NCBI GenBank assembly: GCA_016744995.1
Contig: JADGDG010000001.1
Span: 660,011-724,010, forward strand
Reading direction: 5' to 3'
DNA: 64,000 nucleotides
From: Gammaproteobacteria bacterium
GTDB lineage: Bacteria > Pseudomonadota > Gammaproteobacteria > GRL18
Under the pieces are notes generated by a model. It saw only the letters and a program-made list of their open reading frames with translations, had not been told where the DNA came from and made no database searches. The translations under genes were made by a program, and so were the position numbers. This document shows positions 1 to 64,000 of the stretch, piece after piece; the first letter of the stretch is position 1, and each line of letters starts with the position of its first letter.

Positions 1-1242
1 CGATTGTCCAATCACTTCATCTGCTGAATATCCAGTGATCTTACAAAAGGCCTTATTGACTCGAAGGATCTTAGTATTACTATCACTAATAAAAATAGCT
101 TCATGTGCCTCAAAGGCACAAGCAGAGAGTAATAACTCATTTTGTGCATTTTCCTGTTCAGTAATATCACGAATAAACACTGCAAAATAGAGTGTTTTTC
201 CACTTTCTATAGGTGATATGCTTAATTCAATTGGGAAAACATTTCCTTGTTTATTAATACCCTTAAATCTAAGTCGTTGATTAAATATTGTACTCTCACC
301 TGTTTTAAGGTAGTTTTTAAAGCCATATTCATGCATGGCCCTATATTCTTCAGGGATAATTAATTCAGCCATTGATGAATTAATAGCCTCTTTTCTGCTA
401 TAACCAAAAACTTGCTCAGCAACATGATTGTATTCAACAATAATCCCTTGAGTATTTATGCTGACTATTGCATCAAGTGATGAGGACAACACAGCTTTCA
501 CAAAGGCTTCACTTTCACTGGCCAGTTCAGCAATTTTTTTATTGGCAGTGTTAATATTTTTTAAATCTTTATAAGAATCAGATAAACTGACCGACATCTG
601 ATTAAATGATTCTGCTACCTGAGCGACCTCATCATGACCTTTAACCGCTACCTGATGACCAGGGCCATGCTCAGTAATTATTTCTGATGCTTTTTTTAAC
701 TGAGATAATTGTCGTGTCAACCAGGTACCTAAAATAAATGAAAAGATAGCCACCAGAGTGACTTCGATAGAAGCAATAACAATACTCCAATGGCTGGCCT
801 GATCCAGCACCTCACGAATTCTGGCGATTGAAAGACCTATTTCCACACGGCCATAAATATAATCAGACTCCACAATATCGGCAGAGACATCAAACACTCC
901 ATCACTAACTTGATCAAGCGAGGCATCATTCTTATAAATCCGCTGAAGATGCTTCTTCTTACCTCCCTGAGCTAAGACTATGCCATCACCATAAATACGT
1001 GCATAGACTATATCCTCATTGGTCAGCAGATCTTTAACAAAACTTTCCAGGGAGGCCAAATCAGAAGCCAGCACCGCATCTTTACTCATGGTGGCAAAGA
1101 GCTTTGCCGTGGATAATGCCCGTTGGTTAATTTCTTTTTCATGGGATGTATGCAGAAAACCTAATACACTCATGATTAAGGTCAATAGTAAAATTGATTC
1201 TATCAGAGCAATACCAATAATGGTTTTAAAGCGAAAACTCAC
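1..1242 (-). CDS. Membrane sensor with HAMP and PAS domains (3' end cut by window)
   Basis: A 414-codon reading frame runs off the left edge, so the output domain is not visible. I start it at GTG 1242 because a ribosome site (CCAGGAAAT) sits just upstream and the hydrophobic N-terminus begins there. Order: TM helix about residues 7-28, a periplasmic region of about 120 residues, a second TM near 160-180, a HAMP linker, a PAS domain (motifs GYSRKEA and RDITEQENAQ) and the beginning of a second PAS (FCKITGYSADEV). It follows the PhnD-like gene by 16 bases, so the two are probably one operon in which the binding protein feeds the sensor. The missing C-terminus could be a GGDEF/EAL or histidine kinase module; I cannot tell which. 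Confidence 0.85.
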   Translation of the reverse strand, partial: MSFRFKTIIGIALIESILLLTLIMSVLGFLHTSHEKEINQRALSTAKLFATMSKDAVLASDLASLESFVKDLLTNEDIVYARIYGDGIVLAQGGKKKHLQRIYKNDASLDQVSDGVFDVSADIVESDYIYGRVEIGLSIARIREVLDQASHWSIVIASIEVTLVAIFSFILGTWLTRQLSQLKKASEIITEHGPGHQVAVKGHDEVAQVAESFNQMSVSLSDSYKDLKNINTANKKIAELASESEAFVKAVLSSSLDAIVSINTQGIIVEYNHVAEQVFGYSRKEAINSSMAELIIPEEYRAMHEYGFKNYLKTGESTIFNQRLRFKGINKQGNVFPIELSISPIESGKTLYFAVFIRDITEQENAQNELLLSACAFEAHEAIFISDSNTKILRVNKAFCKITGYSADEVIGQS

Positions 1243-1258
1243 AATATTATTTCCTGGA

Positions 1259-2089
1259 TTAGTTCATATTAAGCAAATCTATTTTTAAACCCCGTACATC
1301 ATCCCAGTCTTTATCATTTGCTTTCGTGATACCTTTGAGTTTTATAGATTTTAATAAGCTTTTACCTTGCTCTGTATCATTCAAATCAGCAAATGCTGCC
1401 TGAATTTTTTCAACAAGATGACTATCCATTTTGGGATGAGCAGCAAAAGCATGTGGTGTATACCCCTTACTAGTCCATAAGATTTTTAACTGCTTGCTGA
1501 TTTCCGGCAGCATATTTTTAAAAGTGCGGATCACACCACCTCCGGCCGGGTATAATCCTTTTGCGACTGCACGATAGACAGAATCATGAGAAGAGACATA
1601 TTTCTCACTGACGGGAATATTTTCTTTGGCAAAAAAAGCTCTGGGTAAAACCGTAGCAGCAAAAGCTGCTGGTGCAGGAAAAGCAAGAGTATTACCAGAA
1701 AGCTGTTTCATTTCTGTTATGTTGCTGTCTTTTTTGATCACTATAATACCTTTGATTTTTTTATCTAAAGCCTTAGCAAAAGCAATATAGCCTGGATTTT
1801 TACTATAGACTGTATAGTGATAAGGATTCATATAGGCCATATCATATTCTCCGGCAGCGACTCTTTTTTCAAAAATTGGAATATTTGGTGCGGTTCGAAA
1901 TTTAATCGTAACACCAACCTGCTTACTGATATTTTGTAATATAGGCGTCCATAACCGGGCTAATTTACTGGCGGATTGTTGTGGTACGACTGCAAATGTT
2001 AAAATTTCATTATCAGCTGCTTTGGTATTATCAGCAAAAGAAAAATTGGCCATCAGCAAAAGAAAAAATATTTTCACTATTTTGTTCAT
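1259..2089 (-). CDS. PhnD-type phosphate/phosphonate-like periplasmic binding protein
   Basis: 276 residues with a Sec signal peptide (MNKIVKIFFLLLMANFSFA). The mature part has the layout of the PhnD/PtxB type-2 periplasmic binding family: early VPQQSASKLARLWTPIL, then RVAAGEYDMAYMNPYHY and a conserved lobe near FPAPAAFAATVLPRA. No ABC permease or ATPase gene is adjacent; the neighbour is a membrane PAS sensor 16 bases downstream. That context points to a solute-sensing subunit rather than a transporter component, although the ligand is unknown. Start ATG 2089 has a good site (AAGGGGATAACAC). The family call is firm; the sensing role is inferred. Confidence 0.85.
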   Translation of the reverse strand: MNKIVKIFFLLLMANFSFADNTKAADNEILTFAVVPQQSASKLARLWTPILQNISKQVGVTIKFRTAPNIPIFEKRVAAGEYDMAYMNPYHYTVYSKNPGYIAFAKALDKKIKGIIVIKKDSNITEMKQLSGNTLAFPAPAAFAATVLPRAFFAKENIPVSEKYVSSHDSVYRAVAKGLYPAGGGVIRTFKNMLPEISKQLKILWTSKGYTPHAFAAHPKMDSHLVEKIQAAFADLNDTEQGKSLLKSIKLKGITKANDKDWDDVRGLKIDLLNMN

Positions 2090-2239
2090 GTGTTATCCCC
2101 TTCAAGTTATTTATCATCCATATCCGGACTAAATATATAACTGCAAGACTTAGACCACTAACAAAAACATTCCTTTAAATAAGATATGTAACAATAAAGT
2201 AAAAAGCCAGATTAATTGAGAAAAATCTATATAAATTAT

Positions 2240-2445
2240 TTGTAACTACTCAGCGTGTTTAGATTTTGCTCAAGCTCAAGGCACAATGCCTACGGCACCT
2301 CAAAGAGGCGCACAGCCCTTTATGGGCGCCACAGGCGTTGTGTGAGCATATAAGTATATGTGACCATTTCTAAGTGCCCCTTGTGGGTAGAGTACGAAAA
2401 TAACGCAGAAATCGGGTAAAAGATGAATGCGCTGAGTAGTTACAA
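2240..2445. repeat. 206-bp MITE-like element with 16-bp perfect terminal inverted repeats
   Basis: The left end TTGTAACTACTCAGCG (2240-2255) is exactly the reverse complement of the right end (2430-2445). The interior is visibly more GC-rich than the flanks, has no open frame, and contains an imperfect hairpin (CACAATGCC near 2281 against GGCGTTGTG near 2333). The flanks are AATTAT/ATTATT, so a short AT target duplication is possible but not provable. No second full copy was found in this window. Confidence 0.7.
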
Positions 2446-2747
2446 TTATTTTTTAATTGATTGTCAGACACCTGCAGTGATGTGTATGTATTATACACAC
2501 ATTGAAATGACGTAACATTCAACACCGGCCACTGTTCTTCTCATATAAGTGTTCTGCTTACATAAGCCTAATTATATAGCCATGTTTATAACCATGAGAG
2601 TCTCTTCTAAAGGATTTGCAAAGCTAACTCTATTGCAAACAAAATCATACTTTTACATCCTGTTAGTCTATTTTGTTTATCCACTATGATGACTCAATAT
2701 TTTTCTCGAATAAATCCCAAAATACAACATAAAATCATTATTATTTC

Positions 2748-2788
2748 GCATATTGCAAATTTAGTTCTTTGCAATATGCATTTTTTTT
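2748..2788 (+). terminator. Strong intrinsic-terminator-like hairpin upstream of the cupin gene
   Basis: GCATATTGCAAA (2748-2759) pairs perfectly with TTTGCAATATGC (2768-2779) around an 8-base loop, and eight T residues follow from 2781. On the plus strand this is a textbook Rho-independent terminator, yet no plus-strand gene lies upstream. It could end a small RNA or act as an attenuator in the leader of the gene at 2915. Confidence 0.6.
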
Positions 2789-2914
2789 CATTTTTGAGAA
2801 TATACCAATTCTTTTTTTTCAATCAATCCAGACGTAAAAACAAAAACCAATTTTTGGCACTGCTTTTGCTTTCTCAACTTTACAAAGAAAAAACATAACG
2901 AGGGGTATTCCAAA

Positions 2915-3361
2915 ATGAAAAATTCTAATGCAATAAAAGAAAACCAGGATTTTAGCAGCCAAAAAATTGTCCGTCCCTGGGGTAACTATCAATGCATTGA
3001 TCATGATGATCGATATCAGGTAAAAAGAATTACTGTGAATCAGGGCGCACAATTGTCGTTACAAATGCATCATCACCGGGCTGAACACTGGATTGTAGTT
3101 AAGGGCACGGCCAAAGTAACTTGCGGAAACAAAGTTTACTTACTAACCGAAAATCAATCCACTTATATTCCTGTCGGTGAAAATCATCGCCTGGAAAATC
3201 CCGGCCAAATTCCCCTTGAAATGATTGAAGTCCAATCTGGAAGTTATCTGGGTGAAGATGATATTGTCCGTTTCGATGATATTTATGGGCGTACAAACAA
3301 TCATCTTGAGCCTGTTAAAACTATTTCCGAAGACAGCAATTCAAAGAAGGAATTACAATGA
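2915..3361 (+). CDS. Stand-alone cupin, like the C-terminal domain of mannose-6-phosphate isomerase type II
   Basis: 148 residues. The sequence matches the cupin domain that normally ends ManC/AlgA mannose-1-phosphate guanylyltransferase: RPWGNYQ near residue 28, a metal-binding [18 protein letters not shown] stretch and the closing [16 protein letters not shown]. The nucleotidyltransferase half is absent, so this is a one-domain protein, probably a sugar-phosphate isomerase or sugar binder. A ribosome site (CGAGGGG) precedes ATG 2915. The stop overlaps the next start as ATGA, so it is translationally coupled to the Nudix gene. A strong hairpin lies about 130 bases upstream. Confidence 0.85.
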
Positions 3362-3834
3362 TTGATATATTCTTTCAAAAACTGTATTGGTTTGCTTATA
3401 GGCTAAAGCTATTTTACAACTTTTGTATTTGCCCTGATGCTTATGGTGTCTATATTGCTGTATGGGTTCAGAATAAAATATTAATTATAAAGAATTCTTA
3501 TAAACCCTGTTATACCATTCCATGTGGAGGACTTCACCGGCATGAAACGGGTAAACAGGGAGCCATAAGAGAGCTGTATGAAGAAGTTAGCATTAAGGTT
3601 TCATCAGATGATCTTATTTTATTTAATTCATATATCAGTTGGGTTGAAAATATGACTGATTACATTATTGTTTATGAAGTTAATCTTTCTGAACTTCCAG
3701 ATTTTAAAGTTGATAATCGTGAAGTGATATGGGCAAATTTTGAAGAACCGGGAAATGCATTAAAAAGAAATTTATTTCCTACAGTTCGTAAATATTTAAG
3801 AAACAAAATTGGGAACTCAAAGCATGAAAATTAA
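3358..3834 (+). CDS. Nudix hydrolase
   Basis: 158 residues. The Nudix box is complete except for its last glycine: a G, five residues, E, seven residues, then RELYEEVSI, so the acidic metal-binding REXXEE core is intact. The N-terminal 30 residues are aromatic and hydrophobic ([19 protein letters not shown]) and may sit on the membrane. The start overlaps the cupin stop (ATGA) and the end overlaps the following gene, giving a tight three-gene operon. Pairing with a ManC-type cupin suggests a nucleotide-sugar or sugar-phosphate substrate, but that is inference; Nudix substrates cannot be read from sequence. Confidence 0.85.
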
Positions 3835-4225
3835 TGATTCCAGTGAAATATTTACACACTTTGTGATCAACAAAATTAATCCAGAGATCAGACACTCTTT
3901 AAGCAAAGAGCAACTTGATGAAATTAAAAGTGCTATTGCTGCTGGAACCCCTTTAAAAAAACACTTAGTTGATATTCGTGGTGTTATCCCCTTATTTTTT
4001 TCACGCTTCTATTTTGTCTTATTAATGGGTCGTGACAAACGAATTAAAACAAAGAAAACTGAACTGAACCGAAGAGTTGAAAGTGATATTTTAGCAAGCA
4101 TCTTATTTTCAATTTTTATTATTTTTCCTTTTCTATCACTTGTTTTTATCGTACTGTATTTAAGCAAAATAGAACTTGGCATGGATCTATTTTCAGATTT
4201 TCATCTTAAAGATTTTTTTAACTGA
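3824..4225 (+). CDS. Small membrane protein of unknown function
   Basis: 133 residues from ATG 3824; a TTG at 3809 would add five residues but is less likely. It overlaps the Nudix gene by 11 bases. The first half is soluble and helical. Around residues 52-62 is a hydrophobic stretch followed by LLMGRDKRIKTKK, and residues 86-116 form one or two TM helices (ILFSIFIIFPFLSLVFIVLY). I do not recognise a family function. The position implies a membrane anchor or partner for the cupin/Nudix pair. Confidence 0.7.
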   Translation: MKINDSSEIFTHFVINKINPEIRHSLSKEQLDEIKSAIAAGTPLKKHLVDIRGVIPLFFSRFYFVLLMGRDKRIKTKKTELNRRVESDILASILFSIFIIFPFLSLVFIVLYLSKIELGMDLFSDFHLKDFFN

Positions 4226-4254
4226 TAGTGAAAGCTATGTTCTTTAAATAACAC

Positions 4255-4277
4255 AGAGAGTTTTTATTTCACTCTCT
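4255..4277. terminator. Possible bidirectional terminator hairpin
   Basis: AGAGAG (4255-4260) pairs with CTCTCT (4272-4277) around a T/A-rich loop, between two convergent genes. The stem is short and the T-run is broken, so this is only a candidate. Confidence 0.35.
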
Positions 4278-4287
4278 TTAATTCAGC

Positions 4288-5592
4288 TTAATTTATTATT
4301 TCTAATGTATGGAAGATCAGTGTATCACTTGGTGGACCAAATCCTGTTTCAAGATCAATGTAGAATTCAAGACCACGAATATCACCCTGAAAAAATTTAA
4401 CCGATGGATTTCCACGCTCTTCCAGCCACCAGTCTGGTATATAAAAGTCTTTGCCTTCAATAAAAAATTCATTCTCTCCCGGTTTTAAATTTAGCCGTAT
4501 TTCTAATCTTACCAGACTCTCAAAATCATCTTCTTTACTATAACCGGGGACAAATGAAAAAACAGATAAATAGACTGGAAAAATGGATTTTGACGTTAGT
4601 TTGAGATGTATTTTTTTATTTTCAATGGATTTTTTTGAAAAGGAAAAAAACAAGCCTGCATCAATATCATCAATGATTTCGGGTATGGAATAATGCCATA
4701 AAATTGAAGTATCTGGTTGTTTGGATATCTGACTGACTGCTTGTTTTTCATGCCATGCTTCCCATTCTCCATCCATTATAGAAACTGAATTTTGAATAAG
4801 TTTTGGTGCCGTGTTTATTATGTTTACATTGTTAATATTAAAGATAAAATTCCCAATAAGAGAGGATGATTCCCAGGGGACTTGTTTTTTATCACTGTCT
4901 TCAACAACAGCAATTCGAACCTTTTTAAAAACATCTTCTATTTTTAAATGAGGCTGACTTAAATATTTTAATAAGTATTTGGTGTAAAGACCATTGCTCT
5001 CATTGCTTCCTCCATCAGCAGCAACAGAGCCGGGAGAAGTTGCATAGGCAAGAATACTACCGGTTGGGGCATCCATTTTGGCCAGTCCTTTTTCGGAGCT
5101 TCTAAAACTTCTGGAAAATGGGTTATTTCTACAAGCATCCATGACAATGATATTGAGTGAGTTTTCAGCATCATGCATTTTTCCTAATACACGACCCGCA
5201 TCAATGGACTCATATTTTACATCAGACGCAGATTCGATAGAAACATCAGTGGGTATAAGATAATTTCTTCCATCTATTTGAATACCATGTCCAGCATAAT
5301 AAAAAAATCCAACACCACCTGCATTTAATTTTTTTCCAAATTGATTTATTGCCTGTTCCATTTGTCGTTGATTGGCATCGAGTTTGATAATGACATCAAA
5401 GCCATTCTTTTTTAAGATATCTCCCATAGCTGAGGCATCATTAATAGGGTTTTTTAGGGGAGAGGAGCGGTAATTTCCATTTCCAATAACGAGAGCTATA
5501 CGTTTATTGTCAATGGATAGGGCACGTTCTGCAAACGATAATGAGCTAAGGCTAATAATAAATAAAAAGGCAATTATTTGATAAAAATTCAT
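4288..5592 (-). CDS. Secreted caspase-like (peptidase C14) protein
   Basis: 434 residues. A signal peptide (residues 1-21, ending SLSFAE) leads into a full caspase p20-like fold: RIALVIGNGNY at 31-41, the catalytic histidine in YYAGHGIQ (H102) and the catalytic cysteine in DACRNNPF (C154). Both dyad residues are present, so it should be an active cysteine protease of the metacaspase/orthocaspase group. Residues about 265-434 form a separate beta-rich domain ending in LETGFGPPSDTLIFH, with no family I can name. It is exported, so it acts in the periplasm or outside. The lipoprotein gene upstream on the same strand is 191 bases away. Confidence 0.88.
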   Translation of the reverse strand: MNFYQIIAFLFIISLSSLSFAERALSIDNKRIALVIGNGNYRSSPLKNPINDASAMGDILKKNGFDVIIKLDANQRQMEQAINQFGKKLNAGGVGFFYYAGHGIQIDGRNYLIPTDVSIESASDVKYESIDAGRVLGKMHDAENSLNIIVMDACRNNPFSRSFRSSEKGLAKMDAPTGSILAYATSPGSVAADGGSNESNGLYTKYLLKYLSQPHLKIEDVFKKVRIAVVEDSDKKQVPWESSSLIGNFIFNINNVNIINTAPKLIQNSVSIMDGEWEAWHEKQAVSQISKQPDTSILWHYSIPEIIDDIDAGLFFSFSKKSIENKKIHLKLTSKSIFPVYLSVFSFVPGYSKEDDFESLVRLEIRLNLKPGENEFFIEGKDFYIPDWWLEERGNPSVKFFQGDIRGLEFYIDLETGFGPPSDTLIFHTLEIIN

Positions 5593-5783
5593 AATCCATT
5601 ATTTCCAGTTTAAGTAGAATATATTTGCATTAATTAACTTGAATTCACAGAAGGATCTCTAAAGGTTGGAACAACAATAATCTGATGATCAAATAAATTT
5701 ACCCGATCACTATTTATCCCTCTAAAAAGGGACACTAAATAACTGTTCCTAAATAGTACGCACTGAGTACTAGCTTCAATTAT

Positions 5784-6326
5784 TTATTTTGTTAAGCGCC
5801 TTAATATAAGTGGCTTTTCATACTCAAATAGCATTTGTTTTTTATTTTTTATAAAAAAGCTATTCAATTTTTTTTTAGTGGCATTAATTATAAGGGTGTC
5901 GCTATATTCGTTTTTAACAATACTGCCATTTATTTTTTTCTTTATTATTGCTTCTTTTAAAGCCTCAATTGATACATTCCATATAATGGCTTGATTATTA
6001 TTTTTTTTAAATTTTACAAAATGGTAATATTCTTCTTCTGGTTTTCCAATAATATTCATATAGGTATTATTAGCATCATTTTGTGTAAGAAAAACTCTAT
6101 GTTTTAATAATTTATCCTTTTCAATAAACATGATTTCAATTTCACCATGCTCCTGGTTTATTATTCTTAGCTGTAATGCACCACCCTCTGTAACCCAGGT
6201 GCCTTCCCATTCATCTCTATTTGGAATGTAAACATCCTTACCCAATTTATTAACACTTTGAACAACCGAGCACCCAATAATGAGTGATGTAAGTGCTAAG
6301 AGTATTATTGATTTTATGCTATTCAT
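5784..6326 (-). CDS. Lipoprotein of unknown function
   Basis: 180 residues. N-terminal signal with lipobox LIIGC (cysteine near residue 19), so a diacylglyceryl-modified protein is expected. The mature part is lysine- and asparagine-rich with alternating beta-type segments (WEGTWVTEGGALQLRI, EIEIMFIEKD), reminiscent of small lipocalin- or META-like outer-membrane lipoproteins, but no family is recognised. It precedes the caspase-like gene on the same strand and could be co-transcribed with it. Confidence 0.75.
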   Translation of the reverse strand: MNSIKSIILLALTSLIIGCSVVQSVNKLGKDVYIPNRDEWEGTWVTEGGALQLRIINQEHGEIEIMFIEKDKLLKHRVFLTQNDANNTYMNIIGKPEEEYYHFVKFKKNNNQAIIWNVSIEALKEAIIKKKINGSIVKNEYSDTLIINATKKKLNSFFIKNKKQMLFEYEKPLILRRLTK

Positions 6327-6427
6327 TATTCAACTATTGTGAGTATTGTGAGTTATAAGTTAAACACATTGCTCTGTGGAGTAAAAATTTTTATTTGTGT
6401 TTGTTCAAGCGAAGCTTATCGCTTCCC

Positions 6428-7111
6428 TCAGCGTGTTCTGCTTAGAAGATCTATTTCGTTTTTCACAATTTCTGAACATCTTTCAGGATTAACCTGCAAA
6501 ACAAAATGCGAGCCTTCTACTTTGTAAATTTTTGATTCTTTTGAAACTTGTTTTATTATAACTGCATGCTCTGCTGAAACCAAATTATCACTAATTGCTT
6601 GAATATAAATGCTTTTATTTATTATTTCAGTATTATTTTTGGACAATTTTTCCATTTCTTTCAGTCTGAAGGCAAGAACATGACTTTTTACTTTAAGTAG
6701 TGACTTATTTACTAATTTATAAATTTCTTTACTTGCCAATGGTCCTAAAAGAAATTTTAGCAACACATCAGGCAGTTGCTTTGGTATAAAAAATGAGACT
6801 GGCAGTATTTTTAATAGTGCAAGCAATTTGTTTGGCGGTTGAATAAAACTGGCTACAAAAATAATTGCTTTTAATTTTTTATTGTTGGCTAACTTGTATG
6901 CAATGGGGCCTGAAAATGATTCAGCCAATAAAATAAATTCTATATCTTTAGGTAACTGTTTTTGTACAAATGAAACTAACTTCTTATATGAAAGTTCTTT
7001 GTCACAGGGATAGTGGATAACCCTGGTTGAAATATCCTGTGGTAATGACTTCAAAAAAGGTTGAAATAAAATACCTGTGCCATCCATTCCTGGCAAAAGA
7101 ATTAACTCCAT
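6428..7111 (-). CDS. Alpha/beta hydrolase
   Basis: 227 residues, without signal peptide. The N-terminus MELILLPGMDGTGILF is the usual oxyanion-hole strand of the fold. The nucleophile elbow reads AESFSGP, a variant of G-x-S-x-G with alanine first. An acid in SDNLVSAEHA and the histidine in VEGSHFVLQVNPE complete a Ser-Asp-His triad. Such short proteins are usually esterases or thioesterases; the substrate is unknown. A ribosome site (AAGGAAAG) precedes ATG 7111. It follows the YaaW-family gene by 50 bases on the same strand. Confidence 0.8.
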   Translation of the reverse strand: MELILLPGMDGTGILFQPFLKSLPQDISTRVIHYPCDKELSYKKLVSFVQKQLPKDIEFILLAESFSGPIAYKLANNKKLKAIIFVASFIQPPNKLLALLKILPVSFFIPKQLPDVLLKFLLGPLASKEIYKLVNKSLLKVKSHVLAFRLKEMEKLSKNNTEIINKSIYIQAISDNLVSAEHAVIIKQVSKESKIYKVEGSHFVLQVNPERCSEIVKNEIDLLSRTR

Positions 7112-7161
7112 ATGTTTGACTTTCCTTTACCTACGCCTACATTACTGGTAGAGAAAGCTGC

Positions 7162-7917
7162 TTATTTAACTACAGCCTCAGTTGTGTGCTTTTCGTAGAG
7201 ATATTTCTGACGCAAAACAGCCACTTGAATAACGGCAGGGATGGTAACTCGATAAGCTGGCCCTGCAACATCAATGGTAGTCCACAAGCCAGTAATACTC
7301 CAACCAATTGGTCCAGTCAGAACTGCCAATGCTCTAGTAAGTGCAAGATTACCTGAAAGGGACAAGCTTCTACCTAGAAGTGTATTCATAAAAGCATTTA
7401 CTATCATCAAGGTGAGATGATAAGACTTAAAACCTCCTGCATGAAATACAGCCTGAAACACAGCAAGCATGACTTCAGGAGTTATGTTGATGATATTTGT
7501 TACACCTGTAGAGCGGGCAAGTTCTTTTAACTCCTCTGGACTCATGTTTTCAATTTCATTAATGAGAATTTTCATCAGCAGGTTATTTTCAATTTTTTCA
7601 ACATTTGAATCACTGTTGTAGTTAACTTTCATTTTGTCGCATACATCCGTTAGAACTTCTTTGTACTCAACACCTTTGCCACCACGCAGCATTGTTGCAA
7701 ATGAATTAGCACCATAGCTTTGTATTTCAGTAGCTATTAATTCCCAGTACTGATTATGATCAGGGTGATAAGCCTTATAAGCATCTGATGTCGTCAACTT
7801 CTCTGTGAACCGTACTTTCCCATTCTTGTCATGAGTAAGGCAATCAACTATATTCTCAAGATCATCTGACTTGATTTTCTTTAAAAACTCCAGGTCACTG
7901 TCGTATTGGTATGCGAT
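7162..7917 (-). CDS. YaaW-family protein (DUF3944 N-terminus), apparent AUC start
   Basis: 251 residues if started at ATC 7917. The C-terminal GPAYRVTIPAVIQVAVLRQ is the signature I know from Escherichia coli YaaW (about 237 residues), and the region just after the proposed start, YQYDSDLEFLKKIKSDDLE, is a typical DUF3944 motif. There is no ATG, GTG or TTG in frame between the ribosome site (TTAGGAG at 7922-7928, six bases from ATC) and the TTG at 7797, which would remove 40 conserved residues. So translation starts at a non-canonical AUC, or an ATG has mutated. Function of the family is unknown; hydrophobic segments at about 160-220 suggest membrane contact. Confidence 0.78.
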   Translation of the reverse strand: MAYQYDSDLEFLKKIKSDDLENIVDCLTHDKNGKVRFTEKLTTSDAYKAYHPDHNQYWELIATEIQSYGANSFATMLRGGKGVEYKEVLTDVCDKMKVNYNSDSNVEKIENNLLMKILINEIENMSPEELKELARSTGVTNIINITPEVMLAVFQAVFHAGGFKSYHLTLMIVNAFMNTLLGRSLSLSGNLALTRALAVLTGPIGWSITGLWTTIDVAGPAYRVTIPAVIQVAVLRQKYLYEKHTTEAVVK

Positions 7918-7947
7918 GTTTTTCTCCTAAGCTTAATGACTCTGTGC

Positions 7948-8073
7948 AGTTAACGCTTAGCTCAGGGGCGGCTAACCCTCCCAGAGACCTCACAAAAACC
8001 ACTGAGTATAATTATCACGAATAACTTACAAAGAAGCAAAGGGTTTCCCGTCCCTTGGAGCTACTTATTAGAA
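7948..8073 (-). repeat. attC-like recombination site (degenerate ends)
   Basis: A 126-bp imperfect inverted repeat lies downstream of the acetyltransferase gene. The left arm TTAGCTCAGGGGCGGCTAA (7957-7975) pairs with the right arm around 8043-8064 (TTTCCCGTCCCTTGGAGCTA), including the unpaired extra base typical of attC. The outer cores AGTTAAC and ATTAGAA are each one base off the RYYYAAC/GTTRRRY consensus, so activity is doubtful. Confidence 0.6.
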
Positions 8074-8187
8074 GATTTTTTCAGTGCCCATGATTGACTC
8101 CTTACTTGACGAGTCAACATAATGCCTCGTCATGAGTTCAGCATGAGTTCAGGACACCCATCATTTGTCACAAGTGAATTTACATTG

Positions 8188-8934
8188 TTATGTGATTATT
8201 TTGTCCAAATGTCTCTCAGCTTTCATTTCTAAAGTGACTAACTCACCTTTATAAAAAACACTATTTATTATCCAGGGTATTGGCATTTTACGCCCTTCTT
8301 CCTTATTTTTTATATGCTTCAATGTAAAAGGAATATTTTTATTTTTTGCATATTCTCTAAGCAATTGATTTGTATAATAGTCACTGAAGGGGCAAGTATT
8401 TGAGTAATAAGCAGTAATTCCTTTATCATCAGGACATGTTCCTGATTTTGCACTATTCATAATCATTGGATAGCTTGCTTTTGCATTTGTTTTTAGCCCC
8501 CATAGTTTAAAAAATGGAGGTGCCTCATCAATGATTTCAAAGCCATGGTGTTTTAAAAATTTGGGGTCACTCATAAATGGACGCTTCTTGTCACTGGATA
8601 TCGCTACTATGCCATCCATTTTTTTTGCATCTTTTATACACTGTTGCAGGAGTATCTTTCCGTTTCCTTTTCCTTTGAACTGCCCTGAGACCCAAAAGCA
8701 GTTGATAACCATAAAATTGCTCCCTTTCAGTGGAAGCCAGGAATTTTCAATAGGAACATATTCGATAAAAACCTTGCCTCGAACGTCCATTTTTTGAAAT
8801 GCATATCCATTATTGAATTCCGATTTCAGCCAATCTTTTTTCTTTTGATAACCACCCCTGGACTTCTTGTCACTTATAGCACAACAGATATGTTCATCTT
8901 CTATGTTGTTATTAGTCAATTTAAGAAGTTTCAT
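8188..8934 (-). CDS. GNAT acetyltransferase with YoaP-type C-terminal domain
   Basis: 248 residues from ATG 8934, which has a strong site (CACGGAGAAATA); a further ATG at 8964 is less likely. Residues about 50-150 carry the GNAT acetyl-CoA loop (VSGQFKGKGNGKILLQQC). The C-terminal part contains ITAYYSNTCPFSDYYTNQL and a final sheet resembling the thioredoxin-like YoaP domain of Bacillus YoaP, with a lone redox-type cysteine. The substrate is unknown. As the gene is followed by an attC-like repeat it fits a cassette, although 114 bases separate stop and repeat. Confidence 0.8.
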   Translation of the reverse strand: MKLLKLTNNNIEDEHICCAISDKKSRGGYQKKKDWLKSEFNNGYAFQKMDVRGKVFIEYVPIENSWLPLKGSNFMVINCFWVSGQFKGKGNGKILLQQCIKDAKKMDGIVAISSDKKRPFMSDPKFLKHHGFEIIDEAPPFFKLWGLKTNAKASYPMIMNSAKSGTCPDDKGITAYYSNTCPFSDYYTNQLLREYAKNKNIPFTLKHIKNKEEGRKMPIPWIINSVFYKGELVTLEMKAERHLDKIIT

Positions 8935-8964
8935 TATTTCTCCGTGCCTTTCTCCATATAACAT

Positions 8965-9179
8965 TTAAAACAGCAGACGTCCTACTTCTCGCTTGCCTTC
9001 CAGGGCAACTATTCGGAATTTCCTAATAGTTGAATCTGGTTCTAATTCACCTTCATTATAAATATTCTTCAGATGCTCGTTTATTGTAGGTGGTGTTTTT
9101 CATACAGTTCAACGATCTGACGTTGAGTCAACCAGAGAGTATCATCCTGAAATAATGTTTCAACAAATGAATTACCTTG
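8965..9179 (-). pseudogene. Remnant of a RhuM-family gene (N-terminal part)
   Basis: Translating this stretch gives two pieces in different frames: NSFVETLFQDDTLWLTQRQI followed, after a small deletion near 9090, by TINEHLKNIYNEGELEPDS and IRKFRIVALEGKREVGRLL. They match the start and winged-helix segment of RhuM/virulence-protein-type DNA-binding proteins. No start codon, frame or C-terminus survives. It lies directly after a second broken RhuM gene on the same strand, and the two are diverged, not a recent duplication. Confidence 0.7.
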
Positions 9180-9265
9180 ATATTTTTAAATCACTTGACG
9201 AAAAAGTTTCTCCACAAAATCATCGAGACTAACACCAGAATCCTTATATTCTGAGCAAGTTTCTA

Positions 9266-10152
9266 TTATCCTTTACCCAACCTTTTAATATCTTCTTCAA
9301 TCGCTTTTAAACTCATTTCCTGTTCTATTTTTTCTGTTCGACCGTGTAGTGCTGATAGGCCTCTGTTGATTTGTCGAGGGCTTGTTGATGTGATATTTCC
9401 CCTGCATGGGTCAGTAACTCACGACCATTTAATTGTAAAATGACATCCAGACGTTCACTCCAGTCTTGCATCGTCATGGGAATCTGTTGTTGTGCCATGG
9501 TTTCAGCAAAGGTGCTGGGGTCTACTCAACGATAAACTAATTCTGCAGCTGTTTGCTGGCTGATTGCCCAGAGTAATTTATTTTGTACTTTTTTGAAAAA
9601 AGCAATGGTTTGTTTATCATTGGCTTGAGAGTCAATGCTGGTGGTATAAATATCCTTAATTTTTTGATAGAAGAATTTTTCTGAAAGACGTATATCACGG
9701 ATGCGCTGTTGCAATTCATTAAAATAGTGCATTGAATTGCCTGTTTCAAAACGCTCGTTATTCAGGACAAAACCTTTGACCAGATAGTCTTTTAAACGCT
9801 GGGTTGCCCAGATCCTAAATTGCGTACCTTGCTGTGATTTTACCCGATAGCCAACAGAGATGATAACATCAAGATTGTAATAATTTGTTTGATAGGATTT
9901 ACCATCTTGCGCAGTTGTTCGGAAATTCCGAACAACTGAATGCTCCTCCAGTTCACCTTCAATAAGCAGGTGTTTTATGTGTTCACTAATGGTTGATTTC
10001 GACTTATTGAACAGGATGCACAAATTAGCCTGTGTTAGCCAAACTGTTTCTCCATCAAGGTTGACATCTAATTGAATGTCTCCATCCTGACTTTGGTAAA
10101 TAAGAATTGCACTGGTATGTTCATTGCTTTCATCCATGTTTTTATCTATCAC
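9266..10152 (-). pseudogene. RhuM-family gene inactivated by stop, deletion and frameshift
   Basis: The 5' part (9526-10152, 208 codons from GTG 10152) is a well-kept RhuM N-terminus: DGETVWLTQANLCILFNKS, EHSVVRNFRTTAQDGKSYQ, YYNLDVIISVGYRVKSQQG. A TGA at 9526-9528 then interrupts it. The same frame continues with IPMTMQDWSERLDVILQ and HAGEISHQQAL, the family's C-terminal motifs, but the roughly 45 residues normally between these blocks are missing. A further shift in an A-run near 9330 is needed to reach the end (KIEQEMSLKAIEEDIKRLG, stop 9266). A 208-residue truncated protein could still be made. RhuM proteins are often island-borne; their function is poorly known. Confidence 0.8.
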
Positions 10153-10200
10153 ATCAGCACTCCCAAAATATCCACTATCAAGCCCTCACTCTGGTTAGAA
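10153..10200 (-). other. Half attC-like site
   Basis: The 13 bases CTGGTTAGAAAAT (10191-10203) are identical to the outer end of the complete attC-like repeat at 12367-12494. The opposite half is missing: the RhuM pseudogene begins here. This looks like a cassette junction cut by insertion or deletion. Confidence 0.4.
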
Positions 10201-10211
10201 AATTTAGATTA

Positions 10212-11144
10212 TTACCAATATCTTGCTGGTAGAATAGGTTTGTTACGGTATGGAGAATACTCTATGTAAATTGATTCTCGCGACCAAAACACGCCACTAC
10301 CACCACTTTCAATTGCTCTAAATTTTGCATTTACAGCACTAGATTCATTCATATAACAAAAACATTGCAACATTTCTAGTATTAATAACCCCTCATTGTT
10401 GCGAATATTGTTTTCTGCTCTCCAAGTAGCTCTTTCTTCAGAACATGGACGAATCTTGATTTTATCATCAAATTGATATCCTAAATATAGAAAGTTATTT
10501 TTGATTTTAGAAAAAATCAGTGACTTTGCAATTTTATTTGCTTTATCAACACCAAAAGATTTATTTAAAAATTCAAAATTTATAGGGAATCTAATTTGTA
10601 CTCTAGATTTTTTATTGATAATTTTTTTTAACTCATTGAAAATTTCTTCTGATTGGTTCTCTATAAATTTTTGAGTACATTCATATAGTAATTTCATTTG
10701 AGTTTTTTTGGAAAATTTAATTCGAATAAGGAGATTTGATTTTGATTTATCAATAAATTCATAGAAGTATGACTCTATTGTGGGTTCACTTAAACTGTTG
10801 AGATGTTCATGCAACTCTTTCTCACTATTAAAAGACATAAGAACGTCTTCATGCAAAATATAAAAAAAATGTTCTCCTGTTCCATCTATTTCAATTTTTG
10901 CATAAGGCAAGGAGTCACATGAAAAAGTTGATAGATACAATAGATTATCGGAAATTGCACTAGCACAATCAACATCATCTAACCACATAGATACATAATA
11001 ATCTATATTTGATTGACCTGATTGTATTTCTGAAGTGTCCGGGTTATTTAAATTGTGATTCTTACATATTTTATTAATCACAGACTTAATTGATTTTGGT
11101 TTTTTTAGATTACAAAAATAATATTCAATGATATTTTCAGACAT
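10212..11144 (-). CDS. Unknown protein, 310 residues (cassette gene)
   Basis: No family recognised. The protein is soluble, without signal peptide or TM helix, and is rich in lysine, asparagine and serine. Recognisable local features are IDGTGEHFFYILHEDVLMSF near residue 85-105, a lysine-rich helical middle (about 140-200) and a C-terminal section with CSEERATWRAENN and FRAIESGGSGVFWSRESIY. It sits between an attC-like repeat on its 5' side (11204-11279) and a half site on its 3' side, so it is most likely the body of one gene cassette. Start ATG 11144 has only a weak ribosome site. Confidence 0.7.
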   Translation of the reverse strand: MSENIIEYYFCNLKKPKSIKSVINKICKNHNLNNPDTSEIQSGQSNIDYYVSMWLDDVDCASAISDNLLYLSTFSCDSLPYAKIEIDGTGEHFFYILHEDVLMSFNSEKELHEHLNSLSEPTIESYFYEFIDKSKSNLLIRIKFSKKTQMKLLYECTQKFIENQSEEIFNELKKIINKKSRVQIRFPINFEFLNKSFGVDKANKIAKSLIFSKIKNNFLYLGYQFDDKIKIRPCSEERATWRAENNIRNNEGLLILEMLQCFCYMNESSAVNAKFRAIESGGSGVFWSRESIYIEYSPYRNKPILPARYW

Positions 11145-11203
11145 AAATAAATTTCTTATTATTGATTTTGATAAAATTTAAATTCTATACTATCCATTGT
11201 TCT

Positions 11204-11279
11204 TTCTAACGTTTTGGCTAAGTTGATTTTTTTGGAGCGACAGCGAACAAAAAAATTCAGTTTGAACCGATTGTTAGGA
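11204..11279 (-). repeat. attC site
   Basis: This 76-bp inverted repeat follows the stop of the 209-residue gene by four bases. Ends TTCTAAC (11204-11210) and GTTAGGA (11273-11279) fit the R''/R' core pattern. Inner arms TTGATTTTTTTGGAGCG and GCGAACAAAAAAATTCAG pair around a three-base loop with the usual bulged positions. Together with TTGTTCGC this is the clearest attC in the array. Confidence 0.78.
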
Positions 11280-11282
11280 GCT

Positions 11283-11912
11283 TTACCAGCAATCACTTTG
11301 CATATCATTTTTATAACCCTGACATTCTGAAATTGCACAAGCCGAGCCCTCCAAGATTAAGGACATTGCTCCTACCACTTCGGCTAGGTTGCGTAAATTT
11401 ACTCTTGAAGCTTCCAAGTTTAATGAATTATTACCGTCAAAATCTTTAGGGTATCTGAATGTTGTTGATCGCGGATCGACTTCTTCAAATTGTGAGATTA
11501 ATGAATCCATTGCTTTAAGATCCTCCCCTTCATCATTTGGCCAAAGCTCATCTAATATACTTCGTACTTTTGGCCACAATTTAGAGAGCTGATGTTCTGA
11601 CTTATGCTTATGTTTTCGATCCAATAGCCGATGACCGTCATGAAGCAAAGATTTAAGCCTGATTTCAACATAGTGCCGATACAAAAAAACAATCGGAAAA
11701 ATCAAGGAGTCGGCACTCCCTTTTTTGTTAGCAATAGAATCCACAAGTGAATCAGCTGCTTCTTTATACCCAGCGATATAAAGCTCAGTTGGATCATGAT
11801 ACCAATTCAAGCATGCATTCATCCACCAATCTTCAGCCTCTATGAATAGTCTGTCATCTTGGCTTGGACTTCTTAATTTTGTGTTCAAGAGGTCGTCAAT
11901 TTCCTTCGGCAT
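11283..11912 (-). CDS. Unknown helical protein, 209 residues (cassette gene)
   Basis: Almost entirely alpha-helical by composition, with no signal peptide. A central segment FLYRHYVEIRLKSLLHDGHR followed by KHKSEHQLSKLWPKVRSIL resembles HEPN-like and other island-borne helical proteins, but the R-x4-6-H nuclease motif of HEPN RNases is not clear, so no function is assigned. It is a textbook cassette: stop at 11283 lies four bases from one attC and the start (ATG 11912, ribosome site AGGAGG) lies seven bases from the next. Confidence 0.75.
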   Translation of the reverse strand: MPKEIDDLLNTKLRSPSQDDRLFIEAEDWWMNACLNWYHDPTELYIAGYKEAADSLVDSIANKKGSADSLIFPIVFLYRHYVEIRLKSLLHDGHRLLDRKHKHKSEHQLSKLWPKVRSILDELWPNDEGEDLKAMDSLISQFEEVDPRSTTFRYPKDFDGNNSLNLEASRVNLRNLAEVVGAMSLILEGSACAISECQGYKNDMQSDCW

Positions 11913-11919
11913 TATTGCC

Positions 11920-12049
11920 TCCTAATGTCATTTTGAGTGGGTGCTGGGGCAAGGAAAGAGGTCGATAAAAAATGATGCTCTCATACCACACTCTACAATT
12001 GGTTAATAATCGCTAAGCCCTAGCGATCCACTCATAAATCTAGTTATAT
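11920..12049 (-). repeat. attC-like site
   Basis: 130-bp imperfect inverted repeat. Left arm ATTTTGAGTGGGTGCTGGGGC (11930-11950) pairs with GCCCTAGCGATCCACTCATAAAT (12017-12039) with bulges. Cores TCCTAAT and GTTATAT deviate from consensus by one or two bases. It separates the 95-residue membrane gene from the 209-residue gene. Confidence 0.6.
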
Positions 12050-12067
12050 TCTTTTGATTAAAATTCA

Positions 12068-12355
12068 TCAATTACACACATTAAATAGTTTAAAAACAAT
12101 GGCATCAGTAATAATACATAAAAGGGAAAAAATTAATACAGGTCTCCATTTTTTACCTTTTTCATTAAGATATTTGCTACTTATTATTGGATGCAGTGGC
12201 CCAAGCACTTCAAATAATAGCCATTTGCTTTTTGGCACATTTTCATTAACAAATACCATAAAAAAACTGACTATTGTCATGAGAATAGCTATTGGTAGAA
12301 GCCAAAATGCTGCTTGTTCATAAATACTAGTGCAATTTGTAAATGTAATATTCAT
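12068..12355 (-). CDS. Small two-TM membrane protein (cassette gene)
   Basis: 95 residues from ATG 12355. A longer frame opens at 12481, but that extra sequence lies inside an attC-like repeat and is not likely translated. TM helices are near residues 14-36 (AAFWLLPIAILMTIVSFFMV) and 72-90 (VLIFSLLCIITDAIVF), joined by a loop containing ENVPKSKWLLFEVLGPLHP. Function unknown. The flanking attC-like repeats at 11920-12049 and 12367-12494 define it as one cassette. Confidence 0.65.
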   Translation of the reverse strand: MNITFTNCTSIYEQAAFWLLPIAILMTIVSFFMVFVNENVPKSKWLLFEVLGPLHPIISSKYLNEKGKKWRPVLIFSLLCIITDAIVFKLFNVCN

Positions 12356-12366
12356 TTCTTTTTTAA

Positions 12367-12494
12367 ATATAACGTCAGATTGTTGGTTCGCAAGGACAAG
12401 GAAAGAGAACTTTAAAAGCTCCGCTCTTCCACAATTCTCATCACTTTTTGAAAATTTCTGAGTCCTTGTGATACCAACCAACCCCTGGTTAGAA
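12367..12494 (-). repeat. attC-like site
   Basis: 128-bp imperfect inverted repeat. Left arm GTTGGTTCGCAAGGAC pairs with right arm GTCCTTGTGATACCAACCAAC, with the usual unpaired bases. Ends are ATATAAC (12367-12373) and GTTAGAA (12488-12494). The end sequence CTGGTTAGAAAAT recurs at the half site near 10200. Confidence 0.62.
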
Positions 12495-12521
12495 AATCAT
12501 AGTTTCGATTTAAACTCATTA

Positions 12522-12812
12522 TTAAATATAATTTTTACTAATGTTTTTTAGTTTACATTCATGTATTATTTCATCAACAGTATATGCTTGCCATTTTTTT
12601 GCAAGTTCATCAGGTTCCCATGAACTTGCGGGTAAAACTGACTTTTCTGAAAATCTTGATTTATAAACACTCAATTTTGCTTCACGAACTTTTTCTGCTA
12701 TTTTTTCAATTTTTTCATGACTAAATTCATTTTTTATAGCATGCTCTAATTCATAAACTCTTTTATTAAAAAGTTTATTTTTCTTTTGGTTGTTTGCTAT
12801 ATATGCTGTCAT
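12522..12812 (-). CDS. Small unknown protein, 96 residues (cassette gene)
   Basis: A basic, helical, soluble protein with a long central helix (YELEHAIKNEFSHEKIEKIA) and a C-terminal ASSWEPDELAKKWQAYTVDE segment. No known family or catalytic motif. It may bind a partner or nucleic acid, but that is only suggested by charge. It lies between a short attC-like site (12825-12864) and a full one (12367-12494). Confidence 0.6.
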   Translation of the reverse strand: MTAYIANNQKKNKLFNKRVYELEHAIKNEFSHEKIEKIAEKVREAKLSVYKSRFSEKSVLPASSWEPDELAKKWQAYTVDEIIHECKLKNISKNYI

Positions 12813-12824
12813 TTTTCTTTACAA

Positions 12825-12864
12825 TTCTAACGCTAAATTTTCTATGAGCAACTTCTTGTTAGGG
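12825..12864 (-). repeat. Shortened attC-like site (40 bp)
   Basis: Cores TTCTAAC (12825-12831) and GTTAGGG (12858-12864) are present, but only about 26 bases lie between them, shorter than the usual attC minimum of roughly 57 bp, and no stem can be drawn. It starts two bases after the stop codon at 12866. It is probably a recombination or deletion derivative. Confidence 0.45.
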
Positions 12865-12865
12865 T

Positions 12866-13708
12866 TTACTCATAAAAGCTTGAAGTATCAATATTTATTT
12901 TATCAACTTCCATTACACTACCAAGCGGTGCTTTGAATAAAACGTTTATAAAACTATTAAAAGGAAATGATTGTGATACTACAACACCATTTCCATTACG
13001 GAGATCTGACCCTGAACCATACTGTAATTCACAATCAAGATTACCAGTAACATGGAGCAATAACGAGCTTGCTCCAATTGTCTCCACATGACCACCATCA
13101 GAATATATCTCTTCAATAAACTGGTGTGTAGAGAGCTCCATTATTTCTTCTACAGATTCAGAAATAACTCGTTCTAGTAGATTTTTATCAATTTCATCTA
13201 CAAGCATTTCCCAAACACTATCTCTAGTTTCAGTGATTTTTTCTACAAAGCCTAACATTGCATCGAGACAGTTTATTGCTAATTTTTCTACATCAGTTTC
13301 GTTAATATTAAATGTATGTGGTTCTATATGCGTGTAACTATTTAATAAAGTGATAATATCTAAAAGCTCTTTAATTTTATCATCAATTTCCTCTAAACCA
13401 AGTTTCTTTGTGATGTAAAAATCTGAAAGGCCGCCTTGTATAGCATATTTAATACGGTGCTTTCGGGTAAAGCCTGTTGAGGATGTTGGTTCTGGTTTAA
13501 ACCAGTCACATGCTTTAACTTTAACATCAGGTGATAATCTGTGTAATAGGTGCCTAAGAAGCTCCCTTAATGAATACGCAAAATTATTGAAACGAAGTGG
13601 ATTATCAATATTTAAATTAATAAATGCTGCATTTAATAATTCTTGCTCAAATCCATTAGAAAAAATTTCGGATATTCTTTCTTTGTATTTATCTTCAATA
13701 TGTTTCAA
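12866..13708 (-). CDS. Unknown protein, 280 residues (cassette gene)
   Basis: No signal peptide or TM. Distinctive blocks are SLRELLRHLLHRLSPDVKV (residues 46-64), CDWFKPEPTSSTGFTRKHR, then IKYAIQGGLSDFYITKKLG and SYTHIEPHTFN. Conserved-looking charged and histidine residues in the first half suggest an enzyme, and I have a faint memory of island proteins of this shape predicted as nucleases, but I cannot confirm this. The C-terminal third is beta-rich (ETIGASSLLLHVTGNLDCEL). The gene is bounded by the short site at 12825-12864 and the attC at 13715-13843. Confidence 0.7.
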   Translation of the reverse strand: MKHIEDKYKERISEIFSNGFEQELLNAAFINLNIDNPLRFNNFAYSLRELLRHLLHRLSPDVKVKACDWFKPEPTSSTGFTRKHRIKYAIQGGLSDFYITKKLGLEEIDDKIKELLDIITLLNSYTHIEPHTFNINETDVEKLAINCLDAMLGFVEKITETRDSVWEMLVDEIDKNLLERVISESVEEIMELSTHQFIEEIYSDGGHVETIGASSLLLHVTGNLDCELQYGSGSDLRNGNGVVVSQSFPFNSFINVLFKAPLGSVMEVDKINIDTSSFYE

Positions 13709-13714
13709 TTTATA

Positions 13715-13843
13715 TCCTAACGTCTAATTGAGGGGATTTTTGGACTTCCAGAGAGTGCATGCCAAGTGGAAAGCCTTAAATAACACTCTAAATTTTAAAT
13801 AGGTGCTGAGTCCAAAAATTCCCTCTCCAATTTCTTGTTGGCT
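13715..13843 (-). repeat. attC site
   Basis: 129-bp structure. The arms TAATTGAGGGGATTTTTGG and CCAAAAATTCCCTCTCCAATT match over about 20 bases with one extra unpaired base, as in attC bottom strands. Ends are TCCTAAC (13715-13721) and GTTGGCT (13837-13843). The interior holds a second small pairing (AGAGTG/CACTCT). It lies 51 bases after the SLATT gene stop. Confidence 0.75.
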
Positions 13844-13894
13844 GTCAGTCCTTTGTTTTAAGGGCAAAGCCAGAGACAGGCAATCTTTTATGTT

Positions 13895-14419
13895 CTAGCT
13901 ATTATTTCTTGTGACGCAGTTTAAAAAGCTTTTGTTCTCCTCCATGGCTTCAGCCTCCCTCTTTGATATTTTGTCCCATATTGGTTGCCTGACTAATAGG
14001 TGATTTTTTGATGTGTGACCATGATCTGACTTTATCTCTTTAATATCTGAGTCATTTATTTCAGCACCACATAGAAACACCTCAATATCTCTCTTTATTT
14101 TCGTAAATTCATTCCCAGCCAATTTATGATCGAATATTTTTTCATCTAGCTTTAAGACATATTGAAGTGTTGTTGTTAGAACTACAGCTAATCCCGCAAT
14201 AGATAGCCATATTTGGTTTGGTGATCCTCCAGAGCTAATTAAGCTGTTATTTGCCAAAAACAGAACCGAAATTGAAGACAACAAATTAAAGGTTGTCAAT
14301 ATTTCATGCCATGTTCTATATTGATGTGCTTGGAAATAATGCGCTAGACTTGCTCTAACAGCTCTGTTTTGCCAGCTAAGTAGCAATTCTCGCTTTGCTT
14401 CTTCACTTTTTTCTTTCAT
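13895..14419 (-). CDS. SLATT-type two-TM protein (possible defence effector, cassette gene)
   Basis: 174 residues. The N-terminal LLLSWQNRAVRASLAHYFQA motif, followed by TM helices at about 44-62 (FNLLSSISVLFLANNS) and 70-90 (IWLSIAGLAVVLTTTLQYVL), matches SLATT domains, the two-TM proteins associated with SMODS/SLOG nucleotide-signal systems and predicted to form membrane pores. The cytosolic tail (95-174) is charged. No partner cyclase or SLOG gene is seen nearby, so it would have to act alone or with a distant partner. Family call is moderate; effector role is inferred from published domain analyses. Confidence 0.62.
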   Translation of the reverse strand: MKEKSEEAKRELLLSWQNRAVRASLAHYFQAHQYRTWHEILTTFNLLSSISVLFLANNSLISSGGSPNQIWLSIAGLAVVLTTTLQYVLKLDEKIFDHKLAGNEFTKIKRDIEVFLCGAEINDSDIKEIKSDHGHTSKNHLLVRQPIWDKISKREAEAMEENKSFLNCVTRNNS

Positions 14420-14450
14420 GTGTTTACTATTACCATATTTACTATTTATT

Positions 14451-14519
14451 AAGTGCGAACAAAGAATAATGTTTATTCGCCCGTCAGGCGACTCGTTGTT
14501 CTATTGGATCTGGGCACTT
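14451..14519. repeat. Nested hairpin of three stems
   Basis: Three concentric inverted repeats occur: AAGTGC/GCACTT (14451-14456 and 14514-14519), GAACAA/TTGTTC (14457-14462 and 14496-14501), and TCGCC/GGCGA around a five-base loop (14477-14491). It sits upstream of the SLATT gene, where another cassette boundary would be expected, but lacks normal attC core sequences. Confidence 0.45.
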
Positions 14520-14701
14520 AATGCCTTTGACCATGTTTGCCCGCCATCAGCGGCATTTATAAGTTCCAGTTCATGAGCTACAAATCAAGCGACTAACCTT
14601 AAAGTTTTATACCAGCCAACAGTTGATTAGATCGGTTCTTGAATAATGGATTTATCAGGTTCGTGCTAATCTTTTTAACTTTTAGCAATTATACCTTTTA
14701 T

Positions 14702-14723
14702 TCACCTGACATATGTCAGGTGA
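14702..14723. repeat. 22-bp perfect palindrome
   Basis: TCACCTGACAT followed by its exact reverse complement. The length, symmetry and ACCTG/CAGGT ends resemble operators such as LuxR-type boxes. No regulator or intact promoter-driven gene lies next to it. Confidence 0.7.
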
Positions 14724-15364
14724 TGCTTACAAAAGTCTTATTCATTAGGAATTTATAACTTTTTTATTATAAATATCGTACAATTAATTAGTTTTATTTG
14801 ATTTACAACTATTTTATTTTCCTTATGTATTATTATTAAGCTTATGAATAAAAGGACTTTTATGAAATTATACAAATAATAAATTTGAGGTACTGTATAC
14901 TTATAGACTGGCGACATACTTGGTAAACGAACGTTAATATATTATATCTGTGAAAATTTTAACAAAATCTATTCCAGAGCTAAAATTGCTTAAACATACT
15001 AAGGAAGTCGGAATCGGGTTTTTACCGGATTAACACGACAAATGGAAATTGATGCTTTGATTATTGGAACTGCTCTCAAAAACAAGGTTGTTGGTATGTA
15101 TTTCATTTAAAATGAATTAATAAATAAAGTTATCAAAAAGTAACTTTAAGCAGGCATTAATTGACTCCATTGAGTTGTGAGCAGTCACTTTTAAGACAAT
15201 TCTTGAACAAGAAACATGACTGCTATTTGCACAATTCACCCATTTTTCTGGACGCAAAACATGAATGTTTATGGGTTATAAATGACTGCTTTTTTAAATT
15301 TCAAACTTAGAAAAACACTTCAAAAGTCCAAATCAATATAAATAACCTCCATTCCAGTTAGTTT

Positions 15365-15393
15365 CCAGTAAAGAACTTTATTATCCAGTCACA
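15365..15393 (-). other. Relic right end of an older Tn7-like element
   Basis: Read on the minus strand from 15393, the sequence begins TGTGACTGGATAATAAAG and continues to ACTGG, matching the layout of Tn7-type ends: TGT terminus, seven bases, then a TnsB site with the AATAAAGT core. It points the same way as the right end at 18066 and lies nine bases outside the left end of the younger element. No further clear TnsB site or tns gene follows. Confidence 0.6.
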
Positions 15394-15397
15394 TCTT

Positions 15398-15402
15398 TGA
15401 AT
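15398..15402 (+). repeat. Target-site duplication, left copy
   Basis: TGAAT directly before the left TGT terminus. It is identical to 18067-18071, and five bases is the Tn7 duplication length. Confidence 0.85.
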
Positions 15403-15550
15403 TGTGGGTGAGTAATAGAGTGTCATACTGAGCAGTTCTGTAGATCGCATTATTTGTCTTAAAATAACCATGACAAATTAATAAAGTATCATACTGAAAT
15501 GATTTTTTAGAGACATTATTTTCAGGTTTAGGTAATAAAGTATCATACTA
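15403..15550 (+). repeat. Left end with three TnsB-type binding sites
   Basis: Sites at 15410-15431 (GAGTAATAGAGTGTCATACT...), 15478-15498 (TTAATAAAGTATCATACTGA...) and 15531-15550 (GGTAATAAAGTATCATACTA) share TAATARAGTRTCATACT. Spacing is about 68 and 53 bases. The shared AATAAAGT and ACTG elements are those of the Tn7 TnsB site. Confidence 0.82.
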
Positions 15551-15934
15551 TTAAATTTGAAAAGTGATTTAAATGTATGACAGCAATCGTCCCCAACCCG
15601 CAGTTCAGCAATTTTTTTTGGCTAACGAAGACTTTGAAAAAGCAGCCATTCCAGACCTGAAAATATGTAGATTTTAGAGATTTTCAAAATAGTCATTCCT
15701 CACAGTTATCAACCATTCTGTTGAATCCACTGAGTTAATTACCACCTACTTCTGTTGTTTTCTAGAAGAGGGTTGCTATTTTTATTGGTAATTTAGTTTA
15801 TAAATATGATAATTTGAGTAATATCTGAAACACGTAAAACAACAAAATAAGGTTTTAAATTAATGAGTATTGCATATAATGTTAAAATTAAATTAAACCG
15901 AATTGTTTAAATATCATAAATAGTGGGTAGAATA
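15551..15934. other. Leader region inside the element
   Basis: No full gene. A 34-codon frame at 15573-15677 (MYDSNRPQPAVQQFFLANED...) reads like a protein fragment but I cannot assign it. The rest is AT-rich and must contain the promoter for the lipoprotein genes. Confidence 0.45.
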
Positions 15935-16399
15935 ATGAACTTAAGAAAAATTATTTTTATTGTAATTATAACTTTCACATTAATCTCTTGTAGTGAAGAA
16001 AATAGACAAATCATAACTTCTAAGCTTGAACCAAGAAATGGACTAGCCTATGAACCAGGTCAAACTGAACCCTTTACAGGCATTTTTTTGGAAAAATGGT
16101 CAAATGGAAATAACAAACGTGAATTTCATTTTAAAAATGGAGTTCAAGATGGAAAAACAAACCGTTGGTATGAAAATGGACAAAAAAGTTCTGAAGGTAA
16201 TAGAAAAAAAGGCAAACCACATGGTCGTCAGCGTTCTTGGAATGAAATGGGGAGAAAAGAAGGTGAGTTTAATTATAAAAATGGTATAAAGCATGGTCGA
16301 CATGTAACTTGGCTTACAGATGGGAATATTATGGGTGAAAGTGTATATGAAAATGGAATAGAAATATCATCATCAAATTTTATGGATAAAATTAAATAA
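15935..16399 (+). CDS. Lipoprotein with MORN/YwqK-type repeats
   Basis: 154 residues from ATG 15935 (GTG 15923 would add four). Signal with lipobox TLISC. The mature part has four or more copies of the toxin-antitoxin-associated YwqK/MORN variant pattern, seen as WSNGNNKREFHFKNGVQDGK, WYENGQKSSEGNRKKGKPHG, WNEMGRKEGEFNYKNGIKHG and WLTDGNIMGESVYENG. Such repeats form extended beta sheets; YwqK proteins are annotated as antitoxins but many are simply surface lipoproteins. It is the first cargo gene and abuts the next lipoprotein. Confidence 0.8.
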   Translation: MNLRKIIFIVIITFTLISCSEENRQIITSKLEPRNGLAYEPGQTEPFTGIFLEKWSNGNNKREFHFKNGVQDGKTNRWYENGQKSSEGNRKKGKPHGRQRSWNEMGRKEGEFNYKNGIKHGRHVTWLTDGNIMGESVYENGIEISSSNFMDKIK

Positions 16400-16423
16400 A
16401 TGTTAAATTTTATGAGTATAGAC

Positions 16424-16735
16424 ATGAATAAATTAATTATTAGTATAGCAATCGTCTTCTACATTAGTTTTTTATTTGGTTGCTCTGAAGAGTCCTCTCC
16501 TTTAGTTTCAACTGAGATAGCATATAAAGCTTGTGAAAGGTTTATGAATAGGAATTTTAAAACAAAGACAGCCAAAAGTGTAGATAACTGGGTGAAGAAT
16601 GGAAAATTGGTAGTTAAAGTTCGACATGCTAGTGATATTAATATTGGTTCCGATGAATATAGTCTTTGTGTGTATACAAAAGAAGATGGAGTTTATTATC
16701 CAGGAGCATTTGGTTTTGATAAATGGATGAGATAA
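16424..16735 (+). CDS. Small lipoprotein of unknown function
   Basis: 103 residues from ATG 16424; an upstream ATG at 16400 directly follows the previous stop but would place extra charged residues before the signal. Lipobox FLFGC near residue 20. The mature domain (about 80 residues) contains ACERFMNRNFKTKTAKSVDN and a C-terminal YSLCVYTKEDGVYYPGAFG. No family recognised. It is probably cotranscribed with the MORN lipoprotein and could be its partner. Confidence 0.7.
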   Translation: MNKLIISIAIVFYISFLFGCSEESSPLVSTEIAYKACERFMNRNFKTKTAKSVDNWVKNGKLVVKVRHASDINIGSDEYSLCVYTKEDGVYYPGAFGFDKWMR

Positions 16736-16871
16736 ATTATCACCCACTACCTAAAAAATATAGATTAAAAAAATATTAGTTGAATTCAAAAAATACCAAT
16801 ATAATCTACTAAGACAAGTATTTATTCAATTAAAAATACTTGTGAATTTAAAGGAAAGATGAGAATTTACA

Positions 16872-17492
16872 TTGGTTAATGATATAGTTAATAATAACTC
16901 TAAGGTTATTTTTATTTTAGAGTCTCCTCACACAGAAGAGATTAAAGGTAGTTTGCCTTTACTTGGAAAGTCGGGTGAAGTTTTTAGTCAAGCATTACTG
17001 ACAGACAAACATAGACCTGCAGGTCTTCAAATAAATCAAGGAAATATCCCGTATTCTATTTTGAATACCTTTCAAAATTCCTTACAAACGAGTAATGAAC
17101 TTTCAGAAATAAATATCTTGATTGAGAAGCTTGATTTTAATAGATTACAAATTGTTAAATATAAAAAACAGGTTAACAATATAATAAAAGAAAGCGGTAT
17201 TACTTATTCTCTGGTTCACTCATATAAAGAGCGTATAAAGTCAGTACTCCTAAAGTCTGACAATGATGTAAAAATTGTTGTTTGTGGAATTATAGCCCAA
17301 GTATTTTTTGAACTTGCTTTTTGTGAGACAGAGATATGGTTCGGAAAAGTAACTCAAAGAGTGATAACAGAAAAAAAAATTAAAATTTTATATGTAGAAC
17401 ACCCATCACCAAAAAATAAGAAAACTACCCATTGGAAACCAGTAACGGGAAATAAAAAACTGAAAAGATTAAAGGATTTTGTGGGTTACTAA
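16872..17492 (+). CDS. Uracil-DNA-glycosylase-superfamily-like protein
   Basis: 206 residues from TTG 16872; no ATG fits and the ribosome site is weak. The N-terminal FILESPHTEEIKGSLPLLGK followed by SGEVF resembles UDG motif 1 (glycine/proline-rich active-site loop with an acidic residue and the L-x-G-x-x-G segment), and the C-terminal VEHPSP resembles motif 2 (H-P-S). The sequence between, VVCGIIAQVFF, fits the preceding strand. I rate it as a distant UDG relative; it might excise bases or be a nucleic-acid or nucleotide-binding protein. It is the only soluble cargo protein of the element. Confidence 0.6.
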   Translation: MVNDIVNNNSKVIFILESPHTEEIKGSLPLLGKSGEVFSQALLTDKHRPAGLQINQGNIPYSILNTFQNSLQTSNELSEINILIEKLDFNRLQIVKYKKQVNNIIKESGITYSLVHSYKERIKSVLLKSDNDVKIVVCGIIAQVFFELAFCETEIWFGKVTQRVITEKKIKILYVEHPSPKNKKTTHWKPVTGNKKLKRLKDFVGY

Positions 17493-17999
17493 TATATGGT
17501 TAATTATAAATTGTAAATTTTTAGTGTATTTAAAACATCTTATAATATTCGCTTTTGGGGCAGATCAAGCAAGGCGTTTTATATTTGTTTTTTACTCGTT
17601 TCACCAATTCAGCTTGTTCTGTAATGTAAAATATCAGTATTAAATCGGTAAGTAGTCAATTTCTAAAGAAGAGTAAATTGGCTCTTTTATGCTGAGCCCT
17701 GACATTTAAAGCCAATGATTTATTGATAATCAGTAATGTCCGCTTTATGGCAAACCAACTGAAAATAGAACTTGACCTCGACTAGCTCCTTTAGGTCCAG
17801 ACCGTGTGAAAACTCTGTAGTGAAAAAATAAATCTGCTCTCACGTGAATAGTTTTGCTCTTTCATACATGAACTATCTTAGAATTTAAGCCAGGGCTTAT
17901 TTTTTAACAACATTTAATGTATAAACAGATTTGATTTGAGTTTTCACACACCCTCGGTCATGAGCGACATAATTAGCATTCTCTAATGCCAACTGATTT
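17493..17999. other. Non-coding right-hand part of the element
   Basis: No coding frame. Contains the inverted pair GTGTGAAAACTC (17804-17815) and GAGTTTTCACAC (17938-17949), 146 bp end to end, which looks like a small relic transposon or MITE nested in the element. AATGTCCGCTTTATGGC near 17735 is another fragment of repetitive character. Confidence 0.5.
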
Positions 18000-18066
18000 A
18001 GTATGAATTTTTATTACTTGGTATGATACTTTAATACTCAGTATGACACTCTATTACTCGACTACA
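18000..18066 (-). repeat. Right end with three abutting TnsB-type sites
   Basis: Read on the minus strand: TGTAGTC, then GAGTAATAGAGTGTCATACT (18059-18040), GAGTATTAAAGTATCATACC (18039-18020) and AAGTAATAAAAATTCATACT (18019-18000). Tight head-to-tail packing is the hallmark of the Tn7 right end. Confidence 0.85.
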
Positions 18067-18091
18067 TGAATGGAAAGCTTATCAGAACCAA
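18067..18091 (-). other. attTn7 insertion segment and right target duplication
   Basis: Exactly 25 bases separate the glmS stop codon from the TGT terminus; the last five (TGAAT, 18067-18071) duplicate 15398-15402. The conserved glmS 3' end encoding NLAKSVTVE, recognised by TnsD in Tn7, is intact next to it. Confidence 0.85.
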
Positions 18092-19918
18092 CTACTCCAC
18101 TGTCACAGACTTCGCCAGATTACGTGGCTGGTCAACATCTGTTCCCTTTATAATAGCAACATGATAGGAAAGTAGCTGGAGCGGTATGGTGAATACCATT
18201 GGTGCAATAAGTGAGTCTATTTCTCCAACTTTGATTACTTTAATTGACTCTTCTTCTTCAAGATCGGCATGGGTATCTGCAAAGACATAGAGCTTACCTC
18301 CCCGGGTTTTAACTTCCTGCAGGTTTGATTTAAGTTTGCCGATTAAATCATTATTGGGGGCTACGGCGACCACGGGCATATCGGCATCAACTAATGCCAG
18401 AGGGCCATGTTTTAATTCACCGGCAGGATAGGCTTCTGCATGAATATAGGAGATCTCTTTTAATTTTAATGCGCCTTCCATTGCTATGGGATATTGAGTG
18501 GCTCTGCCCAGAAACAAGGTATGATGCTTATCAGAAAAATCTTTTGCCAGCTCTTCAATTTCTGCATCCAGACTGAGGGCGCTTTCAATTTGTCCGGGTA
18601 ATTTTCGTAATGCTGCAACAGCTTCATTTTCCAGTTTAGTATTGCCCTTTTCCTTTGCAACACAGACGACCAGCATCAATAGCACAGTAAGCTGTGTGGT
18701 AAAGGCTTTGGTTGATGCGACACCAATTTCTGGACCTGCGTGGGTCATAAAAGCAAGACTTGACTCTCTTACTAAAGAGCTTTCAGGCACATTACAGATC
18801 ACCAGAGAATGCATTACTCCCTGTTTCTTTGCTTCACGTAAAGCAGCCAGTGTATCAGCTGTTTCTCCGGATTGTGAAATAGTCACTATAAGCGTTTTAT
18901 CACTATAAACCGCTTTTCTATATCTGAATTCACTAGCCACTTCAATCATGCAGGGAATTTTAACAATACCTTCAAACCAGTATTTTGCAACCAGTCCTGC
19001 GTGGTAACTGGTTCCACAGGCAATAATATAGACTGAGTCTATTTCCTTAAAAATCTTCTCCGCTTCAAAACCGAAGGCATTGGTATAAATTCGTTCATTA
19101 TCGATACGCCCTTCCAGAGTGTCTGCAACTGCTTTCGGCTGTTCATAAATTTCTTTGAGCATATAGTGGCGATATTCACCACGCTCCACTGCATCAGCAC
19201 TAATTTCACTTTTGCGCGTTGGTCGTTCTATTTGTTTGCCATTCAGATCATAAATGACAACCGAATCACGGGTGATATCTGCCACATCACCTTCTTCAAG
19301 AAAGATAAATTGCTGGGTAACCGGTAATAGTGCAGAAACATCGGACGCAATAAAATTTTCACCAATGCCCAGACCAATGACCAACGGGCTGCCGCTTCTG
19401 GCGGCAATGATTCTTTCCTCGGTGTTATCAATAACACCCAGAGCATAAGCGCCTTCCAAAATTTTTATAGTATCCAGAACAGCCTGAAGTAGATCCTTAC
19501 CCTGTTTTTTGTTTTTTCCGATAAGGTGCACAATACTTTCACTATCTGTTTGTGAACAGAATTTAACACCCTCGCTTTCCAGTTCTGATTTTATGGTTTC
19601 ATAATTTTCAATAATACCATTATGAACCAGTGCAACATTGCCTTCACACATGTGTGGATGGGCATTGTGTTTTGCAGGTTTTCCATGGGTTGCCCAGCGT
19701 GTATGAGCCACACCAATACCACCTTTGAGAGGGATTTTTTCCAGTTCATTGGCAAGTTCATTTACCTTACCCATGGCCCTCTGACGATTAATAATTTTAT
19801 CGTGATCCTGTATTGCCAGTCCTGCAGAATCATAACCACGATATTCCAGACGTCTTAAACCTTCGATTAAAATGGCTTCAACATTACGTTCAGCAACAGC
19901 CCCTACAATGCCACACAT
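18092..19918 (-). CDS. glmS: Glutamine-fructose-6-phosphate aminotransferase
   Basis: 608 residues. It converts fructose-6-phosphate and glutamine to glucosamine-6-phosphate, the first step towards UDP-GlcNAc. The N-terminal nucleophile Cys2 ([12 protein letters not shown]) starts the glutaminase domain, TRWATHGKP is its loop, and two SIS sugar-isomerase domains follow ([26 protein letters not shown]). The C-terminus [13 protein letters not shown] is the standard end used as attTn7. Ribosome site AAGGAAAGAGT. It lies nine bases after glmU and is in the same operon. No glmS ribozyme is expected or seen. Confidence 0.98.
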
Positions 19919-19927
19919 ACTCTTTCC

Positions 19928-21334
19928 TTATGCCTTATTTTTTTTTGGTCGTTTCCAGCCGTTTATTACTTTTTGCGGTGCTCTGCTAAAGGTAAGCTTA
20001 TCTTCTTCTGCATTTCTATTCAGAGTTGAACCCGCACCGATGGTTGCACCATTACCAATTTCTATCGGTGCCACTAACGCTGTATTGGAACCAATAAAAG
20101 CATTATCACCAATCTTTGTAATATGTTTATGAGCACCATCATAATTACAGGTAATTGTACCGGCACCAATATTTACATTTTCACCCATTTCTGTATCACC
20201 AATATAACTCAGATGATTCACTTTGGAACCCTTTGCAATATGTGATTTTTTAATTTCAACAAAATTACCGACTTTGGCATTTTCATCCAGTTGAGTTTCA
20301 GGTCTCAGACGTGCAAATGGGCCAATAAAACAGCCATCAGCTACCGTTGATTGCTCTAATATACAATTTTCCAGGATTTCTACATTATCTCCGACAGTAA
20401 CATTTTTCAGGACTGTATTAGCGCCTATGGTTACATTATTTCCTATTTTACAGTGCCCTTCAATTATGACATTGATGTCAATAACAACATCCTGACCTAT
20501 CTCCAGTTCACCTCGGAGATCAAATCGATGTGGATCTCTCAGAGTCATGCCTTTAGTCATTAATTTAACTGCCTGACGTTTTTGATATTCCCGCTCAAGC
20601 TCTGCCAACTGGATTTTATTATTGATACCTTCTATTTCTTTATTGTCCGGGACAATATAACTTTTAACAGTCTCACCCTCTTTGACGGCTAATTCAATCA
20701 AATCAGTCAGATAATATTCAGCCTGTGCATTATCATTACCAATTTTAGATAACCAGTGTTTCAGCTTGTCACCATTCACCACCATAACGCCACTATTAAT
20801 TTCTTTGATCTGTTTTATTAAACCACTGGCATCTTTCTCTTCAACAATGCGTTCAATAGGCCAGTCAAGTTGAGATTCAGCTGTCGCATCATTTTCAGAA
20901 TTTCTTACAATCCGACCATATCCTGCTGGATCATCTAAGTTTGCTGTTAACAAAGCGATACTTTGCCTGCCTTTAGCCTGCATTAGTTCTTCTAATGTTT
21001 CTTTTCTGAGTAAGGGTACATCACCATATAAAATGAGCACATCAGCCGAATCGTTAATATTATCTACTGCCTGCTGTACTGCATGGCCTGTGCCTAATTG
21101 TTCTCTCTGTTCACACCAGGTGAGTGCTTCATCACTGAGAGTCTTTTTAACTTCTTCACCGCCATGACCATAAACCAGTGCGATCGATTCTGCATTGAGT
21201 GCTTTAGCACAGTCTACAACATGTTGAACTAATGGTTTGCCAGCTAATTCATGCAGTACTTTGGGTTTGCTTGAATACATTCTTGTGCCTTTTCCTGCGG
21301 CTAATATAATTACTTGAAGCTGTGTTTCAGACAT
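19928..21334 (-). CDS. glmU: Bifunctional GlcNAc-1-P uridyltransferase / GlcN-1-P acetyltransferase
   Basis: 468 residues from ATG 21334 (MSETQLQ); an upstream TTG frame extension is not used. It makes UDP-GlcNAc for peptidoglycan and LPS. The N-terminal uridyltransferase has AAGKGTRMYSSKPKVLHEL and YGDVPLL; the C-terminal left-handed beta helix has hexapeptide repeats (IGNNVTIGANTVLKNVTVGD) and the acetyltransferase signature NHLSYIGDTEMGENVNIGAG. It lies upstream of glmS in a two-gene operon. Confidence 0.97.
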   Translation of the reverse strand: MSETQLQVIILAAGKGTRMYSSKPKVLHELAGKPLVQHVVDCAKALNAESIALVYGHGGEEVKKTLSDEALTWCEQREQLGTGHAVQQAVDNINDSADVLILYGDVPLLRKETLEELMQAKGRQSIALLTANLDDPAGYGRIVRNSENDATAESQLDWPIERIVEEKDASGLIKQIKEINSGVMVVNGDKLKHWLSKIGNDNAQAEYYLTDLIELAVKEGETVKSYIVPDNKEIEGINNKIQLAELEREYQKRQAVKLMTKGMTLRDPHRFDLRGELEIGQDVVIDINVIIEGHCKIGNNVTIGANTVLKNVTVGDNVEILENCILEQSTVADGCFIGPFARLRPETQLDENAKVGNFVEIKKSHIAKGSKVNHLSYIGDTEMGENVNIGAGTITCNYDGAHKHITKIGDNAFIGSNTALVAPIEIGNGATIGAGSTLNRNAEEDKLTFSRAPQKVINGWKRPKKNKA

Positions 21335-21669
21335 TTTGTTTCCATTAATTATTTGTAACAATTATTATAAATCAGTCTATTCTCTAAGAGATTTGAGACG
21401 CTCTATTATTCTATTTTTTTTAAGATTTTAATAGCAGCATTTTCTTACTTTCTTTTATCAATCTATTTTGATAATTTTTACTGAACAAGTTTCCTATTTG
21501 ATGTTTTCAATGACCTTATTTTCTTGAACTGGTTCTCATTTATAAAAACAACTAGGGTAAACCCTTATTTGTAGGATATTTCCCCTTGATCTTTCAACAA
21601 ATCATCTATATCATTAATTCATAATATAATAAATTAGGATAGATTATATAAATAATTTTATAAAACATT
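21335..21669. promoter_or_regulatory. Divergent promoter region between glmU and a small secreted protein
   Basis: 335 AT-rich bases between two divergent genes, so it should hold promoters for both. A near-palindrome AGGGTAAACCCT (21553-21564) is an operator candidate. I cannot pick out reliable -35/-10 pairs. Confidence 0.45.
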
Positions 21670-21909
21670 ATGTATATTAAGAGTATATTTCTTATTTCAT
21701 CATTTGTAATCAATTTGGGCTCTGTAAGTACACTGAGTTCCGATGAAATTACAGTTGACCAGCAAAGACCAGCATCAGAGCAATTGAACGATTATTATAA
21801 AGAGTTCAACGCGCCTGTTGTTACCGATGAAAAATGTAATTGTGATTCTGATATACAAAAAAAATCAAATTCACTGACTAATTATTATTCTGAATTCTTA
21901 AGTAAGTAA
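21670..21909 (+). CDS. Small secreted protein with duplicated motif
   Basis: 79 residues with a signal peptide (about 1-23). The mature part contains a repeated motif, LNDYYKEF and LTNYYSEF, flanking a CNCDSD segment; both repeats end near a terminal lysine/proline. This looks like a real coding gene, even though no clear ribosome site precedes ATG 21670. It is on the plus strand, opposite to its neighbours, and ends before a strong terminator. Function unknown; a CNC metal or disulfide site in a small periplasmic protein is possible. Confidence 0.6.
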   Translation: MYIKSIFLISSFVINLGSVSTLSSDEITVDQQRPASEQLNDYYKEFNAPVVTDEKCNCDSDIQKKSNSLTNYYSEFLSK

Positions 21910-21943
21910 CATTTAATTCATTAAAGCCGGGTAAATCCTAAAC

Positions 21944-21977
21944 AAAAAAAAGGTCGTATAAATACGACCTTTTTTTG
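21944..21977. terminator. Bidirectional intrinsic terminator
   Basis: AGGTCGTA (21951-21958) and TACGACCT (21963-21970) form an eight-bp stem with a four-base loop, flanked by an A-run on the left and a T-run on the right. It can end both the plus-strand small gene and the minus-strand ATP synthase operon. Confidence 0.9.
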
Positions 21978-22003
21978 CTGAGAATTATTCAAGTCTATTG
22001 CTA

Positions 22004-22432
22004 TTAATGACCGCTTTTCTTCTTACGCAATTTCTCTATCAGTTTTAACTGAGCTACCGCTTCCGCCAATTGAGCTTCTGCTTTAGCAAAATTAATCTCA
22101 GATTCCTGATCTTTTAACGCTTCTTCTGCACGTTGTTTTGCTGCCTGAGCTGCATGCTCATCCAGATCAGATGCTCTTAAAGCAGTATCTGAAAGAATGG
22201 TAACAACATGGGGTTGCACTTCTAATAAACCGCCGGAAATATAGATGGATTCTTGTTTACCACCTTGTTCTGTAATGATCACTTCACCCGCTTTCAAGGT
22301 AGAAAGTAATTGCGAGTGCTGAGGTAAAATACCTAAATCACCCATTTCTCCCGGGCAAATTACCATCTCGGCTAAATTAGAGAAAATCTCTTTTTCAGCA
22401 CTGACGATATTTAGCTTCATGGTCATTGCCAT
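22004..22432 (-). CDS. atpC: ATP synthase epsilon subunit
   Basis: 142 residues, usual length. The beta-sandwich starts with KLNIVSAEKEIFS and contains GDLGILPQHSQLLSTLKAGE; two C-terminal helices rich in alanine and glutamate (AAQAAKQRAEEAL) form the regulatory hairpin that can block rotation. It is the last gene of the operon and is followed by the terminator at 21944-21977. Ribosome site TAGGAGATCC precedes ATG 22432; an ATG four codons downstream is also possible. Confidence 0.96.
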   Translation of the reverse strand: MAMTMKLNIVSAEKEIFSNLAEMVICPGEMGDLGILPQHSQLLSTLKAGEVIITEQGGKQESIYISGGLLEVQPHVVTILSDTALRASDLDEHAAQAAKQRAEEALKDQESEINFAKAEAQLAEAVAQLKLIEKLRKKKSGH

Positions 22433-22454
22433 GATGGATCTCCTATTTTAGAAC

Positions 22455-23867
<1,413 letters not shown>

Positions 23868-23898
23868 TCAGCGTCAATGCTTATATATCATTTTGTGT

Positions 23899-24816
23899 TT
23901 ATACCGCTGCGGCACCTGCAACAATTTCTGAAAGCTCTTGTGTAATCGCTGCTTGTCTGGCTTTGTTGTAAACCAGCTGCAGGTCGTCAATCATGTCACC
24001 GGCATTATCGGTTGCACTCTTCATTGCAATCATTCTTGCCGCCATTTCACAAGCCATGTTCTCAACTACACCCTGATAAACGAGCGATTCAATATAACGC
24101 ATTAACAAAGCATCAATCACATGTTCAGCATCAGGTTCATAGAGATAATCCCAATGATGTTTGATTTTTGAGCCATCATCATCAGCAGAAACCTCATGGT
24201 ATCGAGCCTTGCTCTTAGCATTAGCTTCTGCCTGACTGTCACCAATAGGCAGCATTTGCGCAACAATAGGCTGCTGGGTCATGGTATTAACAAACTTGTT
24301 AAATATCACAAATAATCGATCGATTTTACCTTCATTGAAGGAATCCAGCATCACTTTGACTGTACCAATCAGATTTTCCATTGTCGGTGCATCACCTAAT
24401 TGCTCAATGTGTGAAACTACATTGCCGCCAATACGCTTAAAAAAAGCCCCTGCTTTTGAGCCTATGACACAAACATCAATTTCAACATCCTGTTCATGCC
24501 AGGCTTTCATACTGGACACCGTTTCTTTAAACAAGTTGGTGTTCAGGCCGCCACATAAGCCACGATCAGAAGATATTACAATATAACCAACACGTTTTAC
24601 TTCACGATCAATGAGATAGGGGTGCTTATACTCAGTATGCGCATGGGCAAGATGACGAACAACATCAATCATCTTTTCTGCATAAGGACGGGACGCTGTC
24701 ATACGATCCTGTGCTTTGCGCATTTTACTGGCAGCAACCATTTCCATTGCACTGGTGATTTTCTGCGTATTTTTAATACTGCTGATCTGACTGCGAATCT
24801 CTTTTCCGCTTGCCAT
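23899..24816 (-). CDS. atpG: ATP synthase gamma subunit (slightly long)
   Basis: 305 residues, about 18 longer than the Escherichia coli protein. N-terminal helix [20 protein letters not shown] and C-terminal [20 protein letters not shown] form the coiled-coil rotor shaft. The extra residues are an alanine/lysine-rich insertion ([20 protein letters not shown]) before the conserved DYLYEPD, in the globular part. Fifteen bases separate it from the atpA stop. Confidence 0.97.
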
Positions 24817-24831
24817 ACTCAGAGCCTCCTG

Positions 24832-26373
24832 TTACCAGCTACTATTTGACTTGAAGTTTTTGATTGCTTCATGCATTTTATTACCGATGTCATCATTGTA
24901 GTCACCAGTCTCATTAACCTGCTGCATAAATTCAGCTTCGTTAGATTTCATGTAATCCTGCAAGGCATTTTCAAAATCAACAACTTTAGATACATTGATA
25001 TCATCCAGATAACCTTTGTTTGCCGCAAACAGAGAAATAGCCATTTGAGCAACGCTATAAGGTGAATATTGTGTCTGCTTCATTAATTCAGTCACACGCT
25101 GACCACGTTCAATCTGGTTACGTGTAGTCTCATCCAAATCAGATGCAAACTGAGCAAATGCAGCTAATTCACGATATTGAGCTAAATCCAGACGAATACC
25201 ACCACCTAACTTTTTGATGATTTTGGTCTGTGCTGCACCACCGACTCGTGATACCGACAGACCAGCATTAATTGCTGGACGGATACCTGAGTTAAATAAG
25301 TCTGTTTCAAGGAAGATCTGACCATCTGTAATTGAGATAACATTGGTTGGTACGAAAGCTGATACGTCACCTGCTTGTGTCTCAATAATAGGTAAAGCAG
25401 TTAATGAGCCTGTTTTACCTGTTACTTTTCCGCCGGTTGCTTTTTCAACAAAGTCAGCATTGACACGAGAAGAGCGTTCAAGTAAACGTGAGTGTAAATA
25501 AAACACATCACCTGGATAGGCTTCACGACCTGGTGGACGGCGTAACAGCAAAGAAACCTGGCGATAGGCCCATGCCTGTTTTGTTAAATCATCATATACA
25601 ATTAGTGCATCTTCACCACGGTCACGAAAGACTTCACCCATGGCGCAGCCAGAGTATGGTGCGATATATTGCATGGCCGCTGCATCAGAAGCTGTGGCAG
25701 CTACAACAATGGTATTTTCCATGGCACCAAATTCTTCCAGCTTACGCACTACGGCTGCAATACTGGACGCTTTCTGCCCAACAGCAACATAGATACACTT
25801 AATACCAGAATCTTTCTGATTAATAATGGCATCAATAGCCACTGCTGTTTTACCAGTTTGACGATCACCAATAATTAACTCACGCTGACCTCGGCCAACT
25901 GGTACCATGGCATCCACTGATTTCAGACCTGTCTGTACCGGCTGATCTACTGATTGACGGGCAATAACACCCGGTGCAATCTTTTCAATAGGCGATGTTT
26001 CTGTAGTCTCAATCGGACCTTTGCCATCAATTGGATTACCTAAAGAATCAACCACACGTCCTAATAAGGCATCACCGACTGGAACTTCTAAAATTCGTCC
26101 AGTACACTTAACTTTGTCGCCTTCGGTAATGTGTTTGTAATCACCCAGCACCACGGCGCCGACTGAATCACGCTCCAGATTGAGCGCCATACCAAAAGTA
26201 TTTCCTGGAAATTCAATCATTTCCCCGGACATAACATCACTTAAACCGTGAATCAATGCAATACCGTCTCTCAGACTGACCACAGTCCCTTCGGTAGTTG
26301 CTTCGGTTTTAGCATCAAAACTTTCAATTCGACTCTTTATTAAGTCGCTGATTTCTGATGGATTTAACTGCAT
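24832..26373 (-). CDS. atpA: ATP synthase alpha subunit
   Basis: 513 residues, standard length. Non-catalytic nucleotide-binding F1 subunit with Walker [16 protein letters not shown], the arginine-finger region ([12 protein letters not shown] appears here as [17 protein letters not shown]) and [20 protein letters not shown]. Part of the nine-gene operon; ribosome site overlaps the downstream end of the atpH intergenic gap. Confidence 0.98.
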
Positions 26374-26419
26374 TTTTTAATCCTCTGTGATCCGAATCAC
26401 TTAGACTTCTTTGTTATCG

Positions 26420-26956
26420 CTAACCAAGTAGAGAGTGGCTAATTTTTTCCAGCTCTGATTTAACAGAGCCGTCAATTACCATATCACCTGCACGAATAAT
26501 GACGCCGCCTAACAGTGATTTATCTGTTTTGGTGGTAATTGTCACTTCACGACCGAGTTTCTTTTTCAGTGCTGCAGCAATGCTTTTTTTCTGCACAGCA
26601 TTCACAGCATACGCTGAAATAACCTGAGCTTTGATACTGCCTTCTGCTTCAGAATGCATGACCTCAAAACTTTCTGCAATATGGGGTATTAACTCCAGTC
26701 GACCATTTTCAGCCGCCAGTTTAACAAAGTTAATCCCCTGCTCATCCAGGTTGTCCTTGCAAATGTCAAAAATCAGTGAAGTAGTTTGTTCACTGGTGAC
26801 ATCAGGATTATTAATAATTTCGGTTATGGTTTTATTCGTCACGACTTCTGAAAGAAGAGTGAGTGTTTCTGACCAAGTTTTAAGAGTGTTGCTGGCATCT
26901 GCCAGATTGAAGATTGCCTGCGCATAAGGCCTTGCTAATGTGCTTATTTCTGCCAT
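26420..26956 (-). CDS. atpH: ATP synthase delta subunit
   Basis: 178 residues. The N-terminal helical bundle starts STLARPYAQAIFNLA and the C-terminal strand signature DKSLLGGVIIRAGDMVIDGS is diagnostic. It joins the F1 head to the b-subunit stalk. Gene order and 43-46-base gaps to neighbours match the operon. Confidence 0.97.
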   Translation of the reverse strand: MAEISTLARPYAQAIFNLADASNTLKTWSETLTLLSEVVTNKTITEIINNPDVTSEQTTSLIFDICKDNLDEQGINFVKLAAENGRLELIPHIAESFEVMHSEAEGSIKAQVISAYAVNAVQKKSIAAALKKKLGREVTITTKTDKSLLGGVIIRAGDMVIDGSVKSELEKISHSLLG

Positions 26957-26999
26957 TATTTTGTCCTCATCGCGTTCATATCTGAACTTTTAACTAAGC

Positions 27000-27470
27000 T
27001 CATATCTGACCTACGACATCTTTTAACAATTCGCCATGTGCTTTAGCATCAATCTCTTTCTTGACGATTTTGCTGGCTGCGGCAATAGTGATCTCAACTA
27101 CTTGCTCACGCAGTGTTTCTTTCGCACGATTGACTTCCTGCTCAATCTCAGCATTTGCTGCTGTAATTAAACGCTCACCTTCGGCCTTTGCGTCATCTTT
27201 TGCATCTTCAACAATTTCCACGCCGCGCTTCTGCGCTTGTGAAAGGATTTCAGCCGCTTGTTCTTTGGCTTCTTTAATATGTTGAGTTGCTTTTTGTTCC
27301 GCCAGTTCCTGCTCGTGTATGCCACGCTCAGCAGCTGCAAGACCATCGGCAATACGCTTCTTACGATCATCCATCATCTGGGTCATTGGTCCCCAGAGAT
27401 ATTTGCCTATGAACCAGACTAATATCGCGAACGTTATCATCTGGCCAATAAGAGTTGCGGTAATACTCAT
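27000..27470 (-). CDS. atpF: ATP synthase b subunit
   Basis: 156 residues. One N-terminal TM helix (ATLIGQMITFAILVWFIGKY) with the following LWGPM motif, then a long charged alpha helix (residues 30-156, lysine, glutamate and alanine rich) that dimerises into the peripheral stalk. Confidence 0.97.
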   Translation of the reverse strand: MSITATLIGQMITFAILVWFIGKYLWGPMTQMMDDRKKRIADGLAAAERGIHEQELAEQKATQHIKEAKEQAAEILSQAQKRGVEIVEDAKDDAKAEGERLITAANAEIEQEVNRAKETLREQVVEITIAAASKIVKKEIDAKAHGELLKDVVGQI

Positions 27471-27502
27471 TGCCTACTTCCTATGTTCAACTTTGTTTAA
27501 GA

Positions 27503-27784
27503 TTAACCACCGACTGAAGCTTGAACTGCAGCAGCGAACGGGTTGGCAAAAACAAACCACATAGCCATACCTAAAACGATCATTGGGAAAGCTTCCATTA
27601 AACCACCAGTGAATAACATCTGGCCCATTAATTGCGGACGCATTTCAGGTTGGCGGGCAATACCTTCAAGGAACTTAGAACAAATCAGTCCCCACCCTAA
27701 AGCCGAACCCAGACCTGCTGCCGCCAGAATAATTCCGACAGCTATTGCAGTTGAACCATAAACTGTAGCCATTGCTGCTTCCAT
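27503..27784 (-). CDS. atpE: ATP synthase c subunit
   Basis: 93 residues. Two TM helices joined by the polar loop ARQPEMRPQ. The ion-carrying carboxylate is glutamate in GGLMEAFPMIVLG, where Escherichia coli has aspartate; the residues around it do not show the sodium-binding pattern, so proton coupling is most likely. Ribosome site TTAGGAGAAACTA supports ATG 27784. Confidence 0.97.
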   Translation of the reverse strand: MEAAMATVYGSTAIAVGIILAAAGLGSALGWGLICSKFLEGIARQPEMRPQLMGQMLFTGGLMEAFPMIVLGMAMWFVFANPFAAAVQASVGG

Positions 27785-27858
27785 TAGTTTCTCCTAATAT
27801 TTACTATAAATTAAAATGTTTAAAAAATACGTCTTATAATTGCTGCTGCCAGCGGCAA

Positions 27859-28695
<837 letters not shown>

Positions 28696-28775
28696 TTAAT
28701 AAATTCTTTTTCACCATTATCACTAATTACTGGTAATGGTTCATGTTATTGCTTTTTGACGCCTTGTTATAAGAA

Positions 28776-29156
28776 TCAGGGGCTGGTATCAACTTTATTG
28801 GCAATAAAACTAAATTGGCTTATGGCAAATCCAACAAGAACTGCCAGGGGATCTAACTTTAAATACCCCATTCCAAATGCCATCAAAATCAGCGTCAAAA
28901 TAAATTTCTGTATCGCACCGATATAAATTTCAATATATCCCTGCTGTTTGTCTCCAGCAGTTTCACCAGCACGACTAATGCGCCAGGCCATAAGCAATGT
29001 ACCTGACAGCGTAATAATTCCACCATAAAAGGCGGCTGAAAATCCATTTAAATCTTGAAATGCAAGATAACCAAGAGCGACGATAAAAGTCAGAATGAAC
29101 TGCACAATTATAAGTCGATACACAACTCTGCGCATGACAACGATTGCAAAACTCAT
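28776..29156 (-). CDS. atpI: ATP synthase I-type assembly protein
   Basis: 126 residues, four predicted TM helices (LIIVQFILTFIVALGYLAF, GGIITLSGTLLMAW, FILTLILMAFGMGYL, LAVLVGFAISQFSFIA). First gene of the operon, typical for AtpI, which helps assemble the c ring. Ribosome site AGGAAAGCTGA before ATG 29156. Divergence is normal for this fast-evolving family. Confidence 0.9.
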   Translation of the reverse strand: MSFAIVVMRRVVYRLIIVQFILTFIVALGYLAFQDLNGFSAAFYGGIITLSGTLLMAWRISRAGETAGDKQQGYIEIYIGAIQKFILTLILMAFGMGYLKLDPLAVLVGFAISQFSFIANKVDTSP

Positions 29157-29277
29157 TCAGCTTTCCTGTATTTCCCTACTTTTCCCTGTTTCAATACTTT
29201 ACTTTTCTTTAAAACGCAAACAGGCAGGAAAGTTAATTAAAATTGTCATTTAAAACGCACTTATAAATCCAGTGCAA

Positions 29278-29306
29278 ATTATAATAACAATCTTGCTTTA
29301 GATCAA
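29278..29306 (-). promoter_or_regulatory. Probable sigma-70 promoter of the atp operon
   Basis: On the minus strand TTGATC (29306-29301) and TATAAT (29283-29278) are separated by 17 bases, about 120 bases upstream of atpI. Perfect -10 box and optimal spacing; the position between parB and atpI is where an operon promoter is expected. Confidence 0.7.
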
Positions 29307-29444
29307 TGAAAATAACGATATTCTAATATTTATCCAATAATAGGTATGCAGGATCTTAAATGCCCTGCTCTTTGTGTAGATATTGTCTCTCGCTTATATT
29401 ACTACAATGGGTAGTATAGCCGATGTAACTTATTTGTCATCTTT

Positions 29445-30359
29445 TTACTTAATATGGGCAAGTATGCCTTCAAGTTCATCCACAGTATTATAATGAATTA
29501 CCATTTTACCCCTGCCTTTGTTGCCATGTTGAAACATAACTTTAGCACCTAATTTATCCGTCAAACTCTTTTGCAGGTTGAGAATATTTGGATCATTTTT
29601 CTTTTCAACTATTTCTTTAGGGTTTAATATTTTTTTGATTAGTCTCTCGGTTTCACGAACCGACATCCCTTTGCTGACTACATGTCGAGCCGTATAGCTC
29701 TGTTGCTCACCTTTCAGGGCAAGCAGTGCCCGGGCATGGCCCATTTCTAAATCACCATTTTCCAGTAACCGCCTGGTGCCTGATTCCAGCTCCAGAAGAC
29801 GTAATAAATTAGAGACTGCCGCACGAGATCGACCCACTGCATCTGCCGCCTTCTGATGAGTCATATAAAATTCATCAATCAGACGCCGAAGTGCACCGGC
29901 TTCTTCTATTGGGTTGAGTTCTTCACGCTGAATATTTTCTATCAGTGCCATAGCAATGGCAGCCTGATCAGACACATCACGTATCACTGCCGGGATCTCA
30001 GCCATACCAGCCATCTGGCTGGCTCGCCAGCGACGTTCACCAGCAATAATTTCATATTTTTGATCACCGCTGGCTGTGGAGTCATCAATAGCACGAATTA
30101 CAATGGGCTGGATAACTCCTTGTGCCTTAATGGAATCAGCCAACTCTTCCAATGCTTCAGGATGCATGTCTATTCGTGGTTGATAAGTGCCTGGCTGAAT
30201 TAACTCAACAGGAACATTATGTAATTCACCATCGAGTCTTTGCCTTTCCTCAGCTTCAGCTGTGTCCACCTCTGAAACTGAATTTGCCCGAACTTTTTTT
30301 GCACTACCACCTAATAATGCATCCAGACCACGCCCTAACCCACGTTTTTTTACTGCCAC
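29445..30359 (-). CDS. parB: Chromosome partitioning protein ParB
   Basis: 304 residues. N-terminal GLGRGLDALLG is the ParA-stimulating segment; the CTP-binding domain has QPGTYQPR and the GERRWRAS box; the HTH lies around AVGRSRAAVSNLLRLLEL; the C-terminal dimerisation domain ends GKMVIHYNTVDELEGILAHI. Binds parS, of which two candidate copies occur at 61767 and 62541 in this window. It follows parA by 39 bases. Confidence 0.97.
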   Translation of the reverse strand: MAVKKRGLGRGLDALLGGSAKKVRANSVSEVDTAEAEERQRLDGELHNVPVELIQPGTYQPRIDMHPEALEELADSIKAQGVIQPIVIRAIDDSTASGDQKYEIIAGERRWRASQMAGMAEIPAVIRDVSDQAAIAMALIENIQREELNPIEEAGALRRLIDEFYMTHQKAADAVGRSRAAVSNLLRLLELESGTRRLLENGDLEMGHARALLALKGEQQSYTARHVVSKGMSVRETERLIKKILNPKEIVEKKNDPNILNLQKSLTDKLGAKVMFQHGNKGRGKMVIHYNTVDELEGILAHIK

Positions 30360-30398
30360 TTTACTGCTTCCTTAATTTTGTTTGATTTGCATGAGCCT

Positions 30399-31190
30399 TT
30401 AAGCGGTTTCAATCTGGTTGACTTCAGCTTCATCCCGACGCAGCATTTCACCCGCTAAGGCTAAATAAGCCCGAGCCCCTTTTGAAGAACGATCATAGCT
30501 GATCACTGGCATTCCATGGCTTGGCGCTTCTGCAAGGCGAACATTTCTGGGGATAATAGTGCGATACACTTTGTCATCAAAATGCGCTAATAATTGCCGG
30601 GACACTTCAATTGCCAGACGATTACGCGGGTCAAACATGGTTCTTAATATACCCTCAATCTCAAGCTGAGGGTTTAGTGATTCTTTAATGCTATTAATAG
30701 TCTCACTCAATGCTGTAAGGCCTTCGAGGGCATAATATTCACACTGCATAGGAATAATAATACTATTAGCCGCCACCATGGCATTCACTGTCAGCATATT
30801 CAGTGACGGCGGGCAATCAATCAAGACGTAATCATAATCATCAGAAACCTCTTTAAAGCGATAGCTTAATTGCCGTTCACGATCAAATTTACTCATCAAT
30901 TCAACTTCTGCCGCCGTTAAATCGCCATTACCGGGGATCAGATCATAACCCGCTTCTTCAATAGGAATGCGCACCTCTTTAACGGCACTTCTTGAAATCA
31001 ATAAATCATAACCACTGAATTCAACCTCATTTTTATCAATCCCGCTGCCCGTGGTCGCATTGCCCTGAGGATCCATATCAACAAGCAGCACCTTACGACG
31101 TGTTGCCGCTAATGATGCGGCCAAATTAATGCTGGTGGTGGTTTTACCTACCCCACCTTTTTGATTGGATATGGCGATGATTTTTGCCAT
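30399..31190 (-). CDS. parA: Chromosome partitioning ATPase ParA (Soj)
   Basis: 263 residues. Deviant Walker A KGGVGKTTTSINLAASLA at residues 11-28, Walker A' VDMDPQGNATTG and Walker B DYVLIDCPPSL. Works with ParB to segregate the origin region. It sits between rsmG and parB on the minus strand. Confidence 0.97.
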   Translation of the reverse strand: MAKIIAISNQKGGVGKTTTSINLAASLAATRRKVLLVDMDPQGNATTGSGIDKNEVEFSGYDLLISRSAVKEVRIPIEEAGYDLIPGNGDLTAAEVELMSKFDRERQLSYRFKEVSDDYDYVLIDCPPSLNMLTVNAMVAANSIIIPMQCEYYALEGLTALSETINSIKESLNPQLEIEGILRTMFDPRNRLAIEVSRQLLAHFDDKVYRTIIPRNVRLAEAPSHGMPVISYDRSSKGARAYLALAGEMLRRDEAEVNQIETA

Positions 31191-31241
31191 GATTTATTTG
31201 CCTGCTTTATATGACCTGTAGTGCCAGGAGTCTGTCCTGAT

Positions 31242-31883
31242 TCAAGAAAAAGCAATCTGGATTAAATGACGCTGTGCATTTACCCCAGAGACTTTAAGTT
31301 CATTAATTTGTTCTATTCTAAAGCCTTCTGGCAGTTGTGCAATCTCTTCTTCCGGAATTTGCCCTTTCATTGCTAAAAATTTACCCTTTTTTTTATCACA
31401 AAGATGCTGGCAAAATACAAGCATGTCATTCAGAGAAGCAAAGGCTCTGGAGATTATTCGCTCAAATCTTTGTTCTTTATCCACATGAAATTCTTCTACC
31501 CGTGAATGTACTGCTGTGACATTTTTTAAGCCCAATTGCGCAATAACGGTTTGAATAAAACGAATTTTTTTCCCTCTGGCATCCAGAAGAACAAAGTTTA
31601 TATCCGGTAGACAAATAGCCAGAGGGATCCCGGGGATACCTCCTCCAGTTCCGACATCCAGCACTTGCTTCAGATCATCTGAAAAATAAGGCAGCATCAC
31701 CAGACTATCCAATAAATGCAGTTTGATCATTTCTTCCGGCTTACGGATCGAGGTCAGATTGTAAACTTTGTTCCATTTATTCAATAGCTCGACAAATTGT
31801 ATCAGTTTTTTTTGTTCCAGCTGCGAAACTTCCTGATTCTGTTGTTTTAGACCATTTGATAATAATGAGGCAAGTGCTGACAT
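31242..31883 (-). CDS. rsmG: 16S rRNA m7G527 methyltransferase
   Basis: 213 residues. SAM-binding loop DVGTGGGIPGIPLAI, followed by FVLLDARGKKIRF and the family motif SRAFASLNDML. Methylates G527 of 16S rRNA; loss is known to give low-level streptomycin resistance in other bacteria. The start overlaps the mnmG stop by one base (TAATG), so the pair is translationally coupled. Confidence 0.96.
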   Translation of the reverse strand: MSALASLLSNGLKQQNQEVSQLEQKKLIQFVELLNKWNKVYNLTSIRKPEEMIKLHLLDSLVMLPYFSDDLKQVLDVGTGGGIPGIPLAICLPDINFVLLDARGKKIRFIQTVIAQLGLKNVTAVHSRVEEFHVDKEQRFERIISRAFASLNDMLVFCQHLCDKKKGKFLAMKGQIPEEEIAQLPEGFRIEQINELKVSGVNAQRHLIQIAFS

Positions 31884-33757
31884 TATTGACCAGCCTTTTT
31901 TATAAACACCAGTAGTAATGAGATAGCTGCAGGTGTCACTCCCGGAATGCGGCTGGCCAGTCCAATGGTTTCCGGCTGGGCTTGTTGTAATTTTTCCCGT
32001 ACTTCAGAGGATAGGGAGTTAATACTTAAATAATCAAAATCAGCTGGAATGGCTTTATTTTCATAACGCTTATGTTTTTCAATTTCTTCCAGCTGACGTT
32101 TAATATAACCTGAATATTTTGTTTCAATTTCAACCTGCTCAGCAGCAATTGGATCGTCTATTTTATCTCCAGCAATATCCAGACTGATCAATGACTCATA
32201 ACTCACTTCAGGTCTTCTGAGCATATCATACAAACTGGTGTCTTTATTCAAAGGAGTTTTAAGCACCCGCAAAGCTTCTTCTTCAGTCAGCGCATGAGGA
32301 CCAATCCGGGTACTTTTCAGACGTTTGATTTCAGTTTCAACCTGCTGTCTTTTTGCGTTAAATAGCTGCCAACGTTCATCATCAACCAAACCTAATTCAC
32401 GGCCTTTTTCTGTAAGACGCCTGTCGGCATTATCTTCTCTTAAGATGAGGCGATATTCTGCTCGTGAGGTAAACATTCGATATGGCTCTGAAGTCCCCCG
32501 AGTGATCAGATCATCGATCATAACACCGATATAGGCTTGTTCACGCCCTGGAGACCAGGCGGGCTTTTCCTGCACCAGTAAAGAAGCATTTGCCCCGGCA
32601 ATCAAACCCTGTGCCGCCGCTTCTTCATAACCAGTGGTACCATTAATCTGCCCGGCAAAAAACAGACCTTTAATAAATTTTGTTTCCAGCGATGATTTTA
32701 AGTCCCGTGGATCAAAAAAATCATATTCTATGGCATAACCCGGACGCACAATAGTGGCATGTTCAAAACCTTTCATCGAACGGATAAAAGCCATTTGAAT
32801 ATCAAAGGGCAGACTGGTTGAGATGCCATTTGGATACACTTCATGGGTGTGCAGACCTTCCGGCTCAACAAAGATTTGATGTGAATCCTTATCTGCAAAG
32901 CGATTAATTTTATCTTCAATAGAAGGACAATATCTGGGACCTACACCTTCAATGACACCGGTAAACATAGGTGAACGCTCAAATCCTGAGCGGATAATGT
33001 CATGTGTTTTTTCATTGGTGTGGGTGATATAGCAGCTGATCTGCTGTGGATGATCACTGGCTTTACCTGAAAAAGAAAAAGTTGGGATCGGTGTATCACC
33101 CGGTTGTTCCTGCAGCACAGAAAAATCAATAGTGCGCCCATCCAGTCTGGGGGGGGTACCTGTTTTCAGGCGATCAACATTAAAGGGTAATTCACGTAAA
33201 CGCTGTGACAATTTATTGGCTGGCGGATCACCTGCCCGGCCGCCCTGATAATGTTCCAGGCCAATATGAATCAGACCACCGAGAAATGTACCCGTTGTTA
33301 AAACCACAGTTTTGGCTTTAAACTTAAGGCCCATCTCGGTTTCAACACCAACAATCTGTTCATTTTCAACAATCAGATCGGTCACTGCCTGCTGAAAAAT
33401 CTGCAGATTTTCCTGATTTTCCAGCGCATAACGAACGGCCGCTTTATATAATACACGATCAGCCTGAGCACGAGTGGCTCTTACTGCCGGCCCTTTTGAA
33501 GCATTAAGACGACGAAATTGGATACCGCCCAGATCAATGGCCTTAGCCATCAGCCCGCCCAAAGCATCAATTTCTTTGACCAGGTGTCCCTTACCAATGC
33601 CGCCAATAGCTGGATTACAGGACATTTGCCCCAGAGTTTCAATATTATGAGAGATCAGTAAAGTGCTGGAGCCCATACGACTGGCAGCCATAGCAGCTTC
33701 TGTACCTGCATGACCACCGCCAATAACAATGACATCAAACTGATCCGTATAAAACAC
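31883..33757 (-). CDS. mnmG: tRNA uridine-5-carboxymethylaminomethyl modification enzyme MnmG
   Basis: 624 residues starting at GTG 33757, because GGAG lies eight bases before it and the protein then opens as [20 protein letters not shown] like its homologues; an ATG 15 codons upstream is less fitting. FAD-binding [32 protein letters not shown], and the C-terminal helical tail contacting MnmE. With MnmE (53744-55138) it modifies U34 of several tRNAs. Confidence 0.96.
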
Positions 33758-34023
33758 TCTGCAGACTCCAAACTTAAAGATAAATGGATCATTATAAATC
33801 ATTCACTTTACTTGTAGTAAATAATTTTAAATTAAGCATTCAAAATGACTCTTTTAATCTCTGGAGGCTGCATTTTTTTATTATTAAGTGGCCATTTTGC
33901 TTTAATGGATGATTTTTTGCCATGATTCTGTACAATCCACTGCTTGAAACAAGTGCTTATATTTTCTATTCTTAAGGTATAAGCATTTTTAATTTTTAGT
34001 TATTATAGGTAATCAATTAATTT

Positions 34024-35637
34024 ATGTTTTCTTTTAAAAACAAATTGATTCTGGCATTTATTTCCTTTGGCATTTTACTTATCAGTGTCTCCTCATTTTT
34101 AATATTTAAAATGCAGGAGTTATCATACAAAAATAATAGTATTGAGAAAGCCGAACGATTACACCATACACTGAATGAAGAAATTAAATTTCATATCCGA
34201 GATGTAGAAAATATACTTTATGCCTTTGAAAAATCGAGTACATTTCAACGGTATTTAAGTCACCCGGAAGCTAATAAAAAAAACGTTCAGGATTTCTTTG
34301 TCTCATTTGTTTCATCTTCTAATAAAATTTACCAATTTCGTTATATTGATGAAAATGGTATGGAAAAAATAAAAGCAGAAAGAGCAGACTATGGTGCTGC
34401 CGTTGCATTTGTTTTAGATCATAAATTGCAAAACAAGAAAAATCGTGACTATTTTCAACAAGCCATTCATTCGGACAAGGAGATTATTTATTCCAAAATC
34501 AACCTGAATATTGAGAATGGTAAAGTGGAAACACCTATTAAACCTGTTTTAAGAATTTCAAAAAATATTAACTATAAGGGGCAGCCTGCAGGTATTCTTA
34601 TCATTAATATCCTAATGGCCCAGTTTATTGATCACCTGCTTTCTTCACCAGTTTATGATATTTTTCTGGTGGATAAAAATGGCTTTTTTATTGCTCATCC
34701 AGAGAAGGAAAAACGCTGGAATTTTTATTTAGGAGCTGATTATAAAATAGATAATATTTTTGCTGAAAAAACAGCCTGTATTTTAAATAATATTGAATGC
34801 AGAGCTGATCAATTTTATTCTAAAAAAATTCAGAGTCTGAGTAATCCTGATGGTTTAATATTAATTATTCAGCCTAAAATGTACAAGATCCATCATCAGA
34901 TGCAAAAACATTTTAAAACAATGCTGCTGATCTCTTTAGCTGTTTTAACTCTATCCTTTCCAATTGCTTATCTTTTTTCCATCACCCCCACCCGTCTAAA
35001 AAAAGAAGTTGATCAATTAAATGCCGGCCTTAAGAAAAAAATTAGGGCTAAAGTCAATGAATTGAATGATCACAACATAAGGTTAGAACAAAAAGTTATA
35101 GAGCGAACCAAGGAACTGGAAAAGTCCACTGCAAAGCTGTACAAACAGGCAACCATTGATGTGCTCACAGAGATACCCAACCGGCGTTATTATTTTGAGA
35201 TGAGTGACCGTTATTTACAACTTTCCCATCGTAAACGCCAACCACTTTCGTTTATTATTTTTGATATTGATCACTTTAAAAGAGTCAATGATACTTATGG
35301 TCATGAAACAGGCGATCAAGTGCTTATTGCCATTTGCGAACAAATTAATTTACTGTTGCGCCGCAGCGATATTTTTGGCCGAATTGGCGGAGAAGAATTT
35401 GCCATTACCTTACTGGATACAGACCTTGAAAAAGCAACCGTAATTGCAGAAAAACTCAGGGAAAGTATTTTTAACAATCCCTATACCAGCAGGGATTTAT
35501 CTATTAATCTGAGCATCAGTCTTGGTGTCACTCAGGCCCAGGAAAATGAACTGGAAGTATCACAAATGCTCTCTCGAGCAGATCAGGCATTATATCAGGC
35601 AAAAAATGAAGGGAGAAACCGGGTAATTAAAATATAG
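34024..35637 (+). CDS. Membrane diguanylate cyclase with periplasmic Cache-type sensor
   Basis: 537 residues. TM near 7-28, a large periplasmic sensor (about 30-295) containing YIDENGMEKIKAERADYGAA and FLVDKNGFFIAHPEKE, typical of double-Cache domains, TM near 300-320, a coiled-coil linker, and a GGDEF domain. The active motif GGEEF is intact (RIGGEEFAITL) and RRSD five residues before it is the inhibitory I-site, so it should make cyclic di-GMP with product inhibition. Monocistronic, divergent from mnmG. Confidence 0.93.
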   Translation: MFSFKNKLILAFISFGILLISVSSFLIFKMQELSYKNNSIEKAERLHHTLNEEIKFHIRDVENILYAFEKSSTFQRYLSHPEANKKNVQDFFVSFVSSSNKIYQFRYIDENGMEKIKAERADYGAAVAFVLDHKLQNKKNRDYFQQAIHSDKEIIYSKINLNIENGKVETPIKPVLRISKNINYKGQPAGILIINILMAQFIDHLLSSPVYDIFLVDKNGFFIAHPEKEKRWNFYLGADYKIDNIFAEKTACILNNIECRADQFYSKKIQSLSNPDGLILIIQPKMYKIHHQMQKHFKTMLLISLAVLTLSFPIAYLFSITPTRLKKEVDQLNAGLKKKIRAKVNELNDHNIRLEQKVIERTKELEKSTAKLYKQATIDVLTEIPNRRYYFEMSDRYLQLSHRKRQPLSFIIFDIDHFKRVNDTYGHETGDQVLIAICEQINLLLRRSDIFGRIGGEEFAITLLDTDLEKATVIAEKLRESIFNNPYTSRDLSINLSISLGVTQAQENELEVSQMLSRADQALYQAKNEGRNRVIKI

Positions 35638-35732
35638 TTTGTACGGCATGGTGGTCAGAGCCAAATAATATCTGCGGCAATTATAAATCAGATTTAATGC
35701 TAGTTGATTCCAACCGGGCTCAGCTTGCAAAC

Positions 35733-37808
35733 CTACAAATTGGCAATAAACTCATCCGGTTTACCAAAATAATAACCCTGTGCATAGGTAACACCCAGAT
35801 CACTTAATAGCTTTGCACTGGCTTCATCCTGGACAAATTCCGCCACACTTTCAATACCCATTTCAGCCACCAGCCCCATAATTGCCTTAACCGTTTTATA
35901 ATGCTCTGATGAGTGACTGATTTCTTTAATTAATGAACCATCAATTTTTATCACATCCAGATCAAGCTCGGTCAAGTTGGAAAAATTCGAATAGCCACTG
36001 CCAAAATCATCGATTGATATACCACAGCCCAACCTTTTTAATTCCCCAATAAAGTCTTTTACTTTTCCCATATCAGTCAGCATCTCACTCTCTAATAATT
36101 CAATATCCATACGACTGACAACATCTGGATAAGCGGCAAACTGGGCAATCAGAATATTAACAATATCATCATCTTCCAAATCAGACATGCTGAAATTTAT
36201 TGAAAAACGATAGGGTTTATCAGAAAAATATGCGATGGTTTTAGTGATCATCACTCGTGTAATTTCGTGGTATAAAGGGGTCTGCTGTGCCACGGGCAAA
36301 AATTCCAGGGGAGAAAGAATTTTACCATTGGGTAATTTAAGACGAACCAGAGCTTCATATTTAACAATTTCGCGAGTCTTCAGATTAATAATAGGCTGAT
36401 AATATGGGATCAGTCTATTTTCATTTAGCGCATCATAGAGCATTTGAGTCATTTCAATATTAGACTGTATCTGTTCTCTGATATCCAGTTCACTGGTATA
36501 ATGAATAATATTTCCAACAGGTCGTTCTTTAAGTTTTTTTAGTGCCATATCAGCAGTCTCAAGCAATGGTTTTACCCGGCTGATAGCCATATTAATACGA
36601 GTATTATACTTGATGCCTGAAAACACATAATCCCTTTCAGTTAATATGTTATTGACTTCACTGGCTATCGTATCAATGTATCCACTCGTTTGCTTTTCAA
36701 AAACCACGACAAACTCATCACCACTAATTCGGTAGCAGATCTCTGGTTTCTGAAAAAATTTTTGTTTTAATAAAGTGGACACTTCAATCAGTAATTGATC
36801 CGCATGTTCAGTGCCAAAAAATTCATTAACCATCTTAAAGCGATTAATATTAATCAATAAAATAACCGGCTGAGAAAGAGCATCCAAAGACTGATCATAG
36901 CTATGGCGGTTCAGTAAACCTGTAAGACCATCATGCTTCAGAGTAAACTGCAATTTATTATGCAGATGGTGTAGTTTAACATTTTCCTTTTGCGAGTGAT
37001 AAAGTAAGAGGATGATCACCATTGTCGCTATAAAAATAAGAATAAACAGTGATATGGCCAATGTATTTAAATAGTCCACATCTTCCTGTGCCAATTCTTC
37101 AAATTGCTGCTGCGCTTTTGCTAATTTTTCACGCAGACTTGAATTCATAAGTTGGGAAAAAATATCAATATACAGAGGGTATTTTTTTTCCAGAAAATCG
37201 GTGTGAATCAAGAGTACTTTAATATAGGCTTCCTGCTCTTCAGTCGAAATATTGTTTAGCAATTTCTTTTTATATTCTGGTAATTCTGTCAGATAGCTAT
37301 TATCAAGCATTCTCCTGGCCTGAACAATACTATCAATAATACTATGAATCTGCTCCAGAGGCTCAGAGCCTACGGGGAATATTTCACGTGCATTGACTTC
37401 ATATGTGGATAAAAAAACCATTGAATTTTTGATACCGGCATTGCTCATCAAATGATCTTCAATCAATTCAATATAATCTGCCATTTTAAATTGTAACTCA
37501 GCAATGGTTTTTTTTAATGGCTGGTAATGTTTGTTATGCAGCAGAGGGTGCTGGGCTAATTCTTTAATGACAACTTTAAGATTTTTTCGATCTTTGGCAA
37601 TGACATCCTGATTATAATATGCAAAAAGGACACTTTGTAAGATACCATAGCTAACCCTTTCCTGATCCTTCTGAAGACTATTAAATTGGGCACTGATGGC
37701 TTTATAATTTATCCGAAAATCATTTTCAATATAATAATAATAAGCTAGCAATGATAAGGCAGTGAAACCAAAAACAAAAGCGATAAGCGTTGAAAATCTG
37801 AATGCCAT
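35733..37808 (-). CDS. Membrane GGDEF-EAL cyclic-di-GMP protein with DAHL-like sensor
   Basis: 691 residues. TM near 7-25, an all-helical periplasmic region of about 220 residues (QRERVSYG-like start QKDQERVSYGILQSVLFAYY) resembling DAHL sensors, second TM near 255-275. The GGDEF motif is SGDEF, so cyclase activity is uncertain. The EAL part looks active: YEALVRLKLPNG, IDDFGSGYSNFSNL, VIKIDGSLI, SVAEFVQ and QGYYFGKP retain the metal and catalytic residues. Probably a phosphodiesterase. It starts two bases after the peroxidase gene stop, so both are one operon. Confidence 0.92.
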   Translation of the reverse strand: MAFRFSTLIAFVFGFTALSLLAYYYYIENDFRINYKAISAQFNSLQKDQERVSYGILQSVLFAYYNQDVIAKDRKNLKVVIKELAQHPLLHNKHYQPLKKTIAELQFKMADYIELIEDHLMSNAGIKNSMVFLSTYEVNAREIFPVGSEPLEQIHSIIDSIVQARRMLDNSYLTELPEYKKKLLNNISTEEQEAYIKVLLIHTDFLEKKYPLYIDIFSQLMNSSLREKLAKAQQQFEELAQEDVDYLNTLAISLFILIFIATMVIILLLYHSQKENVKLHHLHNKLQFTLKHDGLTGLLNRHSYDQSLDALSQPVILLININRFKMVNEFFGTEHADQLLIEVSTLLKQKFFQKPEICYRISGDEFVVVFEKQTSGYIDTIASEVNNILTERDYVFSGIKYNTRINMAISRVKPLLETADMALKKLKERPVGNIIHYTSELDIREQIQSNIEMTQMLYDALNENRLIPYYQPIINLKTREIVKYEALVRLKLPNGKILSPLEFLPVAQQTPLYHEITRVMITKTIAYFSDKPYRFSINFSMSDLEDDDIVNILIAQFAAYPDVVSRMDIELLESEMLTDMGKVKDFIGELKRLGCGISIDDFGSGYSNFSNLTELDLDVIKIDGSLIKEISHSSEHYKTVKAIMGLVAEMGIESVAEFVQDEASAKLLSDLGVTYAQGYYFGKPDEFIANL

Positions 37809-37810
37809 TA

Positions 37811-38779
37811 TTACTCCAGAATAGCAGGTTTCTCACCTGTTAAGGTATTTAAAAAGGCGATGAATTTTTTTATCTGCTGATCTGAAATATTATAACCCAG
37901 GTTATGATGGCTCATTGTTTTAATAGCTTGTTCAAGAGTTTTGGCTGACGCATCATGAAAATAAGGAGCTGACAAAGCAATATTTCTCAATGTTGGCACT
38001 TTAAAAACATTTTTATGATACGGCTTAAGGGTGAATGAGTAGCGGTCAGGATAGCTTTCTTTGTAGGTGTAGGGAATAATTGTGCCCATTTTCTGGAACG
38101 AATTACCACCGATGTTAATGCCATTATGACAAGTCACACAGCCCAGATTTTTGAATAATTGATAACCTGATGCTTCAAGCTGACTTAATTGCTCTTCTCC
38201 GCGCAGGTAGCGGTCAAATTTACTATTAGGAGTCACCAGTGCTTTTTCAAATTCAGCAATAGCTTCAATGACCATATCATAAGTGATCGGATCATTAAAT
38301 TGATAGAATTTACCATTGTCCAGGAAGTTGCGGGAAAAAAGCTTCTGGAATTTTTCACTGGCGTTGATCCTTTTTTCAACCTCATCTTTATCCATACCCA
38401 TTTCAGTGGGATTATGCACCGGCCCGCTTGCCTGCTCCAGTAATGAATCAACGCGACCATTCCAGAATTGTTTAAAATTATACCTTGAATTAAAAACGGT
38501 GGGTGATTGGACATTCCCCTTCAATCCCCCAACACCAATAGACACAACTCTTTTGTCTGCACCACCTAAATCAATATCATGGCAACTTGCACAGGAAATA
38601 CTTCTGTCCTTTGAGAGGATCTTATCAGTAAAAAGGGCTTTACCTATTTCTGCTTTTTTAATGTCATAATCTATTTCTACAGGCAGTGGTTCAATGGGCT
38701 CTCTTGCCCATAATAATGAAGTTGGAAGGAAACAGACCAGGTACACAGACAATAGAGAAATTAACAAAAAACTTTTCAT
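37811..38779 (-). CDS. Di-haem cytochrome c peroxidase family protein
   Basis: 322 residues with signal peptide (1-25). Two c-type haem motifs: CASCH at 63-67 and CVTCH near 218. Between them GLKGNVQSPTVFNSRYNFKQ and HNPTEMGM, and near the end VPTLRNIALSAPYFHDASA, all typical of the CcpA/MauG family. Periplasmic; reduces hydrogen peroxide using cytochrome electrons, or oxidises an organic substrate as in MauG. It is directly upstream of, and probably cotranscribed with, the GGDEF-EAL gene. Confidence 0.92.
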   Translation of the reverse strand: MKSFLLISLLSVYLVCFLPTSLLWAREPIEPLPVEIDYDIKKAEIGKALFTDKILSKDRSISCASCHDIDLGGADKRVVSIGVGGLKGNVQSPTVFNSRYNFKQFWNGRVDSLLEQASGPVHNPTEMGMDKDEVEKRINASEKFQKLFSRNFLDNGKFYQFNDPITYDMVIEAIAEFEKALVTPNSKFDRYLRGEEQLSQLEASGYQLFKNLGCVTCHNGINIGGNSFQKMGTIIPYTYKESYPDRYSFTLKPYHKNVFKVPTLRNIALSAPYFHDASAKTLEQAIKTMSHHNLGYNISDQQIKKFIAFLNTLTGEKPAILE

Positions 38780-38911
38780 CTTTCTAGTTTAGCAGTATTT
38801 TTCATTATAGATATACCTAAGTCAGCCTATATTTCAATAACTAACCCTGAGTCACTTTCTTTCTCATCATTCATGACTATACTATAATGGTTAAAAAAAG
38901 TAGCGATTATC

Positions 38912-39961
38912 ATGCCCTTATTTAAGCCATCAAAGCATTTACCCAATCCGTTTATTATCTCTCTGGCGGCAATAGTTATTATTCTTGCCGGAGTGAAATA
39001 CGCCGAATCTATTATATCGCCCTTATTAATTGCCCTTTTTATAACAGCTATCAGCGGCCCTGCTATGTTTTGGTTACTCAAAAAAAAAGTACCCTCTGGA
39101 ATTGCAGTAGCCCTTATAATCTTGACCATCTCAGTTTTTTTCTTTTTTATCAGCTCAGTACTCAGCAGTTCATTTAATAGCTTTTCTCAGAATATTCCTG
39201 AATATCAAATGCGCTTGCTTGAAATCACATCCACTTCAGCAAAACTTCTGGATACATTTGGGATACATTTTGAAATGGCTGAATTAAGCAAAATATTTAA
39301 TCTAGGTAAAGTTATGGGGCTTGTGGGCTCTACCTTTAATCAAGTTCTGGGTGCTCTTACTAATATTTTTTTAATTTTAATGATGGTCATTTTTTTATTG
39401 CTTGAACTGACCTGTTTTCGCTCCAAACTTGGCTATATCTCAAAAAATCCAACTCAGACAATGGCTCGTCTGGGGGATGTTTCACAGACCATCAGTCAGT
39501 ATTTTAAAATCAAAACCATGACCAGTCTCTTAACGGCAATACCCATTATTATTGTCCTGAGTATTATCAATATCGATTTTCCCATTATGTGGGGAATTGT
39601 GGCTTTTTTACTTAATTTTGTTCCCAATATCGGCTCAATCATTGCTGCTGTTCCGGTCATTTTGCTTGCGCTGGTTCAATTTGGATTCCTTGCTGCCGGA
39701 GAAGTTGCCCTGCTTTATTTGGTAATGAATAATCTTATAGGTAATTTTATTGAACCAAAACTCATGGGACACAGTCTTGGACTCTCTACACTGGTTGTTT
39801 TTCTTTCTCTGGTTTTTTGGGGATGGCTGCTCGGGCCTGTCGGCATGTTTCTATCAGTACCGCTTACCATGGCTTTTAAAATTGTCATGGACAGTAATGA
39901 TGACACCCGATGGATTTCAATACTTTTGAGTAGTGATGAGTTCAGTGATCACACCCCCTGA
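38912..39961 (+). CDS. AI-2E family transporter (PerM-like)
   Basis: 349 residues with about eight TM helices. Family features: LAGVKYAESIISPLLIALFI at the start, IPEYQMRL periplasmic helix region, and the C-terminal motif LNFVPNIGSIIAAVPVILLA, then NLIGNFIEPKLMGHSLGLST. Members export quorum signals, or act as Na+/H+ exchangers or permeases; the substrate here is unknown. It precedes moxR by 31 bases on the same strand. Confidence 0.92.
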   Translation: MPLFKPSKHLPNPFIISLAAIVIILAGVKYAESIISPLLIALFITAISGPAMFWLLKKKVPSGIAVALIILTISVFFFFISSVLSSSFNSFSQNIPEYQMRLLEITSTSAKLLDTFGIHFEMAELSKIFNLGKVMGLVGSTFNQVLGALTNIFLILMMVIFLLLELTCFRSKLGYISKNPTQTMARLGDVSQTISQYFKIKTMTSLLTAIPIIIVLSIINIDFPIMWGIVAFLLNFVPNIGSIIAAVPVILLALVQFGFLAAGEVALLYLVMNNLIGNFIEPKLMGHSLGLSTLVVFLSLVFWGWLLGPVGMFLSVPLTMAFKIVMDSNDDTRWISILLSSDEFSDHTP

Positions 39962-39992
39962 ATTAGTCAGAAAATAAAGGAGAACCACCTTA

Positions 39993-40895
39993 ATGTTCAG
40001 CACGCTGCTGCAAACTGCCGGCACTATTATTTCTGGCAAAGAAGAGCAACTTAAATTAGCCATAGCCTGTCTTCTTGCTAAAGGCCATCTACTCATAGAA
40101 GATCTGCCTGGAATGGGCAAAACAACGCTGGCACATCTATTGGCTAAACTTTTTGGTCTGGACTATTCACGGATTCAGTTTACCAGTGATATGTTGCCGG
40201 CTGATATTATCGGTGTGTCTATTTTTGATAAAAATACCACTGAATTTCGCTTTCACCCCGGCCCTGTTTTCAGCCAGCTGGTGTTAGCGGATGAAATTAA
40301 TCGAGCCACAGCTAAAACCCAAAGTGCCTTACTTGAAGCCATGGAAGAACAACAGATCACCATGGATGGCAAAACATATCAGCTGGATGATCCCTTCTTT
40401 GTTATTGCAACTCAAAATCCGCAAACTCAGGCGGGTACATTTCCTTTACCTGAATCACAATTAGATCGGTTTTTAATGAGAATTGTTTTGGGTTATCCAA
40501 ATCGTCAGACTGAACGCGGCATTTTAAGTGGTGCTGATCGGCGAGAGTTATTACAGGATATTCCTGCACTATTCAGCACTGAGCAGTTAGTCAGGATGCA
40601 GCAGCAGATCAGAGAAATTCATATTTCTTCTGCCCTGCTGGATTATGTTCAGGATATTTTGCAATTTTCACGCCATAGCCCCTATTTTCTCACCGGTTTG
40701 TCACCACGAGCAGGCCTGGCATTATTGCGAGCAGCACAGGCCTGGGCCTTTATTCATAATCGTGAAATGGTTATACCTGATGACATAAAAGCAGTTTTAC
40801 CTTCAATTGTTTTGCACCGGCTTAATATTAAAACTGATCAACAACAAACCGATCAACAGGTGATTAACTTATTTAATGATTTGCCCATCCCCTGA
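39993..40895 (+). CDS. MoxR family AAA+ ATPase
   Basis: 300 residues. Walker A LPGMGKTTLAHLLAK, Walker B LVLADEINRATAKTQSALLE, sensor FVIATQNPQTQAGTFPLPES, arginine finger region in DRFLMRIVLGYP. MoxR ATPases are chaperones that work with DUF58 and transglutaminase-like proteins. Those two partners lie about 2.2 kb downstream, but the rpsA gene intervenes. Confidence 0.94.
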   Translation: MFSTLLQTAGTIISGKEEQLKLAIACLLAKGHLLIEDLPGMGKTTLAHLLAKLFGLDYSRIQFTSDMLPADIIGVSIFDKNTTEFRFHPGPVFSQLVLADEINRATAKTQSALLEAMEEQQITMDGKTYQLDDPFFVIATQNPQTQAGTFPLPESQLDRFLMRIVLGYPNRQTERGILSGADRRELLQDIPALFSTEQLVRMQQQIREIHISSALLDYVQDILQFSRHSPYFLTGLSPRAGLALLRAAQAWAFIHNREMVIPDDIKAVLPSIVLHRLNIKTDQQQTDQQVINLFNDLPIP

Positions 40896-41375
40896 AATTC
40901 TATCTAAGAGCTTATTAGTCTTTGAAGTATTTGCCCTGATATATCTTGCACTTAATATTAACTCTCTGATGCTGTCGATCATTACAGCGGGTGTTAAAAG
41001 CAGTTTTTAATAAGCTAGCAATTATCAATCTCAAACCACTTAAAAAATATTTTTTAAGAAATTCCCAATTATTTTACAATAAGCTTTTGATATAAAAAAA
41101 ATTGCTGTTATAATATCTGGCCTTCTAAACAAGGTTATGATATTAGAAGTGATAAATTTCAGTTCTTTTTGTTATGAAAGAAATAACCAAATTTATTTTA
41201 ATTGTTTGATTTTATTGTTTTTTTATAGATAAAATCATAATCACTATCGTCCCTGATCACAGCACTTCAAGTTTGAAGAAATAGCGCTGAAACAGGATAC
41301 AAATTTTATTAACTGTAAAAACATAAGTTTTTACCTCAACATGTGATCAGAATTTTTGATCAAGGATATACCCTA
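40896..41375 (+). promoter_or_regulatory. 480-bp leader upstream of rpsA
   Basis: No gene. A promoter is visible at 41087-41114 and leaves a transcript leader of roughly 255 bases before the rpsA start, longer than usual. In other gammaproteobacteria the S1 leader folds and is bound by S1 for autocontrol; I could not verify a fold here. Confidence 0.5.
41087..41114 (+). promoter_or_regulatory. Probable sigma-70 promoter for rpsA
   Basis: TTGATA (41087-41092) and a perfect TATAAT (41109-41114) with 16-base spacing. It is the best promoter-like sequence in this leader. Confidence 0.65.
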
Positions 41376-43034
41376 ATGAGCGAGAGCTTTGCTGAATTAT
41401 TTGAAGAAAGTCTACTAAAAACAGAAATGAAACCAGGTGCCCTGGTAACAGGTGTCATTGTAAGCATTGACAACGATTTTGTTGTTGTTAACGCCGGCCT
41501 GAAATCTGAGGGTGTTATTCCTCTTCATCAGTTTGCCAGTGATGGTGAAATAAACGTTGGTGATGAAGTCGAAGTTTCCCTGGATACAATTGAAGATGGC
41601 TATGGTGAAACACGTCTATCTCGTGAAAAAGCGAAACGTGCAGCAGCCTGGATTCGTCTTGATAAGGCATTTGATGCAGATGAGACAGTTACCGGTACTA
41701 TCGTTGACAAAAACAAAGGTGGTTTCACTGTTCAACTGGGTGAAATCAGTGCTTTCTTACCTGGTTCACTGGTTGATGTTCGCCCAATACGCGATGCTTC
41801 TTATCTTGAAGGCAAAGAGCTTGAGTTTAAAGTAATCAAACTTGATCAGAAACGTAATAACATTGTTGTATCTCGTCGTGCAGTGCTTGAAATTGCTAAC
41901 TCTGCTGAACGTGAAAAATTACTTGAGAACCTGGAAGAAGGTCAGACTGTTAAGGGTATTGTTAAGAACCTGACTGATTATGGTGCTTTCATTGACTTAG
42001 GTGGTGTTGACGGTCTGTTGCACATTACTGATATGTCCTGGAAACGTGTTAAGCATCCCAGCGAAATTATTTCTGTTGGTGATGAGATTGATGTTAAAGT
42101 TCTTAAGTACGATCGTGAACGTACTCGTGTTTCTCTTGGCCTTAAACAAACTGGCGAAGATCCATGGTCGAAGATCAAAGAACGTTATGCTGAAGGCACT
42201 CGCCTCAATGGTAAAGTCACTAACCTGGCTGACTACGGTTGTTTCGTTGAAATCGAAGAAGGCATCGAAGGTCTGGTTCACGTTTCTGAAATGGATTGGA
42301 CTAACAAAAACATCCACCCATCTAAAGTTTGTAATGTTGGTGATGAAGTAGAAGTCATGGTTCAGGATATTGATCCAGAACGCCGTCGTATTTCTCTAAG
42401 TATGAAGCAATGCTCACAAAGCCCATGGGAAGTTTTCTCAGCAACTCATACCAAGGGTGATAAAGTCACTGGTAAGATCAAATCAATTACAGATTTCGGT
42501 CTGTTCATTGGTCTTGAAGGCGGCATCGATGGTTTGATTCACTTATCTGACCTGGCCTGGAACGCTTCTGGCGAAGAAGAAATCACTAACTTTAATAAGG
42601 GTGATGAGCTCGAAGCAGTGGTTCTGGAAATTGATTCTGAGCGTGGTCGTATCTCTCTTGGTATTAAGCAACTTGATCAGGATCCATTCTCAACTTATGT
42701 TGCCGCAAATCCAAAAGGTTCTATTGTTACAGGTACTATTAAAGAAGTTGATTCTCGTGGTGCTGTGATTGAACTGGCTGAAAATGTGCTGGCAAACATT
42801 CGTGTTTCTGAAATTTCTCAGGAAAGAATTGAAGACGCATCAAGTGTTCTTAAAGTCGGTGATGAAATTGAAGCTAAGTTTATCGGAGTTGACCGTAAGA
42901 GTCGTGTTATAAACTTATCTATCAAGGCAAAAGACGCGGCTGATGAAGCTGAAGTCATGTCTGGCTACACTGATGGTGGTTCTGCAACAACTTCTCTGGG
43001 TGATTTATTAAAAGATCAGCTAAGCAAGAAATAA
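41376..43034 (+). CDS. rpsA: 30S ribosomal protein S1
   Basis: 552 residues from ATG 41376 ([12 protein letters not shown]) with site AAGGATATACC; an upstream ATG at 41343 adds 11 unlikely residues. Six S1 RNA-binding domains in order, each seen by motifs such as [39 protein letters not shown] and [20 protein letters not shown]. Binds mRNA on the small subunit and is needed for translation initiation. Unusually it lies between moxR and its DUF58/transglutaminase partners rather than beside cmk and ihfB. Codon use is like the highly expressed genes here. Confidence 0.97.
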
Positions 43035-43060
43035 GCTTTAAGCAATTAAAGCCGCAGTAA

Positions 43061-43090
43061 AAAAGGGAGTCATTTTGACTCCTTTTTTTT
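43061..43090 (+). terminator. Intrinsic terminator of rpsA
   Basis: GGAGTCA (43066-43072) pairs with TGACTCC (43076-43082) around a three-base loop, flanked by A and followed by eight T residues. Confidence 0.9.
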
Positions 43091-43141
43091 GCCTGCTTTT
43101 TTCTCTTTCCTTAATACCGTATTCATTCTATCATTTAGTTA

Positions 43142-44119
43142 ATGAATATTTTAAACACGCTTCAAAACTGGTTGCTTAGACGGGTTTCTCTGAAAGGATC
43201 TGCTGTGCTGAGACCCAGAGATATTTATATTTTACCCACTAAAGAAGGTCTGTTATTTGCGATTTTTGCTTTTATCCTATTAGCCGCGGCAATCAATTTT
43301 AATAATTCTCTCGTTTTTTTCTCAACCTTTATGATGGTTGGCATTGGCCTTGTTTCAATGCATATGACACAGAAAAATTTATTAAAGCTCGAACTATCCA
43401 TAAGCCATGTCAAACCAGTTTTTTGTTTTCAGAATTTATCCTTCCCTGTTATTATCAAGCAATCTGTTGATAAACTGACAAGCAGTCAGTCAGATAACTA
43501 TTCAATTGAAATACAATTTTCCCATCAATCAGATAAAAATCAGACACAATTTTTTGACGTTTTAGCCAGTGAAACCACTCAATTACCATTATCCTTAACC
43601 GCAACAAAGCGAGGCTTATTGCAACTACCTCCCTTAACCCTGTCCACACGCTATCCTCTGGGTCTTTTTCGTGCCTGGACCAATATTCAATTGTTCAATG
43701 ATGCCGTTATTTATCCCAAACCCGCTGATAAACTGAACCATAAAAATATAAGTGCTTCCGGCAGCGATGATCAGGGTATCACAGGCCATGGCTTTGATGA
43801 TTTCAGTGGTTTCAAAAGTTATCAGGCAGGTGAACCCTTAAGTCACATTCATTGGAAAGCTTATGCCAGAGAGCAAGGACTTTTAACTAAAACATTTACC
43901 GGGGGAAGCAGCCACGAGTACTGGCTGGACTGGAATGATTTAAACAGTGATACAGAAACTCGCCTCAGTGAATTATGCCGATTAATTATTGAGGCTGAAG
44001 AGCAGGGCGATCGATATGGTTTGATATTACCCGGCGTGAAAATAAATATTAATCAGGGTCAGCAGCATCAACACAAATGTCTTAAGTCCCTGGCGCTCTA
44101 TGAGGGTGATTATGCTTAA
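43142..44119 (+). CDS. DUF58 domain protein
   Basis: 325 residues. Two TM helices near the N-terminus (GLLFAIFAFILLAAAINFNN and LVFFSTFMMVGIGLVSMHM) and a soluble part with the DUF58 motif FSGFKSYQAGEPLSHIHWKA and a vWA-like topology. Members act with MoxR ATPases at the membrane, often in peptidoglycan or stress roles. Its stop overlaps the next gene by eight bases. Confidence 0.9.
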   Translation: MNILNTLQNWLLRRVSLKGSAVLRPRDIYILPTKEGLLFAIFAFILLAAAINFNNSLVFFSTFMMVGIGLVSMHMTQKNLLKLELSISHVKPVFCFQNLSFPVIIKQSVDKLTSSQSDNYSIEIQFSHQSDKNQTQFFDVLASETTQLPLSLTATKRGLLQLPPLTLSTRYPLGLFRAWTNIQLFNDAVIYPKPADKLNHKNISASGSDDQGITGHGFDDFSGFKSYQAGEPLSHIHWKAYAREQGLLTKTFTGGSSHEYWLDWNDLNSDTETRLSELCRLIIEAEEQGDRYGLILPGVKININQGQQHQHKCLKSLALYEGDYA

Positions 44120-46172
44120 GCTACTGAAAAATTGGCTGCTTCAAAGTACTTCACTGCTTACAATAAACCCCCATATACTGCTTCCCTTTGTTCTTTTTAT
44201 TATTTTATTGCCTCACTTAGTCGCAATTTCTATCATAGTGACACTTTATATATTACTGATATTGGCCTGGTTTCTTTTACATACCCTGGGCATTATTTCT
44301 AAACCCGGTCAATGGATACGTTTTTTTCTGGTTCTTATAGCCTTAGTAATTTTAGTGATCAGTTATGGTTTGTCTTTTTCTCAAACAGCCTCATTAAGTC
44401 TGCTATCCATAATGATGTGTCTGAAGTTATTTGAAATTGATAATGAACAAGACAGACGAAACATTTTTCTGGTGATCTTTATTGCTGACTTTATTCTTAT
44501 CAGTTATTTTTTACATTCGCAGGATATCTTTCTTGGGATCTTCATTGTCGTTAATATTTTTATCTTAACTTTAATGCTCAATGCTTTTAACCGTCTACCG
44601 CAATCATCATTGTCCCTGATGAAGAACTTATTATTGATCAGCCATATATTTGTCAAAGCTCTACCCATTGCCATTATTCTTTTTCTATTCTTTCCTCGCA
44701 TACCAGGTCCTCTATGGACTCTGCCTGAATTTGGACAATCGGGTACCACAGGATTATCTGATAAAATGTATCCTGGCAGTATAACCAGTTTAGTCGACTC
44801 TGATGAAATTGCCTTTCGTGTTTCCTTTCAGGGATCCTCTCCCTCAGCAGAAGATCTGTATTGGCGTGGTCCTGTATTAACAGAAACAGATGGTTTTTTA
44901 TGGTCTCAAAAAAAGCAGCAGCCACTGATAAAACCATTTTCCAGTATCATCTCTGAGACCAGTGGTTTGATCCATTATACCGTCACCCTGGAAGCCCATC
45001 AGAATAAAATGCTTTTTGCACTTGAAATGCCGACTCAGGTTAAAGGTGATACCATACAAGGCGCTTATTTAAGCACCGATTTACAAATGCTAACAAAAAA
45101 CAGCCTGCATCAACTAACTCAATATCAGGTGATCTCCAGCACTCACTTTAAGTTCAATACAGTTTCTGATAGTGAACTTAAAGATGCTCTCCAATTTCCT
45201 CAAGCCAGCAATCCCAGAACCCATCAACTAGGTCAATCCTGGAAATCATCTCTATCTGAACCACAGAAAATTGTAGCAGCAGGACTTAACTATTTTAAAA
45301 ATGAGCCATTTTATTACACTAAAAGACCCGATGCTATGACGACTAATCCCAGTGATGAATTTTTATTTGATAAAAAAAGAGGTTTTTGTGAACATTTTGC
45401 CAGCAGTTTTGTATTACTCATGCGCGCAGCGGGTGTTCCTGCCCGTGTTGTAACAGGCTATCAAGGTATTGAAAGGAATGATGTGGGTAACTATTACATA
45501 GTGCGTCAGTCAAATGCCCACGCCTGGGCTGAAGTCTGGTTAGATAAAAATAATTCAGGAAAAACTGGCTGGGTCAGGATTGATCCAACAGCAATGATCC
45601 CTGCTGAACGCATTGAGGCTGATATTTTTCAAACCTATCTGGATCGTTTACGCTTTTCCTCTCTTAATATACCTGACTTGCCCGAATTATCAGCACAGCA
45701 AAAAACCCTGATTTACAATGTTTATAACCAACTCAAACAAATCATTGATAATATCAGACACAGCTGGAACAACTGGGTTCTGGGCTATGATCAAAGCAAA
45801 CAAAATATTTTACTCGCCCTGATGGGCATGAATGCAAATGCTCAAACTCTGATTGTTTTAATGATAAGCTGCCTGGCGGGTCTTGTTATTATATTTCAAA
45901 TCAGCGAACGTTATAAGAAATACCAGAAAAGAGATAAAGTCCTGAAAAGTTACCTGAAATTTATTGATAAACTCAACCAGTCAGGTCTGGCTATTACACC
46001 AAATGAAGGCCCTGAAGCCATTAAACAATACGCTATTCGTCAATTTCCACAATATAAAACAGCTATCCAGGACATTATTAATGATTACATTACAATACGC
46101 TATGCTGAACAGGGAAATAAAGAGTTGATTTTAAGTTTTCAAACTCAGGTGAAACAATTTAAGCTAAGATAA
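44112..46172 (+). CDS. Membrane-bound transglutaminase-like protease (TgpA-like)
   Basis: 686 residues from ATG 44112, overlapping the DUF58 stop (ATGCTTAA); GAGGGTGATT is its ribosome site. Six or seven N-terminal TM helices, then a periplasmic region with the transglutaminase core: cysteine in RGFCEHFASSFVLLM, histidine in NAHAWAEVWLDK and aspartate in RIDPTAM, and a final TM near residue 580. Pseudomonas TgpA is the closest known type, an essential cell-envelope enzyme of unclear substrate. Forms the MoxR-DUF58-TgpA set with its neighbours. Confidence 0.92.
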   Translation: MLKLLKNWLLQSTSLLTINPHILLPFVLFIILLPHLVAISIIVTLYILLILAWFLLHTLGIISKPGQWIRFFLVLIALVILVISYGLSFSQTASLSLLSIMMCLKLFEIDNEQDRRNIFLVIFIADFILISYFLHSQDIFLGIFIVVNIFILTLMLNAFNRLPQSSLSLMKNLLLISHIFVKALPIAIILFLFFPRIPGPLWTLPEFGQSGTTGLSDKMYPGSITSLVDSDEIAFRVSFQGSSPSAEDLYWRGPVLTETDGFLWSQKKQQPLIKPFSSIISETSGLIHYTVTLEAHQNKMLFALEMPTQVKGDTIQGAYLSTDLQMLTKNSLHQLTQYQVISSTHFKFNTVSDSELKDALQFPQASNPRTHQLGQSWKSSLSEPQKIVAAGLNYFKNEPFYYTKRPDAMTTNPSDEFLFDKKRGFCEHFASSFVLLMRAAGVPARVVTGYQGIERNDVGNYYIVRQSNAHAWAEVWLDKNNSGKTGWVRIDPTAMIPAERIEADIFQTYLDRLRFSSLNIPDLPELSAQQKTLIYNVYNQLKQIIDNIRHSWNNWVLGYDQSKQNILLALMGMNANAQTLIVLMISCLAGLVIIFQISERYKKYQKRDKVLKSYLKFIDKLNQSGLAITPNEGPEAIKQYAIRQFPQYKTAIQDIINDYITIRYAEQGNKELILSFQTQVKQFKLR

Positions 46173-46442
46173 ATTTTTTGAACCATCGATCTTCAGGCCA
46201 CATAGGGATAATTTTTTTATGCGGCTATATTGTTTAAGTTCATATTCACGTTGACTGGCGGTACTACGATCATAACCTTCTTCAATATAAACAATTTTTT
46301 CAGGATGACGCCCATAAAAATATTTTGCTCCTTTTTTATTTTTATGTTGGGCAAAGCGTTTATCTACATCAGTCGTAATACCAGTATAAAGTGACTCATC
46401 ACTGCATAAAATTATATAAACCAGCCAATTATTTTTTGGCAT
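46164..46442 (-). CDS. GIY-YIG domain protein (UPF0213/YhbQ-like)
   Basis: 92 residues from ATG 46442 (MPKNNWLVYIILC). A TTG at 46490 would extend it but lies within the response-regulator gene. Motifs VYIILCSDESLYTGIT (GIY-YIG core), then RFAQHKNKKGAKY and a catalytic-type glutamate in QREYELKQYSR. Family members are small putative nucleases related to YhbQ. Its last nine bases overlap the convergent transglutaminase gene. Confidence 0.88.
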   Translation of the reverse strand: MPKNNWLVYIILCSDESLYTGITTDVDKRFAQHKNKKGAKYFYGRHPEKIVYIEEGYDRSTASQREYELKQYSRIKKLSLCGLKIDGSKNLS

Positions 46443-46482
46443 AATTTTAGATGCTGCTTTATGAGCAATTATAGGTACAGGC

Positions 46483-46854
46483 TTAGCCAAGAATACGCTC
46501 TATGGTACTGATTAACTCTTCTGTTTTAACCGGTTTTGCCAGGAATTCATTGCCACCAATGGTACTGCCCATTTCTTCTGTCTCAGCTTTACTGACAATA
46601 GCTGTTATAAAAACATAAGGAATAGATGATAAATCAGGATCATCACGAATCTCAGCAATCACTTCATCACCACTCATGTCAGGCATCATAACATCCATAA
46701 AAATCAGATCAGGCTTAAACTCACGTGTCGCCTGAAGTGCTTTACTGCCTTCATTTTCTGTACGAACTATGTATTTACCTGTTCGCTCAAGATTCATTTT
46801 AACCATTTTTGTTAATACAGGCTCATCATCAACAACCAGAATTTTTTTTGTCAT
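46483..46854 (-). CDS. Single-domain response regulator
   Basis: 123 residues, receiver domain only. Acidic pocket DDE at 9-11, phospho-acceptor D54 (IFMDVMMPDMSG), T84, and lysine in FLAKPVKTEE. No output domain, so it must signal through protein contacts, like CheY. The start overlaps the kinase stop by four bases (ATGA), so it is surely its partner. Confidence 0.94.
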   Translation of the reverse strand: MTKKILVVDDEPVLTKMVKMNLERTGKYIVRTENEGSKALQATREFKPDLIFMDVMMPDMSGDEVIAEIRDDPDLSSIPYVFITAIVSKAETEEMGSTIGGNEFLAKPVKTEELISTIERILG

Positions 46855-48566
46855 TTTCCCTGTTCCTCTTTGAGTGCAAAGTAGATAGTTACTTCAACCC
46901 CTGTTTGATCGCTTCGATTATGCATTGTAATTATACCATGGTGAAGATTAATAATTGTTTTTGACACCGATAGTCCCAAACCAGTACCTTCACCCATTGG
47001 TTTGGTTGTGAAAAAGGGTTCAAATATATTTTTTTCACTATTGCTATCAAGACCATGACCTGTATCTATGATCTTGATGATAATAATTGGCTGCTGAGTA
47101 AACAGCCTTTTTTCCTTACTTGACTGAAGGCCCATTCTAAGAAGGTCAGCCTGAGTAATAATTCCCATAGAAGAACTGATTTCTATCTCTGAAGCACAAT
47201 TCTTCAATTTATTTTCGTACATAGCTTGTACTGAATTCATGAATAAATTAATAAACACCTGTGTCAGACGATTAAAATCCATAGCCAAATCAGGCAGATC
47301 ATCATCCAGAGAAGTTTTGATAGCCACATTATGTTGTTTTAATTCATGTTCTATCAATCTGATTGATTTTATGATCACTTCATTAATATGACCCTGTGAA
47401 ACCTGCAGATCTTTTTCTCTGGAAAAATCCAACAGACCTTTAATAACTTTATCTGCTCTGGCAATCGCATCATCCATATCATCCAGTATAGTTATTATGG
47501 TCTCATCATTATCTTCCCCCTTGAGATAATCAACGCTCATTTGTAATATTGCCAGTGGATTTTTCACCTCATGAGCCACCCCCGCTGATAACCGACCAAT
47601 TGATTCCATTTTTTCAGCATGAATAAGCTGTTTATGTGCTTTTTCCAATTCATCTGAACGTCGCTGCACCTGTAATTTTAAAGAACGATTCCAAAAGAGG
47701 ATCATGGCGATAATAGTTATAATAATCAAAGCAAGAATAAAAACCTTATTTTGAAAACCACTATCCTGCCAAAATGAAATTTCCTGTACTTTAAGCCACC
47801 GCTTATCAATTTGTTCTTTCTCAGTTTTACTAATATTATTTATTGCTTTTTGTATTATTGCCTGCAATATTGACCAGTCTTTCCTAATGCCAATGGATAG
47901 CTCTAATTTCTGATTTTGAAATAATGGCACCGGAACAAATTTTAAATTTGAAATACTGTCTTCTTGTATGTGATAAGTCACTGATCCTAAATCAGTCACC
48001 ATGGCATCAATGGCACCTATTGATACTAATTCAATACCCGATTTAGCATTATCAACTCGTATAATTTTAATGTCATTATCATAGTGGCTGACCAGCTCAT
48101 CCCAGTAATTATCATTCACCACCCCTACTTTTTCACCCGTCAACTCCTTTAGGTTTTTATACTCTTTAGAAGAGACAATCACTCCCTGCACCCTGATATA
48201 GGGAGTAGTAAATAACATGTATTTCTGACGTGAATCATTTTTTGCAATAGCCGATAGCATATCTATGTTACCAGCCTTAAATTCTTTTAAAACCTGAGAC
48301 CAATTTTTATGCTCAATTTTTTTAAATTTAAATTTAAGTTGTTTTTCAATTAATTGAATATAATCGACTGAAATTCCCTGGTAATTTCCTTCGTTTGTTT
48401 TCCATTCATAAGGGGGGAAGTTTTTATCATAGGAAATTTTAATGACAGGATGGTTATCCAACCATAATTGTTCTTCTTCATTTAACTCAAGGCTTTGCGC
48501 CAAACTGGTTTTTTCTAGAATGAAGGAAAAAAAAAGGAAAATCAGGAAGTATTTTATTGATGTCAT
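46851..48566 (-). CDS. Hybrid binding-protein sensor histidine kinase
   Basis: 571 residues. Signal peptide (1-23), a periplasmic SBP_bac_3 (amino-acid binding protein-like) domain (about 30-255) seen in PVIKISYDKNFPPYEW and GNIDMLSAIAKNDSRQKYM, a TM near 274-292, then a HisKA domain with H331 in GVAHEVKNPLAIL, and HATPase motifs NLFMNSVQAMYEN, DTGHGLD and GEGTGLGLSVSK. It likely senses a small solute in the periplasm. Coupled by a four-base overlap to the receiver gene. Confidence 0.94.
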   Translation of the reverse strand: MTSIKYFLIFLFFSFILEKTSLAQSLELNEEEQLWLDNHPVIKISYDKNFPPYEWKTNEGNYQGISVDYIQLIEKQLKFKFKKIEHKNWSQVLKEFKAGNIDMLSAIAKNDSRQKYMLFTTPYIRVQGVIVSSKEYKNLKELTGEKVGVVNDNYWDELVSHYDNDIKIIRVDNAKSGIELVSIGAIDAMVTDLGSVTYHIQEDSISNLKFVPVPLFQNQKLELSIGIRKDWSILQAIIQKAINNISKTEKEQIDKRWLKVQEISFWQDSGFQNKVFILALIIITIIAMILFWNRSLKLQVQRRSDELEKAHKQLIHAEKMESIGRLSAGVAHEVKNPLAILQMSVDYLKGEDNDETIITILDDMDDAIARADKVIKGLLDFSREKDLQVSQGHINEVIIKSIRLIEHELKQHNVAIKTSLDDDLPDLAMDFNRLTQVFINLFMNSVQAMYENKLKNCASEIEISSSMGIITQADLLRMGLQSSKEKRLFTQQPIIIIKIIDTGHGLDSNSEKNIFEPFFTTKPMGEGTGLGLSVSKTIINLHHGIITMHNRSDQTGVEVTIYFALKEEQGK

Positions 48567-48636
48567 ATTCTTAATAAGAAAAAAATTTTAATGGGCTAAA
48601 CAAGCTGATTACCCATTCCGACATTGAATAAGGCAT

Positions 48637-50505
48637 TCAGATTTTAAATTGTGTAATCATTGAATCCAGTTTGTCCGATAAATCTTTTAAGTTATTACTG
48701 ATTTTTACTGCTTCTGAATTTCCAGTCACATTGTTTTCAGAAAGTTGGCTGATAGTTGATATATTTTTATTAATACCAACTATTGTTTCTTTCTGTTCTA
48801 AAATTGAATGATTAACTTCTATATTACTGGTTTCTATTTCTGCCACCTTAGGGGTAATTATTCCAAGTGAGATTTCAGTTTGATTTGCTAAATTAACACA
48901 ATTTTCAACTTCATTACTGCTATTTTTCATTTCACCAACAGCAGAGCTGACACCAGAACGTATCTGTTCAATCATTTGCTCAATTTCTTGTGTAGACTCT
49001 TGTGTTTTACCTGCTAATGAGCGGACTTCGTCAGCGACTACGGCAAAACCTCTCCCTTGCTCCCCTGCTCTGGCCGCTTCAATTGCAGCATTGAGCGCCA
49101 ATAAATTTGTTTGTTCTGCAATACCTTTAATAACACTTAAAATACTGCCAATTGATTCTGTTTCAGATGATAGTTTATTTATCACTTCTTCAGATCTTTG
49201 TACTTGTGATGAAATCTTCTTGATGGAACTAATTGTTTTATTAATAATTTGTCCACCCTTTCCTAACTCAATATTGGTTTCCTTTGAATGATTCATCATC
49301 TGATCGCTATTTTGGGATATTGTTGATATTCCAGATTCAACACCTATAGCCGCATTACTGACCTGACTTATATTTTCTTCCTGTTGACGAATATTATTCT
49401 GATTGGTTTCCATTGCACCTGCCAATTGTTCAGATGAGTCATTAATCTCAAAGACCAATGGGGTAATTTGCGAAATTAATTCATTCAGTTTAAGTATTGT
49501 ATTAGCAATTGCTCTTTGAATTTCAGCAATTTCATCATTACCGCCGCTTTGTTTAATTGTGACCGTTAAATCACCTTCACTGACCGCAGTTAATGATTTT
49601 GAAATACAGCTTAAGGGTCTTAAAGCACGTCCCAGATACCAGTAAATAAAAACAACCGCTGCAATGCTTATTATTATTAAAAGAAAAATTGCAGTCAGAT
49701 TAATAGTTTTCTGTGAGGTGTAACTTTCAGTATTATCAATTATGGTAATAAAATTACCTAATAGTTTCTTATCCAGCCCCACAATTGGCATAATTGTAAT
49801 TGAATAGGCTTTCCCATCTTTTTTTATGATAATATGCTCGGCATGTTTAAGAGGTAGTGAAAATTGACTCAGTTCATTATTTAAATCAATCCTGGAGTAT
49901 GAAATTAATTCACCCGACTGCTGACTCACATAAACTTCTGAATTCTGGCCTTTTTTTAATACAGAAATTCCTTTATCTAATTTTATTGAATACGATCCTG
50001 CACCAATAACTTTACCTCGTTTGGTGATAGGGAATACCAGTTCTGCCTGTAACTCTTGTTTTGAGTTCAGAGAAATTGATGATTGATTCTTTTTTTCTTT
50101 AATCGCTTTAAGAGACAGGAGATTGATGCTTCCTGAAGAATTATTATCAATAGCATTAAAAATTATCTTGCCTTTGTTATCCATTAATTGCAGATTAGAG
50201 ATAATTTCCTGACCCAAAAGTGAATTAAACGTTGTTATGGCATTTTCTTCGATATACTTCCGATCTTGTTTAGCAATGGCGTTTTTTAGTTTACGATCAC
50301 GTGTAATACTCTTTATATTGGGTTTCATCTCTGTATATTGATTTAGAGCAATTAGATTCCATAATTGTTGATCACCTTTTATTGCCAGTTCATCATAACG
50401 ACTTTCAGATTCTGCCATTTTTAAATAGCTGGATATCAAACCTGCTGCTGCAATAATAATTGCCATAAAAATGACAGTAACCACTATTTTATTTTTTAAA
50501 TTCAT
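48637..50505 (-). CDS. Methyl-accepting chemotaxis protein
   Basis: 622 residues from ATG 50505; the five codons upstream are not needed. TM near 7-27, a periplasmic sensor of about 240 residues, TM near 272-292, HAMP ([20 protein letters not shown]), then the signalling domain with the hairpin tip [20 protein letters not shown] and [20 protein letters not shown]. Connects a stimulus to CheA/CheW elsewhere. It lies just upstream of the kinase gene on the same strand. Confidence 0.94.
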
Positions 50506-50580
50506 AGTCAATTTTACCAATCTAATTACTCTGATCTTTTTAGTTATACTCTTTTGTAGCTAAAGATCGAACATAACTTT

Positions 50581-51000
50581 TTATTCAACCGGATAGCCCG
50601 CATTCTTCCATGCTGGAAATCCATCTCTATAATAATAGATATTTGTAAACCCCCATGAAACCGCCTTTTTAGCTGCATTTGAGCTTCTCAAGCAACGCTC
50701 ACCATTACAGTAAACAACGGCAGGATCAGCTTTTTTCATTTCTGCAGACATAGTTTCTTCTGATAAGGTTGTTTTAATATTTAACTGAATTGCATCTGCA
50801 ACACGTCCTGCATTCCAATCTTTGTCTTTACGTACATCAATAAATAAAACACCATCATCAAATAATTTTTTTGCTTCTTCCGTAGTCACTGTCTTAGCAC
50901 CATCCACAGTCATGGGTGATATTTCATCACCCGCAATAACTGATTGTGCACTGAATAGGGTCACTACGACTATTAAATAAGCATTAAGTATTTTTTTCAT
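50581..51000 (-). CDS. Periplasmic rhodanese-domain protein
   Basis: 139 residues with signal peptide (1-23). One rhodanese domain: FIDVRKDKDWNAGRV and the active-site loop VVYCNGERCLRSSNAAK, with catalytic cysteine C97. The C-terminal GFTNIYYYRDGFPAWKNAGY is typical. A sulfurtransferase in the periplasm, perhaps handling thiosulfate or polysulfide. It is 76 bases upstream of the chemoreceptor. Confidence 0.9.
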   Translation of the reverse strand: MKKILNAYLIVVVTLFSAQSVIAGDEISPMTVDGAKTVTTEEAKKLFDDGVLFIDVRKDKDWNAGRVADAIQLNIKTTLSEETMSAEMKKADPAVVYCNGERCLRSSNAAKKAVSWGFTNIYYYRDGFPAWKNAGYPVE

Positions 51001-51282
51001 TTATTCATTCCTTCTTTTCTTCGGCAGTGTTAAATAAATCTTTAAGTTAATTTCTGCTTAATAATTTAATTAACATCAAACTATTGATTAATTAAAATAA
51101 CTAATAAGAAGTGTAGGACAAATTTAAAATAATACAATTATAAAAAAAAGGGTTTTAATAAATTCAACAAATGAAGTGGGAGTGTAGTCACTATCCAATA
51201 CAAAAACTATTAAATAGCCCTTTAGCTTAATTTGTTTTTTTATAACTCAACATTAAATGTAATTCATTGATAATTGCTTATC

Positions 51283-52599
51283 TCATACAGTAATATTGGG
51301 TATTTCCTCAGCTTGTTCCAGTAAATGAGAAGTCCGAAGCTCAATAATTTCTTTCAATTCTTGCCAGTAATTTTTATCAGCAGAAGTTAGAACTACGCTG
51401 TCATCAATCAATGTGTCAATAGTCATTTCATCCAATGCTTTAAGTACTTGTCCCGCCAATGTCTTTAATGTACGTGAAAGTAATTTTTTATCAATAGCAC
51501 AAGTTTCTGCAAAATCAGCTAATTGATAGGCAAATATACTACCAGGGTCAAATTCATCACCGATAGCCATTGCTAATGTCTGTTTAAATTGAGGATACAT
51601 CGCCACATTAACCAGATCATAACCTGGACTAAACTGACAAAGATCATTACCATAAAAAAATGACAGGTTTTTAGCATGACTGTCATAGTTATTGATCATC
51701 AGGTTAAATAATTGCCAGTTAAGCAACCATTGAATATTTATTGCTGGAGTCGGTGTATTTCGGCAAAAATTAAACAATTTTCCAAGACTGGCACCATCAC
51801 GTATATGTGCAACATCTCTACCGTCACCAAAATTTTTCTCATACTTGTACTCTCTGGGCAAATCCAGCGCCTGGCAAGCATCAATCAAATGGCGTTTAAA
51901 TACCTTTTGTTGAGAACTATCAAACTTTCGATCAAAACGTTCGACTAACAATGCTGGAAATTCACCAAACCGTTTAAAAGTGACATTTGCAATCTGTAGA
52001 CCGACAATTTTGGCCAGGCTCATACAGAAAAATTCATTTAACACTAGATGAGGGCAATTTTGACGCTCAAACTTTAGAATATGTGTAGTGGATAAACTAC
52101 CATCACCAAAACCAATCTCACCAGCATCAGTACAAAATACATTAATTTTATCCTGAACACCGGCGACGCTTAGCCTGGGTTTATCATCCCAGATTAGCAG
52201 ACCACAATCTTCCTTTTGTTCCAGACGTTGAATCAATTCTTGTTCATTAACTGGCCTGAATATGGGCTGGCTATCCTGTACCTTATCTGTACCCAGAAAG
52301 GTAATAGCTCCAGATAAATCTTGTCCAAGGGCACGTATTTGTGCAAATACATGTGTTTCACTTACCCCAAGATTTTGAGCCAGAAGCTTTCGTGCCTCAC
52401 CTTCGGGAAGCAGGTTATCAAGGAAATTGTAAACACTATTATGTGGGTGTGGTTCATTTAATCCCAATGCAGGCGATATGGAAAAACCCTGTTGTTGCCA
52501 ATCCTGCTTATATTGCAAACGTAACAAACCAGTTTTACGCTCATATTCTAAATGAGCAATCACTTTATCGGCATAAAATAGATCAAGCTGGTAACTCAT
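51283..52599 (-). CDS. hipA: HipA-type serine/threonine kinase toxin
   Basis: 438 residues from ATG 52599; the strong site AAAGGAGTGTAAGT settles the start. N-terminal couple_hipA domain (QLDLFYADKVIAHLEYER) and C-terminal HipA kinase with SVAGVQDKINVF, HILKFERQNCPHLVLNE, the catalytic NYDSHAKNLSFFY and the metal-binding SPGYDLVNVAMYP. HipA kinases inactivate glutamyl-tRNA synthetase and cause growth arrest. Preceded by hipB; see the 15-bp repeat between them. Confidence 0.93.
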   Translation of the reverse strand: MSYQLDLFYADKVIAHLEYERKTGLLRLQYKQDWQQQGFSISPALGLNEPHPHNSVYNFLDNLLPEGEARKLLAQNLGVSETHVFAQIRALGQDLSGAITFLGTDKVQDSQPIFRPVNEQELIQRLEQKEDCGLLIWDDKPRLSVAGVQDKINVFCTDAGEIGFGDGSLSTTHILKFERQNCPHLVLNEFFCMSLAKIVGLQIANVTFKRFGEFPALLVERFDRKFDSSQQKVFKRHLIDACQALDLPREYKYEKNFGDGRDVAHIRDGASLGKLFNFCRNTPTPAINIQWLLNWQLFNLMINNYDSHAKNLSFFYGNDLCQFSPGYDLVNVAMYPQFKQTLAMAIGDEFDPGSIFAYQLADFAETCAIDKKLLSRTLKTLAGQVLKALDEMTIDTLIDDSVVLTSADKNYWQELKEIIELRTSHLLEQAEEIPNITV

Positions 52600-52644
52600 A
52601 CTTACACTCCTTTTACTTATACCCCTCTTACTTATACCCAAGGA
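52600..52644 (-). repeat. Triple 15-bp direct repeat at the hipB-hipA junction
   Basis: On the plus strand ACTTACACTCCTTTT, ACTTATACCCCTCTT and ACTTATACCCAAGGA follow each other without gap. Each unit, read on the minus strand, brings a purine-rich Shine-Dalgarno-like motif (AAGGAG, GAGGGG, GGGTATA). The hipB stop (52632-52634) is in the third unit. Confidence 0.75.
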
Positions 52645-52928
52645 GTTGCATTATTTTTCTGGGTATTGGTATCTGTTGTACTTATTCCAGTTGGATTTAA
52701 TTTAATCCCCAACCCCTTAAGCACAGAAAAAGTGGCCCCTAAGGTACAGTTACAATTACCTTTTTCTATGCGTGATAAGGTATTCACACCAATGCCGCAC
52801 AATGCTGCACAATCCACCAGTTTCATTTTCAATTCAGTACGTTTAGCTCTAATAAGCTGTCCCAGTGATATTGCACTATCAATTGCACTGAGATCTGGAA
52901 GTTCACTTTGCACAACTTGTTTTGCCAT
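52632..52928 (-). CDS. hipB: HipB-type antitoxin and repressor
   Basis: 98 residues from ATG 52928 (MAKQVVQSE), with site TAGGATAAAAATA. XRE helix-turn-helix: LGQLIRAKRTELKMKLVDCA and ALCGIGVNTLSRIEKG, then FSVLKGLGIKL. The C-terminal tail STTDTNTQKNNATPWV may contact HipA. It binds HipA and the operator upstream, autoregulating the pair. Confidence 0.93.
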   Translation of the reverse strand: MAKQVVQSELPDLSAIDSAISLGQLIRAKRTELKMKLVDCAALCGIGVNTLSRIEKGNCNCTLGATFSVLKGLGIKLNPTGISTTDTNTQKNNATPWV

Positions 52929-52939
52929 TATTTTTATCC

Positions 52940-53062
52940 TATTAATCACCATTAATAGTAATTATAGGTATTGAATCAAAATATTTCCACAATAATCACC
53001 AATAATGGTATTTATATAATTAAATACAAATTACACTTATTAATCACTGATATTGGTGAAAT
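52940..53062. promoter_or_regulatory. Candidate HipB operators
   Basis: Three AATCAC-containing sites occur: 52944-52952 (AATCACCAT), 52994-53012 (with the inverted pair ACCA/TGGT) and 53042-53058 (TCACTGATATTGGTGA). The spacing and partial dyads fit a repressor-bound leader; the E. coli TATCC/GGATA operator is not present. Confidence 0.5.
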
Positions 53063-53242
53063 ATCTTTAAATAAGATAAAGCAATAATTTATTAAAAAAT
53101 AAGTACACATCTAAAAACTTACTCTTAAAGAACTAATGAATTAGAATAGTTTTGTATCAATCTCAATTGATAAAGCCAGAGGCTCTTTTTCTGAATTTAA
53201 GTAGTGAAATCAGACTAACATTATGACAGGCAGGAGAAATCT
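53063..53242. other. Short region upstream of the dead toxin gene
   Basis: No intact frame. The segment near 53168 reads IDKARGSFSEF, which could be the C-terminus of a lost antitoxin for the vapC relic. Confidence 0.3.
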
Positions 53243-53539
53243 ATGATCCTGGTTGATACTTGTGGCTGGATTGAGTGCTTAACTAATAGGATTCTTGCAA
53301 ATAAGTACGAGCCATATATTCAGGATATTGAGACCATTATTGTCCCAACTTCAGTACAATTTGAATTATATAAATGAGCAGGTAGAGTTAAAAACAAACA
53401 GGAAGCCTTAAAAGTCATCGCTTTAACCGAACAAGGAAGTGTCATTCCTTTAACTACTGCACTTGCACTCTTATCTGGCGATTTAGAACTGTCTTTTGCT
53501 GATGCTATTATTTATAGTCGGTTTTTTTACATTCGGTAG
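53243..53539 (+). pseudogene. VapC-like PIN toxin, broken by a TGA codon
   Basis: Starts well (AGGAGAAATCT then ATG 53243) with MILVDTCGWIECLTNR, and continues to EGSVIPLTTALAL and LELSFADAIIYSRFF. The catalytic acids (D5, E41 and the DA in FADAIIY) are recognisable. Codon 45 at 53375-53377 is TGA where a tryptophan is expected (YK-stop-AG), and several residues before ELSFADA plus the C-terminus are missing. So it is a degraded PIN RNase gene, not a working toxin. Confidence 0.75.
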
Positions 53540-53743
53540 TAGCTCACAGGCTTTAGATAAATTTATCCTGCCATTATCTTCAATATATTGCATTATCAAA
53601 GCACATGTTCTTCGAGAGGTTTGAATCTTTTTCAATAGCATTCGTTTATTGGATAAAAGATCAGATAATATTTATCCAATTCTATCCGTAAATTAAATTT
53701 TTTATCTGTTTTCTTTATAATATGGATAAAATTAAATTCGGAG
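53540..53743. other. Intergenic region downstream of mnmE
   Basis: No gene. Contains inverted TTGGATAA (53650-53657) and TTATCCAA (53673-53680) with a 15-base loop, reminiscent of HipB-type half-sites TATCC/GGATA but far from hipBA. No T-run, so not a terminator. Confidence 0.35.
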
Positions 53744-55138
53744 CTATTTTCCAATACAAAAACTGGTAAATATACGACCAAGGAGATCATCTGAAGTGAA
53801 TTCACCGGTTATTTCTGATAAGGCATTCTGAGCCTGTCGTAATTCTTCTGCGAGGAGTTCACCAGCTGAAAACTCCTGCAATTGAGACAAGCCATCTTCA
53901 ACTGATTGTATGGCCTGATTAATTGCTTCAAGATGGCGGCGGCGCGCTATAAAGCTGCCTTCACCGGCACTTTGGAAACCCATGCATTGCTTGAGATGAT
54001 TTTTCAGTAATTCAATACCCTGATTTTGTTTAGCAGATAAATAGATTTGAGTGGTATGCTCACCTTTGATTATTTCAGGTGTTTTATCAGAGAGGTCAAT
54101 TTTATTATGAATTAGTGTAATATCGATTTTATCAGGAAATTGTTTTAACAATTTCTCATTTATAATAATACTGGACTGATCATTAATTTTATTTTCATCA
54201 ACCACCAATAAAATTTGATCAGCATTCTCAATAACATTCCAGGCTCGCTCGATACCTATCTTTTCAACTTCACAATCACTTTCCCGTAAGCCGGCAGTAT
54301 CAATAATATGCACAGGCATACCATCAATATTAATTTCTTCTTTTAATACATCACGGGTTGTTCCAGCGATATCAGTCACTATTGCAGAGTCTTTACCTGA
54401 CAAGGCATTCAATAAACTGGATTTTCCTGCATTCGGTTGTCCTGCAATGGCGACATTCATGCCTTCTCGCATTAAACAGCCTTGCTCCGCTTGTTGAAGA
54501 ATATTTCTCATATCAGTCAGTATTGTCTGAGTATCGGCTTCTACTTTGCCATCAGATAAAAAATCGATTTCTTCTTCAGGGAAATCAATAGCTGCTTCAA
54601 CATAGATCCTCAGTCTGGTTAAGGCTTCAACCTGTTCATGGATCAGTTTCGAAAACTCTCCCTGAAGCGAGCGTAAAGCAGACCGTGCTGCCTGTTCACT
54701 ACTGGCATCAATTAAATCAGCAATTGCTTCAGCCTGAGCTAAATCCAGTTTGTCATTTAAAAATGCTCGTTCGCTGAATTCACCGGGTTTAGCCGGCTCT
54801 GCACCCAGAGAAAATACACGCTGCAACAACATATCCATAACTACAGGGCCGCCATGTCCCTGTAATTCAACAACATCTTCTCCCGTAAATGAGTTAGGTC
54901 CTGGGAAATATAAAACAATTCCTGCATCTATTTCAAGAAAAGTTTGTTCTTCCTTGTTGCCAGAATAAAAAGGGAGATAATGCGCATAACGCGGTTTAGG
55001 TGTCTGATGAATGATAGCTTCCACAATTGATAATGACTGTGGACCTGATAAACGTATGATGCCAACCCCCCCTCGGCCGGGGGCGGTGGCTAAAGCAGCA
55101 ATTGTGCTAATTGAAGAGTGAGTTGATGTGTCAGGCAT
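53744..55138 (-). CDS. mnmE: tRNA modification GTPase MnmE
   Basis: 464 residues. N-terminal folate-binding domain with [12 protein letters not shown], GTPase G1 [15 protein letters not shown]2 [18 protein letters not shown], and the C-terminal CIGK with the cysteine. Partner of MnmG in tRNA U34 modification. The start overlaps the yidC stop by eight bases. In the usual origin order it would be next to mnmG, which here is 18 kb away. Confidence 0.97.
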
Positions 55139-56813
55139 TCTCTATTGATCGAGTGATATACCATTGCTGTGTAATTGACAGCAAGTTATTAACAACCCAG
55201 TATAAAACCAGTCCTGATGGGAAGAAAGCAAAAAAGACAGTAAAGATAATAGGTAACATCATCATTACTTTAGCCTGAACTGGATCCATAGGGGCTGGAT
55301 TCAATTTTTGCTGAACAAACATTGAAATACCCATGATCAGAGGTAGTACGTAATAAGGATCAGGTGCAGATAAATTATTCAGCCAAAGCATAAAATCAGC
55401 CTGACGCATTTCAACACTTTCTAATAAAACCCAATAAAGAGAAATAAAGACAGGGATCTGCACCACAATGGGCAAGCAACCACCCAGGGGATTAATTTTC
55501 TCTTTCTTATACAATTCCATCATTGCTTTATTTTTTTCAGCGGAATTGTCTTTAAATTGTTCCTGGATTGCTTTCAGGCGTGGTGTCACTTTACGCATAT
55601 GAGCCATCGATTTATAGGATGTCGCAGATAATTTATAAAATATGGCTTTAATGATAATAGTCAGAAATATAATTGACCAACCCCAGTTATTTACAACACT
55701 TTGGATCTTGTCTAACAGCCAGTAGATAGGATGGGCAATCACGGATAAAAATCCATAATCAACAGTACTATCAAGACCGGTCGCTAAATCTTTAATGTGT
55801 AATTGCAGTTTTGGGCCAATAAACAAGGTATCATTTAATTCAGTTGTGGAATCAGGATCAACAATTTGTACCGAAGAGATAGTACCAAGAATATAATGAG
55901 GATCACTTGAATTTCTCTCAGTCACACGGGTATAGTAATTTTCTTTACTATTAGCAGGTGGTATCCAGGCCCCCATAAAATAATGTTGGATCATTGAGAT
56001 CCAACCTCCGGTATTTGCACGGCTTAAATTTACATCCATCATTTCTGAAAAATCAATTTTTTCAAAGCCATCAACTTCCTTTGATATCATGCCGCCTGTG
56101 TAAGTTTGTAGAAACATACTGGCTTGCTCAATATTGGTTCTTTGCAATTGGCGATAGAGATGACCTTGCCAGGCATTAGTGGAATTATTGGTTATTTGAT
56201 GTTTTACATCAATTTCATATTTTCCAGGATGAAAAGTATATATTTTAGTCAAAGTAAACAGGCCATCATCAGATGTCCAGGTTAAGGGTACATGTAATTC
56301 AGACTGTTGACCCAATTCATAGCTTAGTGCATCAACTTTATAGCTTACATTATGATCGGGTGCATAAACACTGTCTTTTGAAGCCGATAATAAGCCGGTT
56401 TGACTGATAAAAAATACACCGGACTTGTCATTCATTAAAACGACAGGGCTGGGATCGTGATTCACATCAACAGGATAATCTAGTAAAGAAACTCGTCTGA
56501 TATCACCACCTACTGTATCGATTTCAATATCAAATACATCTGTTTTTACAGAAATCCGCTGACCGCTTTCAACTTTTTGTGCCACAGAGGGTGTACTAAT
56601 TGACTGATTATCCGCTGCATCCGAAATAGGCACGGAGGGTAAATCATCCGTTGCAGGTAAGCCTGGCTGACTATCAGTGGAAATATTGCTTGTTCCAGAA
56701 GTGTTTGTTATTGAGTGAACAGGCGGCGGATTAGTCTGAACTTGCCAGGTTTGCCAGAGTGACATTGAGACCAGCATAAATGCTGCAAATAAAATTAAAC
56801 GTTGTGTATCCAT
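55131..56813 (-). CDS. yidC: Membrane protein insertase YidC
   Basis: 560 residues from ATG 56813 ([14 protein letters not shown]). N-terminal TM, a large periplasmic beta domain, and the conserved core of five TMs beginning with [20 protein letters not shown]. Core motif [18 protein letters not shown] and [20 protein letters not shown]. Inserts membrane proteins with or without Sec. Upstream extension to 56867 is not supported by homologues. Confidence 0.96.
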
Positions 56814-56878
56814 AGTTTGACTTTGTCTGTATTCTTTTAAATAAAATGGGTTAAGGCTTGTTGCCACTCTTTTTGTTA

Positions 56879-57148
56879 CTAAGACTGATGATTGATATTA
56901 TCAGTCTTTTTCTGTTCTTCAATCTCGGGCACTGGATCGAGCCCCCCAGGATGAAAAGGATGGCACCGTAAAATCCTTTTCAAACCCATCCAGCTTCCAC
57001 GTAATACACCAAAGCGTTCAATCGCTGTATGAGTATAACAGGAGCAGCTGGGTATATAACGGCAATTGCTTCCTAGTAATGGGCTGATAAGATACTGGTA
57101 GCCCTTAAGGAAACCCAACGTTATTTTTTGAAAAACGCTTAATTTCAT
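56879..57148 (-). CDS. yidD: Membrane protein insertion efficiency factor YidD
   Basis: 89 residues from ATG 57148 ([17 protein letters not shown]). Family signature: [40 protein letters not shown] and [16 protein letters not shown], with the three conserved cysteines. A small peripheral protein that helps YidC; gene order rnpA-yidD-yidC is standard. A longer start at 57196 seems less likely. Confidence 0.96.
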
Positions 57149-57284
57149 GTAACATACCTGCAATTGTAAACTCGCACATCTTTTTATCAGAGACAAATTT
57201 TACCAGATTAGTATTCATAAGGCTTGTTTGTTATGAATAATTATCTGTTTTAACAGAATGCCCGTCGTTCGTTGTTACCCAGGA

Positions 57285-57677
57285 TTATTTCAGTTTTTTT
57301 CTTAAATAATTGAATTGTTTAGTAAGTGATTGTGTAATTACACTATTATCCATTTTATCAATACCATTTCGAACCAAAATCACATAATCAGCACAGGCTA
57401 ATTTATGTTGATTTAAACGAAAAAACTCTCTGCTCAAACGTTTGATTCGATTGCGGTGTACAGCGGTTTTAACTGCTTTTTTTGCAACGGCCAAACCTAA
57501 ACGAGCATAATCATTTGACTCATTTCTTTTAGCTAGAATCGTTAATAATTTATCTGAGGAGCGTGTTGGTTGATTGAAAACGAACTTATAATCTGAAGGA
57601 AGGAGTAACCTTTGTTTTCGACTAAATTGTTCTTGGCTAGATGTTAATTGTTTCAGAATTTTTCTATTATCAGACAT
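57285..57677 (-). CDS. rnpA: Ribonuclease P protein component
   Basis: 130 residues. Basic protein; signature RNRIKRLSREFF (here AVHRNRIKRLSREFFRLN) preceded by LGLAVAKKAVKTA. The N-terminal 15 residues (MSDNRKILKQLTSSQEQF) are an extension to the core. Pairs with the RNase P RNA to mature tRNA 5' ends. Lies between rpmH and yidD as usual, 182 bases after rpmH. Confidence 0.96.
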   Translation of the reverse strand: MSDNRKILKQLTSSQEQFSRKQRLLLPSDYKFVFNQPTRSSDKLLTILAKRNESNDYARLGLAVAKKAVKTAVHRNRIKRLSREFFRLNQHKLACADYVILVRNGIDKMDNSVITQSLTKQFNYLRKKLK

Positions 57678-57859
57678 GACTTATAAAGCAGCTACTATTA
57701 ATCTAAAAAAGTATTTCTCAGTCTGAATGGCTAAAACGTCTATAGCCTTTTGTAATGCCTATTTTAAGTCAAGGCCCCTGTTTTGAATACTTCTTTTTTG
57801 TAAATTATATTAAAAAAGAATGAGCTTTGACCTAAAATATTGTTCAATTACAGAATTTA

Positions 57860-57994
57860 TTATACTGCAAGTTGATGACGACCTTTGGCACGACGTGCAT
57901 TCAAAATTTTTCTACCAGCTTTGGTCGCCATACGTGCACGAAAACCATGAGTGCGTTTGCGTTTTAGATTACTTGGTTGGAATGTTCTTTTCAT
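57860..57994 (-). CDS. rpmH: 50S ribosomal protein L34
   Basis: 44 residues, [18 protein letters not shown]... ending [11 protein letters not shown]. Found by its sequence and position; too short for automatic cutoffs. Highly basic, full-length. It faces dnaA across the origin region, as in most gammaproteobacteria. Confidence 0.98.
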
Positions 57995-58614
57995 TGCATA
58001 TTACCCAGGGTATAACTTTTAAGTAGATTCAAATTAAAAATTCATCCTGATCTTATAAACAATTTATAAATAGACCAATAAAATCTGATGAACTAGAAAT
58101 TTATGTTAAGGCTCTTTTTAGAGCAGGCAATTATACATTTCTCTTTGTATATTAGTCAATCATTAAATCTCTTTATTTCTTAAATTTTTTAAAAAAAGTA
58201 ATTCTAGTGATTTTACCTGTTTGTCACTCTAAAAAATGTTCTTAACAATTTTTTTTTCAAAATGAGAATATATTCTGGATTTAAAGTTTTAATAATATAA
58301 ATGATCTATATTTTATTGTTTTTATTGTTAGTACCCATGTTTTCTGTTAATTAGTTTATAATGTCTTGTATAATCAAAAGCTTAATTAATTTATAAACCT
58401 TTAGATATATTGTGATCTGCATGTGGATAAATTGTGAATAAATTTATAATGTTATACAATATGCTTGTTATCAACATTTTATATCCAAATTCCTGATAAC
58501 TTATTAACAGACTTATCCACAGCCTTAATAATAATTTTTTGACCTTTTTTTTGGTTTTTTTCTATAAAATAAACCAAATATTTAACGTTTTTTTACTCTA
58601 ATTTTGGTTTATTT
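57995..58614. other. oriC-type region between rpmH and dnaA
   Basis: 620 AT-rich bases with DnaA-box matches: TTATAAACA (58053-58061), TGTGGATAA (58422-58430, reverse strand), TTATCAACA (58468-58476), TTATTAACA (58501-58509) and the consensus TTATCCACA (58513-58521). Long A/T runs near 58170-58320 and 58520-58600 would suit unwinding. This is the expected oriC position, but origin function is inferred. It also contains the rpmH and dnaA promoters. Confidence 0.7.
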
Positions 58615-60099
58615 ATGAAATTTGATATTTGGGAAAAATGCCTTCAGACTTTAGAAAAAGAAATCCCAGCTCATGAATATAAAATTTGGGTTTTACCATT
58701 GCAGGCAAAAATGGTTTCTGAAGTTCAACTTGTTTTGTTTGCGCCTAATAAATTTGTTATTGATTTCGTAAAAAAACGCTTTTTATCGAATATTTCAAAT
58801 ATTATTTTTAAATTATCAAATAATTTGATTTCAGTTGAATTACAGGTTGGTAGTGTAAAAAAGACAACAGCTATCGAACAAGATAAAAAAGAAATTAATA
58901 TAAATCAATCAGTTAGCCTGTCTTCTACTGGTTTTAATCAAATTTCTCATGATCCTCAAATGGGTTCATTCAAGCGCCCTTCTGAGCAAATTGCTGCAAA
59001 TGCTTTTACTGAAAAAATTAATAATCCTGGTAATTCAAAAAAAGAGAGTCGTTTTAAAAAATATCAATCTGCTTTAAACAAAGAAATGCTTTTTGATAAT
59101 TTTGTTGAAGGCAAATGTAATATGTTGGCGCGTGCAGCATCTTTACAAATTGTTGAAACCATTAGCGAGGGAGGTAGTAATAATAATTACAATCCTTTTC
59201 TAATTTATGGTGGTGTTGGTCTTGGTAAAACACATTTAATTCATGCTCTGGGCAATATCATTATGTCTGATAATCCAGAGTCTAAAGTTATTTACTTACA
59301 CTCCGAGCGCTTTGTTCAGGAAATGATCACCGCATTGCAAAATAAAACAATGGATCAATTTAAGAATTTCTATCGTTCTGTTGATGTTTTGCTTATTGAT
59401 GATATTCAATTTTTTGCTGGTAAAGAACGTACGCAGGAAGAATTCTTTCATACTTTTAATGCCTTACTTGAAGGACAAAAGCAAATTATAATGACCTGTG
59501 ACACTTATCCTAAAGAGGTTTCCGGTTTAGAAGATCGACTAAAATCTCGTTTTGGTTGGGGGCTGACAGTGTCTATCGATTTGCCTGATACCGAAACACG
59601 TGTGGCTATTTTATTATCTAAAGCTGCTCAGGCTAATATTGATTTACCTCAGGATGTCGCTTTTTTTATTGCACAGAGAATTCGTTCTAATATACGTGAA
59701 CTTGAAGGAGCGTTACGTCGCGTTATTGCAACGGCTCGTTTCCAGGGACAAAAAATTTCTGTTGAATTTGCCAAACTTGCCTTACATGATTTAATTGCTT
59801 TGCAGGATAAACAGGTTTCAATCGAGAATATTCAAAAAATTGTGGCGGAGTATTATAAAATTCGAGTTGCTGATTTACATTCCAAAAGAAGAACACGTTC
59901 AGTGGCGCGGCCAAGACAAGTTGCTATGGCTCTGGCCAAATTGTTAACTAATCATAGTCTACCTGAAATCGGTGATGCTTTTGGTGGGCGAGATCATACT
60001 ACTGTATTATATGCATGTCGTAAAATTGAAGAGTTAAGAAGTGTAGAAATTATTGTAGAGGAAGACTTTACTAATTTACATAGACAATTAACATCCTAA
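58615..60099 (+). CDS. dnaA: Chromosomal replication initiator DnaA
   Basis: 494 residues. Domain I at the N-terminus (FDIWEKCLQTLEKEIPAHEY), a variable linker to about residue 160, AAA+ domain with GGVGLGKTHLIHALGN and LLIDDIQFFAGKERTQEEFF, and domain IV with GGRDHTTVLYACRKIEEL, the DnaA-box-reading helix. Weak ribosome site. Heads the dnaA-dnaN-recF-gyrB operon. Confidence 0.98.
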   Translation: MKFDIWEKCLQTLEKEIPAHEYKIWVLPLQAKMVSEVQLVLFAPNKFVIDFVKKRFLSNISNIIFKLSNNLISVELQVGSVKKTTAIEQDKKEININQSVSLSSTGFNQISHDPQMGSFKRPSEQIAANAFTEKINNPGNSKKESRFKKYQSALNKEMLFDNFVEGKCNMLARAASLQIVETISEGGSNNNYNPFLIYGGVGLGKTHLIHALGNIIMSDNPESKVIYLHSERFVQEMITALQNKTMDQFKNFYRSVDVLLIDDIQFFAGKERTQEEFFHTFNALLEGQKQIIMTCDTYPKEVSGLEDRLKSRFGWGLTVSIDLPDTETRVAILLSKAAQANIDLPQDVAFFIAQRIRSNIRELEGALRRVIATARFQGQKISVEFAKLALHDLIALQDKQVSIENIQKIVAEYYKIRVADLHSKRRTRSVARPRQVAMALAKLLTNHSLPEIGDAFGGRDHTTVLYACRKIEELRSVEIIVEEDFTNLHRQLTS

Positions 60100-60167
60100 G
60101 TTTTTTGTTTATTTTTAATTAAGTTTTAAATTTTTTAGTTTAAGAAGAGAGTGAGGATTATTCGTAA

Positions 60168-61292
60168 ATGAAATTTTCAATTGGCATTGATGATTTATTA
60201 CCTGCTATACAATCGGTAATTGGTGTAGTTGAAAAACGCCAGACTTTACCAATACTTTCCAATATTCTTATTAATGTCAGTGATGGAAAATTCAAAATTA
60301 CAGGGACTGATCTAGAGGTAGAAATTTCTACAATTATAGAAATTGAAGATAAAGCCCTTAGCTTTGACTTTACAGTTCCTGCAAAGAAATTATTTGATAT
60401 CTGTAAAAATTTAGATTCGGGAATTATTCTAAATTTTGAATTGATTGATAATAAACTTATACTACGTTCCAAAAAAAGCCGTTTCAGTTTAATTACTCTA
60501 TCGGCTGAAAATTTTCCTAATCTTGATCCAATGTCTTCATCCTCTGAATTTAATATTTCCCAGCATGACTTAAAATTTCTTATTGATTCAACTCAGTTCT
60601 CTATGGCGAATCAGGATGTTCGTTATTATTTAAATGGTTTATTGTTTGAAATTTATAATGAAGAATTAAGAACAGTTGCAACAGATGGTCATCGTCTGGC
60701 TTATTCTTGTCTGGATGCACTGACTAATCCAATCAATATTTCAAAGGATAGTACGCAACAATTAATAGTACCAAGAAAGGCTATTACAGAACTTAACCGT
60801 TTATTATCTGATACCGAGACCCTTTTGAATATTTCTGTTTCTGCCAGTCATATGAATATTATTTTTGATCATTTAAGTTTTACGACTAAATTAATTGATG
60901 GGCGCTTCCCTGATTATCAACGTGTTATTCCTGCGACAGAACTTTGTACCAAGAATATTATTGCTGACCGGCAATTATTAAAACAATCTTTAGCCAGGAT
61001 TGCAGTTCTTTCAACAGAAAAATATAAGGCAGCACGTTTAGAATTTAAGGAAAATATTCTTATTGCTGTTGTTCATAACCCTGAACAAGAGGAGGCCGAG
61101 GAAGAACTTAGTATTGAGTACTCTGGTGAAGGGTTTTCAATTGGCTTTAATGTCGGTTATCTTGTTGATGCTTTGAATGCTGTTAAAGAAGATCAGGTTA
61201 CTTTGAGTTTAACTGATGCAAATAGCAGCTGTCTTATTTCTGGTCTCAATAATGATACAGTTCGTTATGTTGTTATGCCTATGCGTCTTTAA
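60168..61292 (+). CDS. dnaN: DNA polymerase III beta clamp
   Basis: 374 residues, typical length. Three clamp domains; MKFSIGIDDLLPAIQSVIGV start, RQTLPILSNILINVSDGKFK, YYLNGLLFEI, TDGHRLAYSC and the C-terminal YVVMPMRL. Sits between dnaA and recF as usual. Confidence 0.98.
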   Translation: MKFSIGIDDLLPAIQSVIGVVEKRQTLPILSNILINVSDGKFKITGTDLEVEISTIIEIEDKALSFDFTVPAKKLFDICKNLDSGIILNFELIDNKLILRSKKSRFSLITLSAENFPNLDPMSSSSEFNISQHDLKFLIDSTQFSMANQDVRYYLNGLLFEIYNEELRTVATDGHRLAYSCLDALTNPINISKDSTQQLIVPRKAITELNRLLSDTETLLNISVSASHMNIIFDHLSFTTKLIDGRFPDYQRVIPATELCTKNIIADRQLLKQSLARIAVLSTEKYKAARLEFKENILIAVVHNPEQEEAEEELSIEYSGEGFSIGFNVGYLVDALNAVKEDQVTLSLTDANSSCLISGLNNDTVRYVVMPMRL

Positions 61293-61321
61293 TATTGTTT
61301 TATGTTGAGTGATTTCAAATA

Positions 61322-62455
61322 ATGCCTCTGGAATTATTGAAGATCCTAAATGCTCGTAGTCTTAAAGAATATACTTTAAATCCACATCCATTCTTTAATA
61401 TTATTTATGGTTCAAACGGGGTTGGTAAAACAACTATTTTAGAGTCCATCTACTTATTGCTGCGTTCAAGAACCTTTCGTAGTTCCAAGTACAAAAGTTT
61501 CATAAACCACGATGAAAACTCTTGTACAATTTTTTCTCGTTTTTCTAGAAATATTGATTCTGATTCTGATTCTTTTGCTTCTTCTTTTACTCTGGGTATT
61601 CAACGTTCAAAAAACTTATCTCAACCAATTTTACATCTCAATTCAAAAAAAATTAATTCTCTATCAACAATTTCCAACTTAGTTGTATTGGGCCTAATTA
61701 CTCCAGAGAGTTTTAATCTTCTCGATGCAGGCCCTTCTATAAGGCGCAAATTTACTGATTGGGGTGTGTTTCACGTGGAACCTCAATTTTTATCTGATTG
61801 GCGCGCATATAAGAAGATACTATCAAGTCGCAATTCACTACTATCTCAATATTCAAAAGGTTATAAAATAACTAATCAATTAACTAAGGAGCAATCAAAA
61901 AATCTTGATTGTTGGTTTCCTCAATTAGTGAATCTTAATAACAAACTCAATGGATATCGTAAAAATCAAATTGATTATATTAAACCTCATTTTTTTGAAT
62001 ATTTAAATAAATTTTCCACTAAGCTTAGTGGAGATATTAGTCTGAACTATTATCAAGGTTGGAATAAGGATCTTGAATATAGTGTATTTATTAATAAAAA
62101 AATCAATGAAGATTTATCATCAGGGTTTACTCGTTATGGGACACATCGTGGTGAGTTGAAGATACAGTATAAAAATAACCTTGCTCGTGACATTCTTTCC
62201 AGAGGCCAGAAGAAAATTGTTATCATTTGTTTAATCCTCGCTCAATTCAAATATTTAATAGATCTTGATAAGCGTAGAGATCATAATTTACTTTTATTAG
62301 ATGATATTGACAGTGAATTGGATTCAAATAATTTATCTATACTATTTGATATTCTACAAACTTTTAAAAGCCAGATAATTGTCACTACAACAAATCAAAA
62401 TAAATATTATTTTTTAAAAAATGATATTCATCAGAAGATCCATATTGACTCTTAG
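61322..62455 (+). CDS. recF: DNA recombination and repair protein RecF
   Basis: 377 residues. SMC-like ATPase: Walker A YGSNGVGKTTILESIYLL, signature SRGQKKIVIICLILAQ, Walker B LLLLDDIDSELDSNN. Loads RecA at gaps. A parS-like site (61767-61782) lies inside its coding sequence, where it encodes VFHVEP. Confidence 0.97.
   Translation: MPLELLKILNARSLKEYTLNPHPFFNIIYGSNGVGKTTILESIYLLLRSRTFRSSKYKSFINHDENSCTIFSRFSRNIDSDSDSFASSFTLGIQRSKNLSQPILHLNSKKINSLSTISNLVVLGLITPESFNLLDAGPSIRRKFTDWGVFHVEPQFLSDWRAYKKILSSRNSLLSQYSKGYKITNQLTKEQSKNLDCWFPQLVNLNNKLNGYRKNQIDYIKPHFFEYLNKFSTKLSGDISLNYYQGWNKDLEYSVFINKKINEDLSSGFTRYGTHRGELKIQYKNNLARDILSRGQKKIVIICLILAQFKYLIDLDKRRDHNLLLLDDIDSELDSNNLSILFDILQTFKSQIIVTTTNQNKYYFLKNDIHQKIHIDS
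61767..61782. promoter_or_regulatory. parS-like site inside recF
   Basis: TGTTTCACGTGGAACC, one base from the palindromic ParB site TGTTTCACGTGGAACA. Confidence 0.8.

Positions 62456-64000
<1,545 letters not shown>

What the first reader, a model, noticed from the sequence alone, without database searches (positions are those of the whole stretch)
15403..18066. Transposase-less Tn7-like element at attTn7 with its own cargo
Both ends carry Tn7-style TnsB sites, three spaced on the left and three abutting on the right, with a TGT terminus and a perfect TGAAT duplication. The right end is exactly 25 bp from the glmS stop, the Tn7 target position. No tns gene is inside, only two lipoproteins and a UDG-like protein. 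This is a compact, apparently non-autonomous Tn7-like unit, moved in trans; such minimal site-specific cargo carriers are rarely described.
Basis: partly seen in the sequence, partly recalled or inferred. Interest (0 to 1): 0.92.

Follow-up and report, generated by a model that had tools for sequence, protein, structure and literature searches.

The report
Natural mini-Tn7 parked beside glmS
A 2.7-kb DNA unit inserted beside the glmS gene has the complete end signals of the transposon Tn7 but none of its transposition genes, so it was likely moved by a full Tn7 relative's enzymes; the same stripped-down design is present in phages and in a known, transposase-less antibiotic-resistance cassette.

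Summary
Element 15403-18066 (2,664 bp): TGT...ACA termini, perfect TGAAT duplication, right end 25 bp from the glmS stop, three left and three right TnsB-type sites, no tns gene. Site offsets (left 11/77/131, right 11/31/51) equal, within 1 bp, those of a complete tnsABCDE transposon at the same attTn7 in a congener. A finder trained only on that congener's six sites calls just these two ends in the window and none in 6.4 Mb of random sequence. Searches of the host genome found no TnsA, TnsB or TniQ. The design recurs: a 1,201-bp one-gene unit in phage contigs, with an exact empty site in a related contig; a 1,079-bp phage unit; 292-, 503- and 679-bp plasmid units; and the 1,370-bp qnrS2 'mobile insertion cassette', known since 2008 without a transposase. 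Best reading: a natural mini-Tn7, likely inserted by TnsABC+D acting in trans; the trans step is inferred. At least 19 related, mostly less complete, ends lie elsewhere in the host genome. No paper seen assigns such units, or the qnrS2 cassette, to Tn7.

The parts
15403..18066 (+). complete element, left end to right end (2,664 bp)
15398..15402 (.). target-site duplication TGAAT, left copy
18067..18071 (.). target-site duplication TGAAT, right copy
15413..15429 (+). left-end TnsB-type site 1 (offset 11 from TGT)
15479..15495 (+). left-end TnsB-type site 2 (offset 77)
15533..15549 (+). left-end TnsB-type site 3 (offset 131)
18040..18056 (-). right-end TnsB-type site 1 (offset 11)
18020..18036 (-). 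right-end TnsB-type site 2 (offset 31)
18000..18016 (-). right-end TnsB-type site 3 (offset 51)
17952..18066 (-). whole right end, shared with other elements of this genome (90% over 111 bp with L018)
15938..16399 (+). cargo 1: MORN-variant repeat protein, lipoprotein-like N-terminus (by eye)
16400..16735 (+). cargo 2: 111-aa protein of no known family, lipoprotein-like N-terminus (by eye)
16872..17492 (+). cargo 3: 206-aa protein with a predicted uracil-DNA-glycosylase fold; two relatives besides itself in the protein search
18092..19918 (-). glmS, the target gene of attTn7 (3' end faces the element)
15367..15393 (-). possible relic right end of an older attTn7 occupant (weak)

Best explanation
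It is a natural mini-Tn7: a 2,664-bp unit with complete Tn7-type left and right ends, a 5-bp target duplication and the attTn7 position, three cargo genes and no transposition genes, which was likely inserted by TnsABC plus TnsD supplied in trans by a full Tn7-like element. Shown: the end anatomy, the duplication, the target position, the absence of tns genes inside, and the matching anatomy of a complete tnsABCDE transposon at the same site in a congener. Inferred: that TnsB of such an element binds these ends, that TnsD bound to glmS chose the site, and that the donor was present only for a time or is missing from the assembly. Engineered mini-Tn7 vectors work in this way: the two ends suffice when TnsABCD(E) is supplied (PMC10304964, passages; 166 bp of left end and 90 bp of right end suffice, PMC2918618, passages). 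Phages and plasmids that carry sister units would be the vehicles between cells.
For: Ends, duplication and position. Congener G004 has tnsA-B-C-D-E at glmS with duplication TAATT and site offsets 11/76/131 and 11/30/50. All 4 TnsA hits among 40 genomes lie next to glmS. Right ends stand 24-25 bp behind glmS in 6 of 11 congeners whose site could be read, and no clear one is seen in 5 of 11; in four more congeners the site could not be read. Own genome: no TnsA, no Mu-transpos_C, no TnsB homologue at E<=1 (the same query rang in G003 and G004), no TniQ. A Methylobacter attTn7 carries an element with TnsB and TnsC genes whose right end is of the window's site class. Sister units: phage 1,201 bp with duplication ATCGC and an exact empty site; phage 1,079 bp (4 of 5 duplicated bases agree); plasmid 292, 503, 679 and 1,370 bp with perfect duplications.
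Against: No donor transposase was found in the host genome, and movement was not observed. I found no complete tnsABC element with exactly the window's site letters: the congener's sites end mostly in CCT or CTT, the window's in ACT/ACC, and the Methylobacter element of the window's class has a broken tnsA and short tnsB and tnsC ORFs (642 and 309 aa against 707 and 552 in G004). The genome is 95.8% complete, so a donor could be missed; the PF09299 and PF06527 scans rang in no control genome, so those two negatives are weak. The TnsB search did not ring in G014 and G017, which have TnsA at contig edges. Loss of tns genes after insertion is not excluded for this copy alone.
Confidence: 0.87

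Rival explanations
1. A decayed autonomous Tn7: the element inserted with its own tns genes and lost them later by internal deletion, so it never was a trans-moved unit.
For: Elements with tns genes occupy the same site in relatives; in congener G002, on a contig that ends about 1 kb further on, only a 111-residue TnsA match stands beside the right end and the TnsA family scan gave nothing.
Against: No tns remnant at E<=1 with ten Tns queries; all six sites intact. The right-end interior, where tnsA begins in G004, G017 and Methylobacter, is shared instead with other ends of the same genome (90% over 111 bp with L018), so this interior is older than the glmS insertion. Small units of the same design with perfect duplications exist elsewhere.
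Confidence: 0.1
2. An element of another family with TGT termini and 5-bp duplications (Tn402/Tn5053-like or an insertion-sequence-derived cassette) that hit the glmS downstream region by chance.
For: Several DDE transposons share TGT termini and 5-bp duplications (recalled, from no call).
Against: Six sites with offsets equal to a tnsABCDE element within 1 bp, insertion at the attTn7 distance and orientation.
Confidence: 0.02
3. The dispersed related ends of the host genome are the real unit: an old repeat family, of which the glmS copy is one more member with no recent movement.
For: At least 11 right ends and 10 left ends in one genome, the window's included; ten of the loci sit beside a ~230-bp repeat.
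Against: The glmS copy has the full three-plus-three sites and a perfect duplication at the Tn7 target; of 25 own or relative loci re-scanned with the G004-trained three-site test, only one other end passes (L018).
Confidence: 0.05

Closest known systems
Tn7 and Tn7-like transposons (tnsABCDE at attTn7), e.g. the complete element of congener G004
   Same: Termini, number, order and offsets of TnsB-type sites, 5-bp duplication, position and orientation at glmS.
   Different: No tnsA, B, C, D or E inside; 2.7 kb instead of 20.7 kb; site letters differ in part.
Mobile insertion cassette mic-qnrS2 of Aeromonas and Enterobacterales plasmids (PMC2600179, PMC5444012, PMC11832570, passages)
   Same: No transposase, cargo between ends, 5-bp duplication, and, newly seen here, three left TnsB-type sites at 11/77/132 and right sites at 32/52 plus a first one with an extra base.
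   Different: One resistance gene as cargo; on plasmids, not at glmS; the passages seen describe 22-bp imperfect inverted repeats and name no transposon family.
Engineered mini-Tn7 vectors (PMC10304964, PMC2918618, passages)
   Same: Two ends and cargo, transposition genes supplied in trans, insertion about 25 nt from glmS.
   Different: Man-made; the window unit is natural and comes with its own genes.
[quoted passage not shown]
   Same: Non-autonomous units moved by a related transposase in trans; small or cargo-bearing forms.
   Different: Tn3 family, simple inverted repeats; here Tn7-type asymmetric multi-site ends and insertion at a Tn7 target.

Membership tests
Tn7-like transposon ends (non-autonomous derivative) | TGT/ACA termini and 5-bp target duplication | tested here: met
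   TGT at 15403, ACA ending 18066, TGAAT twice
Tn7-like transposon ends (non-autonomous derivative) | Asymmetric arrays of TnsB-type sites: spaced on the left, abutting on the right | tested here: met
   offsets 11/77/131 and 11/31/51 against 11/76/131 and 11/30/50 in a tnsABCDE element
Tn7-like transposon ends (non-autonomous derivative) | Insertion at attTn7, right end towards glmS | tested here: met
Autonomous Tn7-like transposon | tnsA, tnsB, tnsC and a target selector inside the element | tested here: not met
   no such ORF and no tblastn hit; so it is not filed as an autonomous Tn7-like transposon
Mobile insertion cassette / mini-transposon moved in trans | Transposon ends around cargo, no transposase, target duplication | tested here: met
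Mobile insertion cassette / mini-transposon moved in trans | Actual transposition by a transposase supplied in trans | not testable with these tools
   needs a transposition assay; the empty/filled phage pair shows past insertion of a sister unit, not of this one
Mobile insertion cassette / mini-transposon moved in trans | A complete transposon with the same end anatomy exists in related bacteria | tested here: met
   G004: complete tnsABCDE, same offsets, partly different site letters
Mobile insertion cassette / mini-transposon moved in trans | A complete transposon with the same site letters exists | tested here: inconclusive
   Methylobacter oryzae element 2 has the letters but a broken tnsA and short tnsB/tnsC; G017 has the letters next to a tnsA start, cut by the contig end
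Mobile insertion cassette / mini-transposon moved in trans | Donor in the same genome | tested here: inconclusive
   none found; the assembly is 95.8% complete and two of the family scans rang in no control

The most novel reading that the evidence does not exclude
Tn7 has a whole hidden class of satellites: natural mini-Tn7 units of 0.3 to 2.7 kb that keep only the TnsB-site arrays, ride phages and plasmids between cells, are moved by any compatible TnsABC in trans, and settle at attTn7 when TnsD is the selector. The orphan qnrS2 mobile insertion cassette belongs to this class, which would name its missing transposase.
Probability: 0.75. Interest if true: 0.86.

Novelty: new variant of a known kind. 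Interest (0 to 1): 0.8.

Why it matters
A search that starts from tns genes, as one broad survey of Tn7-like elements did (PMC10293859, passages: databases mined with Tn7 component seeds), would miss units without them. If such satellites are common, Tn7's reach in gene transfer is underestimated. A clinically known cassette whose transposase could not be named from its inverted repeats (PMC3913671, passages) gets a testable family. And attTn7 becomes a docking site for small cargo that need not carry its own transposase.

Tried and rejected
Rejected: that the dispersed repeats of the host genome disprove the reading. They share the right end, but the five paired ones measured, in this genome and relatives, have one left site and at most two right sites at the expected offsets, so they look like older relatives. 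Rejected: that the flanking ~230-bp repeat X belongs to the window element; none of its listed matches lies there. Not settled: whether the ten X-flanked loci come from repeated insertion at one spot in X or from one amplified lineage; seven X pairs without such an insertion were read, no test was decisive. Not settled: the possible relic right end at 15367-15393 (4.5 bits, E 1.1 in 22 kb; no left partner found). I suspected an integron from the hairpins in X and did not test it. The Citrobacter TnsA/TnsB plasmid (L277) turned out to have another site class. A look for right ends in 369 genomes of the class, with stricter filters, found them in 3, the window's genome included. The window element as DNA query matches 29 plasmid records, none over more than a few percent of it in the 20 rows listed. 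The phage collection gave no match to the right-end query and, for the whole phage unit, only methylase matches in 8 Salmonella phage records. The viral pattern repeated with looser letters gave nothing new. The G004-trained finder, needing all three sites, does not call the right end of the qnrS2 cassette, whose first site has one extra base.

Full report
WHAT IS THERE. The window (contig C35, 660011-724010 of genome G000, 5.18 Mb in 65 contigs) holds glmS at 18092-19918 on the minus strand. Behind its stop codon come 20 bp, then TGAAT, then an element that ends ...CTCGACTACA at 18066. The element starts TGTGGGTGAG at 15403, preceded by TGAAT. The two 30-bp termini are 27/30 identical. Inside lie three genes on one strand and no transposition gene.

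IS IT MORE THAN CHANCE. The 17-mer alone is only moderately rare (6 matches, shuffle mean 1.27, 1 of 100 shuffles reaching 6). The arrangement is the strong evidence. Measured from the terminal TGT the sites start at 11, 77, 131 on the left and 11, 31, 51 on the right. I then built a matrix only from the six sites of a complete transposon of a congener and required TGT plus three sites within offset ranges. It calls exactly two ends in the window, both of the element; 0 in 6.4 Mb of first-order random sequence; and 3 in 1,360,552 bases of 79 named glmS loci, all three in one Methylobacter at attTn7.

THE RELATIVES WITH tns GENES. TnsA was found in 4 of 40 searched genomes, G000 not among them. 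All four hits lie beside glmS. In congener G004 the operon is complete by Pfam: TnsA, Mu-transposase C domain, TniB/AAA, TniQ/TnsD and TnsE. Its ends give a TAATT duplication on both sides and sites at 11/76/131 and 11/30/50. Right ends stand 24-25 bp behind glmS in 6 of the 11 congeners whose site could be read (G002, G003, G004, G013, G014, G015); 5 of 11 show no clear one by eye; two more loci were cut by contig ends and two congeners gave no glmS match. Candidatus Methylobacter oryzae KRF1 (L078) carries two elements in tandem at attTn7, with GCAAG at both junctions; the outer one has the window's site class and codes for TnsB and TnsC, both shorter than in G004, with a broken tnsA. In G017, of another genus of the family, a right end of the window's class adjoins a tnsA start at the contig edge.

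NO DONOR FOUND IN THE GENOME. G000 gave no TnsA, no Mu-transpos_C, no TniQ and no homologue of the G004 TnsB at E<=1; the same TnsB query rang in 2 of 24 family genomes. rang in no control genome, so they are weak. Inside the element ten Tns queries gave no hit at E<=1, while the same set found Tns genes in three control loci.

OTHER ENDS IN THE SAME GENOME. A right-end profile built from nine ends matches 12 places at E<=0.01, one of which is the window's left end: 11 right ends in all. A left-end profile built from eight matches 16 places, which come down to 10 left ends. Only 150 of 910 and 150 of 2,270 first-look candidates were scored, so these are lower bounds; and the profiles were built from some of these ends, which match by construction. 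Three further elements can be paired: 5.1 kb (L181, right end truncated), 6.1 kb (L188, GCAAA/GCAAA) and 5.5 kb (L017, no duplication); two relatives hold 2.2-kb and 11.4-kb pairs with 4/5 duplications (L190, L189). All five have one left site and at most two right sites at the expected offsets. Of 25 own or relative loci re-scanned with the G004-trained test only one end, L018, passes. One right end lies 21 bp behind a gene that looks like sfsA and one 50 bp behind a HerA-like gene (both named by eye). I read these as older relatives; the glmS copy is the one with both ends intact.

THE SAME DESIGN ELSEWHERE. Two abutting sites as a pattern hit 6 stretches of viral contigs, a full terminal site 10. 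Contig 3300024947_000004 (L254) carries a 1,201-bp unit: left sites 11/77/132, a doubled right end, one D12-class adenine methyltransferase gene, duplication ATCGC, between a gpA-type terminase gene and a portal gene. The unit is complete in one more contig (L252); others show an end only, and one is diverged. The exact uninterrupted junction, searched as a pattern, occurs in one contig (L261). That contig is 100% identical over 1,503 bp on one side, 92% over 431 bp on the other, and 73% over 2.6 kb further out: a related phage without the insertion. A second viral contig holds a 1,079-bp unit with two small ORFs, offsets 11/77/131 and 11/31/51, duplication TCACT/GCACT.

PLASMIDS AND THE qnrS2 CASSETTE. 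The phage unit's right end matches 284 of 72,556 plasmid records. I opened 15 stretches chosen: 6 show a full pair of ends, 8 a right end only (one beside an annotated TnsA), 1 none. The pairs are a 292-bp unit (Methylomonas, ATCAC), 503 bp with an annotated 80-aa gene (Methylobacter, GAAGG), 679 bp with one 145-aa gene (Vibrio, TATGG) and three copies of a 1,370-bp unit with qnrS2 (CCAGC in two Aeromonas plasmids, GTCGC in an E. coli plasmid). All six have perfect duplications, and the four kinds have no Tns hit. The last is the mobile insertion cassette reported in 2008 as 1,375 bp with 22-bp imperfect inverted repeats, a 5-bp duplication and no transposase (PMC2600179, passages). A later paper states that no transposase was found on the basis of its repeats (PMC3913671, passages), and a 2025 paper still describes it by its repeats, with no mention of Tn7 in the main text (PMC11832570, passages). 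Its left end has all three sites; its right end has two at 32 and 52 and a first one with an extra base. At least 80% of it is in 118 records of the plasmid collection; judged by the identity bands and the 12 rows listed, most of the 2,137 matching records hold only a qnrS gene.

MECHANISM. Shown: anatomy, target, duplication, lack of tns genes, a complete relative with the same anatomy, past insertion of a sister unit. Inferred: TnsB of a full Tn7-like element bound the six sites, TnsA and TnsB cut the unit out, and TnsC with TnsD at glmS received it. Engineered mini-Tn7 vectors show that two ends suffice when the proteins come from elsewhere (PMC10304964 and PMC2918618, passages). The sister units away from glmS would have used another target selector such as TnsE, which G004 codes for; this is not tested.

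CARGO. The third protein has only two relatives besides itself in the protein search (56% and 28% identity). Its model (pLDDT 74.6, 3 sequences) matches Mug/TDG-type DNA glycosylases best (E 8.5e-6). The activity is unknown. No defence family was found for the three proteins.

LITERATURE. Searches listed no paper whose title or abstract start describes natural tns-less Tn7 units. Lists were capped: 20 of 161 papers, 15 of 20, 15 of 25, 20 of 146, 15 of 70 in 118; most subscription journals are missing. In one search the qnrS2 cassette papers PMC4948828, PMC7158099, PMC5444012, PMC2600179, PMC3913671, PMC10434038, PMC11832570, PMC7557826 and PMC4444841 have no occurrence of Tn7. Of three listed papers that hold both words, one uses Tn7 as a marker tool and describes the qnrS2 unit as lacking a transposase; in the other two, where I looked for qnrS2, it stands only in a reference.

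Noticed in passing
window 9526-14419: Left of the element lies a cluster of defence-type genes (PDC-S05-like, weak HamA-like, Aga_Nuclease / predicted pPIWI-associated nuclease, weak 2TM effector).
   Followed up: partly
window 15367-15393: Possible relic right end of an older attTn7 occupant just beyond the left duplication, as in the tandem Tn7 elements of Methylobacter oryzae.
   Followed up: partly
L020:5777-6003: A ~230-bp repeat with a long hairpin (GTCTAACTGGGG...CCCCAGTTAGAC), 51 matches in G000, often in inverted pairs; ten loci with Tn7-like ends sit beside it, and the one intact pair has GCAAA on both sides.
   Followed up: partly
L184:3271 and L016:4129: Right ends 21 bp behind an sfsA-like gene and 50 bp behind a HerA-like gene (named by eye): possible further attachment sites of this transposon family.
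   Followed up: no
L269:2754-3020: Possible 267-bp Tn7-like miniature unit beside tetR(H)-tet(H) on Pasteurella plasmid pB1018, right array intact, left terminus degenerate.
   Followed up: no
L267:3349-4065: On Photobacterium plasmid pP9014 a DNA adenine methylase gene ends at a right end of this class, like the cargo type of the phage unit; no left end found in the stretch.
   Followed up: partly
L188:11902-18028, L181:1284-6340, L190:9727-11930: Toxin-antitoxin-type genes (HigB, ParE, addiction-module antidote) recur as cargo of the older elements.
   Followed up: partly
L254:9816-9954: The phage unit has two complete three-site right ends in tandem, as if two right ends had been stacked.
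   Followed up: no
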